Of a stretch of DNA of 64,000 bases, positions 1-64,000 are shown piece by piece. The translations under genes were made by a program, and so were the position numbers. Numbering within the stretch: position 1 is the stretch's first letter; each line of letters starts with the position of its first letter. The notes under the pieces are model-generated. The model was not told where the DNA came from. It saw only the letters and a list, made by a program, of their open reading frames with translations, and made no database searches. This DNA is from Acidobacteriota bacterium (GTDB lineage: Bacteria; Acidobacteriota; Thermoanaerobaculia; UBA5066): the NCBI GenBank assembly GCA_029781975.1, contig JAKOVQ010000025.1:15001-79000 (forward strand). The letters are read 5' to 3'.

Positions 1-2355
<2,355 letters not shown>

Positions 2356-2434
2356 AAAATTCTTGAGGCGCGAACGCGCGAATTCGGGGCGACAGCCCCT
2401 GCAACTCGATTCTGAACCGGATTGAAACAAGATT

Positions 2435-2554
2435 TTCCGGTGGCCATATCGAGGGGGTCCCACCCGTTCCCATTCCGAACACGGCCGTTAAGCCCCTCGG
2501 AGCCGATGGTACTGCACGGGTCAACCGTGTGGGAGAGTAGGACGCCGCCGGGAA
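2435..2554 (+). rRNA. rrf: 5S ribosomal RNA
   Basis: A 120-nt 5S rRNA. Its ends pair (TTCCGGTGGC with GCCGCCGGGAA), and the core contains the diagnostic CCCATTCCGAACACGG loop and the GGGAGAGTAGG segment of helix IV/V. It lies 80 nt after the 23S gene and is followed at once by an intrinsic terminator, so it is the last gene of the rRNA operon. Confidence 0.95.
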
Positions 2555-2561
2555 GTATGAG

Positions 2562-2596
2562 ACGCCCGGGCCGCAAGCCCGGGCGTTTCCCTTTTC
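2562..2596 (+). terminator. Rho-independent terminator of the rRNA operon
   Basis: A perfect 10-bp GC stem (ACGCCCGGGC / GCCCGGGCGT) with a 5-nt loop CGCAA, followed by a T-rich run TTCCCTTTTC. It sits 8 nt after the 5S gene. Confidence 0.85.
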
Positions 2597-2634
2597 TCCC
2601 CTTCTTGCCCAACCTCCCTTCGAGGCGACGCCCG

Positions 2635-2640
2635 TACAAT
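2635..2640 (+). promoter_or_regulatory. Candidate -10 element (TACAAT) for a leaderless transcript
   Basis: TACAAT lies 7 nt before the GTG start of the YfhO-like gene. There is no Shine-Dalgarno sequence between them, so transcription would begin at or next to the start codon. No convincing -35 is seen. The same TANNNT arrangement recurs before other operon-leading genes in this window. Confidence 0.45.
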
Positions 2641-2647
2641 CTCGGGG

Positions 2648-5005
2648 GTGACCCGCGCATCCGCCGGCCCGAGCCGCACGATGGTCCTCCCGGCGGCCGC
2701 CTTGCTCGGCCTCCTCCTCGCCGCCGCCGCCCTCCTTCCGTGCCTCGGGGGAGGGGTACCGGGGCGGGGCGACCTCGCGGACTTCTTCTGGCCGATGAAG
2801 ACCTACACGGCCTCCTGCTGGAAGGCCGGGAGGATTCCGCTCTGGAACCCCCTGTCGGGCTGCGGTGAGCCCTGGCTCGCCCAGCTGCAGTCGGGGGCCG
2901 TGAACCCGGCGGACCTTCCCTTCCTCCTCCCCTGGCCCTGGGGCCCGCTCGGGGCGACGGCGCTCCTCGTCGTCGTCGCCGCGACAGGGATGGCCGCGTG
3001 GCTCCGGAGGCTCGGCGCCTCGCGAGCGGGCTCGCTCGTCGCCGCGGGCGTCTACGCGGGCGGAGGGTCCTTCCTCTCCCTGATCCCCTTCTACAACAAC
3101 GCCGGGACGGCCGCGTTCCTGCCGTGGCTCTTCGCGGGCGCGGACGGCCTGGCCCGCGGCGGGAGCCCGGTCCCCTTCGCGGTGTCGGTCGGCCTCGCGT
3201 TCCTCGGGGGCGAGCCCGCGCTCGCCCTGGCGGGGTGCGCCGCCGCCGCGGTCGTGGGCCTCGCGACGCGCCGCGAAGGGGAGACGGTCCCCGAGGCCCG
3301 TCTCCCGGCGATCCGGCGCCTCCTGGTCGGCCTCGTCCTGGGGCTGGGCCTGGCCGCCGCGGCGCTCGCTCCCTTCGGAGCCCTTCTCCTCAGCTCGGGA
3401 CGCCTCGCCACCACGACGCGAGCCGAGGCTCTCGCCCGGCCGGTGGGGCCGTCCGACCTCGCCGACCTCGTCCTGCCCCCGTCGTCCGATGCGACCCGCG
3501 CCCTCGCTGCGGGCAGGGGCGACTACCTCGTCACCCTCGCCCTCGGCCCGGCCCCGCTCCTCCTGGCGGCGGCGGCTGCGGCAGGCTTCCCCGGCCGCCG
3601 GCGCCTCCTCTGGATCCTCGCGGCCGTCGGAGCTCTGGCCGGCCTCGTGGCGATCGGGGGACGGGGGCCGCTCCTCCCCCTCCTCGTCGACGCGGGCCTC
3701 TGGAAGGGGCTCCGGTTCCCCGCACGCTGGTTCGTCTTCACCCATCTCGCTCTCGCCCTGGCGGCCGGCGCGGGGCTCGACGGCTGGCTCTACGGCCGGT
3801 TCTCCTCCAGGACCGCCCCGGGAGAGGCGGCCGGCGACGCGGCGGACCCCGTCGAGGTCGAGGCGAGGAGGGGAGCGAGGGCCGCCTGGCTCTTCGCGGG
3901 CGCCTTCATCGCCACGACGGCAATCGCCCTCGTCGCGGTCCTCGCCGTCCCGGCGATCCGGGCCTCCCGAGACTCCCGCCGCGCGTGGCTCGCGTGCGGA
4001 GCCGCGGGAGTCGCCGCGCTCGCCGTGGGCGCCGCTCGCGCGCGCCGGGAGCGGGGTCCGGGAGCCTGGGCCGGCCTCGCTGCGGCCGCCGCGCTCGCAC
4101 CCCTGCCGTTCTTCTCCCGGGACGCGCTCGCGCCCGTCCCGGGCCGGGGACTCCTCGAGCCGCCCCCCATCGTGGCCGACCTCGCGCGGGACCACCCCGA
4201 GGGGCGGGTCTTCTCCCCGGTCGCCGGGGACCGGGACCTCCTCTCGGCGTGGTCGATCGGGGGAGCCGGGACCTGGAGCGCGGAGGTCCCCCTCCGGTCG
4301 ATGCGCGCCGTCGCGGGCTACTCGAACCTCCTCCCGGGGATCTCGACGGCCACGTCGCCCTCGCCCCTCCCGGACCCCCGTCGGCTCCGGCTCCTCGGCG
4401 TGGCGCTGGCCGGTGGCGACCCGGCCCGGATCCTCGGCCTGGCGGACGTCCGCTGGCTCGTCACGCCGTTCCCGACCTCGATCGCCGCGACCCGCCTGGA
4501 CCGGCGGGACGGGGACCTCCGCCGCTACCGCCTCTCGACCTTCGCCGGCCGCGTCTACAGCGCCTTCTCGGCGCGGGTCGCCACCGACGACGAGGCCTTC
4601 GACCTCCTCCGCCGCGGGGCGGTCGACCCGCAGAAGACGGTCCTCCTCGCGCCCGGGTCCCCTCCGGTGCAGCTCCCGGGGAACGCCCGCGCGGGCGGGT
4701 ATGCGCTGAGCCGGGTCCGCCGCGATGAGCCCGAGCTGACGGAGGTCGAGACGGACGCCTCCGAGCCGTCCCTCCTCGTCGTGACGCGGACCTGGGACGC
4801 GGGGTGGTCGGCGCGGGTGGACGGCCGGCCGGCGCCCCTCCTGCGCGCCCAGCTCGCCTTCCAGGCGATCCCGGTCCCGGCGGGACGGCACACCGTCCTC
4901 CTCGTCTACCGCCCGCTCACATTCCAGGCGGGGGTCCTCGTCTCGGGCGTCTCCCTCCTGCTCCTCGCGGGGCTGGCCCTCGCCGGCTCGTCCCGGCGGA
5001 GCTGA
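2648..5005 (+). CDS. YfhO-like polytopic membrane protein (GT-C-type fold)
   Basis: A 785-residue integral membrane protein with many hydrophobic segments through about residue 450 and a C-terminal soluble domain. The N-terminus has the YfhO pattern of an acidic residue near a first-loop FFWP, then PLWNPLSGCGEP. The end has the YfhO beta-domain signature WDAGWSARVDGRPAP followed by a final membrane helix. YfhO-family proteins are thought to act in cell-envelope glycosylation (Listeria YfhO glycosylates lipoteichoic acid). The substrate here is unknown. GTG is the only start near the -10 hexamer and gives a signal-anchor-like N-terminus. The next gene begins 2 nt after the stop, so they are probably co-transcribed. 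Confidence 0.8.
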   Translation: MTRASAGPSRTMVLPAAALLGLLLAAAALLPCLGGGVPGRGDLADFFWPMKTYTASCWKAGRIPLWNPLSGCGEPWLAQLQSGAVNPADLPFLLPWPWGPLGATALLVVVAATGMAAWLRRLGASRAGSLVAAGVYAGGGSFLSLIPFYNNAGTAAFLPWLFAGADGLARGGSPVPFAVSVGLAFLGGEPALALAGCAAAAVVGLATRREGETVPEARLPAIRRLLVGLVLGLGLAAAALAPFGALLLSSGRLATTTRAEALARPVGPSDLADLVLPPSSDATRALAAGRGDYLVTLALGPAPLLLAAAAAAGFPGRRRLLWILAAVGALAGLVAIGGRGPLLPLLVDAGLWKGLRFPARWFVFTHLALALAAGAGLDGWLYGRFSSRTAPGEAAGDAADPVEVEARRGARAAWLFAGAFIATTAIALVAVLAVPAIRASRDSRRAWLACGAAGVAALAVGAARARRERGPGAWAGLAAAAALAPLPFFSRDALAPVPGRGLLEPPPIVADLARDHPEGRVFSPVAGDRDLLSAWSIGGAGTWSAEVPLRSMRAVAGYSNLLPGISTATSPSPLPDPRRLRLLGVALAGGDPARILGLADVRWLVTPFPTSIAATRLDRRDGDLRRYRLSTFAGRVYSAFSARVATDDEAFDLLRRGAVDPQKTVLLAPGSPPVQLPGNARAGGYALSRVRRDEPELTEVETDASEPSLLVVTRTWDAGWSARVDGRPAPLLRAQLAFQAIPVPAGRHTVLLVYRPLTFQAGVLVSGVSLLLLAGLALAGSSRRS

Positions 5006-5007
5006 CG

Positions 5008-6186
5008 GTGTCCGCCGAGAGCCTCGTCCTCCACCTCTTCACATTCGCGCTCGGGGCGGTCGTCGGATCGTTCGCGAACGTCTGCATCCACAGGCTCCCG
5101 CGCAGGGAGTCGGTCGTCCGTCCCCGGTCGCGCTGCCCGGCCTGCGGAGCTCCGATCGCGGCCTGGGACAACGTCCCGGTCGTCTCGTGGCTCCTCCTGC
5201 GCGGGCGCTGCCGGCGGTGCCGGGCCCCCATCTCGATCCGCTACCCGTTGATCGAGGCGACCCTGGGCGCCGCCTTCGTCCTCGCGACGGTCCGGCACGG
5301 GTTCGGGCCGGAGGCCGTCGCGGCAGCCATCCTGGCGACGGCGGCCGTCATCCTCGCCGCGACGGACCTCCAGGCCCGGGTCCTCCCGGACGAGGTGACC
5401 TACGGCGTTCTCGCCCTGGGGCTCCTCCTGGCCGCGGCGCGGGACCTCCCCGACGCTCGGAAGGTCGGCGCGGGGGCGCTGGCGGGGCACCTCCTCCCCT
5501 CGGTCGCGGGCGCCGCGTTCGGCGCGGCCCTCCTCCTCGGGGTCGGGCTCGCCTACCGCCTCGTCCGGGGCGCCGAGGGGATGGGGCTCGGCGACGTGAA
5601 GATGATCGCGATGGGCGGAGCGTTCGTCGGGCCGGCCGGGGTCCTCGTCGCCCTCTTCGTCGCCTCGGTCTCGGGCGTCCTGGCGGCGGGGGCCCCGGCT
5701 CTCGTCAGGGCCCTGCGCTGGCGGCTCGCCTTCCGCTCCGCGCGCGGCTCAGAGGAGCGCGCCCGCGACGAGGGAGAGCGCCACGGCGCCCTCCTCACCG
5801 CCGGGGGGACCGTGGTCGCGGCCGCGGGCCGGAGGTGGCGCGAGATCCCGGGGAACGCCCCGCCCGGCGCGAAGCTCTCGGAGGCCGGGCCGGTCGCCCG
5901 CCCCGTCGTCGCCTTCGTCCGTCTCGCGCGCCGGAGGTCCCGGAGAGGCGAGGCGACCTCCTTCGGCCGGCTCGCGGTCGAGGACGAGACCGGAGAGTTC
6001 TTCCGCGTCCTCGCGGCCCGGGCCGAGGCGCTCCCCGGCGGCCTCCTCGTCCTCCTCGGCCGCGTCGACGTCCCGTTCGGGGTCTTCCTGGCGGGGGGGA
6101 TCCTCGTGGCCTACGAGTGGGGAGGCGCCGCCGTCGACCTCCTCACGCACGGCCTTCCGGTCCCCGGGCGGGGGCTCCTCCCGTGA
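5008..6186 (+). CDS. pilD: Prepilin peptidase / N-methyltransferase with internal insertion
   Basis: An inner-membrane A24 aspartyl protease that cleaves and N-methylates type IV prepilins. The N-terminal domain has the zinc-type Cys pairs C43/C46 (CPAC) and C68/C71 (CRRC). The catalytic aspartates are D120 (ATDLQARVLPDE) and D196 in GLGDVK. The protein is 392 residues against about 290 usually. Roughly 110 extra, charged residues sit between the GLGDVK helix pair and the conserved final segment (PFGVFLAGGILVAY), which resembles PFGPFLALGA of other PilD proteins. The GTG start at 5008 gives the expected short N-terminus (VSAESLVLHLFTF); upstream in-frame sequence overlaps yfhO and looks non-native. 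Its substrates are probably the pilins encoded at 11.8-15.0 kb. Confidence 0.92.
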   Translation: MSAESLVLHLFTFALGAVVGSFANVCIHRLPRRESVVRPRSRCPACGAPIAAWDNVPVVSWLLLRGRCRRCRAPISIRYPLIEATLGAAFVLATVRHGFGPEAVAAAILATAAVILAATDLQARVLPDEVTYGVLALGLLLAAARDLPDARKVGAGALAGHLLPSVAGAAFGAALLLGVGLAYRLVRGAEGMGLGDVKMIAMGGAFVGPAGVLVALFVASVSGVLAAGAPALVRALRWRLAFRSARGSEERARDEGERHGALLTAGGTVVAAAGRRWREIPGNAPPGAKLSEAGPVARPVVAFVRLARRRSRRGEATSFGRLAVEDETGEFFRVLAARAEALPGGLLVLLGRVDVPFGVFLAGGILVAYEWGGAAVDLLTHGLPVPGRGLLP

Positions 6187-7979
6187 CGGCGGCACCGGGC
6201 CCCCTGGAGCGCGAGGTCCGACGTTTCGTCGTCGGGGGGCTCCTCTTCGTCTCCTTCCTGGCGGGGGCGGCCCTCGTCGACCTGAACCTCACGACCCGCT
6301 GGGCCGTCGCGCAGAGCGAGGAGCGCCTGGTCGCGGAGGTCCGGGCCATCGGCGCCCGGGTGGAAGGGGCGGGGGAGTCGGCCGACGTCCTCACCGCCGA
6401 CCCGCTGGCGGTCCGGCTGCTGCACGAGTTCGGACCCCAGCAGGCCGCCGTCTTCGACCCCGGCGGGGTCCTCCTCCAGAATGCGGCCTTCCTTCCGGAC
6501 GCCGCGCGCGTCCCCGACCGGCTCCCCGCGGCCGACCGGCCGGTGGGAGGGGCCGCGCAGGTGACGCGCTTCGACCAGGAGGGGCGCCCGGCCGTCTCGG
6601 TGGCGATTCCCATCGGCGGCGGGCGGAGGATCCTCCGCGCGGTCTACGACGCCACGCCCCTCTTCGCGGCCGAGCGGACGGTCCGGATCCTGACGGTGGT
6701 CGTCCCCGCGGGGGTCGCGCTCCTCGTCTTCCTCGTCATCCCCTCCCTCCGCCGCCTCGCCCGCCCGATGGACGCCCTCGCCGAGACCGCCCGCACAGCC
6801 GAGGCGTTCGTCCCGCGAGGAGAGGGGAGCGGGCAGGCGCCCGACGACGCCGTCGCCGCCTTCGCGCGGACGATCGAGGAGCTGAGGGCGCGCACCGGCG
6901 AGCTCGAGGCGCTGAGGCGACGGGAGCAGGAGCGCGCGGACGCGCTCGCCATCACGGCCGAGACGCTGGTGAGGTCCCACCCCGGGGGGCTCCTCGTCGT
7001 CGGCGCCAACGGCACCCTGACGGAGGCGAACGGGCCCGCCCTCGCGGCCCTCGACCTCTCCCGCGACGCGCTCGGCGGGCCGGCTTCCGAGCGGCTGGCC
7101 GACTGGCCCGTCCTCGCGAAGGCGGTCGCGGCCGCCCTCGCCGGGACCCCCACCCTCGCGGCGGAGGCGGTCCGGGGCGAGGCGACGGGGGCGCGCCTCC
7201 TCGCGGTGACGGCGGTCCCCGTCGTCGATGCGGCGGGGCGCACCCTCGGGGGGCTCGTCTTCCTCGAGGACCGGACGGCCGTCACGCGGCTCGAGCGCGA
7301 GCTCGCGGCCCGGCGCCAGCTCGCGGCCCTCGGCGAGATGTCCGCGGGGATCGCCCACGAGTTCCGGAACGCGACGCTGACGATCCTCGGGTACGCGCGC
7401 CTCGCCGCGGCGGAGGCCGACGCCGAGGCCCGGGCCCGCCACCTCGCGGGCGTCCGCGCGGAGGCCGAGCACGTCGTGCGCGTCACCGGCGACTTCCTCC
7501 TCTTCGCGCGCCCCGAGCGGCTCGTGCCGGGGCCCGTCGACCTCGGCGAGCTCGTGGCGGACGTCCTCGCCGAGGAGCGGATGGCCGCGCGCGAGACCGA
7601 GCTCGTGCAGGACGGGAGCTACGGGGAGGCCGTCGTCGACGCCGCGCTGGTGCGGCGGGCCCTGGTGAACCTCGTCCGCAACGCGCGGGAAGCCGCGGAG
7701 ACGGGGGAGGGCCCCCCCCGCGTGCGGGTGACGGGGGAGAGGCCGCCGGACGGGTCGAGCGTCCTCAGGATCGAGGACAGCGGCCCCGGCGTTCCTCCCG
7801 AGGCGGCGCGGACCCTCTTCGTGCCGTTCGCGTCGACGAAGAAAGGGGGGACCGGGCTCGGCCTCTCGCTCGTGGCGAAGATCCTCGACCTCCACGGCGG
7901 GGCGGTCGCGGTCGGCCGCTCGGACACCCTCGGCGGCGCCTCGTTCGTCGTGACCCTTCCGCCGGCCCCGCGGGCCTGA
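6183..7979 (+). CDS. PAS-containing sensor histidine kinase, PilS/NtrB-like
   Basis: A 598-residue membrane sensor kinase. Visible in order: a first TM near residues 15-35, a periplasmic segment, a second TM near 165-185 followed by a HAMP-like linker, a coiled coil, a PAS-like domain (about 255-375), a HisKA box with phospho-acceptor H392 (AHEFRN) and an HATPase domain with NLVRNAREAAE, a GPGVP G1 box and GGTGLGLSL G2 box. It overlaps the prepilin peptidase stop by GTGA, so translation is coupled. The H-box and G-boxes are closest to the NtrB/PilS class, which pairs with sigma-54 activators. The likely partner is the NtrC-type regulator at 19.7 kb, beyond the pilus genes. The input signal is unknown. 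Confidence 0.85.
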   Translation: MTAAPGPLEREVRRFVVGGLLFVSFLAGAALVDLNLTTRWAVAQSEERLVAEVRAIGARVEGAGESADVLTADPLAVRLLHEFGPQQAAVFDPGGVLLQNAAFLPDAARVPDRLPAADRPVGGAAQVTRFDQEGRPAVSVAIPIGGGRRILRAVYDATPLFAAERTVRILTVVVPAGVALLVFLVIPSLRRLARPMDALAETARTAEAFVPRGEGSGQAPDDAVAAFARTIEELRARTGELEALRRREQERADALAITAETLVRSHPGGLLVVGANGTLTEANGPALAALDLSRDALGGPASERLADWPVLAKAVAAALAGTPTLAAEAVRGEATGARLLAVTAVPVVDAAGRTLGGLVFLEDRTAVTRLERELAARRQLAALGEMSAGIAHEFRNATLTILGYARLAAAEADAEARARHLAGVRAEAEHVVRVTGDFLLFARPERLVPGPVDLGELVADVLAEERMAARETELVQDGSYGEAVVDAALVRRALVNLVRNAREAAETGEGPPRVRVTGERPPDGSSVLRIEDSGPGVPPEAARTLFVPFASTKKGGTGLGLSLVAKILDLHGGAVAVGRSDTLGGASFVVTLPPAPRA

Positions 7980-7985
7980 TCGCGG

Positions 7986-9092
7986 TCAGGCGGCCGGCGC
8001 CCCCGCCCCCGCGCCCGCGGCCTTCCTCTTCTCGACGAGCGCCCGGAACGACTCCTTGTCGATCGCCTTGTCGAACGCCTCGTCGAACTCCACGACGTCC
8101 CCGGCGACGAGGTCCGCCAGCGAGTGGTCCATCCCGATCATCCCGGCCGAGCGGCCCGTCTGGATCAGCGAGTTGACCGTCGCCGTCTTCCCCTCGCGGA
8201 TGGCGTTGGAGAGGGCGGCGCTGCCGCGCAGCACCTCGAAGGCCGGGATCCGGCCGTTCGGCTTGCGCCGGAGGAGGACCTGCGCGACGACGCCCTTGAG
8301 CACCTCGGCGAGGACGGTCCGCACCTGCTCCTGCTCGTCGGTCGGGAAACCGTCGATGAGGCGGTCGATCGCCTTGGCGGCCGAGTTCGTGTGGAGCGTC
8401 CCGAAGACGAGGAGGCCGGTCTCGGCGGCGTGGAGCGCCATGCTCATCGTCTCGAGGTCGCGCAGCTCGCCGACGAGGACGACGTCGGGGTCCTCGCGCA
8501 GGGCGGCCTTCAGGGCGTCGGCGATCGTCGGGGTGTCCGGGCCGAGCTCGCGGTGGGTGACGATCGACCGGTGCGGGACGTGGACGAACTCCACCGGGTC
8601 CTCGATCGTGACGATGTGGTACGAGCGGGTCCGGTTGAGGCGGTCGATCAGCGCGGCCAGCGTCGTCGACTTGCCCGATCCGGTCGGGCCGGTGACCAGG
8701 ACGAGCCCGCGCGCGATCTTCCCGACGTTCGCCACCATCTCGGGCAGCCCCAGCTCCTCCACCGTGAGGACGCGCGGCGGGATCATCCGGAGGACCGCGG
8801 CGGCGCCCCACTCCTGGCGGAAGAGGTTGACGCGGAAGCGGGCCCGGTCGCCCATGGCGTAGGCGAAGTCGCCGTCGCCGGTCTGTCTCCACTCGTTCCA
8901 GACGCGCTCCGGCGTGACGGGCTTCAGGAAGCCCTCGAAGTCCTTCTCGGTGATCGTCTGCCACCGGATCCGCTCGAGCCGCCCGTCCACCCGCATGATC
9001 GGCGGGGAGCCGACCGCCAGGTGGAGGTCCGACGACTTCTTCTCGAGGATGATCCGGAGGAGGTGGTCGATCCGATGCACGCCCTCGCTCAT
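7986..9092 (-). CDS. pilT: PilT-type twitching motility (pilus retraction) ATPase
   Basis: A 368-residue hexameric secretion-type ATPase that depolymerises type IV pili. All family motifs are intact: the N-terminal SDLHLAVG, Walker A GPTGSGKSTT, the Asp box, Walker B with VGELRD, the His box GTLHTNSAAK (H234) and the retraction-specific AIREGK near the C-terminus. The N-terminus MSEGVHRIDHLLRIILEKKSSD is typical. It overlaps the upstream HEAT-PilT gene by ATGA, so both are on one minus-strand transcript. The C-terminus is an Ala/Gly-rich tail. It is convergent with the sensor kinase, with only 6 bp between the stops. Confidence 0.93.
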   Translation of the reverse strand: MSEGVHRIDHLLRIILEKKSSDLHLAVGSPPIMRVDGRLERIRWQTITEKDFEGFLKPVTPERVWNEWRQTGDGDFAYAMGDRARFRVNLFRQEWGAAAVLRMIPPRVLTVEELGLPEMVANVGKIARGLVLVTGPTGSGKSTTLAALIDRLNRTRSYHIVTIEDPVEFVHVPHRSIVTHRELGPDTPTIADALKAALREDPDVVLVGELRDLETMSMALHAAETGLLVFGTLHTNSAAKAIDRLIDGFPTDEQEQVRTVLAEVLKGVVAQVLLRRKPNGRIPAFEVLRGSAALSNAIREGKTATVNSLIQTGRSAGMIGMDHSLADLVAGDVVEFDEAFDKAIDKESFRALVEKRKAAGAGAGAPAA

Positions 9093-11608
9093 GCGAACGC
9101 CGCCCTTTCCTCGGAGAGGAGCTTCTCGAACGGCTCCTTCTTCGCCGCCCGGTCCATGGCCACCTCCGGGCTGACCTTCCCCTCCTCGGCGAGCTTCAGG
9201 AGGAACTGGTCCATCGTGTTCATCCCCGCCCCGGCGCCGGTCTGGAGGATCCCGGGGAGCTGGAACGTCTTCGACTCGCGGATGAGGGCCCCGACCGCCT
9301 GCGTCCCGCGGAGGATCTCGAACGCGGCGACCCGCCCGTCCCCGTCGGCGCGCGGGAGGAGGGCCTGCGAGATGACCGCCTTGAGCGACTCGGAGACCAT
9401 CATCCGGATCTGACCCTGCTGGCCCGGCGGGAACGAGTTGATGATCCGGTCGACCGTCGCCGTCGCCGTCGTCGTCGAGAGGGTGGCGAAGACGAGGTGG
9501 CCGGTCTCGGAGGCGGTGATCGCCAGCGAGATCGTCTCCAGGTCGCGCATCTCGCCCACCATGATCACGTCGGGGTCCTCGCGGAGCGCCGACTTCAGGG
9601 CCCGCGCGAACGACGCGGTGTGGTGCGGCACCTGCCTCTGGTTGACCAGGCTCTCCTTGTTGCGGTGGACGAACTCGATCGGGTCCTCGACCGTGATGAT
9701 GTGCCCCGGGTGCGTCTCGTTCACGCGGTCGACGAGCGCGGCGAGAGTCGTCGACTTGCCGCACCCGGAGGGCCCCGTCACCAGGACCAGGCCCTGGGTG
9801 TAGCGGCAGACCTCCCACGCCGACTCGGGGAGGCCCAGCGTCTCGAGCCGCGGGATCTCCTGGGGAATGGCGCGGAAGACGGCGTCGAGCCCCTGCCGCT
9901 GCGTGAAGAAGTTCGCGCGGAACCGGCCGAGGCCGGGGACCTTGACGCAGACGTCGAGGTTCTTCCGCTCGGCGAGGAGGGCGCGCTCCTCCTCGGTCAG
10001 GACCTCGCGGATGAGCGCCTCCGCCTGCTCGGCGGTCACGGGGGGGACGTCGACCTTCTCGAGGACGCCGTGCATCCGCCGGTGCGGGACGAACCCCGTG
10101 GCGAGGTGGAAGTCGGACGCGCCGCGCGCCACCGTGTCGGCCAGGAGGTCGACGAGCCTCACCGGCCCCCCGGACGAGAGGTCCAGCCTCTTCGCCTCCA
10201 GCCTGGGGAACGGGATCGCCTCCCGCGCGGCGTCCCCCTGGAGCTTGCCGACGAGGCGCCGCGCCTTCTCGCGCACCTCCAGCCCCACCGCGTGGTGGCG
10301 GGCGATGCTCTCGAGGACCGGGGCGACGCGCGGCTCCTTCACGCCGAGCGCCGCCAGCGCGTCCAGGATGTCGAGCTGGTCCGCCGGCCGCTCGTGCGAC
10401 GCCTTGAACGCCTCGAAGAGGGGGCCGGCCGCCCGCGGGTCGCCGAGGTCCCCCAGCGCCGGGGCGACGGCGAGCATCTTGTACGGGTCCCTGAGGGCGT
10501 CCACGAGGACCTTCAGCACCTCCTCGCGCCCGGTGCCGAACCTCCCCAGGTTCTCGATGGCCCGCGACCTCACCCGCCAGTCGGCGTCGTCGACGAGCTT
10601 GATCCACGTCGGGACCGCTCGGGGGTCCATCAGGAGGAGCGAGAGGTCGAACGCGTCCTTCGCCACGTCCCCCTGGGACTCGTGCGCGAACGCGAGGAGG
10701 CCCGGGACGAAGTCGGGCATCTCCTTCGAGATCGTCTCGAGCGCCCGGTCGCGGATCCAGGGGAAGCTCCCGCGGAACGCCGTGACGAAGAGACGGGCCA
10801 CCTCCCTGGGGGGGATTCCCTTCAGGAGGGAGACGGCGCCGGACCGGACGCGGGGGTTCCCGTCCCCGAGGAGCGGGAGGACCTCGTCGCGGTAGTCGCC
10901 CTTCGACGCGGCCACGAGCTTCCGGAGCGCCGAGAACGCGGCGTCGACCACCCGGCGGGACGGGGAACGGGCCATCCCCAGGACGGCGGGGACGTACTCC
11001 TCCTTCGGGTTGCGCTCGAGGACGGAGAGAGCGCCGATCCGGATGTCGTCGTCCTCGTCGGAGAGGAGCGGGAGGGCCAGGCCTGCCGCCTCCGCCGCGA
11101 CGCCCTGCCCCTGGAGCTCGGCGACCGCCTTCAGCGCGCGGGAGCGGAGCTGAGAGCCCGGGTTGTCGAGGACCTGCCGGTAGATCGGGATCGACCGCTC
11201 GAGCGGAAGCTCGCGCGCCATCTCGAGCGCGACGAGCTTCGCGAAGTCGTCGCCCCGCTCCGCGATGGAGGCGAGGAAGGACCCGAGCTCGGGTCCCGCC
11301 ACCTCCTTGAGGAAGCGCTCCACCGCGCGGCGGGCCGCCTCGGACCGGGTCCTGCAGAGCGGGAGCAGCGCGTTCAGGACCTCGCGGTCCCCGGCCCGCC
11401 GCTTCAGGATCTCGAGCCCGGCTGCCCGGATCTCGGGCGTCGGGTCGACGGCGGTCCAGACGACCTCCTCGAGCTCGAGGCCCGACGTCGCCCGGAACCT
11501 CTCGACGAGGTCGCGCTTCTGCGCGTCGTCCTTCCACTGGTGGGCGCGAAGCTGGGCGACGACCGGCGGCTCGGGCCTCAGGCCCTTTCGGATCTTCTCG
11601 AACACCAC
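9089..11608 (-). CDS. HEAT-repeat / PilT-like ATPase fusion
   Basis: An 839-residue protein. Residues about 1-475 form a series of HEAT-like helical repeats (for example DPTPEIRAAGLEILKRR and DDADWRVRSRAIENLGRF). Residues about 480-839 are a full PilT/PilU-type ATPase with SDFHLATG, Walker A GPSGCGKSTT (about 612-621) and VGEMRD. Two retraction motifs are altered. The His box reads ATLSTTTATATV, with S711 where PilT has His, and the AIRxGK motif reads LIRESK. This resembles a PilU-like accessory ATPase that works with the canonical PilT encoded next to it. The HEAT domain may dock to another pilus or polarity protein (inference). The ATG start has no strong Shine-Dalgarno. Confidence 0.85.
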   Translation of the reverse strand: MVFEKIRKGLRPEPPVVAQLRAHQWKDDAQKRDLVERFRATSGLELEEVVWTAVDPTPEIRAAGLEILKRRAGDREVLNALLPLCRTRSEAARRAVERFLKEVAGPELGSFLASIAERGDDFAKLVALEMARELPLERSIPIYRQVLDNPGSQLRSRALKAVAELQGQGVAAEAAGLALPLLSDEDDDIRIGALSVLERNPKEEYVPAVLGMARSPSRRVVDAAFSALRKLVAASKGDYRDEVLPLLGDGNPRVRSGAVSLLKGIPPREVARLFVTAFRGSFPWIRDRALETISKEMPDFVPGLLAFAHESQGDVAKDAFDLSLLLMDPRAVPTWIKLVDDADWRVRSRAIENLGRFGTGREEVLKVLVDALRDPYKMLAVAPALGDLGDPRAAGPLFEAFKASHERPADQLDILDALAALGVKEPRVAPVLESIARHHAVGLEVREKARRLVGKLQGDAAREAIPFPRLEAKRLDLSSGGPVRLVDLLADTVARGASDFHLATGFVPHRRMHGVLEKVDVPPVTAEQAEALIREVLTEEERALLAERKNLDVCVKVPGLGRFRANFFTQRQGLDAVFRAIPQEIPRLETLGLPESAWEVCRYTQGLVLVTGPSGCGKSTTLAALVDRVNETHPGHIITVEDPIEFVHRNKESLVNQRQVPHHTASFARALKSALREDPDVIMVGEMRDLETISLAITASETGHLVFATLSTTTATATVDRIINSFPPGQQGQIRMMVSESLKAVISQALLPRADGDGRVAAFEILRGTQAVGALIRESKTFQLPGILQTGAGAGMNTMDQFLLKLAEEGKVSPEVAMDRAAKKEPFEKLLSEERAAFA

Positions 11609-11829
11609 GGCTGCCTCCGTGAAGGGCTATCGTAAACGACGGCGCCGGTCCGCCGCCGCCGGGGCTGTTACGCAAGGTGACACCTCGATCTCGGGGCAGT
11701 CGAGGGGTCGACGGACACGTCTCCTCCAACACGCTCCTGGGGAGGGGGTTGCGGCGACGAGGCTCGCCGGGCGTCGCTCTTGCAATGCTCGCCGACAGAG
11801 CCTGCCGTGCACGCTCGGGGAGGGACGAG
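11609..11829. other. Intergenic region between divergent pilT operon and minor-pilin operon
   Basis: 221 bp with no credible gene. It must hold the start signals of both the minus-strand ATPase pair and the plus-strand pilin genes. A sigma-54-like site is seen for the pilin side. On the other side, a GG/GC pair with 9-nt spacing (11672-11684, minus) is one base short of a proper sigma-54 promoter. Confidence 0.7.
11769..11785 (+). promoter_or_regulatory. Candidate sigma-54 (RpoN) promoter for the minor-pilin operon
   Basis: GGGC at 11769-11772 and TTGCA at 11780-11784 place the invariant GG (11770-11771) and GC (11782-11783) exactly 10 nt apart, as RpoN requires. The -12 box is perfect and the -24 box is partial. 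The predicted start is about 35 nt before the pilin ATG. The window also encodes an NtrC-type activator at the end of this operon, consistent with PilR/RpoN control. No enhancer site was identified. Confidence 0.45.
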
Positions 11830-12513
11830 ATGGTCGAAAGGACTCAAGGGCCGCCGGCGAGAACGCGCCGGATCCGGAGGGCCCGGGGCTTCAGCCTCCT
11901 GGAGATCCTGGTCGTCATCGCGATCCTGGGGATCGCCCTCATGCTCGGCCTGGCCGGGGTCTCCTCGACCCTCAAGCGCCAGCGCCTCGCCTCGGCCGCG
12001 GACGACCTCCGGACCATCGCGCAGCGAGCCCTGACGGAGATGCAGAACCGGAACGTCGCGACGTACCTGGTCTTCGGCAAGTACGTCACGGACGTCGGAA
12101 CCGACGTGGCCGTCGCCCTCGACACGAACAACAACGGAAGGATCGAGATCGACAAGAACGGGGACGGCCTCTTCGACGACGCCAACAACGACGACACGGT
12201 CCTCTGGCGCGTCCGGCTCCAGCCGGAGATCGCCCTCTCGACGACGGCGGTCAACGCCCAGTCGTTCAACGCGCAATGGGCGAAGCCCGCGTCCGGATCG
12301 AACTCGGCCGTCCTCCTGTGCGACTTCCTCGGCCGGACGATGCGGCCGGACGTCTCCGGAGCGCCGCCGCTCGCGGCGCCGACGCAGGTCACGGCCGTGG
12401 CGACCGTCCAGATGACACACCGCGACATGATCTCGGGGGCCCTTACCCCCCTGACCGTCTACACGCTCAGCATCAACCCGCTCTGGGCCGCCACCGTCCA
12501 GAGGACCCCCTGA
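11830..12513 (+). CDS. GspH/FimT-like type IV minor pilin with Ca-binding-like loops
   Basis: A 227-residue prepilin. The leader ends at G20, followed by FSLLEILVVIAILGIAL, the classic type III signal with Glu at mature position 5. The ATG is preceded by a good GGGGAGGGACG ribosome site, which fixes the start. Residues 98-119 contain two overlapping Asp/Asn-rich loops (DTNNNGRIEID and DKNGDGLFDD) that follow the DxNxNGxI / DxDxDG pattern of EF-hand and thrombospondin-3 calcium loops. It is the first gene of the minor-pilin run and probably part of the pilus-tip priming complex with the PilY1 protein downstream. Confidence 0.85.
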   Translation: MVERTQGPPARTRRIRRARGFSLLEILVVIAILGIALMLGLAGVSSTLKRQRLASAADDLRTIAQRALTEMQNRNVATYLVFGKYVTDVGTDVAVALDTNNNGRIEIDKNGDGLFDDANNDDTVLWRVRLQPEIALSTTAVNAQSFNAQWAKPASGSNSAVLLCDFLGRTMRPDVSGAPPLAAPTQVTAVATVQMTHRDMISGALTPLTVYTLSINPLWAATVQRTP

Positions 12514-12535
12514 GGCGGAAGGGAGGAGAGTGGCC

Positions 12536-13075
12536 TTGAGACGATTCCGAACCGGCCGGGGACCCCTGGAGAGGGGGAGCACCCTCATCGAGGTCCTGAT
12601 CGCGATGGCGATCCTCGCCCTCCTGATGGTGGGGGTCCTCCAGCTCTTCTCCGTCGCCCTCGTCACCGACGTCGGCTCCGCGGCCAGGACCGACATGACG
12701 ATGAAGGCGCAGCAGACGGCCGAGAACCTGCGCTACCTGCACTTCCTCCGCTCCCGGTCGACTCCGCTCCCGGCCGGCACCGGGATTCCGGCGACCATCA
12801 CGGACGGCGCCCAGGTGAACCTCCCGTGGGATGGAACGGAGGCGGGCGAGCCGAGCTGGGCCTACTGGGGCCCCGCGGGGGCGAACGTCATGGAGCGCGC
12901 GAAGGGGCCGTACCGGGTTTCGTACCAGTACGCGGCCTCGACGACGCCGAACTACTGGATGGTCACCGTCACGGTCCAGTCGGCCCAGTCCGGCGGGGCG
13001 TCCCCGACGACGAGCTATCTCGGCTCGCAGGCGCAGGCCAAGAGGGTGGATTATGTCTTCCAGGTTCACAACTAG
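12536..13075 (+). CDS. PilV-like type IV minor pilin
   Basis: A pilin of 179 residues. The leader ends at G14, followed by STLIEVLIAMAILALLMVGVL with Glu at mature position 5. The start is a choice between GTG at 12530 and TTG at 12536. The AGGAG at 12524-12528 is 7 nt from the TTG but only 1 nt from the GTG, so the TTG is preferred. The C-terminal part (PAGTGIPATITDGAQVNLPW and SYQYAASTTPNYWMVTVTV) looks like a beta-rich pilin head. The next gene starts inside this one (23-nt overlap in another frame), indicating translational coupling. Confidence 0.8.
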   Translation: MRRFRTGRGPLERGSTLIEVLIAMAILALLMVGVLQLFSVALVTDVGSAARTDMTMKAQQTAENLRYLHFLRSRSTPLPAGTGIPATITDGAQVNLPWDGTEAGEPSWAYWGPAGANVMERAKGPYRVSYQYAASTTPNYWMVTVTVQSAQSGGASPTTSYLGSQAQAKRVDYVFQVHN

Positions 13076-14360
13076 ACGCCGCGGTCAGCGGGGGTTCTCC
13101 CTCGTCGAGATGGTCGTCTCGCTCCTGATCCTCGTCCTCGTGATGATCGTGGCGCTGTCGCTCCTCTTCGCGATGAAGTCGTTCGCGGAGCGGCAGCAGG
13201 TGAAGACCGCCCCGCGGCAGACGTCCCGCCGGGCAGCCGACTACCTCAGCTACTTCATCGCGGGAGCGACGGACCTGAACGACGCGGCGACCCCCCGGAG
13301 CCCGAACGCCATCGTCACGTGGTACTCCAAGCCGGGTCCCGGCGGGGCGCCCGTCCTCAAGCAGGCCTCCTACAACGACCTCACGCCGGCGCAGAGCGCC
13401 CTGGGCGAGGTCGGGACCGACATCATCACGGTGGCGGTCCCGTCGGGCACCGCCATAGGCCAGTTCGCCAGCTGGCCCGGCGTCGGCAACACGGGGACGG
13501 CCACGATCGACTACCTCGACGGCTGCCCGGACAACGCGACGCTCCAGGCGAACTTCGAGCAGCTGACCGGCGCGCACGTGAACGGGTCGGGGAAGAAGGT
13601 CAGCGAGCTCATGACCGTGGTCGACGCGAACGGCGCCTGGAGCTACTACCGGATCACGAACTACCTCGGCTACACCTGCGGCAGCCTCGACCCCGGGACG
13701 GGAGAGCCGAATCCCGTCCAGGTCTCCTCCGACCCCGCGGGCAACGGGGAGGTCGTCGTGAATCCGCCGGGAGGCCCCGGCGCCCTCGCGGCGCCGGTGA
13801 CCCTGATCGCGGGGATGCGCTTCTACTCGTTCCGCGTCCGCCGGGCGGCGGACGACACCCTGAGCCTCGAGCAGAAGCAGGGGCTCTTCGACCCCGACAC
13901 CGACAACCCGGGCAACGCGTTCGTGCCGATCCTGCCGGACGTCGAGGACTTCCAGGTCGCCTACCTCTACTCGACGCCGCCGGCCGGGGGCGGCACGGTC
14001 TTCAACACGATCGACCCGGCGACCGGGAACGTCGTGCTGGTCGACGACTCGGCGTTCGGAACGAACGTCCACGTCCCCCCGCAGGGGAGCGCCCTCCCGT
14101 GGGACGTCACGAACGTCGCCGGGCTGAGGTTCTCGATCACCTCCCGGTCCGCGGCGCTCCGCTTCACGACGTCGCGGATCTCGGTCCGGCGGAAGACGGC
14201 GACCGAGACGAACGTCCGCCCGGCCTCCGAGGACCGCCCCGCCGGCAACCCCGACGACTACGAGAAGCCGGGGGCCACGACGGGAGCGCGGGTCGGCGAC
14301 TTCGACCACTTCCGGATCACCTCGACGCTCGCCCTGAGGAACAGGATGCTGGGGAACTGA
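13053..14360 (+). CDS. PilW-like type IV minor pilin
   Basis: A 435-residue prepilin. A leader of 14 residues ends in RRRGQRG, followed by FSLVEMVVSLLILVLVMIVALSLLFAM with Glu at mature position 5. The mature protein is much larger than a major pilin and matches the PilW/GspJ class of large minor pilins. Most of the remainder is Gly/Pro/Asn-rich beta-type sequence. The ATG overlaps the end of the previous pilin; AGGGTGGA lies just upstream. It is likely part of the tip complex with the neighbouring PilV-, PilX- and PilY1-like proteins. Confidence 0.82.
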   Translation: MSSRFTTRRRGQRGFSLVEMVVSLLILVLVMIVALSLLFAMKSFAERQQVKTAPRQTSRRAADYLSYFIAGATDLNDAATPRSPNAIVTWYSKPGPGGAPVLKQASYNDLTPAQSALGEVGTDIITVAVPSGTAIGQFASWPGVGNTGTATIDYLDGCPDNATLQANFEQLTGAHVNGSGKKVSELMTVVDANGAWSYYRITNYLGYTCGSLDPGTGEPNPVQVSSDPAGNGEVVVNPPGGPGALAAPVTLIAGMRFYSFRVRRAADDTLSLEQKQGLFDPDTDNPGNAFVPILPDVEDFQVAYLYSTPPAGGGTVFNTIDPATGNVVLVDDSAFGTNVHVPPQGSALPWDVTNVAGLRFSITSRSAALRFTTSRISVRRKTATETNVRPASEDRPAGNPDDYEKPGATTGARVGDFDHFRITSTLALRNRMLGN

Positions 14361-14364
14361 AGCC

Positions 14365-15018
14365 ATGAAGACGTCTCGAACCGCCCTCCTCCGTGGCCCC
14401 GGGCACCGTCGGGGAAGCGCTCTCATCATCGTCCTCCTCGTCGTCCTGGTCCTCACGATCGTCGGCATCGGCGTGGCCTTCTTCAGCTCCACGGAAGACA
14501 GGACGTCGGGCAACGCGAAGATGAGCCGAGTCGGCTTCTACGCCGCCGAGGCCGGCCTCCGCCTCGGCGAGTCGGTCGTCACCGGCTTCGCCCAGGGGAA
14601 CAACGGCTCGGTCGGGATGCTCCTGAACGGGACGCCGGCGAACACCTACCTGCCACCGGGGGGCGGGCGCCCCGCGTACATCCTGGTCCTCAACGGCGTC
14701 ACCTACAAGGACGTCGTCCTCACCCAGACGCTCGGCGACGCGAACCAGCGGCCGATGTACTCGCTCTACGTGAGGAACAACCAGGAAGACGTCGCCGGCG
14801 GGGACAACGGCGACACCGACTTCAAGATCAACCTGATCGCGGTCGGCCAGATGGTCCTCGTCGACTCGGGCGGGAACCCCGTCCGCGACGCGAACGGACA
14901 GCCGACCGTCGGCATCACGAAGGTCCTCGAGGAGCAGCTCGACGCGAACCCCTCGGGCTCGGCGGCCGCGACCCAGAAGGGCGCCAACGCCGGAGGCACC
15001 GGAGGAGGCGCGAAGTGA
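14365..15018 (+). CDS. pilX: PilX-like minor pilin
   Basis: A 217-residue protein with the PilX N-terminal pattern: basic leader ending at G17, then SALIIVLLVVLVLTIVGIGVAFFSS and the conserved YAAEAGL segment. As in the PilX/GspK class, mature position 5 is not Glu (it is Ile). It starts 4 bp after the PilW-like gene. The C-terminal 25 residues are Gly/Ala/Asn-rich and probably disordered. The pilX-pilY1 order matches known type IV pilus clusters. Confidence 0.8.
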   Translation: MKTSRTALLRGPGHRRGSALIIVLLVVLVLTIVGIGVAFFSSTEDRTSGNAKMSRVGFYAAEAGLRLGESVVTGFAQGNNGSVGMLLNGTPANTYLPPGGGRPAYILVLNGVTYKDVVLTQTLGDANQRPMYSLYVRNNQEDVAGGDNGDTDFKINLIAVGQMVLVDSGGNPVRDANGQPTVGITKVLEEQLDANPSGSAAATQKGANAGGTGGGAK

Positions 15019-15059
15019 GACACCCCAACGACACGGCACGTGCCGAGGAGAGAACGACG

Positions 15060-18000
15060 ATGCGAACCCCCACCAGGCACCTCCTTCCCTTCGCGGGGGC
15101 CGCCCTCGGCCTCCTCGTCGCGGCCGTCGCCCCCCGGGCCGCCGCCCAGCCGTACACCGAGGGGTACGACCCGCTCCGGCAGATCACCGCCCAGATCCAG
15201 AAGGCGAACCTCCTGATCGTCGAGGACGTGACGGGGTCGTTCGCCTGGTGGCCGTCGTCGAACAGCACGCCGACCAGGAGCGAGAACTCGTTCGGGTACC
15301 TCGTCTGGGGGGGCGCGAGCGGCGGGAGCTGCGACAAGGATCACCCCAGCCTCTGCCGCACGTGGGACTACAAGCTGACGTTCGAGGCGCCGTCGCGGAT
15401 GGCGACCGTCAAGAACGTCCTCGGCAACTCCGTCGCCCTCGTGACCAACTACGCTCCGCCAGCCGTCTCCGGGCGTTGGTCCCGAACCGCGACGAGCGGG
15501 TCGGTGGACACGAAGATCACCTGGACGTTCCGGTACGATTACGGCAGCGGCAACACGGGGACCGCGCCGGGAGTCCCGTTCACGCCGTACGAGACGATCA
15601 CCGTCCCCGGGACGAACCCGGCCTTCACGGTCACGAACTTCCCGATCGTGAGGGACGGCGCCTGCACGGTCGGGACGTGCTCGTACAGCCCGCCGAAGGA
15701 CATCGTCGCCCTCAACGCGTCCCGCGTGAACTGGGGCCTCATGACGTACTCGACGGACCTGATCACGACCCGGGTCGCGATCGACACGACCGACGCGAAC
15801 AAGGACCTCCAGAAGCTCGTCGAGTACTTCGTTCCCAAGGGGGCCCAGGGAGCCGTCACCGGGGTCTCCGGGCTCTCCGCTTCCGGCAGCACGAACACCC
15901 GCACGGTGCTGAACAACCAGAATGCCCAGAAGGTGATCCTCGACGCGGCCAGGGCGGACCCGAAGGTCATCAATAATTGCAACCGCCCGTACGGCGTCAT
16001 CCTCGTCACGGACGGCCTCTCGAACTCGGCGAACCCGAAAGGCGGGAACTGGATCTCCCCCTGCACCAACATGCCCTGCGACGGCGGGTCCTCCGGCTAC
16101 GACTGTCCCTCGAGCTGGACCCTGTTCGCGGCCGACGGAGCAAACACGCTCTACACGGGCACGATCTCGAACGGCGTGAAGATCCCGGTCCGGACCTGGA
16201 CCATCGGCGTCAGCTCGGCGGTCGGCCCTTGCGAGCTCGACTTCATCGCCTACATGGGCCGCACCGACGCGAACGCCCCGGACGGGAACGCGGGGTTCTC
16301 CCCGTACGACCCGGACAAGCCCGGCCCACCCCCGGTCAAGGGGAACAACCCCTACATCCCCGATCCGAACGCGACCGATCCGACCACGAACTACGACGGT
16401 CCGACCGGGCAGGAGAAGTTCTACAAGAACACCTCGCTTCCCTACGACCCCGACAACAAGACGTACACCCACGGTCACAACGCCTTCTTCGCCACCACGG
16501 CCGACACGATCGCCGACGCCATCGCCGCGATCGTGAACGCGACGGCGACCGGCGACTACGCGACGAACGCGCCGGTCTCCGGCAGCGCGGCGGCCCTCGC
16601 CAACCTCGTATTCGTCCCCGCCACGGGCTTCCCGTCCTGGCAGGGGCACTTCTACGCGTTCGACACGAGCCTCGACCCGACGGACGGGAACTACCTGAAC
16701 TGGGAGGCGGGCGACGTCCTCAAGAAGGAGACCGACACGGCCGATCGGAAGATCTACACGTGGGACCCGGCGAACGGGAACGCCCTCGTCGAGGTGACGG
16801 TGGCGAACCTCGCCAAGCTCCAGGCGCTGGCCGGGACGACGGCCTTCGACGCGAGCGTCGTCGACTTCGTCCGCGGGAACGACGGGAGCGGGTCGAAGAG
16901 GTCCTGGCTCCTGGGGCCGATGATCAACTCCTCGCCCGCCCTCGTCGCGTCGCCCCAGCCCTGGACGCAGCAGACGGTCACCGACCACAAGGCCTTCCAG
17001 CAGACCTACAAGGGCCGGCCGGCGCTCATCTGGGTCGGATCGAACGACGGGATGCTGCACGCGTTCCGCGCCGCTCCCAAGACTCCGAAGAACGACGAGC
17101 CCCTGGCCGGACACGAGTTCATCGCGCTGATTCCCCCGAGCGTCCTGAACATCCAGGTGACGCTCTTCGACAACTACAAGAAGGACGCCAAGTACCCCTC
17201 CGGGCAGCCCCGCGACAATGCCGACCACATCTACGGCGTCGCGAACTCGCTCCGCTTCGGCGACGTCTACGACCCGACCACGAAGGACTACCGGACGATC
17301 GGCTTCCTCACCCTGGGGATGGGCGGCTCCGAGCTCTACGCCATCGACATCACGAACGTCCCGCCCCCCAACGCGAGCCCCTATCCCTCGGACCCCGTCA
17401 AGGTCCTCTGGTCCAAGAGCAGCGGCGCGAGCACCCTCACCCAGCTCCCCTCCCTCGGCGAGAGCTGGTCGGTCCCGGCCGTCGCCCCGGTCTCGAGCAC
17501 GGAGTGGCGGCTCGTCATGGGAAGCGGCCAGATCCGGTCGAATACCGCGGCGTCACAGGGCACGGGAGTCGGGTTCGTCACGCCGAGGGCCTACGTCCTC
17601 GACCCGAACGACGGGAGCTTCGAGTCGAGCAGCGCGCTGACGAAGCTCTCCAGCCCGGCCCCGCTCGTCGGGGACCAGGCGTTCGCCGACAGCGTCTTCT
17701 TCGACCCGAAGGCGGGGACGTACCAGGAGGACAACGTCGCCTCGCTCGGCCTGCAGGCCGACCTGAACGGGCGGATCTGGTACATCTACGACAGCACGGC
17801 GGGGACCAAGACGTTCGACCAGGCGAAGGTCGGCATCGACGTCTCGACCGACGTCCTCCCCTCGCAGCCCCAGCCGCTCTACTACCCGCCCGCCGCGAGC
17901 GGCTACGGGGTGACCGGCACGGGCTGCGTGGCCTACGCGTTCGGGAGCGGGACGCTCTACGAGACGAGCGACAAGGTGACGGGACCGCAGATCGGCACGA

Positions 18001-18515
18001 ACCCGAACTTCGTCCCCCGCATCTACATCGCGTTGAACCAGAAGGGAACCGCCACGACCAAGATCCCGGCCGGGAACATCACGGCCCACGACCTGAACGC
18101 CACCTTCACGTGGACGGACCCGACGACCAAGCAACCGGTCAGCATCACGCTCGGCAAGCACACGCAGATGACGGCGCCGCCGTTCATCCTCGCCTCGACG
18201 GACCCAGCGAACACGCCGAACACGGCGCTCTTCCTCGTCTACGACCCCGACCTCGGATGCCACGGCAACTCGTACGTCATCGTGGTCGACTTCGATGGCG
18301 ACGCGGGCTGCAAGCCCGCGAACGTGAAGTACACCGTCTACAGCGCAGGCGAAGGGGCCGCGAGCGGCTTCACGATCGCGGGGAAGAAGGTCCTCGTCGC
18401 CAAGAGCGGCATCGGCGAAGGCCAGCGGGCCGGCCTCTACGAGCCGCCGAACATCTCGGCGGCCATCGGCAAGAACCCGCTGCCGAAGGTCAAGTGGTGG
18501 AAGGAGCTCAAGTAG
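15060..18515 (+). CDS. pilY1: PilY1-like pilus-tip adhesin / assembly factor
   Basis: An 1151-residue exported protein. The ATG at 15060 is preceded by a GAGGAG site and gives a clean signal peptide ending in RAAAQ. An upstream in-frame GTG (15015) would add 15 polar residues and is less likely. The N-terminal half contains a von Willebrand A-like part (ILVTDGLSNSANPK). The C-terminal half is the PilY1 beta-propeller (LIWVGSNDGMLHAFRA, then YGVANSLRFGDV and GMGGSELYAIDITN). PilY1 proteins sit at the pilus tip, promote pilus extension and take part in adhesion and surface sensing. A clear Ca-binding loop like that of Pseudomonas PilY1 was not recognised. It ends the minor-pilin operon; a terminator follows. 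Confidence 0.88.
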   Translation: MRTPTRHLLPFAGAALGLLVAAVAPRAAAQPYTEGYDPLRQITAQIQKANLLIVEDVTGSFAWWPSSNSTPTRSENSFGYLVWGGASGGSCDKDHPSLCRTWDYKLTFEAPSRMATVKNVLGNSVALVTNYAPPAVSGRWSRTATSGSVDTKITWTFRYDYGSGNTGTAPGVPFTPYETITVPGTNPAFTVTNFPIVRDGACTVGTCSYSPPKDIVALNASRVNWGLMTYSTDLITTRVAIDTTDANKDLQKLVEYFVPKGAQGAVTGVSGLSASGSTNTRTVLNNQNAQKVILDAARADPKVINNCNRPYGVILVTDGLSNSANPKGGNWISPCTNMPCDGGSSGYDCPSSWTLFAADGANTLYTGTISNGVKIPVRTWTIGVSSAVGPCELDFIAYMGRTDANAPDGNAGFSPYDPDKPGPPPVKGNNPYIPDPNATDPTTNYDGPTGQEKFYKNTSLPYDPDNKTYTHGHNAFFATTADTIADAIAAIVNATATGDYATNAPVSGSAAALANLVFVPATGFPSWQGHFYAFDTSLDPTDGNYLNWEAGDVLKKETDTADRKIYTWDPANGNALVEVTVANLAKLQALAGTTAFDASVVDFVRGNDGSGSKRSWLLGPMINSSPALVASPQPWTQQTVTDHKAFQQTYKGRPALIWVGSNDGMLHAFRAAPKTPKNDEPLAGHEFIALIPPSVLNIQVTLFDNYKKDAKYPSGQPRDNADHIYGVANSLRFGDVYDPTTKDYRTIGFLTLGMGGSELYAIDITNVPPPNASPYPSDPVKVLWSKSSGASTLTQLPSLGESWSVPAVAPVSSTEWRLVMGSGQIRSNTAASQGTGVGFVTPRAYVLDPNDGSFESSSALTKLSSPAPLVGDQAFADSVFFDPKAGTYQEDNVASLGLQADLNGRIWYIYDSTAGTKTFDQAKVGIDVSTDVLPSQPQPLYYPPAASGYGVTGTGCVAYAFGSGTLYETSDKVTGPQIGTNPNFVPRIYIALNQKGTATTKIPAGNITAHDLNATFTWTDPTTKQPVSITLGKHTQMTAPPFILASTDPANTPNTALFLVYDPDLGCHGNSYVIVVDFDGDAGCKPANVKYTVYSAGEGAASGFTIAGKKVLVAKSGIGEGQRAGLYEPPNISAAIGKNPLPKVKWWKELK

Positions 18516-18548
18516 CGCGTCTGCGCATCTCATTCGGGTGAGCCTTTG

Positions 18549-18590
18549 GGGGGCGGGCCGGGTTTCGCCCGGCCCGCCCCCTTCCCCTTC
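18549..18590 (+). terminator. Rho-independent terminator after pilY1
   Basis: A perfect 14-bp stem (GGGGGCGGGCCGGG paired with its complement) with loop TTTCG, then TTCCCCTTCC. The T-tract is weak but the stem is very strong. It separates the minor-pilin operon from the next gene. Confidence 0.7.
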
Positions 18591-18689
18591 CGGGCGTTTG
18601 CGCGGCGCGGAAGGGGCGACCGGGGAAGGGGTTGGGGGCCCGGGAGACGGGTCCCGCCGGTGTATAGTTCTCTCCATTCGGAGGCGATC

Positions 18690-19628
18690 ATGCGACACGG
18701 ACTCGCCCGTCTGGTGCTCGCCGGGGTGGCGCTTTGGAGCTTCGGCCTCGCGGCCGAGGTCGTCATCCTGAAGGACGGCCGGACCTACTCGCTCGCCAGG
18801 CCGGTCACCGTCAAGGGGGGGCAGGCGATCCTGAACCTCTCGGACGGCCGGCTCCTCTCCGTCAGGACGTCGGAGATCGACGCTCAGAAGACGGCGGCGG
18901 CAAACGCGGCCACCCCCCCGAAGGCCGCCGCGCCGACCCCCGTCGCGACGCCGTCGGGCTCGATCGCCGACGCCGTGAAGGCCGCTCCGAAGCGGAAGGC
19001 CACGATCATCATCACCGACGCGGACGTCGCGAGCGGCCTCGCCCCCGGAGCGGACGCGGGGACCCCGCAGGAGGGGAAGGTCGAGGTGGTCGGGGTCACC
19101 TCGTCGAAGGGGGGAGGCGGCTACTCGGTCTCGGCCCAGGTGGTGAACTCGGGCGAGGGGGACGCGAAGGGGATCACGGTCGCCGTCGAGGCCGTCGGCG
19201 AGAAGAATGCGACCGTGGGGTCGACGTTCGCCACGCTCGCGAAGACGGACCTCGCCTCCGGCGAGAGGACGGCGCTCCAGGCGACGATCACCACGAACAA
19301 GAACGTCGTCAACTTCCGCTTCATCCCGAAGTGGAGGGTGGAGGTCCCGGTGAAGCCGGCCGCGACGGCCGAGCAGGAGGCAGCGGAGGCGAAGAGGAGG
19401 GAGAAGGGGACCGGGACGGCCTCGGAGACGGAGGCCCGCCCCGAGGCGACCCCGCCGCCGAAGGCCAGCGAGCAGCCGAAGGAGGCTCCGACCCCAGCCC
19501 CGCAGCCCGACATGGCGGCGCCCGTGGCAAACGCGCCCGTCGGCTCGCCCTCTACGCCGGGCGGGACGTACGTTCCCCGGCCCTCAGCCCCGTCGAGCCA
19601 GCCGAAGCTTCCGGATCAGCCGAAGTAG
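18690..19628 (+). CDS. Exported periplasmic protein of unknown function (FxLYD-like middle domain)
   Basis: A 312-residue protein with a signal peptide (MRHGLARLVLAGVALWSFGL). An N-terminal module (VVILKDGRTYSLARPVTVKGG to VRTSEIDAQKT) follows. A middle beta-rich domain (about residues 130-220) resembles FxLYD or CARDB-type folds (VVGVTSSKGGGGYSVSAQVV, GITVAVEAV, KTDLASGERTALQATI). The tail of about 90 residues is Pro/Ala/Glu-rich. GGAGG is 5 nt before the ATG. A TATAGT hexamer lies at 18663-18668. Its N-terminal module recurs in the exported protein at 60986-61750. Location next to pilY1 and the NtrC-type regulator hints at an envelope or pilus role, but no function is assigned. Confidence 0.65.
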   Translation: MRHGLARLVLAGVALWSFGLAAEVVILKDGRTYSLARPVTVKGGQAILNLSDGRLLSVRTSEIDAQKTAAANAATPPKAAAPTPVATPSGSIADAVKAAPKRKATIIITDADVASGLAPGADAGTPQEGKVEVVGVTSSKGGGGYSVSAQVVNSGEGDAKGITVAVEAVGEKNATVGSTFATLAKTDLASGERTALQATITTNKNVVNFRFIPKWRVEVPVKPAATAEQEAAEAKRREKGTGTASETEARPEATPPPKASEQPKEAPTPAPQPDMAAPVANAPVGSPSTPGGTYVPRPSAPSSQPKLPDQPK

Positions 19629-19652
19629 GGCCCGGGGAGCGAGCCCAGGGGG

Positions 19653-21014
19653 ATGCCCGCCGAGATCCTCCTCGTCGAGGACCGGGAGTCCCTCCGGGCG
19701 ATGCTGGCCGAGACCCTCGCGCGCGAGGGGTACCGCGTCGAGCCGGTCGCCTCGGGTGACGAGGCGGTCCGTCGGCTCGCAGAGGGACGGCGATACGCCC
19801 TGGTCCTGACCGACCTGAAGCTCCCCGGCGCGGACGGCCTCGCCGTCCTCGACGCCGCGCTCGCCTCCGACCCCGCCCTTCCGGTCGTCGTCCTGACGGG
19901 CTTCGGAACCGTGGAGACGGCGGTCGCGGCGATGAAGAAGGGGGCCGCGGACTTCCTGAGCAAGCCGGTCGACATCGACCTCCTGCTGCTCCTGGTGGCG
20001 CGGCACGTCTCGGCGCGCCGGGCCGCGGTCGCCCGCGCCCTCCTCGCGGAGGAGGCGGGGCTCTCGGGGATGCCCGCGATCCTCGGGAGCTCCCCGGCCC
20101 TCGCGGACGCGCTGGAGAGGATCCGGCGCGCGGCGGCGTCGGACGTGACCGTCCTCCTGACGGGGGAGTCGGGGACGGGGAAGGAGCTCTTCGCCCGGGC
20201 GGTCCACGCCCTCTCCGCGCGGGCGACCGGCCCGTTCGTCGCGGTGAACGTGGCGGCGCTCCCCGAGGGGCTCGTGGAGAACGAGCTCTTCGGCCACGAG
20301 CGCGGCGCCTACACCGGGGCGAGCGAGCGTCGCGCGGGGCGCTTCGAGCTGGCGGACGGAGGGACGCTCTTCCTCGACGAGATCGCGGAGCTCCCGCTCC
20401 CTGCGCAGGCCAAGCTCCTCCGGGCGGTCGAGGAGCGGACCTTCCTCCGCGTCGGGGGGACTACGCACGTGTCGGTCGACGTGAGGATCGTCGCGGCCAC
20501 GAACCGCGACCTCCTCGCCCGCGTGCGGGCCGGAGCGTTCCGCGAGGACCTCTACTACCGCCTCGACGTCTTCCCGGTCCGTCTCCCTCCGCTCCGGGCC
20601 CGCCGGGAGGACGTCCCGGCGCTCGCGTGCGAGTTCGCCCGCCGCGTCGCGCGCGAGAGGAAGGAGAAGGAGCCCGAGCTCTCGCCCGCGGCGCTCGCGA
20701 AGCTGCAGGCTCACGACTGGCCGGGAAACGTCCGCGAGCTCCGGAACGTGGTCGAGCGGGCGGTCCTCCTGGCCTCCGGCGGGACGATCCGGCCGGCGGA
20801 CCTCGTCCTCGGCGCCCCCGGCGACCCGCAGGCGGCGCTCCCCTCGCTCGAGGGGACCCTCGACGAGGCCGCCGAGAGGTGGCGCCGGGCGGGCGAGGCC
20901 GCGCGGATCCGGAAGGCCCTCGACGAGACCGGGGGAGACCGGTCCGCCGCGGCCGAGGCCCTGGGGGTCCCGCTCCGCCGGCTCTCCCAGCGGATGAAGG
21001 AGCTCGGGATCTAG
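19653..21014 (+). CDS. NtrC-family response regulator, PilR-like sigma-54 activator
   Basis: A 453-residue three-domain regulator. The receiver domain has acidic residues E9/D10, phospho-acceptor D54 (VLTDLKLPG) and Lys in SKPVD. The AAA+ domain has Walker A GESGTGKE, the sigma-54 contact loop GAYTGA, Walker B LFLDEIAE and the arginine-finger region. The C-terminus is a Fis-type helix-turn-helix ending at KELGI. It is downstream of the pilin operon; its probable sensor is the PilS/NtrB-like kinase at 6.2 kb, and a likely target is the sigma-54-type site at 11.77 kb. Its stop overlaps the convergent selA stop region by 4 bp. Confidence 0.9.
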
Positions 21015-22393
21015 GGAGCCGAGCGCGCACCCCGGAGGGCGTCGACGACGATCGGGTCGTCGCCGGGGTCGACGGAGCGGAGGTCGAGGACGACCCGCCC
21101 GTCCGCGACGCGGGCGATCACGGGCGTCGGGGCCCCCCGGAGCGCGGCTGCGAGGTCGTCCTCGGTTCGCCCCGGCGCCCGGATCCCGACGCCCAGCGAC
21201 GGGAGCGTCGCCTCGGTCCCGGTCCCGCCGCCCGCCACGGCGACGAGGTCGAGCGGCTCGGCCTCGTACCCGAGGCGGCGCGCCTCGGCGGCGAGCGCCT
21301 CGGCCCTCTCGCGGAGGGAGTCGAGCGGGACGCGGAGCATCCGGTAGAACGGGATCTCGTCGAGTCGCCCCGAGAGGTGGAGGTCGAGCGTCGCGGCCAG
21401 GGCCGCCAGGACGAGCTTGTCGGGCCTCAGGGCGCGCGAGAGGGGGTTCGCGGCGGCCCGGGCGACGAGCTCCGCGCGCCCGAGGAGGATCCCGGCCTGC
21501 GGACCGCCGAGGACCTTGTCGCCGGAGAAGCAGACGAGGTCGGCGCCCGCGTCGATCGCCTCGAGCGGGACCGGCTCGTCGGCGAGGCCCGGCTCGGGGA
21601 AGCGGACGGGGGCTCCGGACCCGGCGTCGTAGAGGAGGGGGACGCCCGCGGCCCGTGCGAGGGGAGCGAGCTCGGAGAGGGGGACCGACTCGGTGAAGCC
21701 GACGATCCGGTAGTTCGAGGGCCTCACCTTCAGGACCGCCGAGGCCCCCGCGGCGAGGGCCTCGCGGTAGTCGGCCGCGGTCGTCTTGTTCGTCGTCCCC
21801 ACCTCGAGGAGGCTCGCCCCGCTCCGCGCGAGGATCGACGGGACCCTGAAGTCCCCGCCGATCGCCACCAGCTCCCCCCGCGAGACCGCCACCGGGCGGC
21901 CGTTGGCGACGGTGTCGAGCGCGAGGAGGAGGGCGGCGGCCGTGTTCGTCACCGCGAGGGCCCCGACGTCGGGACGCGAGGGGGCGAAGAGCGCGAGGAG
22001 GAGGGGGCGGACGTGCTCGCCCCGCTTGCCCCTCCCGCCCGTCGAAAGGTCGAGCTCGAGGGTGCTCGCCCCGGCCGCCCGGACGACGGCCTCCCGGGCC
22101 GCGTCCCCCAGCGGGGCGCGTCCCAGGTTGGTGTGGAGGAGGACCCCGGTCGCGTTGACGACGGGGCGGGGGCCGGCCGGGGGGCGCCCCGAGAGGCGCT
22201 CCTCGGCCCACGCGAGGAGGGTTCCGGGGACGTCGCCGCCGGAGGCGTCGAGGTCGCCCCGGCGGAGCCGCTCCGCGGCGAGCCGGAGGGTCTCCTTCAC
22301 GAGCGCCCGGCCGTGCCGGCCGGAGAGCGCCCGGCCGCGCTCGCTCCCGAGGAGCGCTTCGATCGACGGAGGGATCTCTCGGGGGTGGCCCAT
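21011..22393 (-). CDS. selA: L-seryl-tRNA(Sec) selenium transferase
   Basis: A 460-residue PLP enzyme that converts seryl-tRNA(Sec) to selenocysteinyl-tRNA(Sec) using selenophosphate. The family signatures are plain: NATGVLLHTNLGRAPL, the AVTNTAAALLLAL region, EVGTTNKTTAADY and the PLP lysine K293 in CFSGDKVLGGPQAG. The length is normal for SelA. The ATG has no Shine-Dalgarno, but TACCAT lies 9 nt upstream. No selB, selD or selC is in the window. Its presence means the organism makes selenocysteine and supports recoding of the in-frame TGA in the DedA-rhodanese gene at 51.3 kb. Confidence 0.95.
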   Translation of the reverse strand: MGHPREIPPSIEALLGSERGRALSGRHGRALVKETLRLAAERLRRGDLDASGGDVPGTLLAWAEERLSGRPPAGPRPVVNATGVLLHTNLGRAPLGDAAREAVVRAAGASTLELDLSTGGRGKRGEHVRPLLLALFAPSRPDVGALAVTNTAAALLLALDTVANGRPVAVSRGELVAIGGDFRVPSILARSGASLLEVGTTNKTTAADYREALAAGASAVLKVRPSNYRIVGFTESVPLSELAPLARAAGVPLLYDAGSGAPVRFPEPGLADEPVPLEAIDAGADLVCFSGDKVLGGPQAGILLGRAELVARAAANPLSRALRPDKLVLAALAATLDLHLSGRLDEIPFYRMLRVPLDSLRERAEALAAEARRLGYEAEPLDLVAVAGGGTGTEATLPSLGVGIRAPGRTEDDLAAALRGAPTPVIARVADGRVVLDLRSVDPGDDPIVVDALRGARSAP

Positions 22394-22402
22394 GCCCGTA
22401 GA

Positions 22403-22408
22403 ATGGTA
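22403..22408 (-). promoter_or_regulatory. Candidate -10 element (TACCAT) for leaderless selA
   Basis: TACCAT on the minus strand ends 9 nt before the selA ATG, and no ribosome site lies between. A plus-strand TAGAAT (22399-22404) overlaps it and could serve the divergent coiled-coil gene. The two genes may therefore share a very compact bidirectional promoter. Confidence 0.35.
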
Positions 22409-22420
22409 GGCGAGAGCGGG

Positions 22421-23023
22421 ATGGCCGAGTCGATCGATCGCGAGCTCTCCCTCCTGGAGAGGCACCTCACCGCGCTCCGCGTGGAGTACGAGCGTTTTTT
22501 CGCCAACGACCTGAAGAAGGCCCCCCTGATGGCGCGCCGCAAGCTGGAGGAGACGCTCCGGCGGATGGGGCAGATGGAGATCGACCGCGCGGCGGACCGC
22601 TTCCGCCTCCAGTCCCTCCAGAGCCGGTTCAACGCCTACGCGGAGCTCTGGGAGAAGCGGCAGGTGGCCCGCGAGGAGGGCCGCGACCTGCGCCACGGGC
22701 GGACCGGGCCGATCGCCCGGCCGGTCCCTTCGGCCGCCTCCGGCGGGGCCGCGGCCCCGTCGGGCGACGCCGGCGGGCCGGCGTCCGTAAGAGAGAGACG
22801 GATCGACTTCAGGCCCCTCTTCGACCGCTACTGCGCGGCACGGAGGGAGCTGGGGGAGGACGTGTCGAAGATCCGGTACGAGAAGTTCGAGGAGGCGATC
22901 CGGCGGCAGGCGGAGGAGATCCGCCAGCGGACCGGGGCCGCGCGCCTCGTCTTCGAGGTGCAGACGGCCGAGGGCCGCGTGCGCCTCGTCGGGCGCCCCG
23001 CCGCCCCGAAAGGCTCGAAATGA
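22421..23023 (+). CDS. Coiled-coil protein, MXAN_5187-like C-terminal domain
   Basis: A 200-residue soluble protein. The N-terminal 95 residues are a charged coiled coil (SIDRELSLLERHLTALRVEY and similar). A Gly/Ala linker joins it to a C-terminal domain (IDFRPLFDRYCAARRELGED, KIRYEKFEEAIRRQAEEI, then VFEVQTAEGRVRLVGRP). This domain resembles one described in Myxococcus MXAN_5187-type proteins (recalled similarity, not searched). An alternative ATG at 22403 overlaps a TAGAAT hexamer and is less likely. Its stop overlaps the TPR gene start by ATGA. Function unknown. Confidence 0.7.
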   Translation: MAESIDRELSLLERHLTALRVEYERFFANDLKKAPLMARRKLEETLRRMGQMEIDRAADRFRLQSLQSRFNAYAELWEKRQVAREEGRDLRHGRTGPIARPVPSAASGGAAAPSGDAGGPASVRERRIDFRPLFDRYCAARRELGEDVSKIRYEKFEEAIRRQAEEIRQRTGAARLVFEVQTAEGRVRLVGRPAAPKGSK

Positions 23024-24030
23024 CCCGACCCGGACGGATTCCGGCGGTCCTCGCGGCCGCTCTCGCGCTGACGGTCGCCCTGGCCGCCCCCTCGGCCTTA
23101 GCCAAGGACGTCTACAAGGGGTCCCTCGACCCGGCGATCCCGCACCACAAGGCGATCCTCGAGACGCTCAAGCTGATCGAGGCGAGCCCGAAGGACGCCG
23201 CCCTCCACAACGACCTCGGGTGCCTCATCGCCTGGGACGGCTTCTGGCGCGACGCCCTGCGCGAGTTCCACACGGCGGCCAGGCTGGACGAGAAGGACTC
23301 GAAGCCCTACTTCAACGCGGGGCTCGTCCACGTCTACAAGGAGGAGTTCCACGCGGCGAGCCGCTCCTTCAGGCGTGCGACCAGGCGCGACCCCGGCAAC
23401 TGGCCCGCGTGGTGGATGCTGGGGTTCGCCGAGGAGCGGCTCGGTCGGGTGGACGCCGCGGTCGATGCCTACAAGGTCTCGATGCGGCTCGGGACCGCGC
23501 TCTTCCAGGTGAGGAACAACCCGTTCGCCGCCCAGAGCCAGCTGAAGGCGCGGGCGCTCCTGGAGACCTACGGCCGCCGGGCGGCCGACGCCGCCCTCCC
23601 CTTCGCGAACCAGCTCGAGGATCCCTCGCGGCTCCAGGTCTTCTTCCAGCCCGTCCGCCGGGCCGCCGTGGCCCCGCCCTCGCATGGCGAGGAGAGCGGG
23701 CCGACGGGGCCCGTCGTCACGACCGTCCCGCCCTCCACGGTGGGACCGGCGCGAGCGCCCGACCTCCCGGTTCGCCGGACGTTCGACCGGGGCGGTCGCG
23801 GTCCCGTCCAGGTCGTCCCCGAGCCGAATCGCCGGCGCCTTCGCCCGATCCCGGAGCCGGAGGCCGCGCCACCGGCCCAGGGAGAGCCCCAGCAGGCGCC
23901 CGAGGGGAACAACCCCGAAGGGACGCCGCAGCCGGGCCCCGGGGGAGGCTTTCCCCAGCCTGGTCCCGGGGGCGCTCCGGAGCCGGGCCCGGGGGGCGGG
24001 CAGCCCCAGCCCGGACCCGGCGGCGGCTGA
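23020..24030 (+). CDS. Exported TPR protein with Gly/Pro-rich tail
   Basis: A 336-residue protein with a signal peptide (ending near SALAKD). About three tetratricopeptide repeats follow (residues 40-150; for example AALHNDLGCLIAWDGFWRDALREF and SKPYFNAGLVHVYKEEFHAAS). The rest is proline-rich and low in complexity, ending in a tandem PGPGGG tail. The TPR part is probably a periplasmic protein-protein interaction module; the tail may be disordered or act as a spacer. It is translationally coupled to the coiled-coil gene upstream. Function unknown. Confidence 0.75.
   Translation: MTRPGRIPAVLAAALALTVALAAPSALAKDVYKGSLDPAIPHHKAILETLKLIEASPKDAALHNDLGCLIAWDGFWRDALREFHTAARLDEKDSKPYFNAGLVHVYKEEFHAASRSFRRATRRDPGNWPAWWMLGFAEERLGRVDAAVDAYKVSMRLGTALFQVRNNPFAAQSQLKARALLETYGRRAADAALPFANQLEDPSRLQVFFQPVRRAAVAPPSHGEESGPTGPVVTTVPPSTVGPARAPDLPVRRTFDRGGRGPVQVVPEPNRRRLRPIPEPEAAPPAQGEPQQAPEGNNPEGTPQPGPGGGFPQPGPGGAPEPGPGGGQPQPGPGGG
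23926..24027 (+). repeat. In-frame coding repeat encoding (Q/E)PGPGGG units
   Basis: Four near-identical units at the 3' end of the TPR gene encode PQPGPGGGF, PQPGPGGA, PEPGPGGGQ and PQPGPGGG. Such tracts expand and contract by slippage, so the tail length may vary between strains. Confidence 0.8.
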
Positions 24031-24049
24031 CGCCCTTCGGGCGCCCGTC

Positions 24050-25396
24050 TCAGGTCGACCGCCAGCGCGGGACGTAGAGGGTGGGGGAGCCGACCCCGCC
24101 TCCGGCGCCGATGACGAACTTCATGTCGTCGCCGAGGGCCGCGATCCCGCGAAGGAGCTCGGAGAGGCGGCCGGAGACGGTCGCCTCCGACACGCGCGAG
24201 GCAGCGCGCCCGCTCTCCAGCAGGAACCCCGCCACGGCGAGGCGGAACCGGTCGGAGGCGAGATCGACCTCGGGCCTCTCGAGGAGGACGGCCGCGTAGA
24301 GGCCGCGCGAGACGTCGGCGAGGAGGTCGAGCGGCGAGACGCCGGGCGAAGGGTCGACGAAGAAGTTCGTCACGCCGATCCGGGGGGGCTCGGACCAGGC
24401 GAGGCGGATGGCGTTCCCGCTGGCGGGGAGCCCCAGGCGCGAGCCGGCGGACGTGTCGGTCAGCCTGCCGACGGCCACGCCCCGCTCGACGAGGACGGTC
24501 CGGCCGGCCGGCGTCCCCTCTCCGTCGCGGGGCGCCCGGATCGGCCCGCCGGGGGCCGCCGCGTCGTCGATCAGGGTCACGGGCGCTCCGGTCAGGGCGT
24601 CCTTCCCGTCGCGGGTCCGAGACCTCAGGAGGGCCTCCTCCTCGTCGCCGAAGAAGAGCGGGGCGAGCCGCGCCACCAGGTGCGCGCCGACGTGGGGGTC
24701 GAGGAGGAGGTCCGTCCGTCCCCCCGCGAACGGCTTGCCGTGGAGCGGCAGGAGGACGCGGTCGACGGCGTGGCGGGCGAGGCGAGCGACCGGGAGCTCC
24801 TCCGGCCGCGCGGCCGCGCCGACGACCCGGGCCTGGAACCTCACGTTGCCCGAGCGTCCGACGACGGTCGCGACGAGGGTCGCGAGCCGAGACGACCAGG
24901 AGACGTCCCGCCCCGCCGTGGAGGCGACCCGCTCGCGCCGCTCGCCCAGGGTCACCGTCGCCTCGCGGACGAGGACCGAGCCGTGCCCCGCGCCCGTGAG
25001 GCTCTGCCGGAACGCGGTCAGGAGGGCCCGCGCCGCCAGCTCGTCGGGGGCCGGCGGATCGGCGAGGGGGGCGGCCGACGGGGCCTCCTCCGCCGGGACG
25101 GGCGGGAGCCGTGAGCCGCGCCTCGACCGCGCCCGGGAGAGGCGGCTCCGCGCCTCGGCGACGAGGCCGGCCGCCCGGTCGGGCCCGGCCGCCGCGAACG
25201 AGACGCGTCCCGTCCGGAAGAGCCGGACGGCGAAGCCCCGCTCGCGGCTCTCGGTGCTCTTCGTCCCCTCCTCGTCCTCGGAGAGCTCGAGCGTCACGCC
25301 CCTCCGCTCGAAGACCTCGACGCCCGTCCCGGGCTCCTCGGCGTGCGCGGAGGCGAGGAGCCTCTCGAGGAGGCCGTCGTCGAGCGGGTGCGTCAT
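24050..25396 (-). CDS. pmbA: PmbA/TldE-type metalloprotease subunit
   Basis: A 448-residue member of the TldD/PmbA (U62) family. TldE/PmbA is the non-catalytic or accessory half of a heterodimeric zinc protease that degrades unfolded or modified peptides. Visible family traits are the C-terminal half with GNAIRLAWSEPPRIGVTNFF and the ASDRFRLAVAGFLLESGR region. There is no HExxxH motif, as expected for the PmbA side. It follows tldD with an ATGA overlap, so the two are made together. No RiPP precursor or toxin-antitoxin gene is seen nearby, so the natural substrate is unknown. Confidence 0.85.
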   Translation of the reverse strand: MTHPLDDGLLERLLASAHAEEPGTGVEVFERRGVTLELSEDEEGTKSTESRERGFAVRLFRTGRVSFAAAGPDRAAGLVAEARSRLSRARSRRGSRLPPVPAEEAPSAAPLADPPAPDELAARALLTAFRQSLTGAGHGSVLVREATVTLGERRERVASTAGRDVSWSSRLATLVATVVGRSGNVRFQARVVGAAARPEELPVARLARHAVDRVLLPLHGKPFAGGRTDLLLDPHVGAHLVARLAPLFFGDEEEALLRSRTRDGKDALTGAPVTLIDDAAAPGGPIRAPRDGEGTPAGRTVLVERGVAVGRLTDTSAGSRLGLPASGNAIRLAWSEPPRIGVTNFFVDPSPGVSPLDLLADVSRGLYAAVLLERPEVDLASDRFRLAVAGFLLESGRAASRVSEATVSGRLSELLRGIAALGDDMKFVIGAGGGVGSPTLYVPRWRST

Positions 25397-26751
25397 CGGC
25401 GCGCCGCCCGGACGGTCAGCCCCCGGACCACGATCGCGGCCGCGGCGCCCCCCACGGGAAGGGCGTCGCCCCCCTTGACGCAGAGGGAGAGGCCCGACGC
25501 GGGGAGGACGTCGCGTCCCCACTCCTCGTCGATCCCCTCGAGGGCCGCGAGCGTGTCGCCCGTCAGGGCGAAGCCGGAGACGGCGCCGGTCCGGCGGCCG
25601 CGCCGGATGGTCTCGGCCCGCTCGACGACCAGCGTGAAGCGCCCCGACTCCGGGTCGGCGCTCCCCGCGGCCACGTCGCGCACCAGGAGCCCGTTCCCGC
25701 ACCGCTCCACCAGGGCGTCGAGCGTGGCGGTGCCGGCGGTGGTGACCAGGTTCGACATCCGGGGCCGCGGGGGGCGCCGGTAGTCGGAGACGCGGGCGTG
25801 GCCGTTCGAGCCGCGCTCGGGCGAGCGCCGGTCGGTCAGGAGCCCGGTCACGGTCCCGTCGGAGAGGAGCGGGACCGTGCGCGCGACCGTCCCCTCGTCG
25901 TCCACCACGTAGCTCCCCGGGAGGTCGGTGCGGGACGGGTCGTCGACCACGTCGATCCCGGCGGGGGCCACGGCCGCTCCCTTGACCCGCGCGAGGACCG
26001 AGCCGCGATCGCCGCAGTCCGCTTCGAGGGCGTGCCCGACCACCTCGTGCCAGAAGACGGCCGCGGCCGCGGGGGCGAGGACGACGTCCACCGTGCCCGG
26101 CGGCGGGGAGAGGTGCGGCACCGGGCGCGCCGCCTCGTGGAGCGCCAGCGCCAGCGCCTCGGTGGCCGCCGTCCAGGGGCGCGACGACTGGAACGAGAAG
26201 CCGCGCTCGGAGCCGGCCCGGCGGATCGTCCCGCGCGCCTCGAGTCGGGTCGAGCCGCCGCAGCCGAGGAACGCCCGGCTCGTGATGACGGCGCGCTGCA
26301 CCGTGACGCGGGCGACGACGAGAGAGACCGACAGGCCCCTCGGGTCGGGGAGGGCGCGGGCCACGGCGGCCGCCAGGGCCCCGGCCCGGGCCTCCTCGGC
26401 CGACGCGTCGTCCGCGGGCGCGTCCCTCTCGCTCCTCGTCGTGGCGCGGTGGGCCTTGAAGAAGGGCGCCCCGCCGGCCCGGCGCGCCGCCTCGCGGACG
26501 GTCTCCCGCAGCGAGTCGGGGCCGTCGCCCGACCGGCAGACGAGGAGGAGCTGGCCGTCCCTCCGGATCCGCGCCGCCGTTCCCCTCTCCTCGCTCACCT
26601 GGGGGGCGAGGAGGCCGGCCTCCGTCACGCTCCAGGCGGCGACGTGCCGGCGCTCCCGGAAGACCTCCCCCGCCTCGCCCCGGCGGAGCATCCCGGAGAC
26701 GAGGCGGACCGCCTCGTCGGCGTCCCATCCGAAGTCCGCGTCGAGGTCCAT
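25393..26751 (-). CDS. tldD: TldD-type metalloprotease subunit
   Basis: A 452-residue TldD homologue. The zinc motif HExxxH is present (FWHEVVGHALEAD), followed by the conserved GSYVVDDEGT region and the C-terminal GFALTGDTL segment. TldD and PmbA form a heterodimer that cleaves small unfolded peptides in the cytoplasm. Two ATGs are in frame, at 26763 and 26751. The first overlaps a TAGAAT hexamer (26767-26762) that looks like its own -10 element. The second is 10 nt after that hexamer and is chosen. The pmbA partner gene overlaps the stop. Confidence 0.85.
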   Translation of the reverse strand: MDLDADFGWDADEAVRLVSGMLRRGEAGEVFRERRHVAAWSVTEAGLLAPQVSEERGTAARIRRDGQLLLVCRSGDGPDSLRETVREAARRAGGAPFFKAHRATTRSERDAPADDASAEEARAGALAAAVARALPDPRGLSVSLVVARVTVQRAVITSRAFLGCGGSTRLEARGTIRRAGSERGFSFQSSRPWTAATEALALALHEAARPVPHLSPPPGTVDVVLAPAAAAVFWHEVVGHALEADCGDRGSVLARVKGAAVAPAGIDVVDDPSRTDLPGSYVVDDEGTVARTVPLLSDGTVTGLLTDRRSPERGSNGHARVSDYRRPPRPRMSNLVTTAGTATLDALVERCGNGLLVRDVAAGSADPESGRFTLVVERAETIRRGRRTGAVSGFALTGDTLAALEGIDEEWGRDVLPASGLSLCVKGGDALPVGGAAAAIVVRGLTVRAARR

Positions 26752-26761
26752 GGCCCCGGGC

Positions 26762-26767
26762 ATTCTA
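26762..26767 (-). promoter_or_regulatory. Candidate -10 element (TAGAAT) for leaderless tldD
   Basis: TAGAAT lies 10 nt before the ATG at 26751, and no Shine-Dalgarno is present. It overlaps the alternative ATG at 26763, which argues against that start. Confidence 0.4.
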
Positions 26768-26815
26768 GGGGTCCGCCGGGAGGGGTGACCTCCCGCCGAG
26801 CAGTCTCCCCTGCGG

Positions 26816-26821
26816 TATCCT
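26816..26821 (+). promoter_or_regulatory. Candidate -10 element (TATCCT) for leaderless DUF507 gene
   Basis: TATCCT lies 8 nt before the ATG, and the intervening CCCACCCC cannot act as a ribosome site. It is back-to-back with the tldD element 50 bp away. Confidence 0.4.
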
Positions 26822-26829
26822 CCCACCCC

Positions 26830-27108
26830 ATGACCAGGTCGGACGCGAGGGTCGCGGCGCAGGCGGTGTACGTCGCGCGCCGCCTCGGTGCCGAGGGGCT
26901 CGTCCGGGCGAAGGCGCAGGCGGACGTCCGCCGGGCCGTGGAGGCCGAGCTCGCGGCGGAGCGGGAGCGCGGCCGGGCGCTCGACGCCGAGGTCGAGAGG
27001 CTCCTCGAGGCCAACGCCGCGGCCATCCGGGCCAGCGGCGCGGACTACGCGGAGATGTTCCGGAAGGCCCGGCGGATGCTGGCGGAGAAGAAGGGAATCC
27101 CGCTGTAG
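26830..27108 (+). CDS. DUF507-family small protein
   Basis: A 92-residue, highly charged helical protein. The C-terminal pattern [25 protein letters not shown] resembles DUF507 proteins, which are widespread in Acidobacteriota and Deltaproteobacteria and have no known function (family recalled, not searched). The middle part ([32 protein letters not shown]) is a probable coiled coil. It lies 19 bp before the carboxylase operon, which has its own ribosome site. Confidence 0.6.
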
Positions 27109-27127
27109 GGCGGGGCGGGGGAGGCGG

Positions 27128-28687
<1,560 letters not shown>

Positions 28688-28691
28688 GTAA

Positions 28692-28741
28692 TCCCGGGGG
28701 TTTGGCTGAACTGTTCCCGGGGGTTTCTCGATCCCCCCGGG
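28692..28741 (+). repeat. Direct repeat and hairpin between carboxylase genes
   Basis: TCCCGGGGGTTT occurs twice (28692-28703 and 28715-28726). The second copy can pair with CCCCCGGG at 28734-28741, giving an 8-bp stem and a 10-nt loop. This may be a weak attenuator or RNA-processing element between pccB and the biotin carboxylase. The role is speculative. Confidence 0.5.
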
Positions 28742-28775
28742 CCCCCCGGCCAGGGGGAGACGCGAGGATGCCCGC

Positions 28776-30272
28776 GTGAGCGCTCCGCGGCTGCTGATCG
28801 CGAACCGGGGCGAGATCGCGGTGAGGATCGCCCGGGCGTGCCGCGACCTCGGGATCTCGCCGGTGGCCGTCTACTCCGAGGCGGACCGGAGCTCGCTCCA
28901 CGTCCGGCTCTCCGACGCCGCGGTGGCCATCGGCCCCGCCCCCGCGCGCGAGTCGTACCTCGTGGTGGAGCGGCTCCTCGACGCCGCGAAGCGGACGGGG
29001 GCGACGATGGTCCACCCCGGCTTCGGCTTCCTCGCCGAGAACGCGGCGTTCGCGCAGGCGGTGATCGACGCCGGCCTCGTCTGGGTCGGACCCGACCCGA
29101 AGTCCATCACGGCGATGGGCTCGAAGACCGAGTCGCGAGCCCGGATGCAGGCGGCCGGCGTCCCGATCGTCCCCGGGATGACCGAGCCGGCCCGGGGCCC
29201 CGACGAGATCGCCGCGTTCGGCCGGGCCCACGGGTTCCCGCTCCTCCTCAAGGCGGCCGCCGGCGGCGGCGGGAAGGGGATGCGCGTCGTCCGGTCCGAG
29301 GAGGAGGTCCCGGCCGCGTTCGAGCGGGCGCGGAGCGAGGCGAAGTCGTTCTTCGCCGACGAGGCCGTCTACTGCGAGCTCTACGTCGAGGAGCCGCGGC
29401 ACGTCGAGGTGCAGGTCCTGGGGGACCGCCACGGGCGGGTGGTCGCCGTCGGCGAGCGCGAGTGCTCCCTGCAGCGGCGCCACCAGAAGGTCCTCGAGGA
29501 GTGCCCGTCGCCGGTCGTCGGGCCCGAGCTCCGCGCGCGGATGGAGGAGGTCGCCGTCGCTGCGGCCCGGGCCGTCGACTACGTGTCGGCCGGGACGATC
29601 GAGTTCCTCCTGGCCCGGGACGGCCGCTTCTTCTTCCTCGAGATGAACACCCGGATCCAGGTGGAGCATCCCGTCACCGAGATGGTCTACGGGGTCGACC
29701 TGGTCTCCGAGATGATCCGGATCGCGGGAGGGGCGCCGATGTCGTTCGAGCGCCGCCCCGACCCGCGCGGCCACGCCGTGGAGTGCCGCATCTACGCCGA
29801 GGACCCCGCGCGCGCGTTCGCGCCCTCGCCCGGGACGATCAGCCGCCTCCGCTGGCCGCACGGGCCGGGGCTGAGGATCGACTCGGGCATCGAGGAGGGG
29901 GACCGGATCCCGCTCGACTACGACCCGATGGTCGCCAAGCTCGTGGCCTGGGGAAGCGACCGGGACCAGGCGCTTCGGCGGATGCGGCGCGCCCTGCGCG
30001 AGACGCGCATCGAGGGGATCGAGACCTCCATCCCGTTCTTCCTCGAGCTGCTCCAGGACCCCGACGTCGTCTCGGCGAACGTCTCCACGCAGTTCCTCGA
30101 GCGGTGGACCTACTCCGGCGGGACGGGTGCCTCGGCCGTGGAGGAGGAGCTCGCCCTCGTGGCGGCCGTCCTCGGCGCCTCCCGCGCCGCGCGCGCCGCG
30201 CGCGGGAGCGGCCAGCCCTCCTGGCCCTCGGCCTGGCGGACCGCCCGGCCCACCTACGGGAGCCGCGAGTGA
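28776..30272 (+). CDS. Biotin carboxylase subunit of acyl-CoA carboxylase
   Basis: A 498-residue ATP-grasp enzyme that carboxylates biotin on the carrier protein. Signatures include LIANRGEIAVRIARAC at the N-terminus, the Gly-rich AAAGGGGKGMR loop, EVQVLGDRHG, EMNTRIQVEHPVTEM and the C-terminal YDPMVAKLVAWG. The GTG start gives the standard N-terminus MSAPRLLIANRGE. The last 40 residues are Ala/Ser/Arg-rich and unlike the family. The stop overlaps the start of the biotin carrier gene (GTGA). Confidence 0.93.
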   Translation: MSAPRLLIANRGEIAVRIARACRDLGISPVAVYSEADRSSLHVRLSDAAVAIGPAPARESYLVVERLLDAAKRTGATMVHPGFGFLAENAAFAQAVIDAGLVWVGPDPKSITAMGSKTESRARMQAAGVPIVPGMTEPARGPDEIAAFGRAHGFPLLLKAAAGGGGKGMRVVRSEEEVPAAFERARSEAKSFFADEAVYCELYVEEPRHVEVQVLGDRHGRVVAVGERECSLQRRHQKVLEECPSPVVGPELRARMEEVAVAAARAVDYVSAGTIEFLLARDGRFFFLEMNTRIQVEHPVTEMVYGVDLVSEMIRIAGGAPMSFERRPDPRGHAVECRIYAEDPARAFAPSPGTISRLRWPHGPGLRIDSGIEEGDRIPLDYDPMVAKLVAWGSDRDQALRRMRRALRETRIEGIETSIPFFLELLQDPDVVSANVSTQFLERWTYSGGTGASAVEEELALVAAVLGASRAARAARGSGQPSWPSAWRTARPTYGSRE

Positions 30273-30796
30273 AGTACCACGCGAAGTTCCAGGGCCCCGG
30301 GGGCGAGCGGACGCGCCAGGTGGAGGTCCGCGAGGACTCGAGCGGCGTCGAGGTCGTCCTCGACGGCCGCGCCGCCCGGTACGACGTCTCGGCCACCCCC
30401 GAGGGGGGGCTCTCGATCATCAGCAGCGACGGCGGGCACGCCGAGGTGGTGGCCCGTGCCGGCGCCGACGGCGACTACCGGGCGCACGTCGGCCACACGG
30501 TCCTGACTTTCGAGCTCCTCGACGACCTGACGGCCAGGGCCCTCTCGGCCGCCGGGAGGAGGGCGACGCGATCCGCCGGCGACCTGAAGGCCGCGATCCC
30601 GGGGAGGGTCCTGAGGATCCTCGTCGGGCCGGGGGACCGGGTGTCCGCCGGACAGCCGCTCGTCGTCCTGGAAGCGATGAAGATGGAGAACGACGTCAAG
30701 GCTCCCCGCGACGCGACCCTGAAGTCCGTCGAGGTGGCCGCCGGTCAGGCCGTCGGCTCAGGACAGGTCCTGGTCCGCTTCGAGCCTGAAGGGTAA
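30269..30796 (+). CDS. Biotin carboxyl carrier protein of acyl-CoA carboxylase
   Basis: A 175-residue carrier subunit. The C-terminal 75 residues form a biotinyl-lipoyl domain with the biotinylation site K138 in EAMKMEN. The N-terminal 95 residues are a beta-rich BT-like domain (QVEVREDSSGVEVVLDGRAARYDV), as found in the alpha subunit of propionyl-CoA carboxylases, where it docks the biotin carboxylase to the transferase. Here it is split off as a separate protein. It overlaps the biotin carboxylase stop by GTGA. Confidence 0.9.
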   Translation: MKYHAKFQGPGGERTRQVEVREDSSGVEVVLDGRAARYDVSATPEGGLSIISSDGGHAEVVARAGADGDYRAHVGHTVLTFELLDDLTARALSAAGRRATRSAGDLKAAIPGRVLRILVGPGDRVSAGQPLVVLEAMKMENDVKAPRDATLKSVEVAAGQAVGSGQVLVRFEPEG

Positions 30797-31089
30797 TGGC
30801 GTTCTTCGGGTCCGGGATTCATAATATGGGCGTGAATCCGGAACTTTGAACCGGGACGTCCCCCTCAGGCGGGGGTGGCACGCGCAAGTCGTTGTAGAGG
30901 AGTCCGTTCGGCCGATTCTGTGATTTATGTCCCACAGGCAAGGTTTTTGCGAGGCGAAACCGATCACACCTCGCACCTGAATGAAAGGAGGACCTGTCCT
31001 TCAGATACGTCAACCGGTGACCTGGGTTTCAGGTCGAACTCACAACCTTTACCTTTGAAATCACGCGGTATACAGGGAGGAAATAAGGA
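30797..31089 (+). other. Long leader/intergenic region before the TonB-dependent receptor
   Basis: 293 bp with no credible gene, less GC-rich than its surroundings. It holds an inverted repeat (30811-30842), a CCCC/GGGG hairpin near 30859-30875, a short GCGAGG/CCTCGC inverted repeat (30949-30974) and a strong ribosome site, AGGGAGGAAATAAGG, just before the receptor ATG. No B12 box (GCCACTG) or other recognisable riboswitch motif was found. The promoter could not be located with confidence. Confidence 0.6.
30811..30842 (+). repeat. Inverted repeat after the carboxylase operon
   Basis: TCCGGGATTCA and TGAATCCGGA can form a 10-bp stem with one bulged G and an 11-nt loop that contains ATAAT. It starts 14 nt after the biotin carrier stop codon. 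It could be a terminator without a U-tract or an operator over a -10-like CATAAT (30820-30825). Confidence 0.45.
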
Positions 31090-34000
31090 ATGCGAAATCG
31101 TTGGCTGAGCGCCGCCGTGGCGCTCGTCCTCGCCGTCGTCGGCTTCGGAACGCTTCCGGCGCTCGCACAGACCACCGGCACCATCGAGGGAACGGTTGCA
31201 GACTCCAACGGGGCGCCGCTCCCGGGCGTCTCCGTCGAAATCCGCTCTCCCGCCCTCCAGGGGACCCGGACCGTCGTCACCGATGCGCAGGGGCGGTACA
31301 AGTTCCCGGCGACCCCCCCCGGCAACTACACGGTTACGGCGTCGCTCTCCGGCTTCACCAAGGTCGAGAAGACCAACGTCCGCGTCTCGCTCGGCGCGGC
31401 GGTGACGCTCCCCATCACCCTGTCGGTCTCCATCAAGGAGGAGGTCGTCGTCACGGGTGAGGCGCCGGTCGTCGACACGACGAAGACCGTCATCGGCGCC
31501 ACGACGTCGATCGACACCATCCAGAAGCTCCCGCTCGGCCGGAACTTCACCTCCATCGCCACGACGGTGGCGGGGACCGGCACCAGCGCGGGCGGCGGCG
31601 TGACCGTCTACGGCGCGACGGGCCTCGAGAACCAGTACATCATCGACGGCCTGAACACCACCGGCATCAAGATCGGCGACCAGGGCAAGACGATGAACAA
31701 CGAGTTCGTCCAGGAGGTCGAGGTCAAGACCGGCGGCTACGAGGCCGAGTACTCGCGTGCCCTGGGCGGCGTCATCAACGTCGTCACCAAGTCGGGCGGC
31801 AACGAGTTCCACGGCGACCTCTTCGGCTACTACGACGCGAAGGGCCTCGCGGCCGGCGACAAGCGGGTCGACGATAAGAAGGCAGTCGGCCAGTCCGAGC
31901 TCGTCCTTCCCAAGAGGCTCGACGTCGGCCTCGGCATCGGCGGCTACCTGATGAAGGACCGGATCTGGTTCTACGGCGCGTACGACCGCGTCAACCGGGA
32001 CCAGGACCTCAACGCCCGGGTCGGCTACGTCCCGGCGACCAAGACCGTCCTGACCCGGAGCGAGACCGACGAGACCCGGACCAACCTCTACTCGGGCAAG
32101 CTGACCTTCCGGATCGGCGAGTCGAACACCGTGTCGGCCTCGATCCTCGGCGACCCGGGCACCTTCAACGGCGAGCTCGCGGCCGTCATCGGTCCCGACA
32201 CCGCCCGCCTGGGCGAGAACAAGTTCGGCGGTCTCGACTACGCGGCCAAGTGGGACGGCATCTTCGGCACCCAGTTCCTCGCGCAGCTCCAGTACGGCCA
32301 CCACGAGGAGAAGTCCGAGGACGCGCCGCTCAGCACGGGCCTCTCGATCCGCCAGGCCCGCTCGGGGTACTCGACGTTCTACGTCCCCGGGTCGGGGATC
32401 CCGCTCTACTCGCGGGAGAAGTACAAGAGGGACGCGGGCAAGATCTCGGGCACCGGCTTCTTCGGCAGCCACGAGGTCAAGGTCGGTCTCGACTACGAGA
32501 GCATCGACTCGAGCTTCTTCCAGGGCTACGGCGGCGGCGCGCTCAACCAGCAGCGCCTCAGCGCGGGCTCGGGCGCCTTCTCGTACTCCTACTTCCGCTA
32601 CTACGCGAAGTTCCCCCTCAACTGCTCACATGCCTACGAGACGCCGGGCGACTACGGCAGCCCGATCATCACCGGCAACTTCGGGACCCCGGGCGCGGGT
32701 AACGCCGCCGTCCCGACGGTCCAGGACTGCGCGGCCTACGACGTCGCCCAGCCGGGCAACTCGAACAAGCCGAAGACCGAGAACCTCGGCTTCTTCGCCC
32801 AGGACTCCTGGAAGGTCCTCAAGAACCTCACGCTCAACGTCGGCGTCCGCTACGACCAGCAGAAGCTGAAGGACGCGTCGGGCGTCGTGCGGATCAAGCT
32901 CGAGGACGAGTGGTCGCCCCGTATCGGCGTGATCTGGGACTTCGCCAACAACGGCAAGTCGAAGTTCTACGCCAACTACGGCCGCTACTACACCGTCATC
33001 CCGCAGGACATCCAGACCCGCGCCCTCGGCAACGAGTACACCGTCTTCTCCTACAACTACACCCAGGGCGTCCCGGGCGGCACCCCCGACAACGTCGCCG
33101 ACCCGAACGTCTTCCCCTACGCCTACATCCAGGGCGGGCAGATCACGCCGTCCGGCCTCAAGGGGATGTACCAGGACGAGTACATCGCGGGCGTCGAGTA
33201 CGAGCTCGTGAAGAACTGGTCCTTCGGGATCAAGGGCCTCTACAAGTCGCTGGGCCGCGCCGTCGAGGATCGCTGCGACCTGACTGACCCGCGGCTCCCC
33301 TATCTCGCCTCCTACATCCCGCAGGGCTCGCTCACCACGTGCGCGCTGGTCAACCCCGGCGAGCAGGGGACCCTCGGCATCCTCAAGGACCCGGACAACC
33401 CGGCGTGCTACGGTCCCGACGGCAAGCTCACGGGCAACTGCGAGTCGACCCAGGTTCGCCGCTACTACCGCGGCATGGAGCTGACGGCGACCCACCGCTT
33501 CGCGAGCAACTTCTACATGCTCGCCAGCTACCTCTACTCCAAGCTCGAGGGGAACTACGACGGTAACGAGAAGCAGTCGACCGGCCAGCAGGACCCGAAC
33601 ATCAACGCCGACTTCGACTACATCGACCTCGTCCCGAACAACTTCGGCACGCTTTCCCTCAACCGGACGCACCAGTTCAAGCTGTCGGGCACCTATGCGT
33701 TCCCGTTCGGCCTGACGGTCGGCACCTCGATCCGTTACAACACCGGCGCCCCCTTCGCCGTCCGCGGCTACGCGCGCTCGGGCTACTTCTCCGAGCGCTA
33801 CCTCACCCCGGGGCGCGGCTACAAGTACGACCTGCCGGCTGTCTACGAGGCGGACCTCCACCTCGAGTACAACCTGCGCGTCGGCCCGGTCACGATCACG
33901 CCGGTCGTCGACGTCTTCAACCTCCTCAACCGGCAGGGCGTGACCGGCCGCGACGGCGCCTTCAACACCGTCAACGCCGCGAGCAACGACCCGGCTCACC

Positions 34001-34137
34001 AGATCGGCCAGCCCGGCTGCACGGCAGCGAACGCCACCTACGACAACCCGGCCTGCGCCACGAACGCCTTCTACATGAAGGACAACGCGTGGCAGAACCC
34101 CACGCAGGTCCGTCTGGGAGCCCGCGTCTCCTTCTGA
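31090..34137 (+). CDS. Oar-like TonB-dependent outer-membrane receptor
   Basis: A 1015-residue outer-membrane protein. After a signal peptide (ending in LPALAQ) comes a carboxypeptidase-regulatory-like beta-sandwich (TTGTIEGTVADSNGAPLPGV to NYTVTASLSGF). The plug follows (EEVVVTGEAPVVDTTKT, IDGLNTTGIKIG, GGVINVVTKSGGNEFHG), then a large beta-barrel ending in LGARVSF with a terminal Phe. This is the Oar-type architecture expanded in Acidobacteriota and Myxococcota; typical cargo is glycans, peptides or metal complexes, and the cargo here is unknown. A strong ribosome site and a UUCG terminator suggest high expression. The pseudokinase-TonB protein at 37.6 kb is a possible energy coupler. Confidence 0.9.
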   Translation: MRNRWLSAAVALVLAVVGFGTLPALAQTTGTIEGTVADSNGAPLPGVSVEIRSPALQGTRTVVTDAQGRYKFPATPPGNYTVTASLSGFTKVEKTNVRVSLGAAVTLPITLSVSIKEEVVVTGEAPVVDTTKTVIGATTSIDTIQKLPLGRNFTSIATTVAGTGTSAGGGVTVYGATGLENQYIIDGLNTTGIKIGDQGKTMNNEFVQEVEVKTGGYEAEYSRALGGVINVVTKSGGNEFHGDLFGYYDAKGLAAGDKRVDDKKAVGQSELVLPKRLDVGLGIGGYLMKDRIWFYGAYDRVNRDQDLNARVGYVPATKTVLTRSETDETRTNLYSGKLTFRIGESNTVSASILGDPGTFNGELAAVIGPDTARLGENKFGGLDYAAKWDGIFGTQFLAQLQYGHHEEKSEDAPLSTGLSIRQARSGYSTFYVPGSGIPLYSREKYKRDAGKISGTGFFGSHEVKVGLDYESIDSSFFQGYGGGALNQQRLSAGSGAFSYSYFRYYAKFPLNCSHAYETPGDYGSPIITGNFGTPGAGNAAVPTVQDCAAYDVAQPGNSNKPKTENLGFFAQDSWKVLKNLTLNVGVRYDQQKLKDASGVVRIKLEDEWSPRIGVIWDFANNGKSKFYANYGRYYTVIPQDIQTRALGNEYTVFSYNYTQGVPGGTPDNVADPNVFPYAYIQGGQITPSGLKGMYQDEYIAGVEYELVKNWSFGIKGLYKSLGRAVEDRCDLTDPRLPYLASYIPQGSLTTCALVNPGEQGTLGILKDPDNPACYGPDGKLTGNCESTQVRRYYRGMELTATHRFASNFYMLASYLYSKLEGNYDGNEKQSTGQQDPNINADFDYIDLVPNNFGTLSLNRTHQFKLSGTYAFPFGLTVGTSIRYNTGAPFAVRGYARSGYFSERYLTPGRGYKYDLPAVYEADLHLEYNLRVGPVTITPVVDVFNLLNRQGVTGRDGAFNTVNAASNDPAHQIGQPGCTAANATYDNPACATNAFYMKDNAWQNPTQVRLGARVSF

Positions 34138-34162
34138 CGCGGAGCCGATCGGCTATCATCGG

Positions 34163-34190
34163 GGGGAGGCCTTCGGGCCTCCCCTTTTTT
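34163..34190 (+). terminator. Rho-independent terminator after the TonB-dependent receptor
   Basis: A perfect 9-bp stem GGGGAGGCC / GGCCTCCCC with a TTCG tetraloop, followed directly by TTTTTT. It is the clearest intrinsic terminator in the window. Confidence 0.93.
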
Positions 34191-34341
34191 CTTTCGTGAC
34201 CCGCGTCCCGTCTCCGCCCCGCATCGTGCCGGCCCCCCCCGCGGAGGCGGCCCCCGCTTCGAGCCCGGCATCCCCTTGGCATGCAGGTGTGGCGGCGTGC
34301 CGGATGTGCCGGCCTTGAAGCGTTCGCCAGGAAGGACCCCG

Positions 34342-36348
34342 ATGACCCGGAATTCCCGATTCCGCTCGACTGCCGCCCTCGCGATCGCCCTCCTCGCAGC
34401 CCTCGAGCTGGCCGCACGGGCGGACGCCGCGGCGCCGGCGAGGAAGGCGACGGCCCCGACCGCGCCGCGCGTCATCGTCGTCGGCTGGGACGGCGGCGAC
34501 TGGACGCTGCTCGACTCCCTGGTCGCCTCCGGCCGGATGCCCAACCTGGCGGCTCTCCTCGCCCGCGGGCGGAGCTGGAACCTGGATTCCTACCAGCCGA
34601 TGGCCTCCCCGCTCATCTGGACGACGATCGCCACCGGCCGGACGCCGGTCGACCACGGGGTCGCGGACTTCCAGGAGCTCGACCCGAAGACGAAGGTCCG
34701 GCTCCCGATCTCCGGTCGCTCCCGAAGGGTTCCGGCCATCTGGAACCTCGCGACGGCCAAGGGGGTGAGCGTCGGGATCGTCGGCTGGTGGGCCACCTGG
34801 CCGGCCGAGAAGGTCGACGGGTTCTTCGTCTCCGACCGGGCCGCGCCGGTCCTCTTCGACCCCGAGACCCTCTCGCGATCGCCGGCTCTGACGTGGCCCG
34901 AGGGCCTCGCGGACGGCGTGCGGATCGTCGGGAAGAGGGAAGGGACGCCGGGGTACGAGGACGTCGCGAAGGGGCTGAAGATCACGAGGAGCGAGTTCGA
35001 CGCCGCCGTGGCGGCGAAGAAGGACCTGCGCGACCCGATCACCGGATACCAGAAGGTGCTCGGGTCGATGCGCGTCTACGCCCGGACCGCGCTCGAGCTC
35101 TACGACCGGAACCGCCCGCAGCTCCTGATGGTCTACTTCCAGGGGACGGACGAGATCGGGCACGTCCTGGCGAAGTACCACCCGCCGAAGCTGGCGAACG
35201 TCCCCGAGGCCGAGTTCGCCAAGTTCAGCGGCGGCGCCGACGCCTTCTACGCCGAGGCCGACCGCGTCCTGGGAGAGTTCCTGAAGAGGGCCGAGCGCGA
35301 CGGGGCCACGCTTCTCCTCGCCTCGGACCACGGCTTCCGGTGGGGGAAAGACCGCCCCGGCTACTATTCGTCCATCGACTTCGACACGGCGTTCCTCTGG
35401 CACCGCTCCCCCGGGATCCTGGCCGCGATGGGACCGGGCGTGACCCCGTCGAAGGAGAGGGGCAAGGCGAGCGTCTTCGACGTGGCGCCGACCCTCTGCC
35501 GCCTCCTCGGCCTCCCGCCGGACCCGGCGTTCGAGGGGAAGCCGGTCGCCGGGCTGGCGACGAAGGGGCTCCCGCGTCCGGCTCCGGCCGTGTCCTGGGC
35601 GAAGGCGGCGCCGGTGGAGAGGCTGGTCCCGGCCACCGACGCCGGGAGCGAGCGGAAGGCCGCCGAGGAGTTCACGAAGAAGCTGATCTCCCTGGGCTAC
35701 CTGACCGGGGCCGAAGCGGCGGCCGTCGACGCGCGGCCGGCCGACCGCGCCGGGACCGAGACCGCCGGGAGCTTCCAGAACATCGCGACGTTCCTTCGCG
35801 CCCGCGGCCGCGTCAAGGACTCGCTCCCCTTCTACGAGAAGGCGCTCGAGGTGAACCCGAGGTCGGCCACGGCGTGGATGAACCTCTCGATCGCGCTCCA
35901 GACCCTCTCGCGCTTCGACGATTCGGACGACGCCCTCCTGAAGGCCGTCCAGTTCGGCTACCACGACCCGGAAGCGACCGTGTACCGCCGCGTGGCCACC
36001 TACATGGAGAGGAGCAAGACGGAGGTGCCGGCCCGCGCGCAGCTCGTCGCCTTCCTCAGGCGAGTGACGGCTGCCTACCCCGACAACGTCCGCTACGCGG
36101 GCTCTCTCGGGAAGGTGCTTTTCGAGAGGCAGGACTGCGCGGGAGCGGAGGAGGTCTTCCGGTCGCTCGTGGCCAGGCAGCCCAACGACCTCGAGAGCCT
36201 GAACCTGCTCGCGCTCTCGTCCTGGTGCCTCGGAAAGACCGGGGAGGCCAGGTCCCTCCTCCAGCGCTCGCTCGCGCTCGACCCGAACCAGCCGATCGTC
36301 CGCGAAGGCCTCGCGCAGATCGATCGAGGAGGACAACCGCCACGATGA
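34342..36348 (+). CDS. Exported alkaline-phosphatase-superfamily protein with C-terminal TPR domain
   Basis: A 668-residue secreted protein. The signal peptide ends near ARADAAA. Residues about 45-420 are a type I phosphodiesterase/nucleotide pyrophosphatase-like domain: a first metal Asp in VVGWDGGDW, a Ser/Thr nucleophile region SPLIWTTIATG, GTDEIGHVLAKYHP, LLLASDHGFRWG and a later metal-ligand segment. Residues about 480-660 contain TPR-like helices (SLPFYEKALEVNPRSATAWMN and similar). The ATG is placed after GGAAGG; an upstream start would spoil the signal peptide. The stop overlaps the DsbA-like gene (ATGA). The substrate is unknown. Confidence 0.82.
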   Translation: MTRNSRFRSTAALAIALLAALELAARADAAAPARKATAPTAPRVIVVGWDGGDWTLLDSLVASGRMPNLAALLARGRSWNLDSYQPMASPLIWTTIATGRTPVDHGVADFQELDPKTKVRLPISGRSRRVPAIWNLATAKGVSVGIVGWWATWPAEKVDGFFVSDRAAPVLFDPETLSRSPALTWPEGLADGVRIVGKREGTPGYEDVAKGLKITRSEFDAAVAAKKDLRDPITGYQKVLGSMRVYARTALELYDRNRPQLLMVYFQGTDEIGHVLAKYHPPKLANVPEAEFAKFSGGADAFYAEADRVLGEFLKRAERDGATLLLASDHGFRWGKDRPGYYSSIDFDTAFLWHRSPGILAAMGPGVTPSKERGKASVFDVAPTLCRLLGLPPDPAFEGKPVAGLATKGLPRPAPAVSWAKAAPVERLVPATDAGSERKAAEEFTKKLISLGYLTGAEAAAVDARPADRAGTETAGSFQNIATFLRARGRVKDSLPFYEKALEVNPRSATAWMNLSIALQTLSRFDDSDDALLKAVQFGYHDPEATVYRRVATYMERSKTEVPARAQLVAFLRRVTAAYPDNVRYAGSLGKVLFERQDCAGAEEVFRSLVARQPNDLESLNLLALSSWCLGKTGEARSLLQRSLALDPNQPIVREGLAQIDRGGQPPR

Positions 36349-37571
36349 CAGCCCTTCATCGAACCCGAAGGACCGCCCCCCTGCTCGCCGGAGCCGCCGC
36401 GCTCCTCGCGTGCGCCGCCCCCCGTGCAGCAACGGGCCAGTCGCCGTCGGCGCACCAGGCCGCGCCCGCGCCCCAGGCCGCGCCCAGGCTCCCGGACCCG
36501 CGCGTCCAGGCGCTCCTCGCCTGGATCGACCCCTACTTCCCGTGGGGCGAAGGGGAGATCGCGCTCGACGAGATCACGCAGCTGAAGGTCCCGGGCTACC
36601 GGATCCTGAAGGCGACCAAGAAGTACAAGCTCGACGAGCGGGCGAACGACCAGACGTACCTCGCCCTCGAGGACAACGGGAAGTCCGCCCTCATCGGCGA
36701 CGTCTTCCTCGACGAGGACCGATTCAAGGCCAGGCAGCCGGTCCGGACCGAGGCCGACCTCGACGGCGTCCAGCGCCAGCTCTCGAAGTTCTTCCGCGGC
36801 CGCTTCCGGGTCGCCCTCGACCCGTCGCTCGACCGCCCCTCCTGGAAGGGGATCAGGCTGACGATCGAGACCGGCTACGGGACCTACGACGCCTCGGGCT
36901 TCGTGACCGCCTCGGACGGCGCGTTCGCCCTGGTCGGGCGGGCCTGGGACCGGAACCGGGGGTTCCCCGAGCAGCGTCGCGCCCTGATCAACCTCGCCGA
37001 CACCCCGGCCATCGGCCCCGAGGACGCGAAGGTGACGGTGGTCGAGTACTCCGACATGGAGTGCCCGTACTGCAAGAAGCGGACGAAGGACTGGGATGTC
37101 CTCGCGGCCAAGCTCGCGCCGGTCCTGAAGATCCGCCGCTACTTCAAGGCCTTCCCCCTCACGAACGACCACCCGTGGGCCTTCCGGGCCTCCTCGGCGG
37201 GACGGTGCTTCTACGAGAAGAGCCCCGCGCTCTTCCTCAACTGGAAGTCGTCCGTCTACGCGCGCCAGGAGCAGCTCAACGTCGCCGCGCTTGACACCTT
37301 CGCCCTCGACTTCGCCGTCGCCAACGGGATCCCCCAGCTCCAGTTCCAGTCCTGCTACCTCCAGGGCCGGTCGGTGGAGCGAGTGCACGAGGACATGGCG
37401 GAGGGATTCGCGGTGCGGGTCCGCTCCACGCCGACCTACTTCGTCGACGGGCAGCCGGTCTCGTGGTTCGCGGACGACCTGATGGAGGAGTACCTCCGGA
37501 AGACCTACCTCAAGGGGGCGGGGCTCCCGCTCCCCCATGCCGCGAAGCCAGCGGCGGCCTCCAGGAAGTAG
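36345..37571 (+). CDS. Exported DsbA-like thiol-disulfide oxidoreductase
   Basis: A 408-residue protein with a cleavable or lipoprotein-like N-terminus (LLACAAPRAATGQ). The N-terminal half (about 50-210) is a non-thioredoxin domain of unknown fold (FPWGEGEIALDEITQLKVPGYRI and so on). The C-terminal half is a DsbA/DsbG-type thioredoxin with the active site CPYC in VVEYSDMECPYCKKRT and the cis-Pro segment RSTPTYFVDGQPV. It probably oxidises or isomerises disulfides in exported proteins. It shares an operon with the phosphatase-TPR gene. Confidence 0.85.
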   Translation: MTALHRTRRTAPLLAGAAALLACAAPRAATGQSPSAHQAAPAPQAAPRLPDPRVQALLAWIDPYFPWGEGEIALDEITQLKVPGYRILKATKKYKLDERANDQTYLALEDNGKSALIGDVFLDEDRFKARQPVRTEADLDGVQRQLSKFFRGRFRVALDPSLDRPSWKGIRLTIETGYGTYDASGFVTASDGAFALVGRAWDRNRGFPEQRRALINLADTPAIGPEDAKVTVVEYSDMECPYCKKRTKDWDVLAAKLAPVLKIRRYFKAFPLTNDHPWAFRASSAGRCFYEKSPALFLNWKSSVYARQEQLNVAALDTFALDFAVANGIPQLQFQSCYLQGRSVERVHEDMAEGFAVRVRSTPTYFVDGQPVSWFADDLMEEYLRKTYLKGAGLPLPHAAKPAAASRK

Positions 37572-37616
37572 CGCCCTCGCGGGGCCGGGGGAGGGTCCCC
37601 GGCCCCGCGCCGAGCC

Positions 37617-39464
37617 TCACTTGATGGCGAACGGGATCGGGACGACGATCCAGGTCTTCACCCTCTTGCCGTCCTTCTGAGCGGGCTGCCACTGCCACTG
37701 GGCGACGGCGTCCCGGCTCGTCTCGGCCAGGCCGACCCGCGGGTTCGTGTCCCTCAGGACGTCGACTTGCGCGGGCTTGCCGTTCTCGTCGACGAGGACG
37801 TGGAGGAGGACCGTCCCGCCCACCCGGCGCTGCCGGGCCATCGCGCTCACCTCGGGCTTCACGATCTTGGTGGCCTGGGGCTGCCGGTCGACCTGGGAGA
37901 CGTCGACGAGGTCTCCCTCCTTCGTCTTCGGGATCGCGGCCTCGGCGGCCTTGCGGGCGGCCTCCTCTCGCTGCCGGGCCGCCTCGGCCTCGCGGGCGAG
38001 GCGGGTCGCCTCCTCCGTGTCGGCGCGCTCGCGGGCGAGGCGCGCGGCCTCCTCGGCCTCGCGCGTCTTCCGCGCGACCTCCTCGAGCTTCGCCTGGTCG
38101 TCCGCCTTCTTCTTCGCGGCGGCGGCCTGCTCGCGGGCGATCTGGTCCTGGACCTTCTTCATCTCCTCGGCGAGCTTGGCCTGGAGCGCCTGCTGGAAGG
38201 CCGGGTCCTCCTTGCCGACGATGACCGGCGTCGGCGGCGGCGCCGGCGTCGGCGTGGCGACGGGGGCGGTCACCGGCGGCGGGGGGGGCGGCGCGGGCTT
38301 CTCCCGGCCTCGCATCAGCACGACCCCGACACCGATGAGGACGGCGACGCCGATTCCGGCGAGGACGGGGATCGGGACGCCTCCCTTCCCGGGGCCGGCC
38401 GGCGCGGGCGCCGGAGCCGACACCCCGAAGCTGGGGACGGTCACCTCGCGGGGCGGCGCCTTGGGAGCGGCGCGGAGGCCCTTGTCACGCCTCTCCTCCG
38501 CCTCCCGCAGGGGCCTGACGTCGATGTGCTCCTCCTCGCTCATCTCCCTCCGCTCGGCCTCGATCGACTTCTCGAACTTCTGGTGCATGAAGAAGGCGAG
38601 GTTGAACGTCGACGGGGCGTACGGGCCGCCGTAGAGGAGCTTGCCCAGGGACTTGCGGTAGCTCACGACGTCCTGCTCGCGCTGGGAGGGGTCCCTGGCC
38701 AGGCCGCGGGCGAGGAGGCGGGAGATGTCGTCGGGGATCGGGCTGCCGTTGACGCCGAGGACCGCGCCGCGCAGCGCCTCCGCGCCCGCGCCGGGAGCGG
38801 GAGGGCGGCCGACGAGCCCTTCGAAGAGGATCGCCGCCGCGGAGTAGATGTCCCCTGCGACCGACGGCTTGCCCGTGGCGGCGACCTCCGGTGCGACGTA
38901 GGGCGCGAAGGAGGCCTGGAACTCCGGGACCCGGAGCGAGGGGAGGAGGCCGGCGCCCAGGCCGGTGCCGAAGACGCGGACGTCCCCGTCGTTGGAGACG
39001 GTGACGAACGCCGGGACGAGGAAGCCGTGGGGCGCGCCGAGCTTCCTCTCGAACGGCTTGGCCGCCTCGAGGGCGACGAGGAGCTTCTCCCCCATCAGGA
39101 GCGCGTGCTCGATCGGGAAGGCGAGCGTCTCGGCGCCGTCGTAGCGGAAGAGCCGGTCCAGGGTCCGGCCCGGGACGTACTCGATCCCGGCGAACGGGAC
39201 GTCGTCGACGATCCCGAGGACGGCCCCCTTCGCGACGGCAGGGCCGCGCACCTCCTCGAGGTACTCGGCCGCGGTCTCCATCACCGGGAAGAGGGCGTCG
39301 CGGTCGATCGCGGGGCCGCCGAACGTCCGGATCAGGACGAAAGGCGCGAGGCTCGGCCCGGAGGCCGTCCCCGCCCGGTACAGGGAGCCGAGCCGGTCGT
39401 CACCGAACTGGTGCGTCAGGACGTACGGGCCGAAGAGCCGGGGAAGGGGGCTTTGCGCGCTCAT
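37617..39464 (-). CDS. Pseudokinase-TonB fusion protein
   Basis: A 615-residue protein with an unusual order. Residues about 10-270 resemble a Ser/Thr protein-kinase fold (APEVAATGKPSVAGDIYSAAAILFEGLVGRPP matches the APE to helix F region). However, the catalytic HRD and DFG motifs and the VAIK lysine are not recognisable, so it is probably a pseudokinase. One TM follows (VPIPVLAGIGVAVLIGVGVVLM, about 365-387). Next come a Pro-rich stretch, a long Ala/Glu/Lys coiled coil, and a C-terminal TonB_C domain (GGTVLLHVLVDENGKPAQVD to WIVVPIPFAIK). TonB_C domains bind outer-membrane receptors and pass on proton-motive energy. The kinase-like part would be cytoplasmic. ATG 39464 is preceded by GGGAG and is preferred over a GTG 4 codons upstream. 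Confidence 0.82.
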   Translation of the reverse strand: MSAQSPLPRLFGPYVLTHQFGDDRLGSLYRAGTASGPSLAPFVLIRTFGGPAIDRDALFPVMETAAEYLEEVRGPAVAKGAVLGIVDDVPFAGIEYVPGRTLDRLFRYDGAETLAFPIEHALLMGEKLLVALEAAKPFERKLGAPHGFLVPAFVTVSNDGDVRVFGTGLGAGLLPSLRVPEFQASFAPYVAPEVAATGKPSVAGDIYSAAAILFEGLVGRPPAPGAGAEALRGAVLGVNGSPIPDDISRLLARGLARDPSQREQDVVSYRKSLGKLLYGGPYAPSTFNLAFFMHQKFEKSIEAERREMSEEEHIDVRPLREAEERRDKGLRAAPKAPPREVTVPSFGVSAPAPAPAGPGKGGVPIPVLAGIGVAVLIGVGVVLMRGREKPAPPPPPPVTAPVATPTPAPPPTPVIVGKEDPAFQQALQAKLAEEMKKVQDQIAREQAAAAKKKADDQAKLEEVARKTREAEEAARLARERADTEEATRLAREAEAARQREEAARKAAEAAIPKTKEGDLVDVSQVDRQPQATKIVKPEVSAMARQRRVGGTVLLHVLVDENGKPAQVDVLRDTNPRVGLAETSRDAVAQWQWQPAQKDGKRVKTWIVVPIPFAIK

Positions 39465-39509
39465 CGTCGCTCCCACTCGAGGTCGCTCGCCGGGGCGAGC
39501 CAGTCTACA

Positions 39510-40604
39510 TCAGCGGACCGCTGGCCCAGCGGCCCGACGCGCGCGCCGGTAGAGCGCGACGTTGCGCTCGTGGCCCGCCCAGTCGGTCGAGAACCGGTGC
39601 GTCCCCGACCCGTCGCCGACGGCCACGAAGTAGAGGAAGTCGACCGGCGCGGGCGAGACCGCGGCCTCGAGCGACGCCCGGCCCGGGCTGCAGATCGGGC
39701 CGGGCGGGAGCCCGGGCCGGACGTAGGTGTTCCACGGGTCGTCCCGTGCCAGGTCGTCGCGCGTCAACCCGCCCCTCGGGAGGCCGGCCCTCCTGAGGGC
39801 GTAGACCGTCGTCGGGTCGCACTGGAGGAGCATCCCGATCCGGAGCCGGTTGAGGTAGACCGCCGCGACGACGGGGCGCTCGGCGGCGACCCCCGTCTCC
39901 TTCTCGACCATCGAGGCGAGGGTGACGGCTCCGAGGAGGCTCAGCCCGCGCTCGGAAGCGCGGGCGGCGTAGCCGTCGGGGAGGGAGCGGACGAACTGCC
40001 TCACGAGGAGCCGGACGACGTCGCGGGGAGCCACGGGGCGGGTCAGGTCGTACGTCGCCGGGAAGAGGAACCCCTCGAGCGTGGGCGCCCCGCGGGGGAC
40101 CCCCTCGAACTCCCCGGGGCGCGTGAAGAGGGCGCGGTAGTCGGAGACGTCCCCGAAGCCGCGCGCCGCGAGGGTCTCGAAGATCTCCTCGGCGGTGAGC
40201 CCTTCCGGCAGCGTGATCCGGTGGACGAGGACGCGGCCCTCGAGGAGCGGCCGGAGGACCTCCTCTGGCGACAGCGGCCCCTCGAAGCGGTACTCCCCCG
40301 CCTTGAGCGTCGCCCCCCGGTGGCGGACCCGGAGCGAGATGAGGAGGAGCCTGCGGTCGCGGACGACGCCCCCCTCCTCGAGCGCCGCCGCGATCGCACG
40401 CGACGAGGAGCCCGGCGGGACCGTCAGGAGGACGGACGGGGCCGCGTACCCCTTGTAGGGCGTCTCGAGCGCCCGGCCCAGCGCCAGGACGCCTCCTCCC
40501 GCCGCCAGCGCCGCGGCCGCGAGGAGGACGAGGATGCGCCTGCGCCAGCGGGCACGGCGGGGGCGCCCCCGCCGGCGGTCCGGCGTGTCAGGGCCGCGGG
40601 GCAC
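39510..40604 (-). CDS. mltG: Endolytic murein transglycosylase
   Basis: A 364-residue inner-membrane lytic transglycosylase that cuts nascent glycan strands and sets their length. It has a basic N-terminus, one TM (about residues 23-45), a LysM-like subdomain and the YceG/MltG catalytic part with Glu234 in ASMVEKETG, followed by AAVYLNRLRIGMLLQCDPTTVYAL and DDPWNTYVRPGLPPGPICSPG. The length is normal. The GTG start overlaps the end of ruvX by 17 nt, and the ruvX-mltG pairing is common in bacteria. Confidence 0.93.
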   Translation of the reverse strand: MPRGPDTPDRRRGRPRRARWRRRILVLLAAAALAAGGGVLALGRALETPYKGYAAPSVLLTVPPGSSSRAIAAALEEGGVVRDRRLLLISLRVRHRGATLKAGEYRFEGPLSPEEVLRPLLEGRVLVHRITLPEGLTAEEIFETLAARGFGDVSDYRALFTRPGEFEGVPRGAPTLEGFLFPATYDLTRPVAPRDVVRLLVRQFVRSLPDGYAARASERGLSLLGAVTLASMVEKETGVAAERPVVAAVYLNRLRIGMLLQCDPTTVYALRRAGLPRGGLTRDDLARDDPWNTYVRPGLPPGPICSPGRASLEAAVSPAPVDFLYFVAVGDGSGTHRFSTDWAGHERNVALYRRARRAAGPAVR

Positions 40605-41016
40605 GGGACGGACGGGCCGCGAGGTAGTCGCGCAGGATGACGGCGGCGGCCTCGGCGTCCCGGGCGGCCGCGCGCCGGGAAGACGGGACCCCCGCGTCGC
40701 GGAGCCCCTCCTCGGCCGCGACGGAGGTGAGCTCCTCCCGGTGGAGCTCCACGGGGAGCCCGGAGACCTCTCCGAGGCGGCGGGCGAAGTTGCGGGCGCG
40801 GCGCGCGAACGGTCCCTCGCGCCCCTCGGCCCCTTCCGGGCAGCCGACCACCAGCAGCGTCGCGCCGCGCTCGCGGGCGGCCTCCGTCACCGCGGACGCG
40901 GCCTGCGCGTCGCTCGCGCGTGGGAGCGTCCCGACCGGCACCGCGAAGACGTCCCCGGGGTCCGAGACGGCGAGACCGATTCTCCTCTCGCCGAAGTCCA
41001 CAGCGAGGACCGTCAC
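40588..41016 (-). CDS. ruvX: RuvX/YqgF Holliday junction resolvase-like nuclease
   Basis: A 142-residue RNase H-fold protein. The first strand has the conserved VLAVDFGERRIGLAVSDP. GCPEGAEGREGPFARRARNFARRLGE and ELTSVAAEE (family: DERLTS) follow, then a final acidic DAEAAAVILRDYL. YqgF proteins act in 16S rRNA maturation and possibly recombination. It is the first gene of a two-gene operon with mltG. The GTG start is 6 nt after a TATCCT hexamer and has no Shine-Dalgarno. Confidence 0.88.
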   Translation of the reverse strand: MTVLAVDFGERRIGLAVSDPGDVFAVPVGTLPRASDAQAASAVTEAARERGATLLVVGCPEGAEGREGPFARRARNFARRLGEVSGLPVELHREELTSVAAEEGLRDAGVPSSRRAAARDAEAAAVILRDYLAARPSRAPRP

Positions 41017-41022
41017 CCCCGG

Positions 41023-41028
41023 AGGATA
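41023..41028 (-). promoter_or_regulatory. Candidate -10 element (TATCCT) for leaderless ruvX
   Basis: TATCCT ends 6 nt before the GTG start, and the intervening CCGGGG is not a usable ribosome site. The same hexamer occurs before the DUF507 gene. Confidence 0.4.
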
Positions 41029-41068
41029 GGGGCGGGCGCGGAAGCGCGCAATCGGGCCCCTCCGTGGA

Positions 41069-41074
41069 TAGAAT
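41069..41074 (+). promoter_or_regulatory. Candidate -10 element (TAGAAT) for the thiolase operon
   Basis: TAGAAT lies 56 nt before the thiolase ATG, so this transcript would have a leader. No good -35 is seen. It is the only -10-like hexamer in the short gap between ruvX and the thiolase gene. Confidence 0.3.
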
Positions 41075-41130
41075 CCGGGGCGGTCGGGCCGGGCCGAAGG
41101 CCCTCGCCCGGTCCCAGAGCAGGTGTTGAG

Positions 41131-42315
41131 ATGAAGACGGTAGTGATCCTCTCGGCCGTCCGGACTCCGGTCGGCAGCTTCCTCGGCTCGCTTTCGAGCC
41201 TGACCGCCCCGCAGCTGGGCGCCGTCCCGCTGAAGGCGTGCCTGGAGCGGACCGAGGTGCCCGGCCACCGGGTCGACCAGGTCTACATGGGGAACGTCCT
41301 GCAGGCCGGGATCGGCCAGGCCCCGGCCCGGCAGGCCCTCCTGGGGGCCGGGCTCCCGAAGTCGGTCGGCGCGGTCACGGTCCACAAGGTCTGCGGGTCC
41401 GGGATGCGCGCCGTGATGGACGGGGCGAACGGCATCGCGGCCGGGGAGAACGCGATCGTCCTGGCCGGCGGGATGGAGTCGATGTCGAACGCCCCGTACC
41501 TCCTCCCGAAGGCCCGGCAGGGGTATCGGATGGGCCACGGGCAGATGCTCGACTCGATGGTCCACGACGGCCTGTGGGACCCGTACAAGGGGATCCACAT
41601 GGGGAGCTGCGCCGAGCTCTGCGCGGGCAAGTACGCCTTCACCCGCGAGGCGCAGGACGCCTTCGCCCTGGAGAGCTACCAGCGGGCCCGGCGGGCCAAC
41701 GAGTCGGGCGACTTCCGCGCCGAGATGGTCCCGGTCACCGTGGAGGGGAAGAAGGGGGCGACGGTCGTCGACCGCGACGAGGAGCCGTTCGCGACCCCGC
41801 TCGAGAAGCTCGAGAAGATGGGGAGCCTGAAGCCGGCCTTCCAGAAGGACGGCACGGTGACCGCCGCGAACGCCTCGAAGATCAACGACGGCGCCGCGGC
41901 GCTCCTCCTCTCCTCGGAGGAGGCGGCCGCGGAGCTGGGCGCCAGGCCGATCGGGCGGATCGTCGCCTTCGCCTCGCACGCTCAGGAGCCGGAGTGGTTC
42001 ACGACGGCGCCGGCCTTCGCGGCGAGGAAGGCCCTGGAGAAGGCCGGGCTCCCGGCCGCGCAGATGGACCTCCTCGAGGTGAACGAGGCGTTCGCGGTCG
42101 TCGCGATGGCCTTCGTGAAGGACCTCGACGTCGACCCGAACCGGGTGAACGTCAACGGAGGGGCGGTGGCGATCGGCCACCCGATCGGCGCCTCGGGCGC
42201 CCGGATCCTCGTGACCCTCCTCCACGCCCTCAGGGCCCGCAAGAAGAAGTACGGCCTGGCCGCGATCTGCATCGGCGGGGGAGAGGCGACCGCCATGGTG
42301 GTGGAGGCGCTCTGA
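41131..42315 (+). CDS. Acetyl-CoA acetyltransferase (thiolase)
   Basis: A 394-residue thiolase II that interconverts two acetyl-CoA and acetoacetyl-CoA. It has the acyl-acceptor C88 ([10 protein letters not shown]), the [13 protein letters not shown] segment, NEAFA and [16 protein letters not shown]. The usual second catalytic Cys motif near the C-terminus (typically CIGGG) is present as [15 protein letters not shown]. The ATG start gives the standard [17 protein letters not shown]. The SCOT subunits follow after about 60 bp, so the set can convert acetoacetate to acetyl-CoA or the reverse. Confidence 0.93.
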
Positions 42316-42373
42316 CGGGAGCGCCGAAGGCCGGGAGCGCGCCCGCCGCGGGCGCCGAGAGGGGGAAGCCGCA

Positions 42374-43087
42374 ATGATCGACAAGGTCGTCCGTGCCTCG
42401 TCGCCCCGGGAGGCCGCCGCCCGTGCGGTGGCGGACATCCCGAGCGGCGCGACGCTCATCGTCGGGGGGTTCGGCCTCTGCGGGATCCCCGAGAGCCTGA
42501 TCCTCGCGCTCTCGGAGCGCCCCGTGAAGGACCTCGTCTGCGTCTCGAACAACTGCGGCGTGGACGACTGGGGCCTCGGGATCCTCCTCGGGAAGCGGAT
42601 GATCCGGAAGATGGTCTCGTCGTACGTCGGCGAGAACGCCGAGTTCGAGCGGCAGTACCTCTCCGGGGAGCTCGAGCTGGAGTTCGCGCCGCAGGGGACC
42701 CTCGCGGAGCGGATCCGGGCCGGCGGCGCCGGCATCGCCGGCTTCTACACGCCGACCGGCGTCGGGACGATCGTCGCCGAGGGGAAGGAGACCCGCGTCC
42801 TCGACGGCCGCGAGGTCGTCCTCGAGAAGGGGATCGTCGGCGACTTCGCCCTCGTGGCGGCGTGGAAGGCGGACCGACTCGGCAACCTCGTCTACCGCAA
42901 GGCCGCCCGAAACTTCAACCCGATGGCGGCCACGGCCGGCCGCGTCACCGTCGCCGAGGTGGAGGAGCTCGTCGAGGTCGGCGAGCTCGACCCCGACGGG
43001 ATCCACACGCCCGGCGTCTTCGTGAACCGCGTCGTCGTCGCCCCCCGCGCCAAGCGGATCGAGCGACGGACCGTCCGCAAGGCCTGA
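42374..43087 (+). CDS. scoA: Succinyl-CoA:3-ketoacid CoA-transferase, subunit A
   Basis: A 237-residue class I CoA-transferase alpha subunit. It carries the [13 protein letters not shown] motif for CoA binding and the [13 protein letters not shown] segment typical of SCOT A. The enzyme moves CoA between succinate (or acetate) and acetoacetate. It is directly followed by subunit B (11 bp). Oxoacid specificity is assigned from the thiolase neighbour. Confidence 0.92.
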
Positions 43088-43098
43088 GGGAGGGCGCG

Positions 43099-43764
43099 AT
43101 GCCGAAGCTGGACCGGGACGGGATCGTGGCGCGCGCGGCGAAGGAGCTGCGCGACGGCATGTACGTCAACCTCGGGATCGGGATGCCGACCCTCGTCGCG
43201 AACAGGATCCCCGCCGGGATGGAGGTGATCCTCCAGTCCGAGAACGGGATCCTCGGCCTCGGGCCGTACCCGACGGAGGAGGAGCTCGACGCCGACCTGA
43301 TCAACGCCGGGAAGGAGACCGTCACCGTGATCCCCGGCGCGGCGTTCTTCTCCTCGGCCGACTCGTTCGGGATGATCCGCGGAGGCCACATCGACCTCTG
43401 CATCCTGGGCGCGATGCAGGTCGACGCCGAGGGGTCGCTCGCGAACTGGATGATCCCGGGCAAGCTCGTGAAGGGGATGGGGGGCGCGATGGACCTCGTC
43501 GCCTCCGCCCGGCGGGTCGTCGTCACGATGGAGCACGTCGCCAGGAACGGCGACCGGAAGGTCCTCGACCGCTGCACCCTGCCGCTCACCGGGCGGCGCT
43601 GCGTCCACCGGATCGTCACCGACCTGGCCGTCCTGGACGTGAAGCCGGGCGGCGCGGGACTCGTCCTCGTCGAGAGGGCCCCGGGCGTCTCGGTCGAGGA
43701 GATCGTCGCGGCAACGGTTCCGCCTCTCGAATACCGGGGCGACGTCCCCGAGATGACGCTCTGA
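43099..43764 (+). CDS. scoB: Succinyl-CoA:3-ketoacid CoA-transferase, subunit B
   Basis: A 221-residue beta subunit. The catalytic glutamate that forms the CoA thioester intermediate is E48 in [22 protein letters not shown] and the [19 protein letters not shown] segment are typical. It completes the heterodimer with the gene upstream. Its TGA stop is embedded in CTGA, where the next gene (lptD) appears to begin. Confidence 0.92.
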
Positions 43765-45998
43765 GACCCCGGCCGCGCCACCGCCGCCGGGCGGCGGTCG
43801 CGGGGCGCCTCCTGGCCGTCCTCTCGGCTGCGGCGCTCCTCCTCGCCGGGCGCCGGGCCGACGGACAGTCGTCGTTCGAGAGCGACCCGTTCGCGAGCCG
43901 GTTCCGCGAGCGGGCGCGCCTCGACATCAAGTTCAAGCTCCCCGAGACCGGCGGGCTCGTGAGGATCCAGGTGCCCGACGGGAAGGGGGGGCGGCAGACC
44001 CTGATCGGCGACTCGCTCTACGAGGTGGAGGCGCCGGAAGGGGAGCGCGTCACCGTCGAGTACCAGGACATCAAGCTGCAGGCGAAGACCGTCCGTGCCG
44101 ACACCAAGAAGCGGACCGTTGTGGCCGAGGGGGACGTCGTCCTCGAGCAGGGGCCCACCCGCCTGACGGGAGTCCGCCTCGACCTCGACCTGGCGGAGAA
44201 GATCGGCGTCCTCACCGACGGCGCGGCCGACCTGGAAGGGGGGCTCCACCTCCGGGGCGCGGTCCTCGCCAAAGTCGGGCCGAAGACGTTCACCATCACC
44301 GACGGGACGCTGACGGCGTGCGACGGCGACCACCCGACCTGGGCCTTCCACCTGGCGAGCGGGCGGGTCACGCTCGACGGCTACGCGCGCCTGAAGACCG
44401 TGGTCTTCCGCTTCGCGGGGGTCCCGCTCCTCTACACGCCGTACCTCCTCTGGCCGGCGCTGCAGGACCGGGTGTCGGGCTTCCTCGTCCCGGCCGTCGG
44501 CTACAGCTCCGACCGGGGAGGGTTCCTCGGCCTGTCGTACTACCGGGTCCTCGGCCGGTCGGCCGACGCCACCCTCACCGCGGAGCTCTATACGAAGAGA
44601 TACACGGGGCTCGGGCTCGAGCTGCGCGCCCGCCCGTCGGAGAAGACCGTCTTCGAGGGCTTCTACCAGCCGGTCTACCAGCAGGACGACGGGCGGTGGC
44701 AGTGGCAGACGCGGGGGACCCTCAAGTCGGACGACCTCGCGCCGAAGACGCGCGGCGTCGTCTCGTGGATCGACTTCTCCGACATCGGCTTCTTCCAGTC
44801 GTACAACCGCGACTTCAACCTCACCTCCACCCGGAGCGTGAAGTCGGGGGCCTTCGTCACCTTCACCTCCGACCCCTTCGCCGTCAACCTCAGGCTGGAC
44901 CGCGAGCTCGCCTTCTACGGCCCCACCGAGGCGCTGAGCGAGCGGCTCCCCCTCGTCGAGGGCCGTCTCCGCCCGACGCCCCTCCTCGGGCAGCGGCTCT
45001 TCGCGGAGGCGACCGCCCAGGGGGGCTTCCTGAAGATCGACCGTGGCCCGGGCCAGCCGGCGGGCTCCTACGGCCGCTTCGACCTCTTCCCCAAGGTCTC
45101 GGCCCCGCTCTCGTCGATCCCGTGGCTCTCGCTCCAGGCCGACGCCGGGCTCCGCCTGACGACCTACACGCAGTCCCTGGACGACCGGCAGACGGCCCTC
45201 GTCGCCGAGCGCTACGACCGGGCCTACGGCACCTTCGGCGCCCAGCTGACCGGGCCGTCCTTCTCGCGCATCTTCGAGTCGGGCCTCGGCCCGTTCACCA
45301 AGCTCAAGCACGTGATCGAGCCGAGGGTCGACTGGAGCTATGTCACCGAGCCCGCGGGGATGCGCCGGGCGCCGCAGTTCGACGAGGTGGACACGCTCGT
45401 CCCCGGGAACTCCCTGAGGTACGCCCTCGTCCAGCGCCTCCTCGGGAAGGAGAAGGCGGGAGCCGCGCGGGACGTCGCCTCGCTCGAGATCGGGCAGACC
45501 TACTCCTTCTCCCTCCCCGGGGGGGCGACGAGCTCGACGACCCTCGCCAAGCACAGTCCCGTCGACGCGACGCTCCGCGTGAACCCCAGCTCGAACGTCA
45601 ACGTCGACGCGCGGACGACGTACGACTTCCACGCGGGCCAGATGACCTCGGCGAGCCTCAGCGCGGGGCTCACGGGGAAGGACTCCACGCTCCAGCTGTC
45701 GCTCTACGACAGCCGTCCGGTCGGCGTCCCGGAGGCCTCCACCCAGCTCCGCGCGTTCGGCGGCCTCCCGATCGTGAAGAAGCTCCTCCGCCTCGACCTT
45801 CAGGTCAACTACGACATCGGCAAGGGGAAGATGCTCGAGTCCCGCTCGCTGTTGACCGTCGAGGGGTCGTGCTTCAAGATCCTGCTGGAGTACAGGGACT
45901 TGCGGATCGGGTCGGTCCCCTCGCGGGACTTCCGGATCGGCCTGAACCTGAAGAACGTCGGCAGCTTCCTCGACTTCACGGGAAGCGTGTCGCCGTGA
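43761..45998 (+). CDS. lptD: LPS-assembly outer-membrane protein LptD
   Basis: LptD inserts lipopolysaccharide into the outer leaflet. The N-terminal jellyroll ([20 protein letters not shown] to [23 protein letters not shown]) is LptA/OstA-like. The rest is a beta-barrel, with the conserved [13 protein letters not shown] and [17 protein letters not shown] of LptD. The start is uncertain. The frame upstream of the first GTG (43959) encodes a convincing signal peptide ([15 protein letters not shown]), but contains no ATG, GTG or TTG. The only near-start codon is CTG at 43761, overlapping the scoB stop as CTGA. That start gives 745 residues. A GTG start at 43959 would lose the export signal. Confidence 0.85.
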
Positions 45999-46017
45999 CC
46001 CTCCGAAGGAGACGCGC

Positions 46018-47058
46018 GTGAAGGACGTGAAGAGAGTCCTCGTCACCGGCGGCGCCGGCTTCATCGGCTCGTGCTTCGCGCGGACCCTGCGGCGCGTGCG
46101 GCCCGAGGCCGAGATCGTCGTCCTCGACAAGCTGACCTACGCCGGGAACCTCCAGAACCTGAAGGTGTTCGAGGGCGACCCCCGGTACCGCTTCGTCCAC
46201 GGCGACATCGCCGACCCGGCCGCGGTGGCCGACGCGATGGAAGGCTGCGACGTGGTGCTGAACTTCGCGGCCGAGACCCACGTCGACCGCTCGCTCCACT
46301 CCGCGAGCGAGTTCCTCGACACCGACGTCAAGGGGGTCTTCGTCCTCCTCGAGGAGGCGCGGCGCGTCGGCCTGACCCGATTCGTCCAGATCTCCACGGA
46401 CGAGGTCTACGGCCAGATCCTGGAGGGGTCCTTCCGCGAGACCGACCCCCTCTCCCCCCGCAACCCGTACTCCGCGGCCAAGTGCGGCGGCGACCGGCTC
46501 GCCTACTCCTTCTTCGCCTCGTACGGCGTCCCGGTCATCGTCACCCGCGCCTCCAACAACTACGGGCCCTACCACTACCCCGAGAAGCTGATCCCCCTCT
46601 TCGTCACCAACGCCATCGACGGCCTCCCGCTCCCGCTCTACGGCGACGGGAGGAACGTCCGCGACTGGCTCTACGTCGAGGACCACGCCCGGGCGCTCCT
46701 CTTCCTCCTCGAGCGGGGGGAGCCGGGCGAGGTCTACAACGTCGGGGGCGGGAACGAGATCGAGAACGTCGAGATCACCCGCCGGATCCTGAAGCTCCTC
46801 GGTCGCGACGAGGCGCTCGTGAGGATGGTCTCCGACCGCCCCGGCCACGACCGCCGCTACGCCCTCTCCACCGGGAAGCTCCGCGCCCTCGGGTGGAGCC
46901 CCGCGTTCGACTTCGAAACGGGGCTCGCGGCGACCGTCCGCTGGTACGTCGAGAACGAGTGGTGGTGGCGCCCCATCAAGGAGCGCGACCCGAGCTTCAA
47001 GGCCTGGTACGAGAAGAACTACGGCGAGCGCCTGAAGACCTCGGCCCCGGTCGGATGA
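46018..47058 (+). CDS. rfbB: dTDP-glucose 4,6-dehydratase
   Basis: A 346-residue short-chain dehydrogenase-type sugar-nucleotide enzyme. It makes dTDP-4-keto-6-deoxyglucose, the second step to dTDP-rhamnose. It has the NAD-binding VLVTGGAGFIGSCFARTLR, the STDEVYG motif (Thr-Asp-Glu) and the catalytic Tyr/Lys in NPYSAAKCGGD. A clear AAGGAG precedes the GTG. The next gene, rfbD, overlaps by ATGA. No rfbA or rfbC is in the window, so those steps are encoded elsewhere. Its place next to lptD fits an O-antigen or glycan role. Confidence 0.92.
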   Translation: MKDVKRVLVTGGAGFIGSCFARTLRRVRPEAEIVVLDKLTYAGNLQNLKVFEGDPRYRFVHGDIADPAAVADAMEGCDVVLNFAAETHVDRSLHSASEFLDTDVKGVFVLLEEARRVGLTRFVQISTDEVYGQILEGSFRETDPLSPRNPYSAAKCGGDRLAYSFFASYGVPVIVTRASNNYGPYHYPEKLIPLFVTNAIDGLPLPLYGDGRNVRDWLYVEDHARALLFLLERGEPGEVYNVGGGNEIENVEITRRILKLLGRDEALVRMVSDRPGHDRRYALSTGKLRALGWSPAFDFETGLAATVRWYVENEWWWRPIKERDPSFKAWYEKNYGERLKTSAPVG

Positions 47059-47900
47059 CGACCCTCGTCCTCGGCGCGCGCGGGATGCTGGGACGGGCGC
47101 TGGCCCGCCAGCTCCCCGCGGCCCTCGCGTGGGACCGGGAGGAGCTCGACCTCACCGACGCCCCGGCCGTGAGGGCCGCGATCGGCCCCGGGACGGACGT
47201 CGTCTACAACGCGGCCGCCGACACGCGCGTCGACCTCTGCGAGAGCGACCCCGCCCACCTCCTCGTGAACGACGAGGCGGTCGGGACGCTCGCCTCCCGC
47301 TGCCGCGAGGCGGGCGCGCTCCTCGTCCACGTCTCCACCGACTACGTCTTCGACGGGAAGGGGACGCGGCCCTACCGCGAGGACGACCCGGTCTCCCCGG
47401 TGAACGCCTACGGCCGCGGCAAGCTGGCGGGCGAGAGGCGCGCGCTGGCGAGCGGCGCGGAAGTCCTGGTCGTGAGGACCTCGTGGCTCTTCGGCGTCGG
47501 GGGGCCGAGCTTCCCCGACACCATCCTGAAGCTCGCGGCGTCGGGGCGCGGGGAGCTCCGCGTCGTCGACGACCAGCGCGGCCGCCCCACCTTCGCCTCC
47601 GACCTGGCCCGGGCGCTCCGGCTCCTCGTCGCGCGCGGCGCGCGCGGCCTCGTCCACTTCGCGAACGCGGGGGAGACGACCTGGTTCGGCCTCGCGCGCG
47701 AGGTCCTCGCCCGCGGCGGCTTCCCGGATGTGAGCGTCGTCCCCGTCGCGACCGACGAGTTCCCGCGTCCGGCCCCCCGCCCCGCCTTCTCGGTCCTCGA
47801 CACCTCGCGCTACGAGCGCCTGGCGGGGGAGGCGCCCCGCCCGCACCTCGACGCGCTGGACGACTACCTCGCCGAGAGGGCGGGACGGGAGCCGGCGTGA
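47055..47900 (+). CDS. rfbD: dTDP-4-dehydrorhamnose reductase
   Basis: A 281-residue NAD(P)H-dependent reductase that performs the last step of dTDP-L-rhamnose synthesis. Signatures are VLGARGMLGRALA, YNAAADTRVDLCE, VHVSTDYVFDG and the Tyr/Lys pair in NAYGRGKLAGE. It is translationally coupled to rfbB and to the membrane kinase gene downstream (GTGA). Confidence 0.92.
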   Translation: MTTLVLGARGMLGRALARQLPAALAWDREELDLTDAPAVRAAIGPGTDVVYNAAADTRVDLCESDPAHLLVNDEAVGTLASRCREAGALLVHVSTDYVFDGKGTRPYREDDPVSPVNAYGRGKLAGERRALASGAEVLVVRTSWLFGVGGPSFPDTILKLAASGRGELRVVDDQRGRPTFASDLARALRLLVARGARGLVHFANAGETTWFGLAREVLARGGFPDVSVVPVATDEFPRPAPRPAFSVLDTSRYERLAGEAPRPHLDALDDYLAERAGREPA

Positions 47901-49234
47901 CGGTCGACGCCACCGAGCGGCGCCGCAAGGCCGTCCACGTCGGGATGGCGGCGTTCGCCCTCCTCCTCCGGTGGCTCGACTGGAGAGGGGCCGCGGCGGC
48001 GGCCCTCGGCGCCTTCGCCTTCAACGCCGCCCTCCTCCCGAGGGTCGGCGGCCGCGCGCTCTTCCGCAGGGACGACGTCGCCCGGGGCTTCCCGGTCGGG
48101 ATCCTCCTCTACCCGCTCGTCGTCCTCGTCCTCGTCCTCCTCTTCCCGCGCCGGCTCGAGATCGCGGCCGCCGGCTGGGGCTTCCTCGCCTTCGGCGACG
48201 GCTTCGCGACCCTCGTGGGGATGTCGGTGGGCGGGCCGCGCCTCCCCTGGAACCGCGGCAAGAGCTGGTCCGGCCTCCTCGGGTACGTCGTCGCCGGCAC
48301 GCTCGGCGCGGGCTTCCTCTACGGCTGGGTCGGGTCCCGCGTCCCCTCCCCCGTCGAGGCCTCGGCGCTCCTCCTCGGGGCGGCGGCGGGCGCCCTCGTC
48401 GAGAGCCTCCCCTCCGAGCTCGACGACAACCTCGTCCCGCCCCTCGTCGGCGCGGCCGTCGTCGCGGCCGCCCTGACGGCGGCGCCGGGAGCCGGGCGGC
48501 TCCTCGGGCCGGAGGCGCTCGCGCAGGCCGCGACGGGGCTCGCGATCAACGCCGTGGTCGCCGGGGCCGCGGCCCTCCTCCGCGTCGTCCGCCCCTCCGG
48601 GGCCTGGGCCGGCTTCGCGATGGGCGCCTTCGTCTGGGGCCTCGGCGGATGGCGGCCTTACCTCCTCCTCTGGACCTTCTTCGGCCTCGGGACGCTGACG
48701 ACGCGGCTCGGGCGGCGGAGGAAGGAGGCGCTCGGCAAGGCCGAGGAGGCGGGGGGGCGGCGGGGGGCCGCCAACGTCCTGGCCAACGTCACCACCGCCG
48801 CGTTCTGCGCGGGGGTCGCCGCGCTCGCTCCCGCCGCCGACGCCCCCCGGTACGCCCTGGCCGCGGCGGCGGCCTTCGCCACCGCCCTGATGGACACCGT
48901 CGGGACCGAGGTGGGGCAGGCGCTCCGGACCCCCACGGTCCTCCTCCCCGACTTCCGCCGCGTCCCGCCCGGCACCGACGGCGCCGTCTCGGCGGGAGGG
49001 ACGCTCGCCGGGGTCCTCGCCGCCCTCCTCGTCGGCGGAGTCGCGCTCGCGCTCGGCCTCGTCACGCCGGCGGGCGTCGCCGTCGTCGTCGTCGCGGCCT
49101 CCCTCGGCACGGTCGCCGAGAGCCTCCTCGGCCGGGACGGCGCGTCCTGGCGCGTCACCAACGGCCACGTCCTCAACTTCCTCAACACGCTCGTCGGGGC
49201 CGCCGCGGCCCTCCTCCTGGCGCCGCTCGCATGA
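47897..49234 (+). CDS. Fused prenol kinase (VTE5/dolichol-kinase-like) and DUF92/VTE6-like prenyl-phosphate kinase
   Basis: A 445-residue polytopic membrane protein made of two halves. Residues about 1-205 resemble CTP-dependent dolichol/phytol kinases (RRKAVHVGMAAFALLL at the N-terminus, then GWGFLAFGDGFATLVG and LPWNRGKSWSGLLGYV). Residues about 210-445 are a DUF92/TMEM19-type unit (GAWAGFAMGAFVWGLGGW, AANVLANV and AALMDTVGTEVGQA, as ATALMDTVGTE). In plants VTE5 makes phytyl-phosphate and VTE6 (DUF92) makes phytyl-diphosphate. A fusion could convert a prenol to its diphosphate in one membrane complex. The UbiA prenyltransferase gene follows with ATGA overlap. The prenol is unknown. Confidence 0.75.
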   Translation: MTVDATERRRKAVHVGMAAFALLLRWLDWRGAAAAALGAFAFNAALLPRVGGRALFRRDDVARGFPVGILLYPLVVLVLVLLFPRRLEIAAAGWGFLAFGDGFATLVGMSVGGPRLPWNRGKSWSGLLGYVVAGTLGAGFLYGWVGSRVPSPVEASALLLGAAAGALVESLPSELDDNLVPPLVGAAVVAAALTAAPGAGRLLGPEALAQAATGLAINAVVAGAAALLRVVRPSGAWAGFAMGAFVWGLGGWRPYLLLWTFFGLGTLTTRLGRRRKEALGKAEEAGGRRGAANVLANVTTAAFCAGVAALAPAADAPRYALAAAAAFATALMDTVGTEVGQALRTPTVLLPDFRRVPPGTDGAVSAGGTLAGVLAALLVGGVALALGLVTPAGVAVVVVAASLGTVAESLLGRDGASWRVTNGHVLNFLNTLVGAAAALLLAPLA

Positions 49235-50214
49235 AGCTCGGAACCGCCGTCCGCCTCACGCGCCCCTTCACCCTCCTCCCGCCCCTCCTCGGGATCGTCT
49301 CGGGGGCCGTCTGCGCCTTCGGCAGCGCCCACAACCCGGACCCCGAACGGCGGCTCACCTGGGCCATCGTCGGCGCGATCGCCCTCGGGTCGGTCTGCGC
49401 CTCGTTCCTCAACGCCGCCTCGAACGCGCTGAACCAGATCACCGACCTCGAGGTCGACCGGATCAACAAGCCCGACCGGCCGCTCGTCACCGGCGAGGCC
49501 GGGACGCGCGAGACCTGGGTCCTCACCTGGGTCCTCTACGCCCTGGCGCTCCTGCCGACCTGGCCGATCGTCGTCCCGCCCGTGGAGGGGCTCGCCGCGC
49601 GCCTCGGGGCGCCGCTTCCGACGCACCAGTGCTCCGCCCTCTTCCTCGCGGGGTTCGTCTTCACGCTCGTCTACTCGATGCCCGCCTTCGGCCGGACGAA
49701 GAGGCTCGGGTTCTGGGCGAACGTGACGATCGCGATCCCGCGGGGCTGCCTCCTGAAGGTGGCCGGGTGGACGATGGTCGCTCCCGCCGGCAGCTGGGAG
49801 CCGTGGGCCATCGGGACCCTCTTCGGCCTCTTCCTCCTCGGCGCCTCCTCGACGAAGGACTTCTCCGACGTGCCCGGAGACCGGGCCGGAGGCTGCCGGA
49901 CCCTCCCCGTCCTCTACGGCAACCGGAAGGCGGTGGCGATCATCGCTCCCTTCTTCGTCCTGCCGTGGGCCCTCCTGATCGGCCTCGCCTGGGCTCCCGA
50001 CCCGGCCAACCCCGCGCAGCGCCTCCTGACCGGCAACGCGCCCGTCCTCTCGCTCCTCGGCGCCGTCCTGGCGGCGTGGGGCCTCTACACCGTCCGGCTC
50101 CTGTCGCGCAACCCGGACGAGCTCTCCGCGACCGAGAACCACCCCTCGTGGACCCACATGTACCTGATGCTGATGGCGGCGCAGGTCGGGTTCGCGGTGG
50201 CGTACGTGGTCTGA
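49231..50214 (+). CDS. UbiA-family prenyltransferase
   Basis: A 327-residue multi-TM prenyltransferase that joins a prenyl diphosphate to an acceptor. The first Asp motif is NQITDLEVDRINKPDRPLVTGE. The second is KDFSDVPGDRAGG. The first motif reads like those of chlorophyll synthase, homogentisate phytyltransferase and DGGGP synthase rather than UbiA or MenA, but the acceptor cannot be told from sequence. Its coupling to the prenol/prenyl-phosphate kinase fusion suggests that the donor is a salvaged prenol. Confidence 0.85.
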   Translation: MKLGTAVRLTRPFTLLPPLLGIVSGAVCAFGSAHNPDPERRLTWAIVGAIALGSVCASFLNAASNALNQITDLEVDRINKPDRPLVTGEAGTRETWVLTWVLYALALLPTWPIVVPPVEGLAARLGAPLPTHQCSALFLAGFVFTLVYSMPAFGRTKRLGFWANVTIAIPRGCLLKVAGWTMVAPAGSWEPWAIGTLFGLFLLGASSTKDFSDVPGDRAGGCRTLPVLYGNRKAVAIIAPFFVLPWALLIGLAWAPDPANPAQRLLTGNAPVLSLLGAVLAAWGLYTVRLLSRNPDELSATENHPSWTHMYLMLMAAQVGFAVAYVV

Positions 50215-50230
50215 GGAACGGAGTACGATC

Positions 50231-50785
50231 GTGCGCATGCGGGAGGAGACGCCGGCCCAGGCCCCGTCGCCCGACGTGCCGTCCCTGTCCGTGAGGTGGG
50301 AGGGGCTCACCGTCGTCGTCGACGCTGCCACCCTCAACGCGGTCCTCAGGCACGCGACGCGCCGGGTACCGGAGATCCGGGAGATCCTCGTCGAGCCGGA
50401 CGACGGGCGCCTCACCCTGACCGTCCGGGCCAGGAGCCCCTTCAAGCCCCCGCTCCGGAGCGAGATCACGAACCTGCGGTACCGCGACGGCTGGCTCGGC
50501 TTCAACCTCGAGCACCTGACCGTCTTCGGCTTCGTCCCGATCCCCGCCTGGGTCCTGAAGAAGATCGTCGACCGCCAGCCGCCCGGCTTCGCGTTCTTCT
50601 ACCCGGGAGAGCGGGTCGTCGTCCTGAACCTGACGGACCTCCTCCCGCCCGAGCTGTCCCTCGAGGTGCGGGACGTGATCTGCGAGAACGGCGAGATCCG
50701 GCTGGTCTTCGGTCCCAGCCACTACCGCCTCGACCGTCTCCTCGAGACCCTCGACCGCGGCCCCTTCGACCTCGACGGCTCCTAG
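50231..50785 (+). CDS. DUF2993-like protein, possibly lipid-binding
   Basis: A 184-residue protein with no signal peptide. It is mostly beta structure (LSVRWEGLTVVVDAATLNAV, LVEPDDGRLTLTVRARSPF, LRYRDGWLGFNLE, VVVLNLTDLLPPELSLEVRD). This resembles DUF2993/LmeA-type lipid-binding sandwiches, but the match is recalled and weak. GGAG 7 nt before the GTG at 50231 supports that start over the ATG at 50237. It ends the plus-strand run that begins with thiolase, downstream of the prenyltransferase. Confidence 0.55.
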   Translation: MRMREETPAQAPSPDVPSLSVRWEGLTVVVDAATLNAVLRHATRRVPEIREILVEPDDGRLTLTVRARSPFKPPLRSEITNLRYRDGWLGFNLEHLTVFGFVPIPAWVLKKIVDRQPPGFAFFYPGERVVVLNLTDLLPPELSLEVRDVICENGEIRLVFGPSHYRLDRLLETLDRGPFDLDGS

Positions 50786-50838
50786 ACGGATAGACGGCGC
50801 GATCCCGTCTCCGGAGGGGGGAGCCGAGCCGGGGTGAG

Positions 50839-51099
50839 TCAGGGCGCCGGGTCGACGTGGATCGGGATCCCGGCGCCGCCCGGCGGCCCGGGCGGCGCGG
50901 AGCCGGCGAGGGGAGGGACGGATGCCCGTCCCGAGTCGGCCCCTCCGGTCACGACCAGGGCCAGGGCGACGAGCGCGAGGCCGAGGAGGAGCCGGAGGAC
51001 GCGGAGGGGCGTCAGGAGGGGGGCCGGCGGGAGAGCGGCCGGGGCGGGGAGGGAAGGGGTCCGCACGGCTGGAAGTGCGGCGACCCGGGCGCTCCTCAC
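50839..51099 (-). CDS. Small membrane protein of unknown function
   Basis: A possible 86-residue protein. It has a Pro/Ala-rich N-terminal part, one TM (VLRLLLGLALVALALVVTGG) and a Pro/Gly-rich C-terminal tail ending IPIHVDPAP. The GTG start is 16 nt after the predicted end of the DedA-rhodanese selenoprotein, with a GGGAAG about 10 nt upstream. Small size and GC-rich sequence mean it could be spurious. Confidence 0.4.
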   Translation of the reverse strand: MRSARVAALPAVRTPSLPAPAALPPAPLLTPLRVLRLLLGLALVALALVVTGGADSGRASVPPLAGSAPPGPPGGAGIPIHVDPAP

Positions 51100-51115
51100 G
51101 GGCGCACGATCTTCC

Positions 51116-52090
51116 CTAGGCGGCGACGCCGCCGTGGAGCGCGAGCTCCGACGCGTCGAGGGGGTCGGTCGGAAGGCCCGCGGCGACCCAGGCGTCGAAG
51201 CCCCCTTCCAGGGGCCGGACGTTCCGGTACCCGCGCTCGAGGAGGAGGCGTGCCACACGGGCCGCCGAGGCCTCGCTCGGTCACGTGCAGTAGAGGGCGA
51301 CGTCCTTGTCGAACGGGATGTCGCGGAGCCTGGAGTCGATCTCGCCCAGGTCGGCGACGAGCGCCCCCGGGATCTTGCGGGGGTCGTCGCGGCGCGACAG
51401 GCGGCTCCTCACGTCGACGACGACGAGGGAGCCGTCCGCGGCGAGGAGCCGCTCGGCGAGGTTCTGCGGCGTGAGTCGGGACATCCGGAGGGTCCGGAGG
51501 GTCTGCTGCCGCCGCCAGAGCCGGGCCGCGAGGTAGACCGCGAGGGCGGCGGCGAGGAGGCCGAGGGCGCCCGCGCCGAAGCGCCGGAGGAAGGCGAGGA
51601 CGGCGTCCACCTGCTCGTGGAAGACCGCCCCGAGGCCGATGCCGGCTCCCGCCCAGAGGAGCGTCCCCGCCGCGTCGTAGGCGAGGAAGCGGAGGTACGG
51701 GGCCTTCAGCGCGCCGGCGACCGGGACCGAGACGGCCGACAGCCCCGGGACGAACTTGGCGAAGAGGAGGGTGCGGAGGCCGAGCCGGTCGTAGGTGGCC
51801 GACGTCTGCTTGACGCAGGTGTCGGCCGAGAGGGAGAGGCCGCAGAGGAGGCGCAGGACGTGCCAGCCGTACTTCCGCCCCAGGAGGAACCAGATCGTGT
51901 CGGCCGCGAGCGCGGCGAGGAGGACCGAGAGGAGGAGCTGCGGGCCCGACAGCGACTCGCGGACGACGAGCGCCCCCGCCACGACGAAGAGCGGCATCGC
52001 GGGGATCGGGAGGCCGAGCTGCTCCAGGAAGACGTTGCCGGCCACGAGGAGGACGCCCGAGCGGGCGACGGCGGAGGTGAGACCGTCCAC
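51116..52090 (-). CDS. DedA-rhodanese fusion selenoprotein (in-frame TGA at residue 270)
   Basis: A 324-residue protein if the TGA at 51283-51281 is read as selenocysteine. Residues about 1-190 are a DedA/SNARE-associated membrane domain (GNVFLEQLGLPIPAMPLF, FLLGRKYGW, FAKFVPGLSAVSVPVAGA). Residues about 205-320 are a rhodanese sulfurtransferase domain (VVVDVRSRLSRRDDPRKIPGA). The active loop reads Y267-C268-T269-U270-PSEASAARVA. After the TGA the same frame carries the normal rhodanese end (ARLLLERGYRNVRPLEGG, FDAWVAAGLP) and stops at TAG (51118-51116). DedA-rhodanese homologues that I recall have CxCPNEA here, so U replaces Cys. Start GTG 52090. It is likely involved in sulfur or selenium transfer or redox at the membrane. 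Confidence 0.85.
51247..51266 (-). promoter_or_regulatory. Candidate bacterial SECIS hairpin
   Basis: Positions +15 to +34 after the UGA can form GGCG-GCC / GGC-(A)-CGCC: seven pairs with one bulged A and a 5-nt apical loop CGUGU. The loop begins 22 nt after the UGA and has a GU in it. Known bacterial SECIS elements have a bulged stem and a G-containing apical loop about 16-37 nt after the UGA, as in E. coli fdhF. Folding was done by eye. Confidence 0.6.
51281..51283 (-). other. In-frame TGA, predicted selenocysteine codon
   Basis: This codon is flanked by GTCGCCCTCTACTGCACG on the 5' side and CCGAGCGAGGCCTCG on the 3' side. It sits two residues after the rhodanese catalytic Cys. Without recoding the protein would end before its last rhodanese helices. 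Confidence 0.8.
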
Positions 52091-52183
52091 GACCCGTGAT
52101 CTTGCACCGGGAGGCGCGCGCCGGCGAATCGGGGCCGAGTCGCGGCCGAATGGGGGCGGACGCGGCCGGCACGGCCGGGCGCG

Positions 52184-52909
52184 TCAGAACGCGCGGGCCA
52201 GGCGGACGAACCAGCCGGCGACGACGAACGCCGCGCGGGCCGGCGGAGGCGTCGGGCCGGAGGAGAAGCGGGCGAGCCAGCCGGAGGAGGTGGAGAGGGT
52301 GTCGCCGAGGCTCTCGGCGAGCCGGTCGAAGCGGCCGCTCAGCTCGTATCGGGCCGCGTCCTCCTCCCCGCGCCAGAAGCCGACGCCGACGACCCGCGAC
52401 GGCTGGCCCGTGTGGCGGAGGAGGAGGGCCGCCGAAAGGCCGGGGAAGTCCTCGCGGGCGAGGGAGGTCTCGGCGCGATAGCGGCGGTCGAACACGTCGG
52501 CCCCCTCGAGGGCGAGGTCGACGGCGACCGTCCGCGCGAAGCGGCCGGGGACGAGCGCGTCGGCGAGCGTCGTGGGCGGGAGGAGGTCGGCGTCGTAGCT
52601 CTCGACCGCGAGGTCGTGCTCCGGGGCGAGGGTCGCCCTCCCGTTCGGGCTCTCGTCGAGGAGGTGCTCGGTCAGGTTCAGGAGCCGCGCGAAGCTCCCC
52701 CCCTCGTCGTAGGCGATCGCGTGGCCCGCGCCGCGCCAGGCGGTGAGCGACAGGACCTCCTCGTCCCGCCTGGCGCGGGTGAGGAGGGCGGCCCCGAGGC
52801 ACCCCTCGGTCGCCGAGAGCGTGGCGAGGATCCGCTCGTCGTAGATGCGGACGAACTCGGGGACGGCGCCGGCACGGAAGAGGAGGCGGAGGAACCGGAC
52901 GTGCATCAT
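52184..52909 (-). CDS. ABM-like (antibiotic biosynthesis monooxygenase-type) protein of unknown function
   Basis: A 241-residue protein whose two halves resemble the ABM/dimeric alpha-beta-barrel fold (MHVRFLRLLFRAGAVPEFVRIY, then a second unit around FPGLSAALLLRHTGQPSRVVGVGFW). The catalytic function cannot be read off. The start ATG overlaps the stop of the upstream sigma-54 activator by one base (TGATG). Its pairing with that activator suggests a regulatory target or partner, which is inferred. Confidence 0.55.
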   Translation of the reverse strand: MMHVRFLRLLFRAGAVPEFVRIYDERILATLSATEGCLGAALLTRARRDEEVLSLTAWRGAGHAIAYDEGGSFARLLNLTEHLLDESPNGRATLAPEHDLAVESYDADLLPPTTLADALVPGRFARTVAVDLALEGADVFDRRYRAETSLAREDFPGLSAALLLRHTGQPSRVVGVGFWRGEEDAARYELSGRFDRLAESLGDTLSTSSGWLARFSSGPTPPPARAAFVVAGWFVRLARAF

Positions 52910-54984
52910 CAGGAGATCCCGTACTTCTCGAGGCGAGAGTAGAGCTGCGCGCGGGTGAGCCCCAGGAGCTTCGCCGCGCGGCTCTTGTTGTAGCGGGCGC
53001 GCTCGAGGGCCTGGCCGACGAGCTCGCGCTCGAGGTCGTCGAGGTCGATCCCCTCCGGGGGGAGCGAGGCGAGGGGCGCGCCGCGGGCGGGGCCCGGGCC
53101 GGCCGAGGCGACGGGGATCGGGAGGTGCTCGGCCTGGATGAGGCCCCCCTCCGAGAGGATGATCGCCCGCTCGAGGGCGTTCCTCAGCTCGCGGACGTTC
53201 CCCGGCCACGCGTAGTCGAGAAGGAGCTCGCGCGCCTCCTTCGAGATCCCCGGCGCGGGGTGGCCCATCCCCCTGCCGAGCTCCTCGAGGAAGCGGGCCG
53301 TCAGGGGGAGGACGTCCTCGCGCCGTTCGCGGAGCGGAGGGAGGTGGATCTCGAAGACCGAGAGGCGGTAGAAGAGGTCCTGGCGGAACTCTCCGCGCGA
53401 GATGGCGCCCTTCAGGTCGCGGTTCGTCGCCGCGACGACCCTCACGTCGGCCTTCAGGACGCGGGTCCCGCCGAGCCGCTGGAACTCGCGCTCCTGGAGG
53501 ACCCGGAGGAGCTTGGCCTGGACGAGCGTGCTCATCTCCCCCACCTCGTCGAGGAAGAGCGTCCCGCCGGCGGCCTGCTCGAGCCGGCCCGAGTGCGCGC
53601 CGGCGGCGCCGGTGAAGGCCCCCTTCTCGTAGCCGAAGAGCTCGGACTCGAGGAGCTGCTCGGGGAGCGCCGCGCAGTTGAGCGCGATGAACGGCTGGTC
53701 CGCTCGCGGCGAGGCCCGGTGGATCGCGCGGGCGATCACCTCCTTGCCGGTCCCCGACTCGCCGGTCAGGAGGACGGTCGTGTCGGTCGGGGCGACCTTC
53801 GACGCCTGGACGAGGACGTCGCGCCAGCTCTTCGCGTTCCCCACGACGCGGCCGAAGCCGTCGCGGCTCTCCAGCTCCTCGCGCAGGCGCCGGACGCGCG
53901 CCTCGAGCCGCGCCGCCGCGGCGCGCGCCTCCTCGGCGCGGCGCTCCTCCTCGGCGAGCCGCTGGTGCGAGAGGGCGAGCGCGACCTGGTCCGCCACGCG
54001 GTGGGCGAAGTCCACGTCCTCGGTCCGGAAGCGGCCGGGCTGCCGCGAGTGGAAGGCGAGCCCGCCGGCGCGGCTGCCGTCGAGGTAGATCGGGACCCTC
54101 AGGCTCGACCTCATCCCCGCCTTCAGGAGGATGGCGCGGCGGGTCGAGGAGGGGACCATCTCCTTCTCGATGTCGTTGACGATCTGGAAGTCCCAGTCGA
54201 GCTGGTCGCGCTCCGACTCGAGGATCGGGTAGCTCTCCGGGGTGTCGGGCGCCGGCGCGCCGCTGACGGCGTAGATCCGAACGGAGCGCCCCTCGTCCTC
54301 GAGGAGGCCCAGCGCCATCCGGTCGTGCGGGAGGACCTTCTGGGCGATCTCGGAGATCTGCCCGAAGACCTCGCGGACGTCGAGGGCCCGGGCGAGCGTC
54401 GGGACGAGCTGCTCGAGGTCGCGGTGGCGGCGGAGCCGGAGGCGCTCGGCGTCGGTGAGCCTCTCGTGCTCGAGGGCGACCGCCAGGAGGTCCGCGATCG
54501 CGGCGAGGGTCACCTCGTCCCGCTCCGAGAACGCGTCCCGCTGCTTCGAGGCGAACCAGAGCCCGCCGAGCGGCGCCTCGCCCCTGCGGATCGGGCCGGC
54601 GAGGAGGGAGAGGGCCCCGGAGCCGACGATCTCCCGGTCGAGGGCGTGGCGGACGTCCAGCTCGCGCGGGGCGTCGGCGATCCGGACGACGCGTCCTCCC
54701 TGCCCCCGGAGCGCCGGGGAGATCTCCTCGAACGTCAGCTCCCTCCCGGGCGTCCCGCCGCCGGCCGTGCCCGCGACGGCGTAGAGGATGATCCCTCCCG
54801 CCTCGGTCGCGCGCGTGATCCCCATGGCGTCGAAGGCGACGACCCGGTGGGCGGCGTCGGCGACGCGGGAGAAGACCTCGCGCAGCTCGAGCGTCCCGGC
54901 GACCACGCGGCACATCTCCGAGAGCGCCGAAATCAGAAGGTCGGCCGAGGGGTCGGCCCGGGGGCGAGCCACGGTTCGGGACAC
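52909..54984 (-). CDS. GAF-GAF sigma-54-dependent transcriptional activator
   Basis: A 691-residue activator without a receiver domain. Two GAF domains (about 15-180 and 190-350) are joined by a coiled coil to an AAA+ domain with Walker A GESGTGKE, the sigma-54 loop GAFTGA, Walker B LFLDEVGE and an arginine-finger region. A C-terminal Fis-type HTH ([31 protein letters not shown]) follows. The GAF domains probably sense a small ligand, in place of phosphorylation. The GTG start is 9 nt after a TAGAAT hexamer and has no Shine-Dalgarno. It heads a minus-strand group with the ABM-like protein. Its target promoters are unknown. Confidence 0.9.
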
Positions 54985-54993
54985 GGAGGCGAC

Positions 54994-54999
54994 ATTCTA
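54994..54999 (-). promoter_or_regulatory. Candidate -10 element (TAGAAT) for the GAF-type activator
   Basis: TAGAAT ends 9 nt before the GTG start, and the sequence between (GTCGCCTCC) does not contain a ribosome site. Confidence 0.4.
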
Positions 55000-55094
55000 G
55001 GCGCGTCCGGCCTCCCCGGCGGCGGCTTCGTCGACCGGGGCCCCGGGGGTCCCGGACGGAGCCCTCCCGGCCGGGACCGACCCGACGCGCGTCG

Positions 55095-55100
55095 TAGACT
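55095..55100 (+). promoter_or_regulatory. Candidate -10 element (TAGACT) for leaderless meaB-mce gene
   Basis: TAGACT lies 9 nt before the ATG, and the spacer CCCCCCGCC has no Shine-Dalgarno. It is divergent from the activator promoter about 100 bp away. Confidence 0.4.
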
Positions 55101-55109
55101 CCCCCCGCC

Positions 55110-56492
55110 ATGACCGTTCCCACCCCTGCCGAGCTCGCCGAAGGGATCCTCGCGGGGCAGACCCGCGCCGTCGCCCGGGGGATCACCTGGGCCGAGGGGG
55201 CCGACCCGAGGTTCCCGGAGCTCCTCTCGCTCATCTTCCCGAAGGGTGGACGGGCCCGGGTCGTCGGGCTGACCGGCTCCCCGGGCGCGGGGAAGTCGAC
55301 CCTCACCGCCGCGCTCGCCAGGCTGGCCCGGGCCGAGGGGAAGCGGGTCGGCATCGTCGCCGTCGACCCCTCCTCGCCCTTCTCGGGCGGCGCGATCCTC
55401 GGGGACCGGATCCGGATGCAGGAGCTCTACACCGATCCCGGCGTCCTGATCCGGTCGATGGCCACCCGCGGCCACCTCGGAGGGCTGGCCCGGGCGACGG
55501 CCGACGCCGTCGACGTCCTCGACGCCGCCGGCTTCGACGAGATCCTCGTCGAGACGGTCGGGGTCGGCCAGGACGAGATCGAGGTCTTCCGGCTCGCCGA
55601 GAGCTGCGTGGTGGTCCTGACCCCGGGCATGGGGGACGACATCCAGGCGATCAAGGCCGGCCTGATGGAGGTCGCCGACGTCTTCGTCGTCAACAAGGCC
55701 GACCGCGAGGGGGCCGACCGGGTGGTCCACGAGATCCTCCAGATGCTGGAGCTGGGGGAGCACGGCGCCTGGATCCCGCCCGTCCTGAAGACCGTCGCGC
55801 GGGCGGCGACCGGGATCCAGGAGCTCCGCGACGCCCTGGAGCGCCACCGAGCCTTCCTCGCCGGCCCCGAAGGCGCCTCCCGGCGGCGCGAGAGGACGGT
55901 CCGGCGGATCGAGTCGATCGTCCAGCAGCGCCTCCTCGCCGACCTCCACGGCCTTTCGGGCGCGAACGGCTCGCTCGCGAGCGAGGCGGAGCGGCTGGAG
56001 GGGCGGACGCGCGACCCGTTCGCGGCTGCCGAGACCCTCCTGGCCGCGGTCCGCGACCGGGGTGGCCCGGCGCGGGGGCTCGTGACGCGGATCGCCCACC
56101 TCGGCGTGGCCGTCGAGTCGCTGGAGGAGGGGGGGCGCTTCTACGACCTCCTCGGCCTCCTCGAGGAGCACGCCGAGGTGGTCGAGTCGCAGAAGGTCTC
56201 GACGTCGTTCCGGCCGGTGGGCGAGTCGTCCATCGAGCTCCTCGAGCCGACCTCGCCCGAGAGCCCCATCGCAAAGCACCTCGCCAGGCGGGGTCCCGGC
56301 GTCCACCACGTCTGCCTCGAGGTCGCCGACGTGGCGGCGGCCCTCGCGAAGCTGAAGGGGGCCGGGGTCCGGCTCGTCAACGAGGAGCCGTTCCCCGGGG
56401 CGCACCGCTGCCTCGTCGCGTTCGTCCACCCGGCGTCGACGGGCGGGATCCTCCTCGAGCTCTCCCAGAAGCTGCCGGACGAGCCCCGCTGA
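55110..56492 (+). CDS. meaB: MeaB GTPase fused to methylmalonyl-CoA epimerase
   Basis: A 460-residue fusion. Residues about 1-320 are a MeaB/ArgK G-protein chaperone of methylmalonyl-CoA mutase: P-loop GSPGAGKST, DPSSPFSGGAILGDRIRM, and the switch and ETVGVGQ segments, NKADREG. Residues about 325-460 are a glyoxalase-fold methylmalonyl-CoA epimerase: metal His in RIAHLGVAVESLEEGGRFY, then GPGVHHVCLEV and a final metal Glu in GGILLELSQ. Both act in converting propionyl-CoA to succinyl-CoA, next to the mutase. No mutase gene is in the window; the carboxylase genes are at 27-31 kb. Confidence 0.9.
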   Translation: MTVPTPAELAEGILAGQTRAVARGITWAEGADPRFPELLSLIFPKGGRARVVGLTGSPGAGKSTLTAALARLARAEGKRVGIVAVDPSSPFSGGAILGDRIRMQELYTDPGVLIRSMATRGHLGGLARATADAVDVLDAAGFDEILVETVGVGQDEIEVFRLAESCVVVLTPGMGDDIQAIKAGLMEVADVFVVNKADREGADRVVHEILQMLELGEHGAWIPPVLKTVARAATGIQELRDALERHRAFLAGPEGASRRRERTVRRIESIVQQRLLADLHGLSGANGSLASEAERLEGRTRDPFAAAETLLAAVRDRGGPARGLVTRIAHLGVAVESLEEGGRFYDLLGLLEEHAEVVESQKVSTSFRPVGESSIELLEPTSPESPIAKHLARRGPGVHHVCLEVADVAAALAKLKGAGVRLVNEEPFPGAHRCLVAFVHPASTGGILLELSQKLPDEPR

Positions 56493-56499
56493 CGCCTCG

Positions 56500-58797
56500 C
56501 TAAGGCACCTGGACCGGGACGATCGTCGGGTCGCTCGTCCCGTTGTCGATGACCGAGGCGTAGGCCCAGGCCGAGCCGCCGGGGGTCCGGACGGTGAGCC
56601 GGGCGTAGGCGACGCCGCGGTCCCCCGCTCCTGCGGCCCCGAAGACGTCGACGACCTGGTTGAGCCCGCCCGCCGGGACCGCCACGAGGAGCTCGGTTCC
56701 GAGAGGCGCCCCCGAGCCGTCGTGGAGCCGGACGGCGACCTCCACCGGTGCGGTCCCGAGGTTCACGAGGCCGACGTTCGTCCGGACGGAGGCCGAGCGG
56801 CGGAGGTGGGGGAGGAGGCCGCGTCGGAGGGGAGTCAGGGCGGCCGCGGCCGTCACGGCCGGCAGGAAGCCGCCGTAGGTCCCCGCCTCGTCCTGGTTGA
56901 AGGTCCGCGACGAGACGACGACGGGGACGTCCGAGGCGACGTGGAGCGCCCCGAAGGAGGGCGAACCCGCCGGGAGGCCGAAGAGCGACACGAGGACGTC
57001 GGCCCACTCGGCGATGCCGGGCGCGACGCTTCGCGTCCTCACGAGAGGCGAGCCCCCTCCGGGGACGAACGTGAACGTCGCCGTCGCGGCGGAGGAGCCC
57101 GGGTTGACGACCGCGACGTCGCTTCGCCAGAGGCTCCCGTAGGCCCCGGGGGCGTGCGACACGGCGGCGACCGCCGCCGCGAACGCCGCGGAGGGAGCGG
57201 CGACGGTCACCGTCCCGCCGCGGCTGCAGGTCGCCGCGCCGGACGAGGCGGTGAGCGTCCACGAGTAGGTGCCGGCGAGGGCGTACGCGTGGGTCGTCGA
57301 GGCGCCGGCGGCGGTCCCGCCGTCCCCGAAGGACCACGCGTAGACGACGGGCGACGAGCAGCCCGTCGGCGTGGCCGAGGCGGTGAAGGAGACCGGGCTC
57401 CCGATCGTGGCCGCGGTGCCGGCGGAGGCGCTGCAGGAGAGCGAGCAGGGCGGAGGCGGCTCCGAACCGCTCCATCCCGCCGGGAGGGTCACGAGGTAGG
57501 TCTCCACCTCCTCCGTGCCGGAGCGCCCCCAGTTGGAGGTGAAGAGGACCTGCGTCAGGTCGCGATTCGCGGTCGCGTGCGGCTCGGCCCAGTAGTCGTG
57601 CTCCTGGTCGGGGTCCACCAGGGAGTGGGTGTGGGCGAGCCGGACGACCCGTCCGCCCGCCTTGAGCTCGAGGACGAAGAGCTGGTCGTCCATCCACGTC
57701 GCCGAGCCGGTCGAGGCGTCGTGAGTCGACACGACAGCCCAGCCGGGGCGGAGGAAGGACCGTCCGGAGAAGTGGAGGCCGATCGGCTCGTGGCTGAAGT
57801 CGATCGGGACGAGGGCCGTCCGCGCGCCCGACTCGAGGTCGATCAGGGCGATCTCGTCGGTGTCGACGTCCTGGTAGACGGCGACGTCGCGGCCCGAGGC
57901 GTCGAGCGCGAGGTCGTTGTGTCCCAGCGCGCGGGAGAGGCCGCGGCCGTTCGCGAGGGAGCGGTCGTAGACCATCATCCCGCAGGGCGCAGCGTCGGTC
58001 CCCAGAGTCCCCTCCGCGCAGGTGGGGAAGGCGGCGACGAAGAACCGGCCCGAGGGGCTGATCGTCACGGCGTCGATGTCGTCGGTCCCCGGGGTCCCCC
58101 GGAGGTCGCGGATCGCGACCACCCGGTCGGAGGCCTGGTCGTAGACCAGGAAGGCCACCGGGCGCCAGCTCTCGTCCTGCGCCATCAGCCCCCAGGTCGT
58201 CCCGTCGGCCGACGGGCTCCCCTCGGAGCGGGTCCAGACCATCGCGAGAGCCTGGCCGGGGAAGTCCGCGGCGAAGTCGTGGACCAGCGACGTCTCGTGC
58301 GTCGTAACGTCGACGCTGCGGAGGGCCGTCCCGTCGGCGAAGGCGAGGCGATGGGGGTCCGTCGCGTCCCACCTCGGGTCGATGACCACCTCGGGAAGGT
58401 AGGAGAGGGGAGCGAGCGTGGAGGCGTCGTAGACGTACCAGGTCGCCGCGAGACCGCGCAGGAGGATCAGCGTCCCGTCGGCGTTCCACGCCTGGACGCG
58501 CGCGTACTCGTTCTTGATCCCCCGGGACGGATCCGAGGGATCGAGGTCGTGCCGGCGGTCGGTCACGCGCGTCACGCAGCGGCCGAAGACGGGGTCCCGG
58601 AACGGGGACCGGACGGCGGGCTCCGGCAGCGACGGGGGCTGCCGGACCTCGAGGTCGGTGACGAGCGGCGGCTCGGGCCCGGCGCAGGAGGGCGGAGCGC
58701 CCGCCGCGCTCCGGGCCCAGAGGAGGAGGACCATCGCCGCGAGGAGCGCCAGGAGGATCCGGACCGGGAGACGGGGGTCGTGCGTCGTTGTGTGCAT
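56500..58797 (-). CDS. Secreted beta-propeller/PKD protein with conserved C-terminal domain
   Basis: A 765-residue exported protein. After a signal peptide (LLALLAAMVLLLWARSAAGA) comes a propeller-like region (about 65-455) with many Asp/Ser-rich strands. A PKD domain is at about 480-545 (YAWSFGDGGTAAGASTTHAYALAGTYSWTLT). A C-terminal domain of about 220 residues (AYGSLWRSDVAVVNPGSS to AYASVIDNGTSDPTIVPVQVP) closes it. A GAGGGG precedes the ATG. The protein is next to another secreted protein with the same C-terminal domain, so both may share a surface-attachment or secretion route. The function is not known. Confidence 0.75.
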   Translation of the reverse strand: MHTTTHDPRLPVRILLALLAAMVLLLWARSAAGAPPSCAGPEPPLVTDLEVRQPPSLPEPAVRSPFRDPVFGRCVTRVTDRRHDLDPSDPSRGIKNEYARVQAWNADGTLILLRGLAATWYVYDASTLAPLSYLPEVVIDPRWDATDPHRLAFADGTALRSVDVTTHETSLVHDFAADFPGQALAMVWTRSEGSPSADGTTWGLMAQDESWRPVAFLVYDQASDRVVAIRDLRGTPGTDDIDAVTISPSGRFFVAAFPTCAEGTLGTDAAPCGMMVYDRSLANGRGLSRALGHNDLALDASGRDVAVYQDVDTDEIALIDLESGARTALVPIDFSHEPIGLHFSGRSFLRPGWAVVSTHDASTGSATWMDDQLFVLELKAGGRVVRLAHTHSLVDPDQEHDYWAEPHATANRDLTQVLFTSNWGRSGTEEVETYLVTLPAGWSGSEPPPPCSLSCSASAGTAATIGSPVSFTASATPTGCSSPVVYAWSFGDGGTAAGASTTHAYALAGTYSWTLTASSGAATCSRGGTVTVAAPSAAFAAAVAAVSHAPGAYGSLWRSDVAVVNPGSSAATATFTFVPGGGSPLVRTRSVAPGIAEWADVLVSLFGLPAGSPSFGALHVASDVPVVVSSRTFNQDEAGTYGGFLPAVTAAAALTPLRRGLLPHLRRSASVRTNVGLVNLGTAPVEVAVRLHDGSGAPLGTELLVAVPAGGLNQVVDVFGAAGAGDRGVAYARLTVRTPGGSAWAYASVIDNGTSDPTIVPVQVP

Positions 58798-58807
58798 GAC
58801 GGTCCCC

Positions 58808-60514
58808 TCACGGGACGACGAGAGGGACGATGGTGGGGTCGGCCGTCCGGTTGTCGATGACCGAGGCGTAGGCCCAGACGAGCGCGCCCGCCGTCCGGAC
58901 CTCGAGGGTGGCCCACGCGATCGCCGGCGGCGCCACGCCGGCGGCGGCGAAGACGTCGTCCTGCTGGACGAGGCCCCCTGCGGGGACCTCGAGGACGATC
59001 TCCCGCCCGAGCGGGGCGCCGTCCGTCCCGCGGAGGCGGAGGGCGACCGTCGCCGCGCTCGTCCCGAGGGCCGTCAGGCCGACGTTGACCCGGAAGCTCT
59101 CCCCTCCCTTGAGGTGGGCGAGGACGCCGGTCTTGCCAGGCCCGAGCGCCTCCGCGGCCGTGACCGCGGGGAGGTAGCCGCCGTAGCTCCCCTTCGCGGT
59201 CGGGTTGAACGTCCTCGACGAGAGGCAGAGCGGCCGGTCGGCCGCGACGCGGACGGCGCCCGAGGCGGACGCGGCGGCGTCGACGCCGAAGAGCGAGACG
59301 AGGACGTCCCGGAAGTCCCGGGCCTCGCCGGCCGCGAGGTCGACCGACCGGGAGACGGGGCTCCCGCCCCGCGGGGTGAAGGTGAAGGCCGCGGACGCAG
59401 CCTGGCTCCCGCCGTTGACGGCGGCCAGGTCGGTCCGCCACGAGGAGCCCATCGCCCCGCCGCTGTGCGCCACGGCCGCGACGACAGCTTCCCAGGGCGC
59501 GGCTGCGCCGCTCCCGGGACAGCCGCCGGTCCCCCGCCAGCAGTTATAGGCGACGTCGAGGAGCGCGACGAGCTCTCCCGTCGCCTTCCGGTCGCCGGCG
59601 GCGGTGGGGTGACTGTCCTCCGGGTCGCTCGGGTAGGCCGAGACGTCGGAGAAGACCGTCCGCGTGTGCTCGACGGCGCCGCTCCGGAGCCGGTGGTGGT
59701 TCCCGTCGGCCCAGCCGAGGTCGTTGGTCCCGGGGTCGTCGGTCCGGCTCGGGCCGCCGTCCGAGGTGAGGACGGTGTAGAAGTCGAGGACGGCGACGTT
59801 CCGGCCGGTGTAGCCCGAGAGCCAGTCGTTCACCAGCCACTCGTTGAGCGCCCGGGCGTTGGCGGCGGCCGCCGGGTCGGTCGCCGCGGCGGCGAGCGGG
59901 GGAGCGGTGACCGCGACGAAGAGGACGTCGGGGCGCGTGGCGAAGAAGTCGCGGAGCGCCGCGTAGATCCCCTTCGCGTTCGCGACGGTGTGGTGCTCCG
60001 AGCCGCTGTCCTGGCCGCGCAGCGGGTTGGCCTCGATGGGAGGAACCGGGTCCGTGGGGCTCCCGCCGAGCTGCGAGTTGGGGAAGCACGACTTGAAGAG
60101 GACGACCCGGTTGGGCCCGCCCGGGTCGGCCGCCAGGCGCGAGTACTCCGCGTGCTGCCCGCTCTCGGAGAGGAGGGCCGCGAGGTAGGTGTCGCGGTGG
60201 GGCCCCAGGAACCAGGACCACCAGCTCCCGATGTCGGTGTGGTCGCCGATGGTGCCCGAGCCGGCGTCGAGGTCGGCCGGGCCCCACCCGTAGTTGGTGT
60301 CGCTGACGAACCAGCGGGAGTCCCTCAGGGCCGTTCCGAGGCCGCCGTGGCCGTCGGCCAGCCACGCCTCGCCCGTGGAGTGGTGGACGAAGACCAGCTT
60401 GACCGGGGTCGGGGGAGGGCTCGGGTCGGGTGGGACGACCGCCTGCGCAGAGCGCGGCACCGTTGCGAGGAGGACCGCGATCGCCGCGGCGAGCGGGACC
60501 GGACGGAAGGACAT
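58808..60514 (-). CDS. Secreted SGNH-hydrolase-like protein with the same C-terminal domain
   Basis: A 568-residue exported protein. The signal peptide (MSFRPVPLAAAIAVLLATVP) is followed by an SGNH/GDSL-like catalytic part: VKLVFVHHSTGEAW at the start, VVLFKSCFPNSQLGG, and DSHPTAAGDRKATGE at the end, where Asp-His would complete a catalytic triad. A C-terminal domain of about 220 residues matches that of the downstream protein (GGAMGSSWRTDLAAVNGGS to ASVIDNRTADPTIVPLVVP). GGGGGAGGAG precedes the ATG. The substrate, possibly an ester on a glycan or lipid, is unknown. Confidence 0.7.
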   Translation of the reverse strand: MSFRPVPLAAAIAVLLATVPRSAQAVVPPDPSPPPTPVKLVFVHHSTGEAWLADGHGGLGTALRDSRWFVSDTNYGWGPADLDAGSGTIGDHTDIGSWWSWFLGPHRDTYLAALLSESGQHAEYSRLAADPGGPNRVVLFKSCFPNSQLGGSPTDPVPPIEANPLRGQDSGSEHHTVANAKGIYAALRDFFATRPDVLFVAVTAPPLAAAATDPAAAANARALNEWLVNDWLSGYTGRNVAVLDFYTVLTSDGGPSRTDDPGTNDLGWADGNHHRLRSGAVEHTRTVFSDVSAYPSDPEDSHPTAAGDRKATGELVALLDVAYNCWRGTGGCPGSGAAAPWEAVVAAVAHSGGAMGSSWRTDLAAVNGGSQAASAAFTFTPRGGSPVSRSVDLAAGEARDFRDVLVSLFGVDAAASASGAVRVAADRPLCLSSRTFNPTAKGSYGGYLPAVTAAEALGPGKTGVLAHLKGGESFRVNVGLTALGTSAATVALRLRGTDGAPLGREIVLEVPAGGLVQQDDVFAAAGVAPPAIAWATLEVRTAGALVWAYASVIDNRTADPTIVPLVVP

Positions 60515-60644
60515 GGTCTCCTCCCCCGGGGCGCATGGAACCGCACCCGGCACAGGCAATCTCGGGAAGGCGAGACCGTCTTCCTCCCAATATGTGCCGC
60601 GCGCGTCTCGCGTGCAGGAAAAACCGGCCCGGCCGACCCCCCGG

Positions 60645-60977
60645 TCAGTTCAGGGGACCGGCGCGGCCGTCCGCCTCGGCCCGGAGGACGTCGCGCACGT
60701 CGCGGCCCACGATGTCGAGGAACCGCTCGTGGTACGCCGCCACGCTCCCGACCCGGGCGTCCTCGAAGATCTTCTCGACCCGGTGGAGGGGGAAGAAGAG
60801 CGTCGCCAGGCCCAGCTCGGGCTCGGAGCCGGCGCGGTACTGGCGTGCCCAGTCGTCGAAGAGGTCGACGTCGATGCCGCGGACCGTGACGCCCGCGGTC
60901 CCGAGGCTCCGGAGGAGGCCCCAGTACTTCTCCTTCGGGCCGACCAGGTGGACGAGGACGAGCGCCCCTGGCTCCAC
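60645..60977 (-). CDS. Small conserved hypothetical protein
   Basis: A 110-residue soluble protein (VEPGALVLVHLVGPKEKYWG, then GVTVRGIDVDLFDDWARQY and FPLHRVEKIFEDARVGSVAA). It looks like an alpha/beta protein with no membrane or export signal. It starts 8 nt after the stop of the exported protein upstream, so it may be translated by re-initiation. Function unknown. Confidence 0.6.
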   Translation of the reverse strand: MEPGALVLVHLVGPKEKYWGLLRSLGTAGVTVRGIDVDLFDDWARQYRAGSEPELGLATLFFPLHRVEKIFEDARVGSVAAYHERFLDIVGRDVRDVLRAEADGRAGPLN

Positions 60978-60985
60978 GGCAGCCG

Positions 60986-61750
60986 CTAGAAGATGACGTT
61001 CGCCACGAAGTACTTCGCGGCGCTGATCGTCCCGTTCAGGAGGGCGTCCGCGTCGTCCGGCGACAGCTCGAACTTGCCGGCGGGGGACCCGTTGGCCGTG
61101 GCGAGGTAGAGCTGCACCTTCTCGACCTTCTGTCCGGCGGCCCTGGCTTCCTTCATCCCCCGGGCGCTCGCCCCGATCGCGGCGAAGACGGCCGTCTCGG
61201 TGTCGGTGATGGCCTGGACCCGGATCAGGCCGCCTGGTCCGGGCGCGAGCCGGACGCCGCGGACCCCGGCTGTCTCCATGGCCCGGAGGAACGCCTCGTT
61301 GACGGCCGGGTCGATGGTCGGTGGCGCCGCCCCGGCCTCGGCCGGAGCCCGGAAGCCGACCTCGTGGGGCGCGGGCGTCGGGATGGGGGGCGCCTCGAGG
61401 TCGGTCTTCCTGTTGCGGCGGATGTAGTCGGAGAGCGAGGGCGCCTGGGGCTGCGGGGGGGGCTGGGTCGTCTCCTCCGCTCCCGTCTTTCCCAGGACGT
61501 AGGCGTCCCTCAGCCCGAGCGCGTTCTCCTTCTCGGTCTTCTCCGCGTCGACCTCGGTCGTCCTGACCTGCTGCCACGTCCCCAGCTTGTCCTGGTAGAC
61601 GTAGTTCTCTCCCTGGACGGTGGGCTTCGCGCGGGCGATGAGGCGTCCGCCCGACTTCAGGATGATGACGTAGGCCGCGGCCGATCCCGCGAAGCCGAGC
61701 ATCGCGGCGAGGAGAAGGACGGAGAGAACCCGAACGCGACGTGCCGCCAT
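60986..61750 (-). CDS. Exported protein of unknown function sharing the ILKxG N-terminal module
   Basis: A 254-residue protein with a signal peptide (VLSVLLLAAMLGFAGSAAA). Its first mature 45 residues (YVIILKSGGRLIARAKPTVQ to VRTTEVDAEKT) resemble the same region of the exported protein at 18690-19628. The rest is Pro-rich then alpha-beta (AVNEAFLRAMETAGVRGVRL, ELSPDDADALLNGTISAAKYFVANVIF). GAGGAGG precedes the ATG. It is divergent from the DAHP synthase gene and shares a 75-bp gap. Function unknown. Confidence 0.65.
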   Translation of the reverse strand: MAARRVRVLSVLLLAAMLGFAGSAAAYVIILKSGGRLIARAKPTVQGENYVYQDKLGTWQQVRTTEVDAEKTEKENALGLRDAYVLGKTGAEETTQPPPQPQAPSLSDYIRRNRKTDLEAPPIPTPAPHEVGFRAPAEAGAAPPTIDPAVNEAFLRAMETAGVRGVRLAPGPGGLIRVQAITDTETAVFAAIGASARGMKEARAAGQKVEKVQLYLATANGSPAGKFELSPDDADALLNGTISAAKYFVANVIF

Positions 61751-61797
61751 CGACGCCTCCTCGGCCCCGGACCCGACCCATGGGGCGCGGCGTGGAG

Positions 61798-61803
61798 TAT
61801 AAA
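61798..61803 (+). promoter_or_regulatory. Candidate -10 element (TATAAA) for the DAHP synthase operon
   Basis: TATAAA lies 22 nt before the GTG start, and a good ribosome site (GGGAGGTG) lies between. No convincing -35 was found. Confidence 0.3.
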
Positions 61804-61825
61804 CGGCGGCTCGGGAGGTGCTGGC

Positions 61826-62839
61826 GTGCTCATCGTGATGGACCGGACCGCGACGCAGGCCGACGTCGAGGGCGTCGTGGCCGCCGTCGAGAGGATGGGG
61901 CTCCGGGCCCATCCGATCCCCGGGGTCCAGCGGACGGCCATCGGGATCACGGGGAACCGCGGCGTCGTCGAGCCGACGGCCCTCGAGAACCTCCCCGGCG
62001 TCCTCGAGGTCATCAAGGTCTCGCATCCGTACAAGCTGGTCTCCCGGGAGTTCCACCCGGACGACACCGTGGTCTCCATCGGGGGGGTCCCGGTGGGCGG
62101 GACGCGGGTGGTCCTCGTCGCCGGCCCCTGCGCCGTCGAGACGTTCGAGCGGACCGTCGCCATCGCGGTCGCGGTGAAGGCCCGGGGGGCCCACCTCCTC
62201 CGCGGGGGCGCGTTCAAGCCGAGGACCTCCCCCTACTCGTTCCAGGGGCATGGCGAGGAGGGGCTCCGGATGCTGGCCGCGGCTCGGGAGGCGAGCGGGC
62301 TCCCCGTCGTCACCGAGGTCCTCGACACCGGCGCGGTCGACCTCGTGGCGCGCTACGCGGACTGCCTCCAGATCGGCGCCCGGAACATGCAGAACTTCGA
62401 GCTCCTCAAGGCGGTGGGGAAGACGGGCAAGCCGGTCCTGCTCAAGCGCGGGATGGCGGCGACGCTGGAGGAGTTCCTCCTCGCGGCCGAGTACGTCCTG
62501 AACGAGGGGAACCCGAACGTCGTCCTCTGCGAGAGGGGCGTCAGGACGTTCAGCGACTTCACCCGGAATACCCTCGACCTGGCGGTGATCCCGGCGGTCG
62601 AGCGGATCTCGCACCTCCCGATCCTGGCCGACCCGTCGCACGGCACCGGGCGCCGCCACAAGGTGGCTCCGATGTCCCGCGCCGCCGTCGCCGCCGGCGC
62701 CGACGGCCTCGTGATCGAGGTCCACGACCGGCCCGAGGAGGCGCTCTCCGACGGCCCGCAGGCGCTGACGCCGGACGCCTTCGGCGACCTCGTCTCCCAG
62801 CTCGGGCCGATCGCGGCCGCGGTGGGGCGGTCGCTGTGA
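61826..62839 (+). CDS. aroF: 3-deoxy-7-phosphoheptulonate (DAHP) synthase, type I-beta with FLD domain
   Basis: A 337-residue first enzyme of the shikimate pathway. It joins phosphoenolpyruvate and erythrose-4-phosphate. An N-terminal ferredoxin-like regulatory domain (VLIVMDRTATQADVEGVVAAVERMG, residues 1-70) precedes the TIM-barrel catalytic part. That part has VAGPCAVE, LRGGAFKPRTSPYSFQG, IGARNMQNFELL, LLKRGM and ADPSHGTGRRHKV. The FLD domain is the type that confers feedback control in Thermotoga. The GTG start has GGAGG 7 nt upstream. carA overlaps the stop by GTGA. Confidence 0.93.
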   Translation: MLIVMDRTATQADVEGVVAAVERMGLRAHPIPGVQRTAIGITGNRGVVEPTALENLPGVLEVIKVSHPYKLVSREFHPDDTVVSIGGVPVGGTRVVLVAGPCAVETFERTVAIAVAVKARGAHLLRGGAFKPRTSPYSFQGHGEEGLRMLAAAREASGLPVVTEVLDTGAVDLVARYADCLQIGARNMQNFELLKAVGKTGKPVLLKRGMAATLEEFLLAAEYVLNEGNPNVVLCERGVRTFSDFTRNTLDLAVIPAVERISHLPILADPSHGTGRRHKVAPMSRAAVAAGADGLVIEVHDRPEEALSDGPQALTPDAFGDLVSQLGPIAAAVGRSL

Positions 62840-63942
62840 CCCGCGGCCCCGCGCTCCTCCTCCTCGAGGACGGCCGCGCCTTCGAGGGGGAGGCCTTCGG
62901 CGGCGCGGGGACCTCCTTCGGCGAGGTCGTCTTCAACACGGCGATGGCCGGCTACCAGGAGACCCTCACGGACCCGTCGTACCGGGGGCAGATCGTCGTC
63001 ATGACCGTCCCGCACGTCGGCAACTACGGCGTCAACGCCTCGGACGCGGAGTCCTCCCGGATCCAGGTGGCCGGCTTCGCGGCCCGCCACTTCCCGGAGC
63101 GCTTCTCCAACGCCCGGGGCGAGCGGAGCCTCGGGGAGGCGCTCGTCGAGTCGGGCACCGTCGCGATCCACGGGCTCGACACGCGCGCCCTCGTCCGCCA
63201 CCTCCGCTCGCGCGGGGCGATGCGCGGCGTCGTGACGTCGGAGCGGACGGCGCCCGGGGAGCGCGAGGCGCTCCTCGCCGACGTCCGGAGGCAGCCGGAG
63301 ATGGTCGGAGCGGCGCTCGCCCTCGAGGTCGGGACGCGCGAGCCCTACCCGTACGGCGCCCAGGACCCGGGGCGCCCGCGCGTGGCGGCGCTCGACTTCG
63401 GGATCAAGCGGAACATCCTCCGGAAGCTCGACGCGTGGGGCCTCGCGGTCACCGTCTTCCCCGCGACGGCGACGCCCGACGAGCTCCTCGAGGCCGGCCG
63501 CTTCGACGGCTTCTTCCTCTCCAACGGCCCCGGCGACCCGGCCGCGCTCCCCTCCTGCGTCGGGACGATCGGCGCACTGGTGGAATCGGGCAGGCCGGTG
63601 TTCGGCATCTGCCTCGGCCACCAGCTCCTCGGGATCGCCCTCGGGGCGAAGACTTTCAAGCTGAAGTTCGGCCACCGGGGGGTGAACCACCCCGTCCGCG
63701 ACGTGACGACGGGGGCCGTCTCGATCACGTCGCAGAACCACGGCTTCGCGGTCGACTCCGCCTCTCTCCCGGCCTCCCTCGAGCTGACCCACGTCAACCT
63801 CAACGACGGGACCTGCGAAGGGTTCCGGCTGAGGGGGCGCCCGGTCTTCGCGGTCCAGTACCACCCCGAGTCGGCCCCGGGCCCGCACGACTCGGACGCC
63901 CTCTTCGACGCGTTCGCGGGCCTGCTCGCGCGGCGGGCGTGA
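62836..63942 (+). CDS. carA: Carbamoyl-phosphate synthase small (glutaminase) subunit
   Basis: A 368-residue glutamine amidotransferase subunit. It hydrolyses glutamine and passes ammonia to CarB for carbamoyl phosphate. The N-terminal domain has LLLEDGRAFEGEAFG and GYQETLTDPSYRGQIV. The class I amidotransferase domain has the catalytic C259 (FGICLGHQLLG) and His/Glu in QYHPESAPGPHDS. Length is normal. CarB is not in the window. It is coupled to the DAHP synthase gene and to the permease gene downstream (GTGA). Confidence 0.93.
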   Translation: MTRGPALLLLEDGRAFEGEAFGGAGTSFGEVVFNTAMAGYQETLTDPSYRGQIVVMTVPHVGNYGVNASDAESSRIQVAGFAARHFPERFSNARGERSLGEALVESGTVAIHGLDTRALVRHLRSRGAMRGVVTSERTAPGEREALLADVRRQPEMVGAALALEVGTREPYPYGAQDPGRPRVAALDFGIKRNILRKLDAWGLAVTVFPATATPDELLEAGRFDGFFLSNGPGDPAALPSCVGTIGALVESGRPVFGICLGHQLLGIALGAKTFKLKFGHRGVNHPVRDVTTGAVSITSQNHGFAVDSASLPASLELTHVNLNDGTCEGFRLRGRPVFAVQYHPESAPGPHDSDALFDAFAGLLARRA

Positions 63943-64000
63943 ACCTCCCGCTCTTCCTGGCGCGCCGGTTCCTCGGCTCGCGGAGGGGAGGGCTCCTCGG
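63939..64000 (+). CDS. LolC/LolE-type ABC transporter permease, N-terminal fragment (runs off window)
   Basis: Only 20 codons are visible, starting GTG and overlapping the carA stop. The sequence NLPLFLARRFLGSRRGGLL matches the N-terminus of LolC/LolE lipoprotein-releasing permeases, where an amphipathic ARRyLrSRR segment precedes the first TM. The rest lies outside. Confidence 0.5.
   Translation, partial: MNLPLFLARRFLGSRRGGLL

Follow-up and report, generated by a model that had tools for sequence, protein, structure and literature searches.

A PilT-family ATPase with an N-terminal HEAT-repeat solenoid is encoded beside a second PilT motor in Acidobacteriota and Myxococcota

Why would a PilT-family pilus ATPase carry a long helical repeat domain in front of its motor, and why would its gene stand directly before a second pilT? 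The locus that raises these questions belongs to an Acidobacteriota bacterium of the class Thermoanaerobaculia (assembly GCA_029781975.1, contig JAKOVQ010000025.1), of which we analyzed a stretch of 64,000 nucleotides, positions 15,001 to 79,000 of the forward strand, referred to here as the window. RpoB agrees with this phylum: that of the genome shares 68% identity with an Acidobacteria RpoB, in the range seen for other classes of the phylum (65-68%), and at most 64% with those of the other named genomes compared. The gene in question, HEAT-PilT, is a single ORF (Table 1) that begins with GTG, has GGAGG just 5' of this start, and is preceded by an in-frame TAG six codons upstream. A long ORF at 9497-11635(+) runs antisense to it and appears to arise from the high G+C content.

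Table 1. Features of the HEAT-PilT locus and its surroundings, in window positions.
Feature	Position	Strand	Basis
Prepilin peptidase PilD (A24), true start inside the ORF	4804..6186	+	Pfam, tblastn
PAS/histidine kinase in a PilS-like place, neighbour conserved within own family	6183..7979	+	Pfam, tblastn
Partner PilTb, 368 aa, ATGA overlap with HEAT-PilT gene; His box GLLVFGTLHTNSA without H222, H229 kept	7986..9092	-	TIGR01420, alignment
HEAT-PilT fusion gene, 839 aa, first of the motor pair	9089..11608	-	ORF, RBS, Pfam/NCBIfam, orthologues
AIRNLIRE-like motif AVGALIRE, residues 771-778	9275..9298	-	Sequence motif
HEAT-PilT His box GHLVFATLSTTTA: H704 (PaPilT H222) kept, H229 position is Ser711	9464..9502	-	Alignment
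Walker B end and catalytic Glu, VGEMRD, residues 684-689	9542..9559	-	Sequence motif
Walker A GPSGCGKSTT, residues 612-621	9746..9775	-	Sequence motif
PilT N-terminal (PAS-like) domain, residues ~485-582, including conserved arginine segment	9863..10156	-	TIGR01420 match, model strands 499-581, Foldseek to PilT4
Flexible linker, residues ~460-481	10166..10231	-	pLDDT <50 in AlphaFold model
HEAT-repeat solenoid, residues ~15-462	10223..11566	-	Pfam HEAT_2/HEAT and AlphaFold helices
Divergent minor pilin/PilY1 genes: three N_methyl proteins in place of FimT, PilV, PilW; PilX; PilY1	11677..18515	+	Pfam, tblastn of neighbourhoods

The N-terminal part is a HEAT-repeat protein by both score and model. 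Pfam HEAT_2 matches 3 stretches well above its cut-off (E 1.5e-30; 105.7 bits vs 27.7), and the AlphaFold model places ~29 helices between residues 2 and 462 as a helical solenoid, followed by the linker at 460-481 and then a full PilT fold (mean pLDDT 81, pTM 0.46, from a shallow 18-sequence alignment of the window proteins and related loci). The motor part matches T2SSE (E 3.1e-42) and, over residues 485-824, NCBIfam TIGR01420 (PilT/PilU) with 430.3 bits against a curated cut-off of 319.1, while Foldseek aligns it to 351 of the 353 residues of PilT4 (6ojx; TMt 0.93); score and fold thus place HEAT-PilT solidly in the PilT/PilU family. Because the TIGR01420 match, the model, and Foldseek all cover a full PilT, the PilT N-domain has been retained and the HEAT part is an addition in front of it. 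The initial annotation was therefore right about a complete PilT part and a long helical repeat N-terminus, but not about the latter standing in place of a short N-terminus, and its reservation that the HEAT part might align to the usual PilT N-domain does not apply, as that domain is separate and complete behind the HEAT part.

Compared with characterized PilT proteins (TIGR01420; PaPilT 3jvu, GmPilT4 6ojx), HEAT-PilT is alike in N-domain, ATPase core, Walker A, Asp box (EDPIE), catalytic Glu, and the AIRNLIRE-like motif, with ~45-49% identity in the matched part. It differs in the ~480 residues with the HEAT solenoid in front, and in the second His-box histidine, which is Ser in the window protein and N, D, S, or Q in many orthologues. 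The open-access literature, to which our search was confined, yielded no relevant paper on HEAT repeats with PilT or twitching motility. This agrees with the initial annotation, which could name no described class with this architecture, and its novelty is provisional.

The gene behind HEAT-PilT, which overlaps it by the ATGA noted before (9089-9092), encodes the partner PilTb. With 417.6 bits against the TIGR01420 cut-off of 319.1, its earlier designation as a canonical PilT holds at the level of the family, but PilTb is not fully canonical because the first His-box histidine is absent (Leu at the H222 position; His-box positions are given in P. aeruginosa PilT numbering), and its arginine segment reads FRQEWG. 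The pairing is strict: among 48 HEAT-PilT loci, 44 could be evaluated, and in 43 of these a second PilT comes next on the same strand. The two genes usually overlap or lie some tens of bases apart. The distance from the HEAT-PilT stop to the start of the second PilT domain is mostly within ~85 bases, with ~630-870 in 4 loci (L038, L039, L192, and L249). At the sole unpaired locus (L133), HEAT-PilT is followed downstream by PilC, an MshEN-containing PilB/MshE, and later a secretin. One partner, from a Myxococcaceae MAG (L193:9171-10958), has an N-terminal extension of ~230 residues that is repetitive, Pro-rich, and apparently coiled-coil. Elsewhere, a Candidatus Poribacteria locus (L117:5992-10410) has four pilT genes in a row.

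The fusion is widespread. Of 28 related HEAT-PilT ORFs, 27 extend over the full length in a single reading frame (822-846 aa) and the other is cut by a contig end; their identity to the window protein (36-63% overall) is 58-63% in the same family, 44-47% in the same order, and 36-38% in other families of the class. Two more Acidobacteriota families outside this class also have HEAT-PilT, and in the phylum as a whole the full-length type occurs in 16/396 sampled genomes, with a partial match in 3 more (ORFs of 814-932 aa). In Myxococcota, the HEAT profile matched in 33/235 sampled genomes at E <= 1e-30, and all 10 loci inspected are HEAT-PilT fusions. A HEAT homologue was found in 0/240 Verrucomicrobiota genomes, in a search without a positive control in that phylum, and the Thermodesulfobacteriota search was nearly empty, with two partial matches. 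Myxococcota also have a second, longer HEAT-PilT type (~930-1115 aa; L194:7346-10216, L236-L244, and L246) whose genes likewise have a second PilT next to them downstream, without H222 in every His box that is readable; the sole member of this longer type in our tree, L194, falls outside the main HEAT-PilT clade. In the class of the window genome, a HEAT-less relative of HEAT-PilT with a second PilT still alongside (L151:8651-9988) has likely lost the HEAT part.

A tree of 135 PilT domains (SH-aLRT support; a quick method without bootstrap, which leaves the deeper branching order tentative) recovers a clade of 39 HEAT-PilTs plus one HEAT-less member (SH-aLRT 96) and a separate clade of 26 partners (99). 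The HEAT-PilT clade is sister to the first members of HEAT-less pilT pairs (98), and the partner clade to the second members (94), these pairs coming from Planctomycetota, Verrucomicrobiota, Desulfomonile, and others. Since the nearest relatives of both clades are members of HEAT-less pairs, the sequences suggest that an old pilT pair later gained the HEAT part. These sister lineages resemble the HEAT-PilT pairs in that their second PilT also lacks H222, and differ in having no HEAT domain.

The pair also recalls PilT/PilU—i.e. two adjacent retraction-family ATPases, one perhaps dependent on the other—and the initial annotation had suggested a PilU-like helper. Membership in the PilU family was rejected, as PilU (9n32) groups with its relative L050_6295 (SH-aLRT 100), away from both window proteins. 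Furthermore, the AIRNLIRE motif is missing in PilU (PMC6762196), whereas it is recognizable here as AVGALIRE and ALSNAIRE. The motif losses of the window proteins are others than those of PilU, and PilU lacks a HEAT domain.

The His boxes of the two motors have changed in opposite ways. All 39 HEAT-PilTs carry H222, which no second PilT has (0/26 partners and 0/10 from HEAT-less pairs); conversely, every one of these 36 second PilTs carries H229, in place of which 21/39 HEAT-PilTs have S, N, D, or Q. The remaining 18/39 HEAT-PilTs keep both histidines, and no member of any pair lacks both. These counts are not independent because they trace to few events on the tree (6 changes for H229 and 5 for H222). 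Walker A, the Asp box, and the N-domain arginines are retained; in seven HEAT-PilTs an Asp takes the place of the catalytic Glu. Neither window protein has both His-box histidines expected under TIGR01420 (Ser711 in HEAT-PilT, Leu for the first His in PilTb), and judging from these motifs standard catalysis may not be a given for either one, though family membership by score and fold holds. In PilB, the gamma-phosphate is in contact with H420, the last His-box histidine, which also touches a Thr in the adjacent subunit, and a role in inter-chain cooperativity has been suggested for it (PMC5424180); on our reading of the motif, H420 would be equivalent to PilT H229. Separately, a PilT-like paralogue in the window genome (G000:C42:146152-147192; L142:8542-10341) has GPAGSGRSTT, with the Walker A Lys changed to Arg, GELDE rather than GEMRD, neither His-box histidine, and a Pro-rich N-terminal part; it is probably a catalytically dead PilT-like protein.

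Planctomycetota have the HEAT part as a separate gene. At one locus (L092), the order is pilT, pilT, and a free 482-aa HEAT protein, which matches the HEAT part of HEAT-PilT with E 3e-90, using a profile built without the L092 protein. A survey of this phylum with a second profile (A2), which includes the L092 protein, returned 13 nearly full-length homologues at E <= 1e-56, while other HEAT proteins score ~1e-28; in 9 of the 13 cases the gene comes immediately after pilT genes in the same orientation, and 1 more is divergent to a pilT. This HEAT subfamily shares its repeat fold with other bacterial HEAT-repeat proteins but is set apart by this large score gap and by being largely tied to pilT loci. 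The occurrence of a module both fused and split is classic evidence for physical association, and here it points to an association between HEAT part and motor. The earlier view of the HEAT domain as a platform that binds another protein gains support from these split genes, with the contact itself presumed. In the tree, the PilTs adjoining the free HEAT gene are of a different PilT lineage, with the second motor from a further clade; because of this, the HEAT part may have any PilT motor as its partner, or some other part of the pilus machine. The same HEAT type is also found joined to a collagen-like repeat, in a Planctomycetota gene that does not adjoin a pilT (L180:5340-8180).

Given these observations, our preferred reading, to which we assign a probability of roughly 0.55, is a type IVa pilus (T4aP) retraction unit with two motors, which a HEAT scaffold would hold in place or target. 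We infer its function, which includes contact of the HEAT part with the motors, the hexamer arrangement, the retraction role, and the division of labour. HEAT-PilT (PilTa) would be a T4aP retraction-type ATPase subunit acting with the PilTb encoded right behind it, and the HEAT solenoid would link the two motors together, or both of them to a common partner at the base of the pilus, the scaffold being supplied fused in Acidobacteriota and Myxococcota or as a separate protein in Planctomycetota. PilTb, which keeps the histidine predicted to contact the gamma-phosphate, would be the likelier main ATP hydrolyser, and PilTa, which tends to lose it, may be a docking, regulatory, or slower motor. 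Counting against the two-motor reading are the HEAT-PilTs that keep both histidines, the small number of tree events behind the loss of H229, the different PilT lineage beside the free HEAT gene, the HEAT-less L151, and the shallow alignment behind the HEAT model. A stronger version, in which a HEAT scaffold subunit, fused or free, would be an undescribed class of type IV pilus component and would join two complementary PilTs, each with a catalytic His box that has become incomplete, into one heteromeric retraction engine, is possible but doubtful.

It is unlikely that PilTa and PilTb alternate in one hexamer, each offsetting the other's missing histidine, with the HEAT arms around the ring. 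The opposite, non-overlapping losses, the strict operon pairing, and a His box that works across subunit interfaces (PMC5424180) would all fit such a mixed ring; however, PilTb lacks H222 universally, even where its partner keeps both histidines, and dominant-negative tests on PilT/PilU argued against mixed rings (PMC6762196). We consider it slightly less likely still that the HEAT part is a positioning or regulatory tether—e.g. to the cell pole or a signalling protein—for motors that otherwise work independently of each other, as PilT homohexamers each employed under its own conditions, in the way of PilT paralogues elsewhere; this fails to account for why the motors are so strictly paired and why their His boxes changed in opposite ways. 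HEAT is nonetheless a general docking fold, a split HEAT gene beside pilT genes is compatible with a tether, and the window genome has 8 PilT-family proteins. Likewise, M. xanthus, whose phylum also holds HEAT-PilT, retracts pili without its main PilT, and its extra PilT paralogues may drive this PilT-independent retraction (PMC5065972).

The genomic setting bears on which filament the preferred two-motor unit would serve. In its own family, the pair stands between a divergent FimT-PilV-PilW-PilX-PilY1 run, conserved here and partly in the order, and the PAS/histidine kinase with PilD. Near all of these genes, at 19653-21014, is a sigma-54 response regulator, and the whole looks like a PilS/PilR-controlled pilus locus. 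Outside this order, most genomes have the pair without recognized pilus genes nearby, which counts against the preferred reading and leaves the pilus served by the pair not fixed; the neighbours in other families (ferrochelatase, helicase, P450, Lon, and integrase) have no common theme. A different role for the unit, driving an MSHA-like pilus, a pseudopilus, or some other filament in place of the main T4aP, would suit the genes behind HEAT-PilT at L133 and the main PilB-PilT genes of the window genome, which are on another contig, but is highly improbable given the T4aP minor pilins and PilY1 next to the pair in its own family. Finally, a misassembly or chance fusion of two genes, a concern of the initial annotation, is refuted and has a negligible chance of being correct, because full-length single-ORF orthologues recur across the class, the phylum, and Myxococcota in dozens of independent genomes.

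An open question is how PilU and other second retraction motors are coupled to PilT (PMC6762196). Co-encoded PilT motors with opposite active-site losses and a covalent scaffold make motor coupling directly testable, and the system would add a cytoplasmic scaffold to the parts of the pilus machine in three phyla.

Follow-up and report, generated by a model that had tools for sequence, protein, structure and literature searches.

A pseudokinase joined to a TonB C-terminal domain in Acidobacteriota and its co-occurrence with an active kinase

In Mycobacterium tuberculosis, the membrane protein MviN (ActPs3 family) carries a pseudokinase (residues 710–942) that functions under PknB, an active kinase that phosphorylates it, and that is bound by FhaA, according to the part of the source available to us (PMC12599244). 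The same text describes EssB/YukC, a bacterial membrane pseudokinase that forms part of a secretion apparatus in Firmicutes and for which the available part reports no TonB C-terminal (TonB_C) domain, as well as the GLW pseudokinases, mostly from proteobacteria, in which a transmembrane (TM) stretch follows the pseudokinase, GLW replaces HRD, and Leu or Trp replaces the β3 Lys. The PASTA kinases PknB, Stk1 and PrkC are active enzymes with a cytoplasmic kinase fold, a single TM helix and an extracytoplasmic arm of PASTA repeats. TonB and TolA combine a single TM helix, a long periplasmic arm and the TonB_C fold; the Ser and His of their S-x3-H motif (SHLS) form the contact with ExbB/TolQ, and the His is essential for Ton and Tol activity, as stated in the accessible part of PMC12215075. 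TonB-like domains also occur outside transport, in SjdR of Anabaena, which is reportedly uninvolved in siderophore transport (PMC8262864, in the portion available), and in M56 peptidase-TonB proteins, one of which is encoded in the genome studied here; neither has a kinase domain.

Here we analyze a gene in the window (the whole 64,000-nt stretch of acidobacterial DNA examined, on contig C25 of its genome) whose product joins a PknB-type kinase fold, predicted to be dead, across one TM helix to a helical arm and a TonB_C domain. We report its architecture, the loss of its catalytic motifs, its conservation, an active paralog in the same genome and the co-occurrence of the two in genomes of the phylum. 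We found no description of a fusion between TonB_C and a kinase or pseudokinase in the open-access literature searched, and the architecture is new within known kinds of protein, the bacterial pseudokinase and the TonB-family protein. MviN provides a precedent, in that a pseudokinase of a membrane protein works under PknB (PMC12599244, available part), but in the window protein, which is not known to be phosphorylated, the pseudokinase is N-terminal and is followed by one TM helix, an arm and TonB_C. Relative to the PASTA kinases, its best matches in NCBIfam and the PDB, the window protein appears inactive and has TonB_C in place of PASTA; unlike TonB and TolA, it lacks S-x3-H, has a large cytoplasmic domain and is encoded beside neither exbBD nor tolQR. 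Membership in GLW was considered and rejected, since the position of HRD reads HG followed by F, A or L, the β3 residue is Arg (74/80 orthologs) and the carriers are Acidobacteriota. Of the seven families reviewed in PMC12599244 (ActPs1, ActPs2, ActPs3, CP1, DLHK, DYD and GLW), our comparison covered GLW (by motif), CP1, DLHK and ActPs3.

A kinase fold without its catalytic residues

The reading frame at 37617–39464 on the minus strand is intact, with an ATG start and 615 codons followed by a stop. Its N-terminal part matches a PknB-type kinase in NCBIfam (E 1e-12) and PknB among PDB sequences (E 2.7e-7), both over aa 60–317, and falls below threshold for Pfam Pkinase (E 0.0064). AlphaFold2, given 65 aligned sequences, predicts a complete kinase fold for aa 9–312 (38529–39440, minus strand, as are all gene features below) with a pLDDT of 94.0 and a pTM of 0.93. 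PknA, PknB, PknI and MEK kinases are its structural neighbors by both Foldseek, where PknA, PknB and PknI scored best (E about 1e-12), and VIA-align (Z 22–23).

The full-length model (pLDDT 85.1, pTM 0.61) continues with a TM helix at aa 372–384, lying within the single hydrophobic stretch of about aa 365–385 (38310–38372), and a Pro-rich linker (aa 385–420; 38205–38312), although much of aa 340–419 is modeled with low confidence. The linker leads into one continuous 90-residue helix (aa 421–510; 37935–38204) that is rich in Ala, Glu, Arg and Lys, contains only 5 Leu and would, if straight, measure about 135 angstrom by calculation. The protein ends in a confidently predicted TonB_C fold (aa 530–613; 37626–37877; pLDDT mostly 92–98), which Pfam matches at aa 540–613 (E 7e-14) and whose closest solved structure, found by sequence search of the PDB and not by fold, is 2k9k, TonB2 (E 1e-4). 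NCBIfam adds weak matches to TolA, Pfam finds no PASTA repeats, and the matches listed by a fold search with the full-length model were all kinases. When a protein crosses the membrane once and its TonB_C domain is periplasmic, its N terminus must be cytoplasmic.

Judged by its motifs, the kinase domain is catalytically dead. The Lys of VAIK in β3 is replaced by Arg46 (39327–39329), HRDxKP by HGFLVP (aa 146–151; 39012–39029) and DFG by GTG (aa 166–168; 38961–38969), and we saw no active site in permuted form. These observations bear out the original prediction of a pseudokinase with neither HRD nor DFG, joined by one TM helix to TonB_C. Of the long coiled coil that it also proposed, the long helix stands and the coiled coil is not established.

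To place these losses in a family, 84,980 species genomes were scanned with one conserved peptide pattern, and the best 80 of the 125 relatives found were kept, whose titles name Acidobacteriota or classes thereof except for two labeled "uncultured bacterium" and one labeled "Deltaproteobacteria". The β3 Lys is lost in 78/80 of these orthologs (Arg in 74, Lys retained in 2). At the position of HRD, His is found in 79 and Gly in all 80, followed by Phe in 61 or Ala in 11, and the catalytic Asp is present in none. The Asp of DFG is replaced by Gly in 79/80 of these class orthologs and retained in one (L118). Residues that hold the fold together are conserved: the APE Glu in 79/80, the αF Asp in 78/80 and the αH Arg in 79/80. 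Behind the kinase core lies the motif GPYAPSTFNLAFFMHQKF (aa 280–297; 38574–38627), of which TFNLA is identical in 80/80 orthologs, partly by construction because the search pattern contained TFNLA; its T, F, N and A are also invariant in 27 sequences collected independently by whole-protein search.

Outside the class, the HRD Asp is absent from all 29 readable rows (one further row was unreadable); several of these members have Asp at the DFG column with the rest of the motif missing, and a few keep the β3 Lys. TonB_C matched in 41/41 family members scanned and Pkinase in 40/41; among out-of-class members scanned, TonB_C matched in 7/7, two of which, L197 and L207, have diverged so far that Pkinase is not matched at E 0.01. 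Two proteins of 549 aa each (L057:5983-7629 and one in L036) have TonB_C and apparently lack the TM stretch.

The loss of catalytic residues would also fit a decaying kinase remnant without function. We regard this as very improbable, as the gene is retained phylum-wide (86/297 genomes, see below), non-catalytic residues are invariant and internal stops are absent from the full-length orthologs listed; the conservation contradicts a functionless remnant.

Distribution and gene neighborhood

A profile of the 51-residue post-kinase motif matches 86 of 297 Acidobacteriota genomes sampled across the phylum, and the family is therefore phylum-wide but not universal. Its carriers include many soil and sediment bacteria of this one phylum, in which the pseudokinase-TonB_C family is old, widespread and conserved. 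A search of 40 genomes, including that of the window, gave some match in each and a pseudokinase match, as judged from the listing, in 33; those without it were G007, G018 and five genomes of the genus g17.

In the window, the gene is preceded by mltG (yceG; 39510–40604, minus strand; PF02618, E 4e-77) and by a gene at 40588–41016 (minus strand) that we take to be ruvX/yqgF-like, both assigned with the help of synteny. Downstream, a Thioredoxin_4/DsbA-like gene (36357–37571, plus strand) is convergent with the pseudokinase gene and is also found downstream in several near relatives. A plus-strand gene at 34276–36348 encodes a protein in which TPR repeats come after a type I phosphodiesterase domain (Pfam).

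Among 73 loci of the class with at least 1.7 kb of upstream sequence, ruvX lies upstream in 66, with mltG in between in 52 and absent in 14, and neither gene is found in 7; in the 52, mltG and ruvX are on the same strand as the pseudokinase gene. None of the out-of-class loci examined has mltG or ruvX, and of all loci in that comparison only L222 (a class member, genome G019) and the control L227 do. The out-of-class neighbors are diverse and include ATP synthase subunits, an RNB ribonuclease, a SAM hydroxide adenosyltransferase and glycosyltransferases, among others. The association with the mltG-ruvX operon is thus confined to one class and is not obligatory. In L222 (G019:C60), two genes of the family stand in tandem behind ruvX and mltG (1528–5600).

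The conserved operon made a partnership with MltG look strong at first. Together with PknB being the closest kinase type, it would fit a regulator of peptidoglycan synthesis that acts on its operon partner MltG, much as the mycobacterial MviN pseudokinase acts in the PknB pathway. The case is weakened by genomes that carry one gene alone: in family f10, all three genomes (G029, G035 and G038, each at least 95% complete) lack mltG (PF02618) and retain the pseudokinase-TonB gene; mltG is present in each of the three g17 genomes that we checked, none of which matches the motif profile. It is weakened further by the out-of-class loci, with their diverse neighbors and neither mltG nor ruvX, and we now consider such a regulator improbable. 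Gene context thus yields no stable partner.

Comparison with energized TonB and TolA

The genome of the window has TonB_C matches at ten places. One, on contig C42, belongs to a tonB-exbB-exbD-exbD locus, in which a TonB_C protein is encoded with ExbB and two ExbD; another, on contig C15, is a TonB_C/TolA-like protein encoded with ExbB/TolQ-type and ExbD/TolR-type genes. A third protein (L122:4260-5573, minus strand) fuses an M56 (BlaR1-type) peptidase to TonB_C, a TonB_C fusion outside transport. In the four single-TM TonB/TolA-like proteins that we checked in this genome (on C42, C15, C14 and C36), the TM helix contains S-x3-H in each case, and we did not find the motif in the TM stretch of the window protein or of its active kinase paralog. 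Among the orthologs tested, none had a His in its TM stretch; one of 81, L057, was flagged for a best-scoring segment that is not a TM stretch, and the L101 sequence is incomplete. S-x3-H was likewise absent from all 30 out-of-class rows, one of them an incomplete sequence. Given this absence and the role assigned to the motif in the available part of PMC12215075, the window protein is probably not driven by ExbBD.

The original prediction suggested that the protein may be a sensor gating the transfer of energy to receptors in the outer membrane, such as the Oar-like receptor 3.5 kb away. That receptor gene lies where it was said to (31090–34137), and the window does lack ExbB and ExbD, every match to which falls on C15 or C42. 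Such a protein would be a TonB variant energized by ExbBD. Its TonB_C domain is genuine, and the genome does encode ExbB and ExbD, although not linked to the gene, a linkage that is usual for TonB and not strictly required. S-x3-H, which all four single-TM TonB/TolA-like proteins checked in this genome have, is missing from the window protein and the out-of-class rows; the genome has a dedicated tonB-exbBDD locus; and an Oar-like gene lies near the pseudokinase gene in 4 of 80 loci, a lower bound because many loci have short flanks. With motif, gene context and receptor synteny all lacking, energy gating is unsupported and was dropped as the leading model; we consider it distinctly improbable. 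The window protein may still be a cytoplasmic sensor, as was also proposed.

A TolA-like tether is unlikely as well, if less so. Here the arm and TonB_C would link the inner membrane to the outer envelope mechanically, with the pseudokinase as a docking plug only. The single 90-residue helix, predicted to form a long periplasmic domain as in TolA, together with TonB_C and the weak NCBIfam matches to TolA, fits such a tether. However, the gene lies outside any tol operon, S-x3-H is absent, and a TolA-like protein with TolQR-type genes is encoded elsewhere in the genome. Moreover, an inert plug would not obviously require the retained kinase core and TFNLA, nor would it obviously co-occur with one kinase family, as described next.

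An active kinase counterpart and a proposed envelope receptor

Although kinase matches at E ≤ 1e-10 number 53 in this genome, the strongest non-self kinase match of the window protein there is a 982-aa protein on contig C24 (E 5.9e-25, against 2.5e-10 for the next listed), a paralog that the original prediction, which had the fusion right, could not see. This protein (L121:2508-5453; G000:C24:368507-371452), encoded on a different contig from the pseudokinase (C25), consists of Response_reg, Pkinase (E 6e-43), a TM helix and TonB_C. It retains VAIK, HRD and DFG. Its receiver-like domain has Ser at the expected phospho-acceptor Asp and is therefore probably a pseudo-receiver; the receiver-like domains of its counterparts mostly lack this Asp too, with a few out-of-class ones retaining it (column judged by eye).

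Of 20 candidate active-kinase loci from relatives, 18 have HRD and DFG, and L170, missed by tblastn, makes 19. The remaining locus (L167:1684-3456, minus strand) encodes a second kind of pseudokinase, with HGLLWP, GFG and a similar post-kinase segment, and gave no TonB_C match at E 0.01. The post-kinase segments of the pseudokinase and active-kinase groups align (hhalign probability 96.6); part of this segment is shared with PknB-type kinases in general. In a kinase-domain tree of 62 sequences, including 26 of the 53 own-genome kinases, the pseudokinases and L167 form a group (UFBoot 99), the active TonB-linked kinases form another (75), and both are split from the 26 kinases (UFBoot 100). As the tree consists of three groups with no outgroup and carries a risk of long-branch effects, it does not prove that the two TonB-linked groups are sisters.

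We then used a profile built from 14 active kinases to search 40 hand-picked genomes, 21 positive and 19 negative for the pseudokinase by the 51-residue motif profile, with 11 of the 19 negatives belonging to one genus. At E ≤ 1e-120, a cut chosen after we saw a gap between 6.5e-131 and 6.3e-77, the active kinase was matched in 20/21 positive and 0/19 negative genomes (Fisher's exact test, 3e-10 by genome and 2e-6 by family, with 13/13 against 0/9 families, which are not independent lineages). Exceptions occur in both directions: G133 has the pseudokinase without a match to the kinase profile, and G018 has the kinase without a match to the pseudokinase. All 19 partner loci that we read retain HRD and DFG (the twentieth partner is L220). 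Among ten partner kinases scanned with Pfam, seven match a receiver domain and six TonB_C; TonB_C is missing from the other four, and a symmetric two-armed receptor is therefore not general. The f33 partners (L240, L242 and L243) end just past the TM stretch, and the f47 partners have no TM stretch. L240 and L242 were scanned and gave no TonB_C match; the one f33 pseudokinase scanned (L204) retains it.

We hypothesize that the window protein is a trans-envelope pseudokinase adaptor or receptor that works with the co-inherited active kinase, a reading to which we give a probability of about 0.45 and whose pairing we infer from co-occurrence. The dead PknB-type domain would sit in the cytoplasm, anchored by the one TM helix in the putative N-in topology, and the helical arm would span the periplasm and bring the TonB_C end near the outer envelope. 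There, the tip may bind a ligand, presumably peptidoglycan or a protein of the outer membrane. On the cytoplasmic side, the pseudokinase would read out the arm's state and might allosterically regulate or recruit the active kinase, itself composed of a receiver-like domain, a kinase and often a TM helix and TonB_C. Both the physical pairing with this kinase and the direction of signaling are putative.

A more specific version, which we put forward tentatively and consider somewhat less probable, is a phylum-level system of two single-pass TonB_C paralogs, in which the pseudokinase and the active kinase, the latter led by its mostly degenerate receiver domain, would read the outer envelope mechanically through their TonB_C arms and dimerize to give Ser/Thr phosphorylation; TonB_C would then serve in sensing, not in energy transduction. 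Where a lineage's kinase no longer has its arm, the envelope would be probed by the pseudokinase alone.

In this family, a PknB-type kinase fold and a TonB tip, each a familiar module, are combined in one protein that is old and has been conserved within a major phylum on which little work has been done. The family also warns that the annotation "TonB family protein" need not imply transport. Its co-occurrence with an active sister kinase suggests an unstudied route for signals across the cell envelope. If the pairing is true, the two proteins would constitute a bacterial kinase-pseudokinase pair with a non-energizing role for TonB_C, and a Gram-negative counterpart of envelope sensing by PASTA kinases.

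Follow-up and report, generated by a model that had tools for sequence, protein, structure and literature searches.

A probable selenoprotein joining a DedA-type membrane domain to a Cys-x-Sec rhodanese domain in an Acidobacteriota bacterium

Rhodanese selenoproteins with a CxU active site are already catalogued, both as family NF041203 (rhodanese_LYCAU; PMC13188914, PMC9312934) and as 'Rhodanese form 3, CxU' (PMC13188914). Fusions of a DedA protein to a rhodanese domain are also known in a form with Cys in place of Sec (PMC10127716, PMC12893004), an example being PA1209 of P. aeruginosa (PMC12893004), and the link of the rhodanese fusion to the lipid carrier has been called unclear in this literature. 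Here we describe a DedA-rhodanese fusion gene with an in-frame TGA codon at the rhodanese active site, located in a 64,000-nt stretch of an Acidobacteriota genome (contig JAKOVQ010000025.1, positions 15,001 to 79,000), which is referred to below as the window.

The gene occupies 51116-52090 on the minus strand and is complete, encoding 324 residues from a GTG start at 52090, which was set by homology, to a TAG stop at 51116-51118. The original prediction had given these coordinates correctly and had left the strand unstated; a plus-strand reading of 51116-52090 was ruled out, the frame there being unrelated. Translated with TGA as a residue, the frame contains one in-frame TGA, at codon 270 (51281-51283, minus strand), which separates the DedA part and most of the rhodanese from the final 54 residues, as had been proposed. 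The membrane part, a VTT/DedA domain at residues 29-154 (51629-52006, minus strand), matched Pfam PF09335 with E 1.9e-11 and 44.9 bits against a gathering cut-off of 33.9, and the rhodanese domain at residues 215-303 (51182-51448, minus strand) matched PF00581 with E 1.6e-10 and 41.7 bits against a cut-off of 22.2. The latter match crosses the TGA, and the last 54 residues, ending at TAG, make up an ordinary rhodanese C-terminus. The TGA lies two residues past the catalytic Cys268 of the rhodanese loop (codon 51287-51289, minus strand; Cys in 81/81 homologues), giving the CxU active-site motif YCTU at residues 267-270, with Pro as the next residue (YC-T-U-P). Ordinary gene calling cuts the protein short at this active site. 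An AlphaFold2 model of the fusion protein built from the family alignment had a mean pLDDT of 85.6, its best matches in a structure search of the PDB were rhodanese folds, and rhodanese-type proteins were likewise recovered when PDB sequences were searched by profile.

Since the TGA falls in a draft assembly of 54 contigs, and gene prediction would end the protein there, we considered whether it is a real premature stop in a pseudogene or a miscalled TGC or TGT. In a survey of 101 genomes of the same class (the window's own and 100 relatives), column 270 was TGA in 26 of 27 full-length homologues, with identities reaching down to 36-52%, and Cys in the remaining one. Among 81 non-redundant homologues, drawn from Acidobacteriota, Betaproteobacteria and other groups, the codon was TGA in 62 cases and specified Cys in 19, with no other residue at this position; the Cys residues expected there by the original prediction were thus found. 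Four Sec/Cys changes are required on the homologue tree. A scan of named genomes added further Sec forms from Betaproteobacteria and from MAGs labelled Rokuibacteriota, together with Cys forms in Herminiimonas, Nitrosospira, Nitrospira and others. The codon is shared by a relative 82% identical to the window protein (L024), it is conserved across genera, and an intact frame and a downstream hairpin follow it in the 62 non-redundant sequences. This conservation refutes the pseudogene and sequencing-error explanation, to which we assign next to no probability. Several homologues end on a true TGA stop, which implies that TGA is not reassigned genome-wide. Two irregularities were seen in the homologue collection: one Betaproteobacterial Sec form (L088) carries an extra in-frame TAG at homologue codon 67, which points to a broken copy or to an error of assembly, and four MAG records titled Bordetella parapertussis or Chitinophaga pinensis (L078, L101, L109, L112) group with environmental Betaproteobacteria, so that their labels look wrong.

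A putative bacterial SECIS hairpin was located at 51247-51266 (minus strand), with its apical loop, CGUGU, at 51255-51259. In the Sec forms the hairpin begins about 14 nt 3' of the TGA and has a five-base loop, usually CGUGU, carrying a G within its first two bases. The inner three pairs can form in 62/62 Sec forms, and covariation was seen at synonymous sites. Pair 24-30, which links the third positions of the Ala277 and Val279 codons, reads C-G in 34 Sec forms and G-C in the other 28, and is thus paired in all 62, compared to 11 of 19 Cys forms. This switch largely separates Acidobacteriota-type from Betaproteobacteria-type sequences and therefore represents few independent events. Pair 21-33, which joins two third positions in most members, was C-G, G-U or G-C in 20 of 26 sequences of the first set and a standard pair in 56/62 Sec forms. 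Arg278, encoded within the loop, uses CGT in 55/61 Sec forms versus 4/18 Cys forms (Fisher p 6.6e-8), and CGT at this residue ranked first for codon bias among 97 conserved columns. In one homologue (L127) the encoded Arg-Val is replaced by Gly-Gln with the stem intact and the loop changed to GGUCA. As the single-sequence folding energy of most members was no better than that of shuffled sequences, the case for the hairpin rests on comparison rather than on energy, and an Rfam scan of the region returned nothing meaningful. A strict 7-bp ungapped stem model fits only 69% of cells because the outer stem is bulged in some clades; we regard the inner three pairs and pair 21-33 as the robust part of this predicted structure. 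Pairs of Sec and Cys forms with covarying synonymous sites provide a clean data set for the study of bacterial SECIS evolution.

The machinery for selenocysteine insertion is encoded in the same genome. As previously noted, the window itself contains selA (selenocysteine synthase) at 21032-22369 on the minus strand (TIGR00474, 425 bits, over cut-off), which is not adjacent to the fusion gene and is needed in trans. Beyond it, we found selB, a tRNA-Sec with UCA anticodon and two selD genes, so that each of selA, selB, selC and selD is represented. Of the two selD genes, L019 (G000:C15:537242-538171) has an in-frame TGA and probably encodes a Sec-containing SelD, whereas the other (L018) has none. 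Among tree rows, SelB was detected over cut-off in 47 of 54 with the Sec form versus 4 of 19 with the Cys form, an association that is descriptive because only 2-4 phylogenetically independent Sec/Cys contrasts exist. The seven Sec-form rows lacking a SelB over cut-off include L072, which has a SelB fragment, and many of the seven are draft genomes.

UGA read-through occurs in bacteria. The TGA might accordingly be a true stop under regulated termination, yielding a truncated DedA protein with a partial rhodanese and read through by a near-cognate tRNA rather than by tRNA-Sec, and the Sec-form genomes without SelB over cut-off would fit this. However, column 270 alternates with Cys only, never with Trp, Arg or other residues, the position and loop of the hairpin match bacterial SECIS elements, and the Sec machinery is present in the window's genome and in most Sec-form genomes. 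We consider regulated termination very unlikely. The Sec/Cys-only column, the conserved hairpin and the sel genes together strongly support the proposal that this TGA is selenocysteine, and we put the probability that the window gene is a genuine selenoprotein with UGA 270 decoded as Sec at about 0.93, a figure derived from comparative sequence analysis.

The membrane part of the fusion carries a cysteine pair of its own. Cys83 (codon 51842-51844, minus strand) and Cys92 (51815-51817, minus strand) are each conserved in 80/81 fusions, the single exception having an alignment gap there, and are also kept in Cys-form fusions from Burkholderia and Cupriavidus. With C268 and U270 they make up the only four Cys or Sec residues of the window protein, all of which are conserved in the family. 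For comparison we used 20 non-fused DedA loci from same-class genomes; Cys was found at position 83 or 92 in none of the 19 that could be aligned. Most of these stand-alone proteins have Arg at both 112 and 118, whereas the window protein has K112 and S118 and the 81 fusions have K (rarely R) at 112 and S, A, N or G, mostly Ser or Ala, at 118. The arginines at the second reentrant tip of DedA proteins, R130 and R136 in E. coli YghB, are proposed to bind undecaprenyl phosphate; this two-arginine tip is missing from the fusion when YghB numbering is transferred by the six-residue spacing rather than by alignment. These replacements by Lys and Ser/Ala suggest that the DedA part is no longer an ordinary flippase and that it has probably lost undecaprenyl-phosphate flipping.

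A selenoprotein whose DedA part still flips undecaprenyl phosphate, regulated by a redox-sensing rhodanese/Sec domain, has nevertheless to be weighed, given that COG0586 DedA proteins are proposed UndP flippases with rhodanese fusions counted among them (PMC10127716), and that Asp64 is retained in 78/81 fusions. Set against it are the altered tip positions described above and the loss of E23 in many Sec forms, and we judge a retained flippase function unlikely. In a further reading, to which we give a low probability, the fusion would stand apart as a class of its own among membrane transporters or oxidoreductases: the cytoplasmic Cys-x-Sec rhodanese would pass sulfane sulfur, selenium or electrons to Cys83/Cys92, and the DedA domain would have been repurposed from lipid flipping.

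The presence of C83/C92 in fusions and their absence from stand-alone DedAs led us to infer a four-residue thiol/selenol relay. On the comparative evidence, UGA 270 is decoded by SelB and tRNA-Sec under guidance of the hairpin about 14 nt downstream, and the product is a DedA-type membrane domain bearing, probably on the cytoplasmic side, a rhodanese domain with a Cys268-x-Sec270 active site; the charge pattern suggests this side for the rhodanese and for the cysteine pair alike. In the proposed mechanism, Cys268 would take up sulfane sulfur or become oxidised, and Sec270 would then attack Cys268, forming a selenenyl sulfide; the Cys268/Sec270 pair would afterwards be re-reduced or would hand electrons or sulfur on to Cys83/Cys92. 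This membrane-anchored relay for sulfane sulfur handling or thiol repair is our working model, held with well under even odds; the selenium/sulfur-transfer function put forward in the original prediction likewise has the standing of an inference. With an invariant set of four Cys/Sec residues and a lost arginine, the function is open to direct testing.

The gene neighbourhood gives some indication of the physiological context. Around many Betaproteobacterial Sec forms, genes on the same strand encode pirin, a LigB-type dioxygenase, an NADPH-dependent FMN reductase, DoxX, YceI and a nitroreductase; LysR-like, MFS-like and glyoxalase-like neighbours were named by sequence reading alone, and parts of this set also lie beside three distant Acidobacteriota homologues (L099, L115, L127). 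SseA is a rhodanese-like protein. In M. tuberculosis it belongs to the reported DoxX-SodA-SseA membrane oxidoreductase complex (PMC6930017), and the Betaproteobacterial mix of neighbours is reminiscent of quinone/electrophile regulons, MhqR/YodB among them (PMC6798810). The Betaproteobacterial neighbours suggest that the protein acts under thiol, persulfide or electrophile stress; in the separate-class reading given above, the fusion would be a selenium-dependent membrane sulfur/thiol relay serving bacteria in electrophile stress. The stress-gene set is absent at the window's own locus, where the neighbours are a sigma-54 activator with GAF domains, a MeaB protein and unrelated genes, and the Acidobacteriota neighbours in general (methyltransferase, anti-sigma-like and HEAT-repeat proteins) offered no functional lead. 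Also in the window, a frame at 55110-56492 (plus strand) encodes a MeaB GTPase and, continuing in frame after it, a glyoxalase-type domain, and is possibly a methylmalonyl-CoA epimerase fusion.

A selenoprotein could also act on selenium itself, in selenite or selenide entry or in delivery toward SelD. A link between DedA and selenite resistance is reported (Ledgham 2005, cited in PMC10127716), and rhodanese domains are reported to take part in selenium chemistry in YbbB/SelU (Wolfe 2004). A Cys-form DedA-rhodanese that keeps the C83/C92 pair is present in Cupriavidus metallidurans CH34 (L174, NC_007974.2 near 144420-144914), its identity with the Ledgham gene not being implied. However, Cys forms are common in genomes without SelB, and the conserved neighbours showed no link to sel genes, which makes a dedicated role in selenium handling improbable. 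The relay model remains our preferred account of the function.

Compared with the known systems, the window protein stands closest in its active site to NF041203, with which it shares the rhodanese fold and the C-x-U motif and which is the best NCBIfam match of its rhodanese part (76.5 bits, E 1.4e-21). NF041203 is, however, a single domain of 126 positions, whereas the rhodanese described here forms the C-terminal end of a DedA membrane protein that has a cysteine pair of its own; as the score falls short of the 115 bits set as the family cut-off, we did not file the protein under this family, and none of the matches in the genome that contains the window and in 40 relatives reached that cut-off. 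Separately, stand-alone CxU rhodaneses with a similar downstream hairpin, also below the NF041203 cut-off, were observed (L162, L163, L164, L165, L167), with some genomes of the class carrying several each, and probably form an expanded, under-annotated selenoprotein group. The claim of a probable new selenoprotein therefore holds for the DedA-fused form, for which no report was found, but not for CxU rhodanese selenoproteins as such, which were catalogued before. In a literature search that was thin on subscription journals, no paper named a DedA-rhodanese selenoprotein, an absence that is not proof, and no relatives of the fusion were found in viral contigs.

Because ordinary gene calling stops at the active site, annotation is probably wrong for an enzyme that is widespread in the Acidobacteriota and Betaproteobacteria of soil and groundwater, and its recognition extends the catalogue of predicted selenoproteins by a membrane-linked member. 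Among these, TsoB (NF045694, rhodanese/DsbD fusion-like) is similarly a rhodanese selenoprotein tied to a membrane-type domain (PMC13188914), but has a UxxxxU motif and a DsbD-like partner, and the window protein did not match NF045694 at E 0.001. With the COG0586 DedA flippases (YghB, UptA) the fusion shares the VTT/DedA fold, including weak NCBIfam UptA matches, while differing in the Lys and Ser/Ala that replace the tip arginines, in the additional C83/C92 and in the rhodanese domain. The known Cys-form fusions, annotated as DedA family protein/thiosulfate sulfurtransferase GlpE, have the same domain order, but those examined here carry Cys where the window protein has Sec, and mostly lack the conserved CGT/hairpin signature. 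The DedA-rhodanese selenoprotein bears on the question, raised in PMC10127716, of what purpose rhodanese domains serve on DedA proteins.
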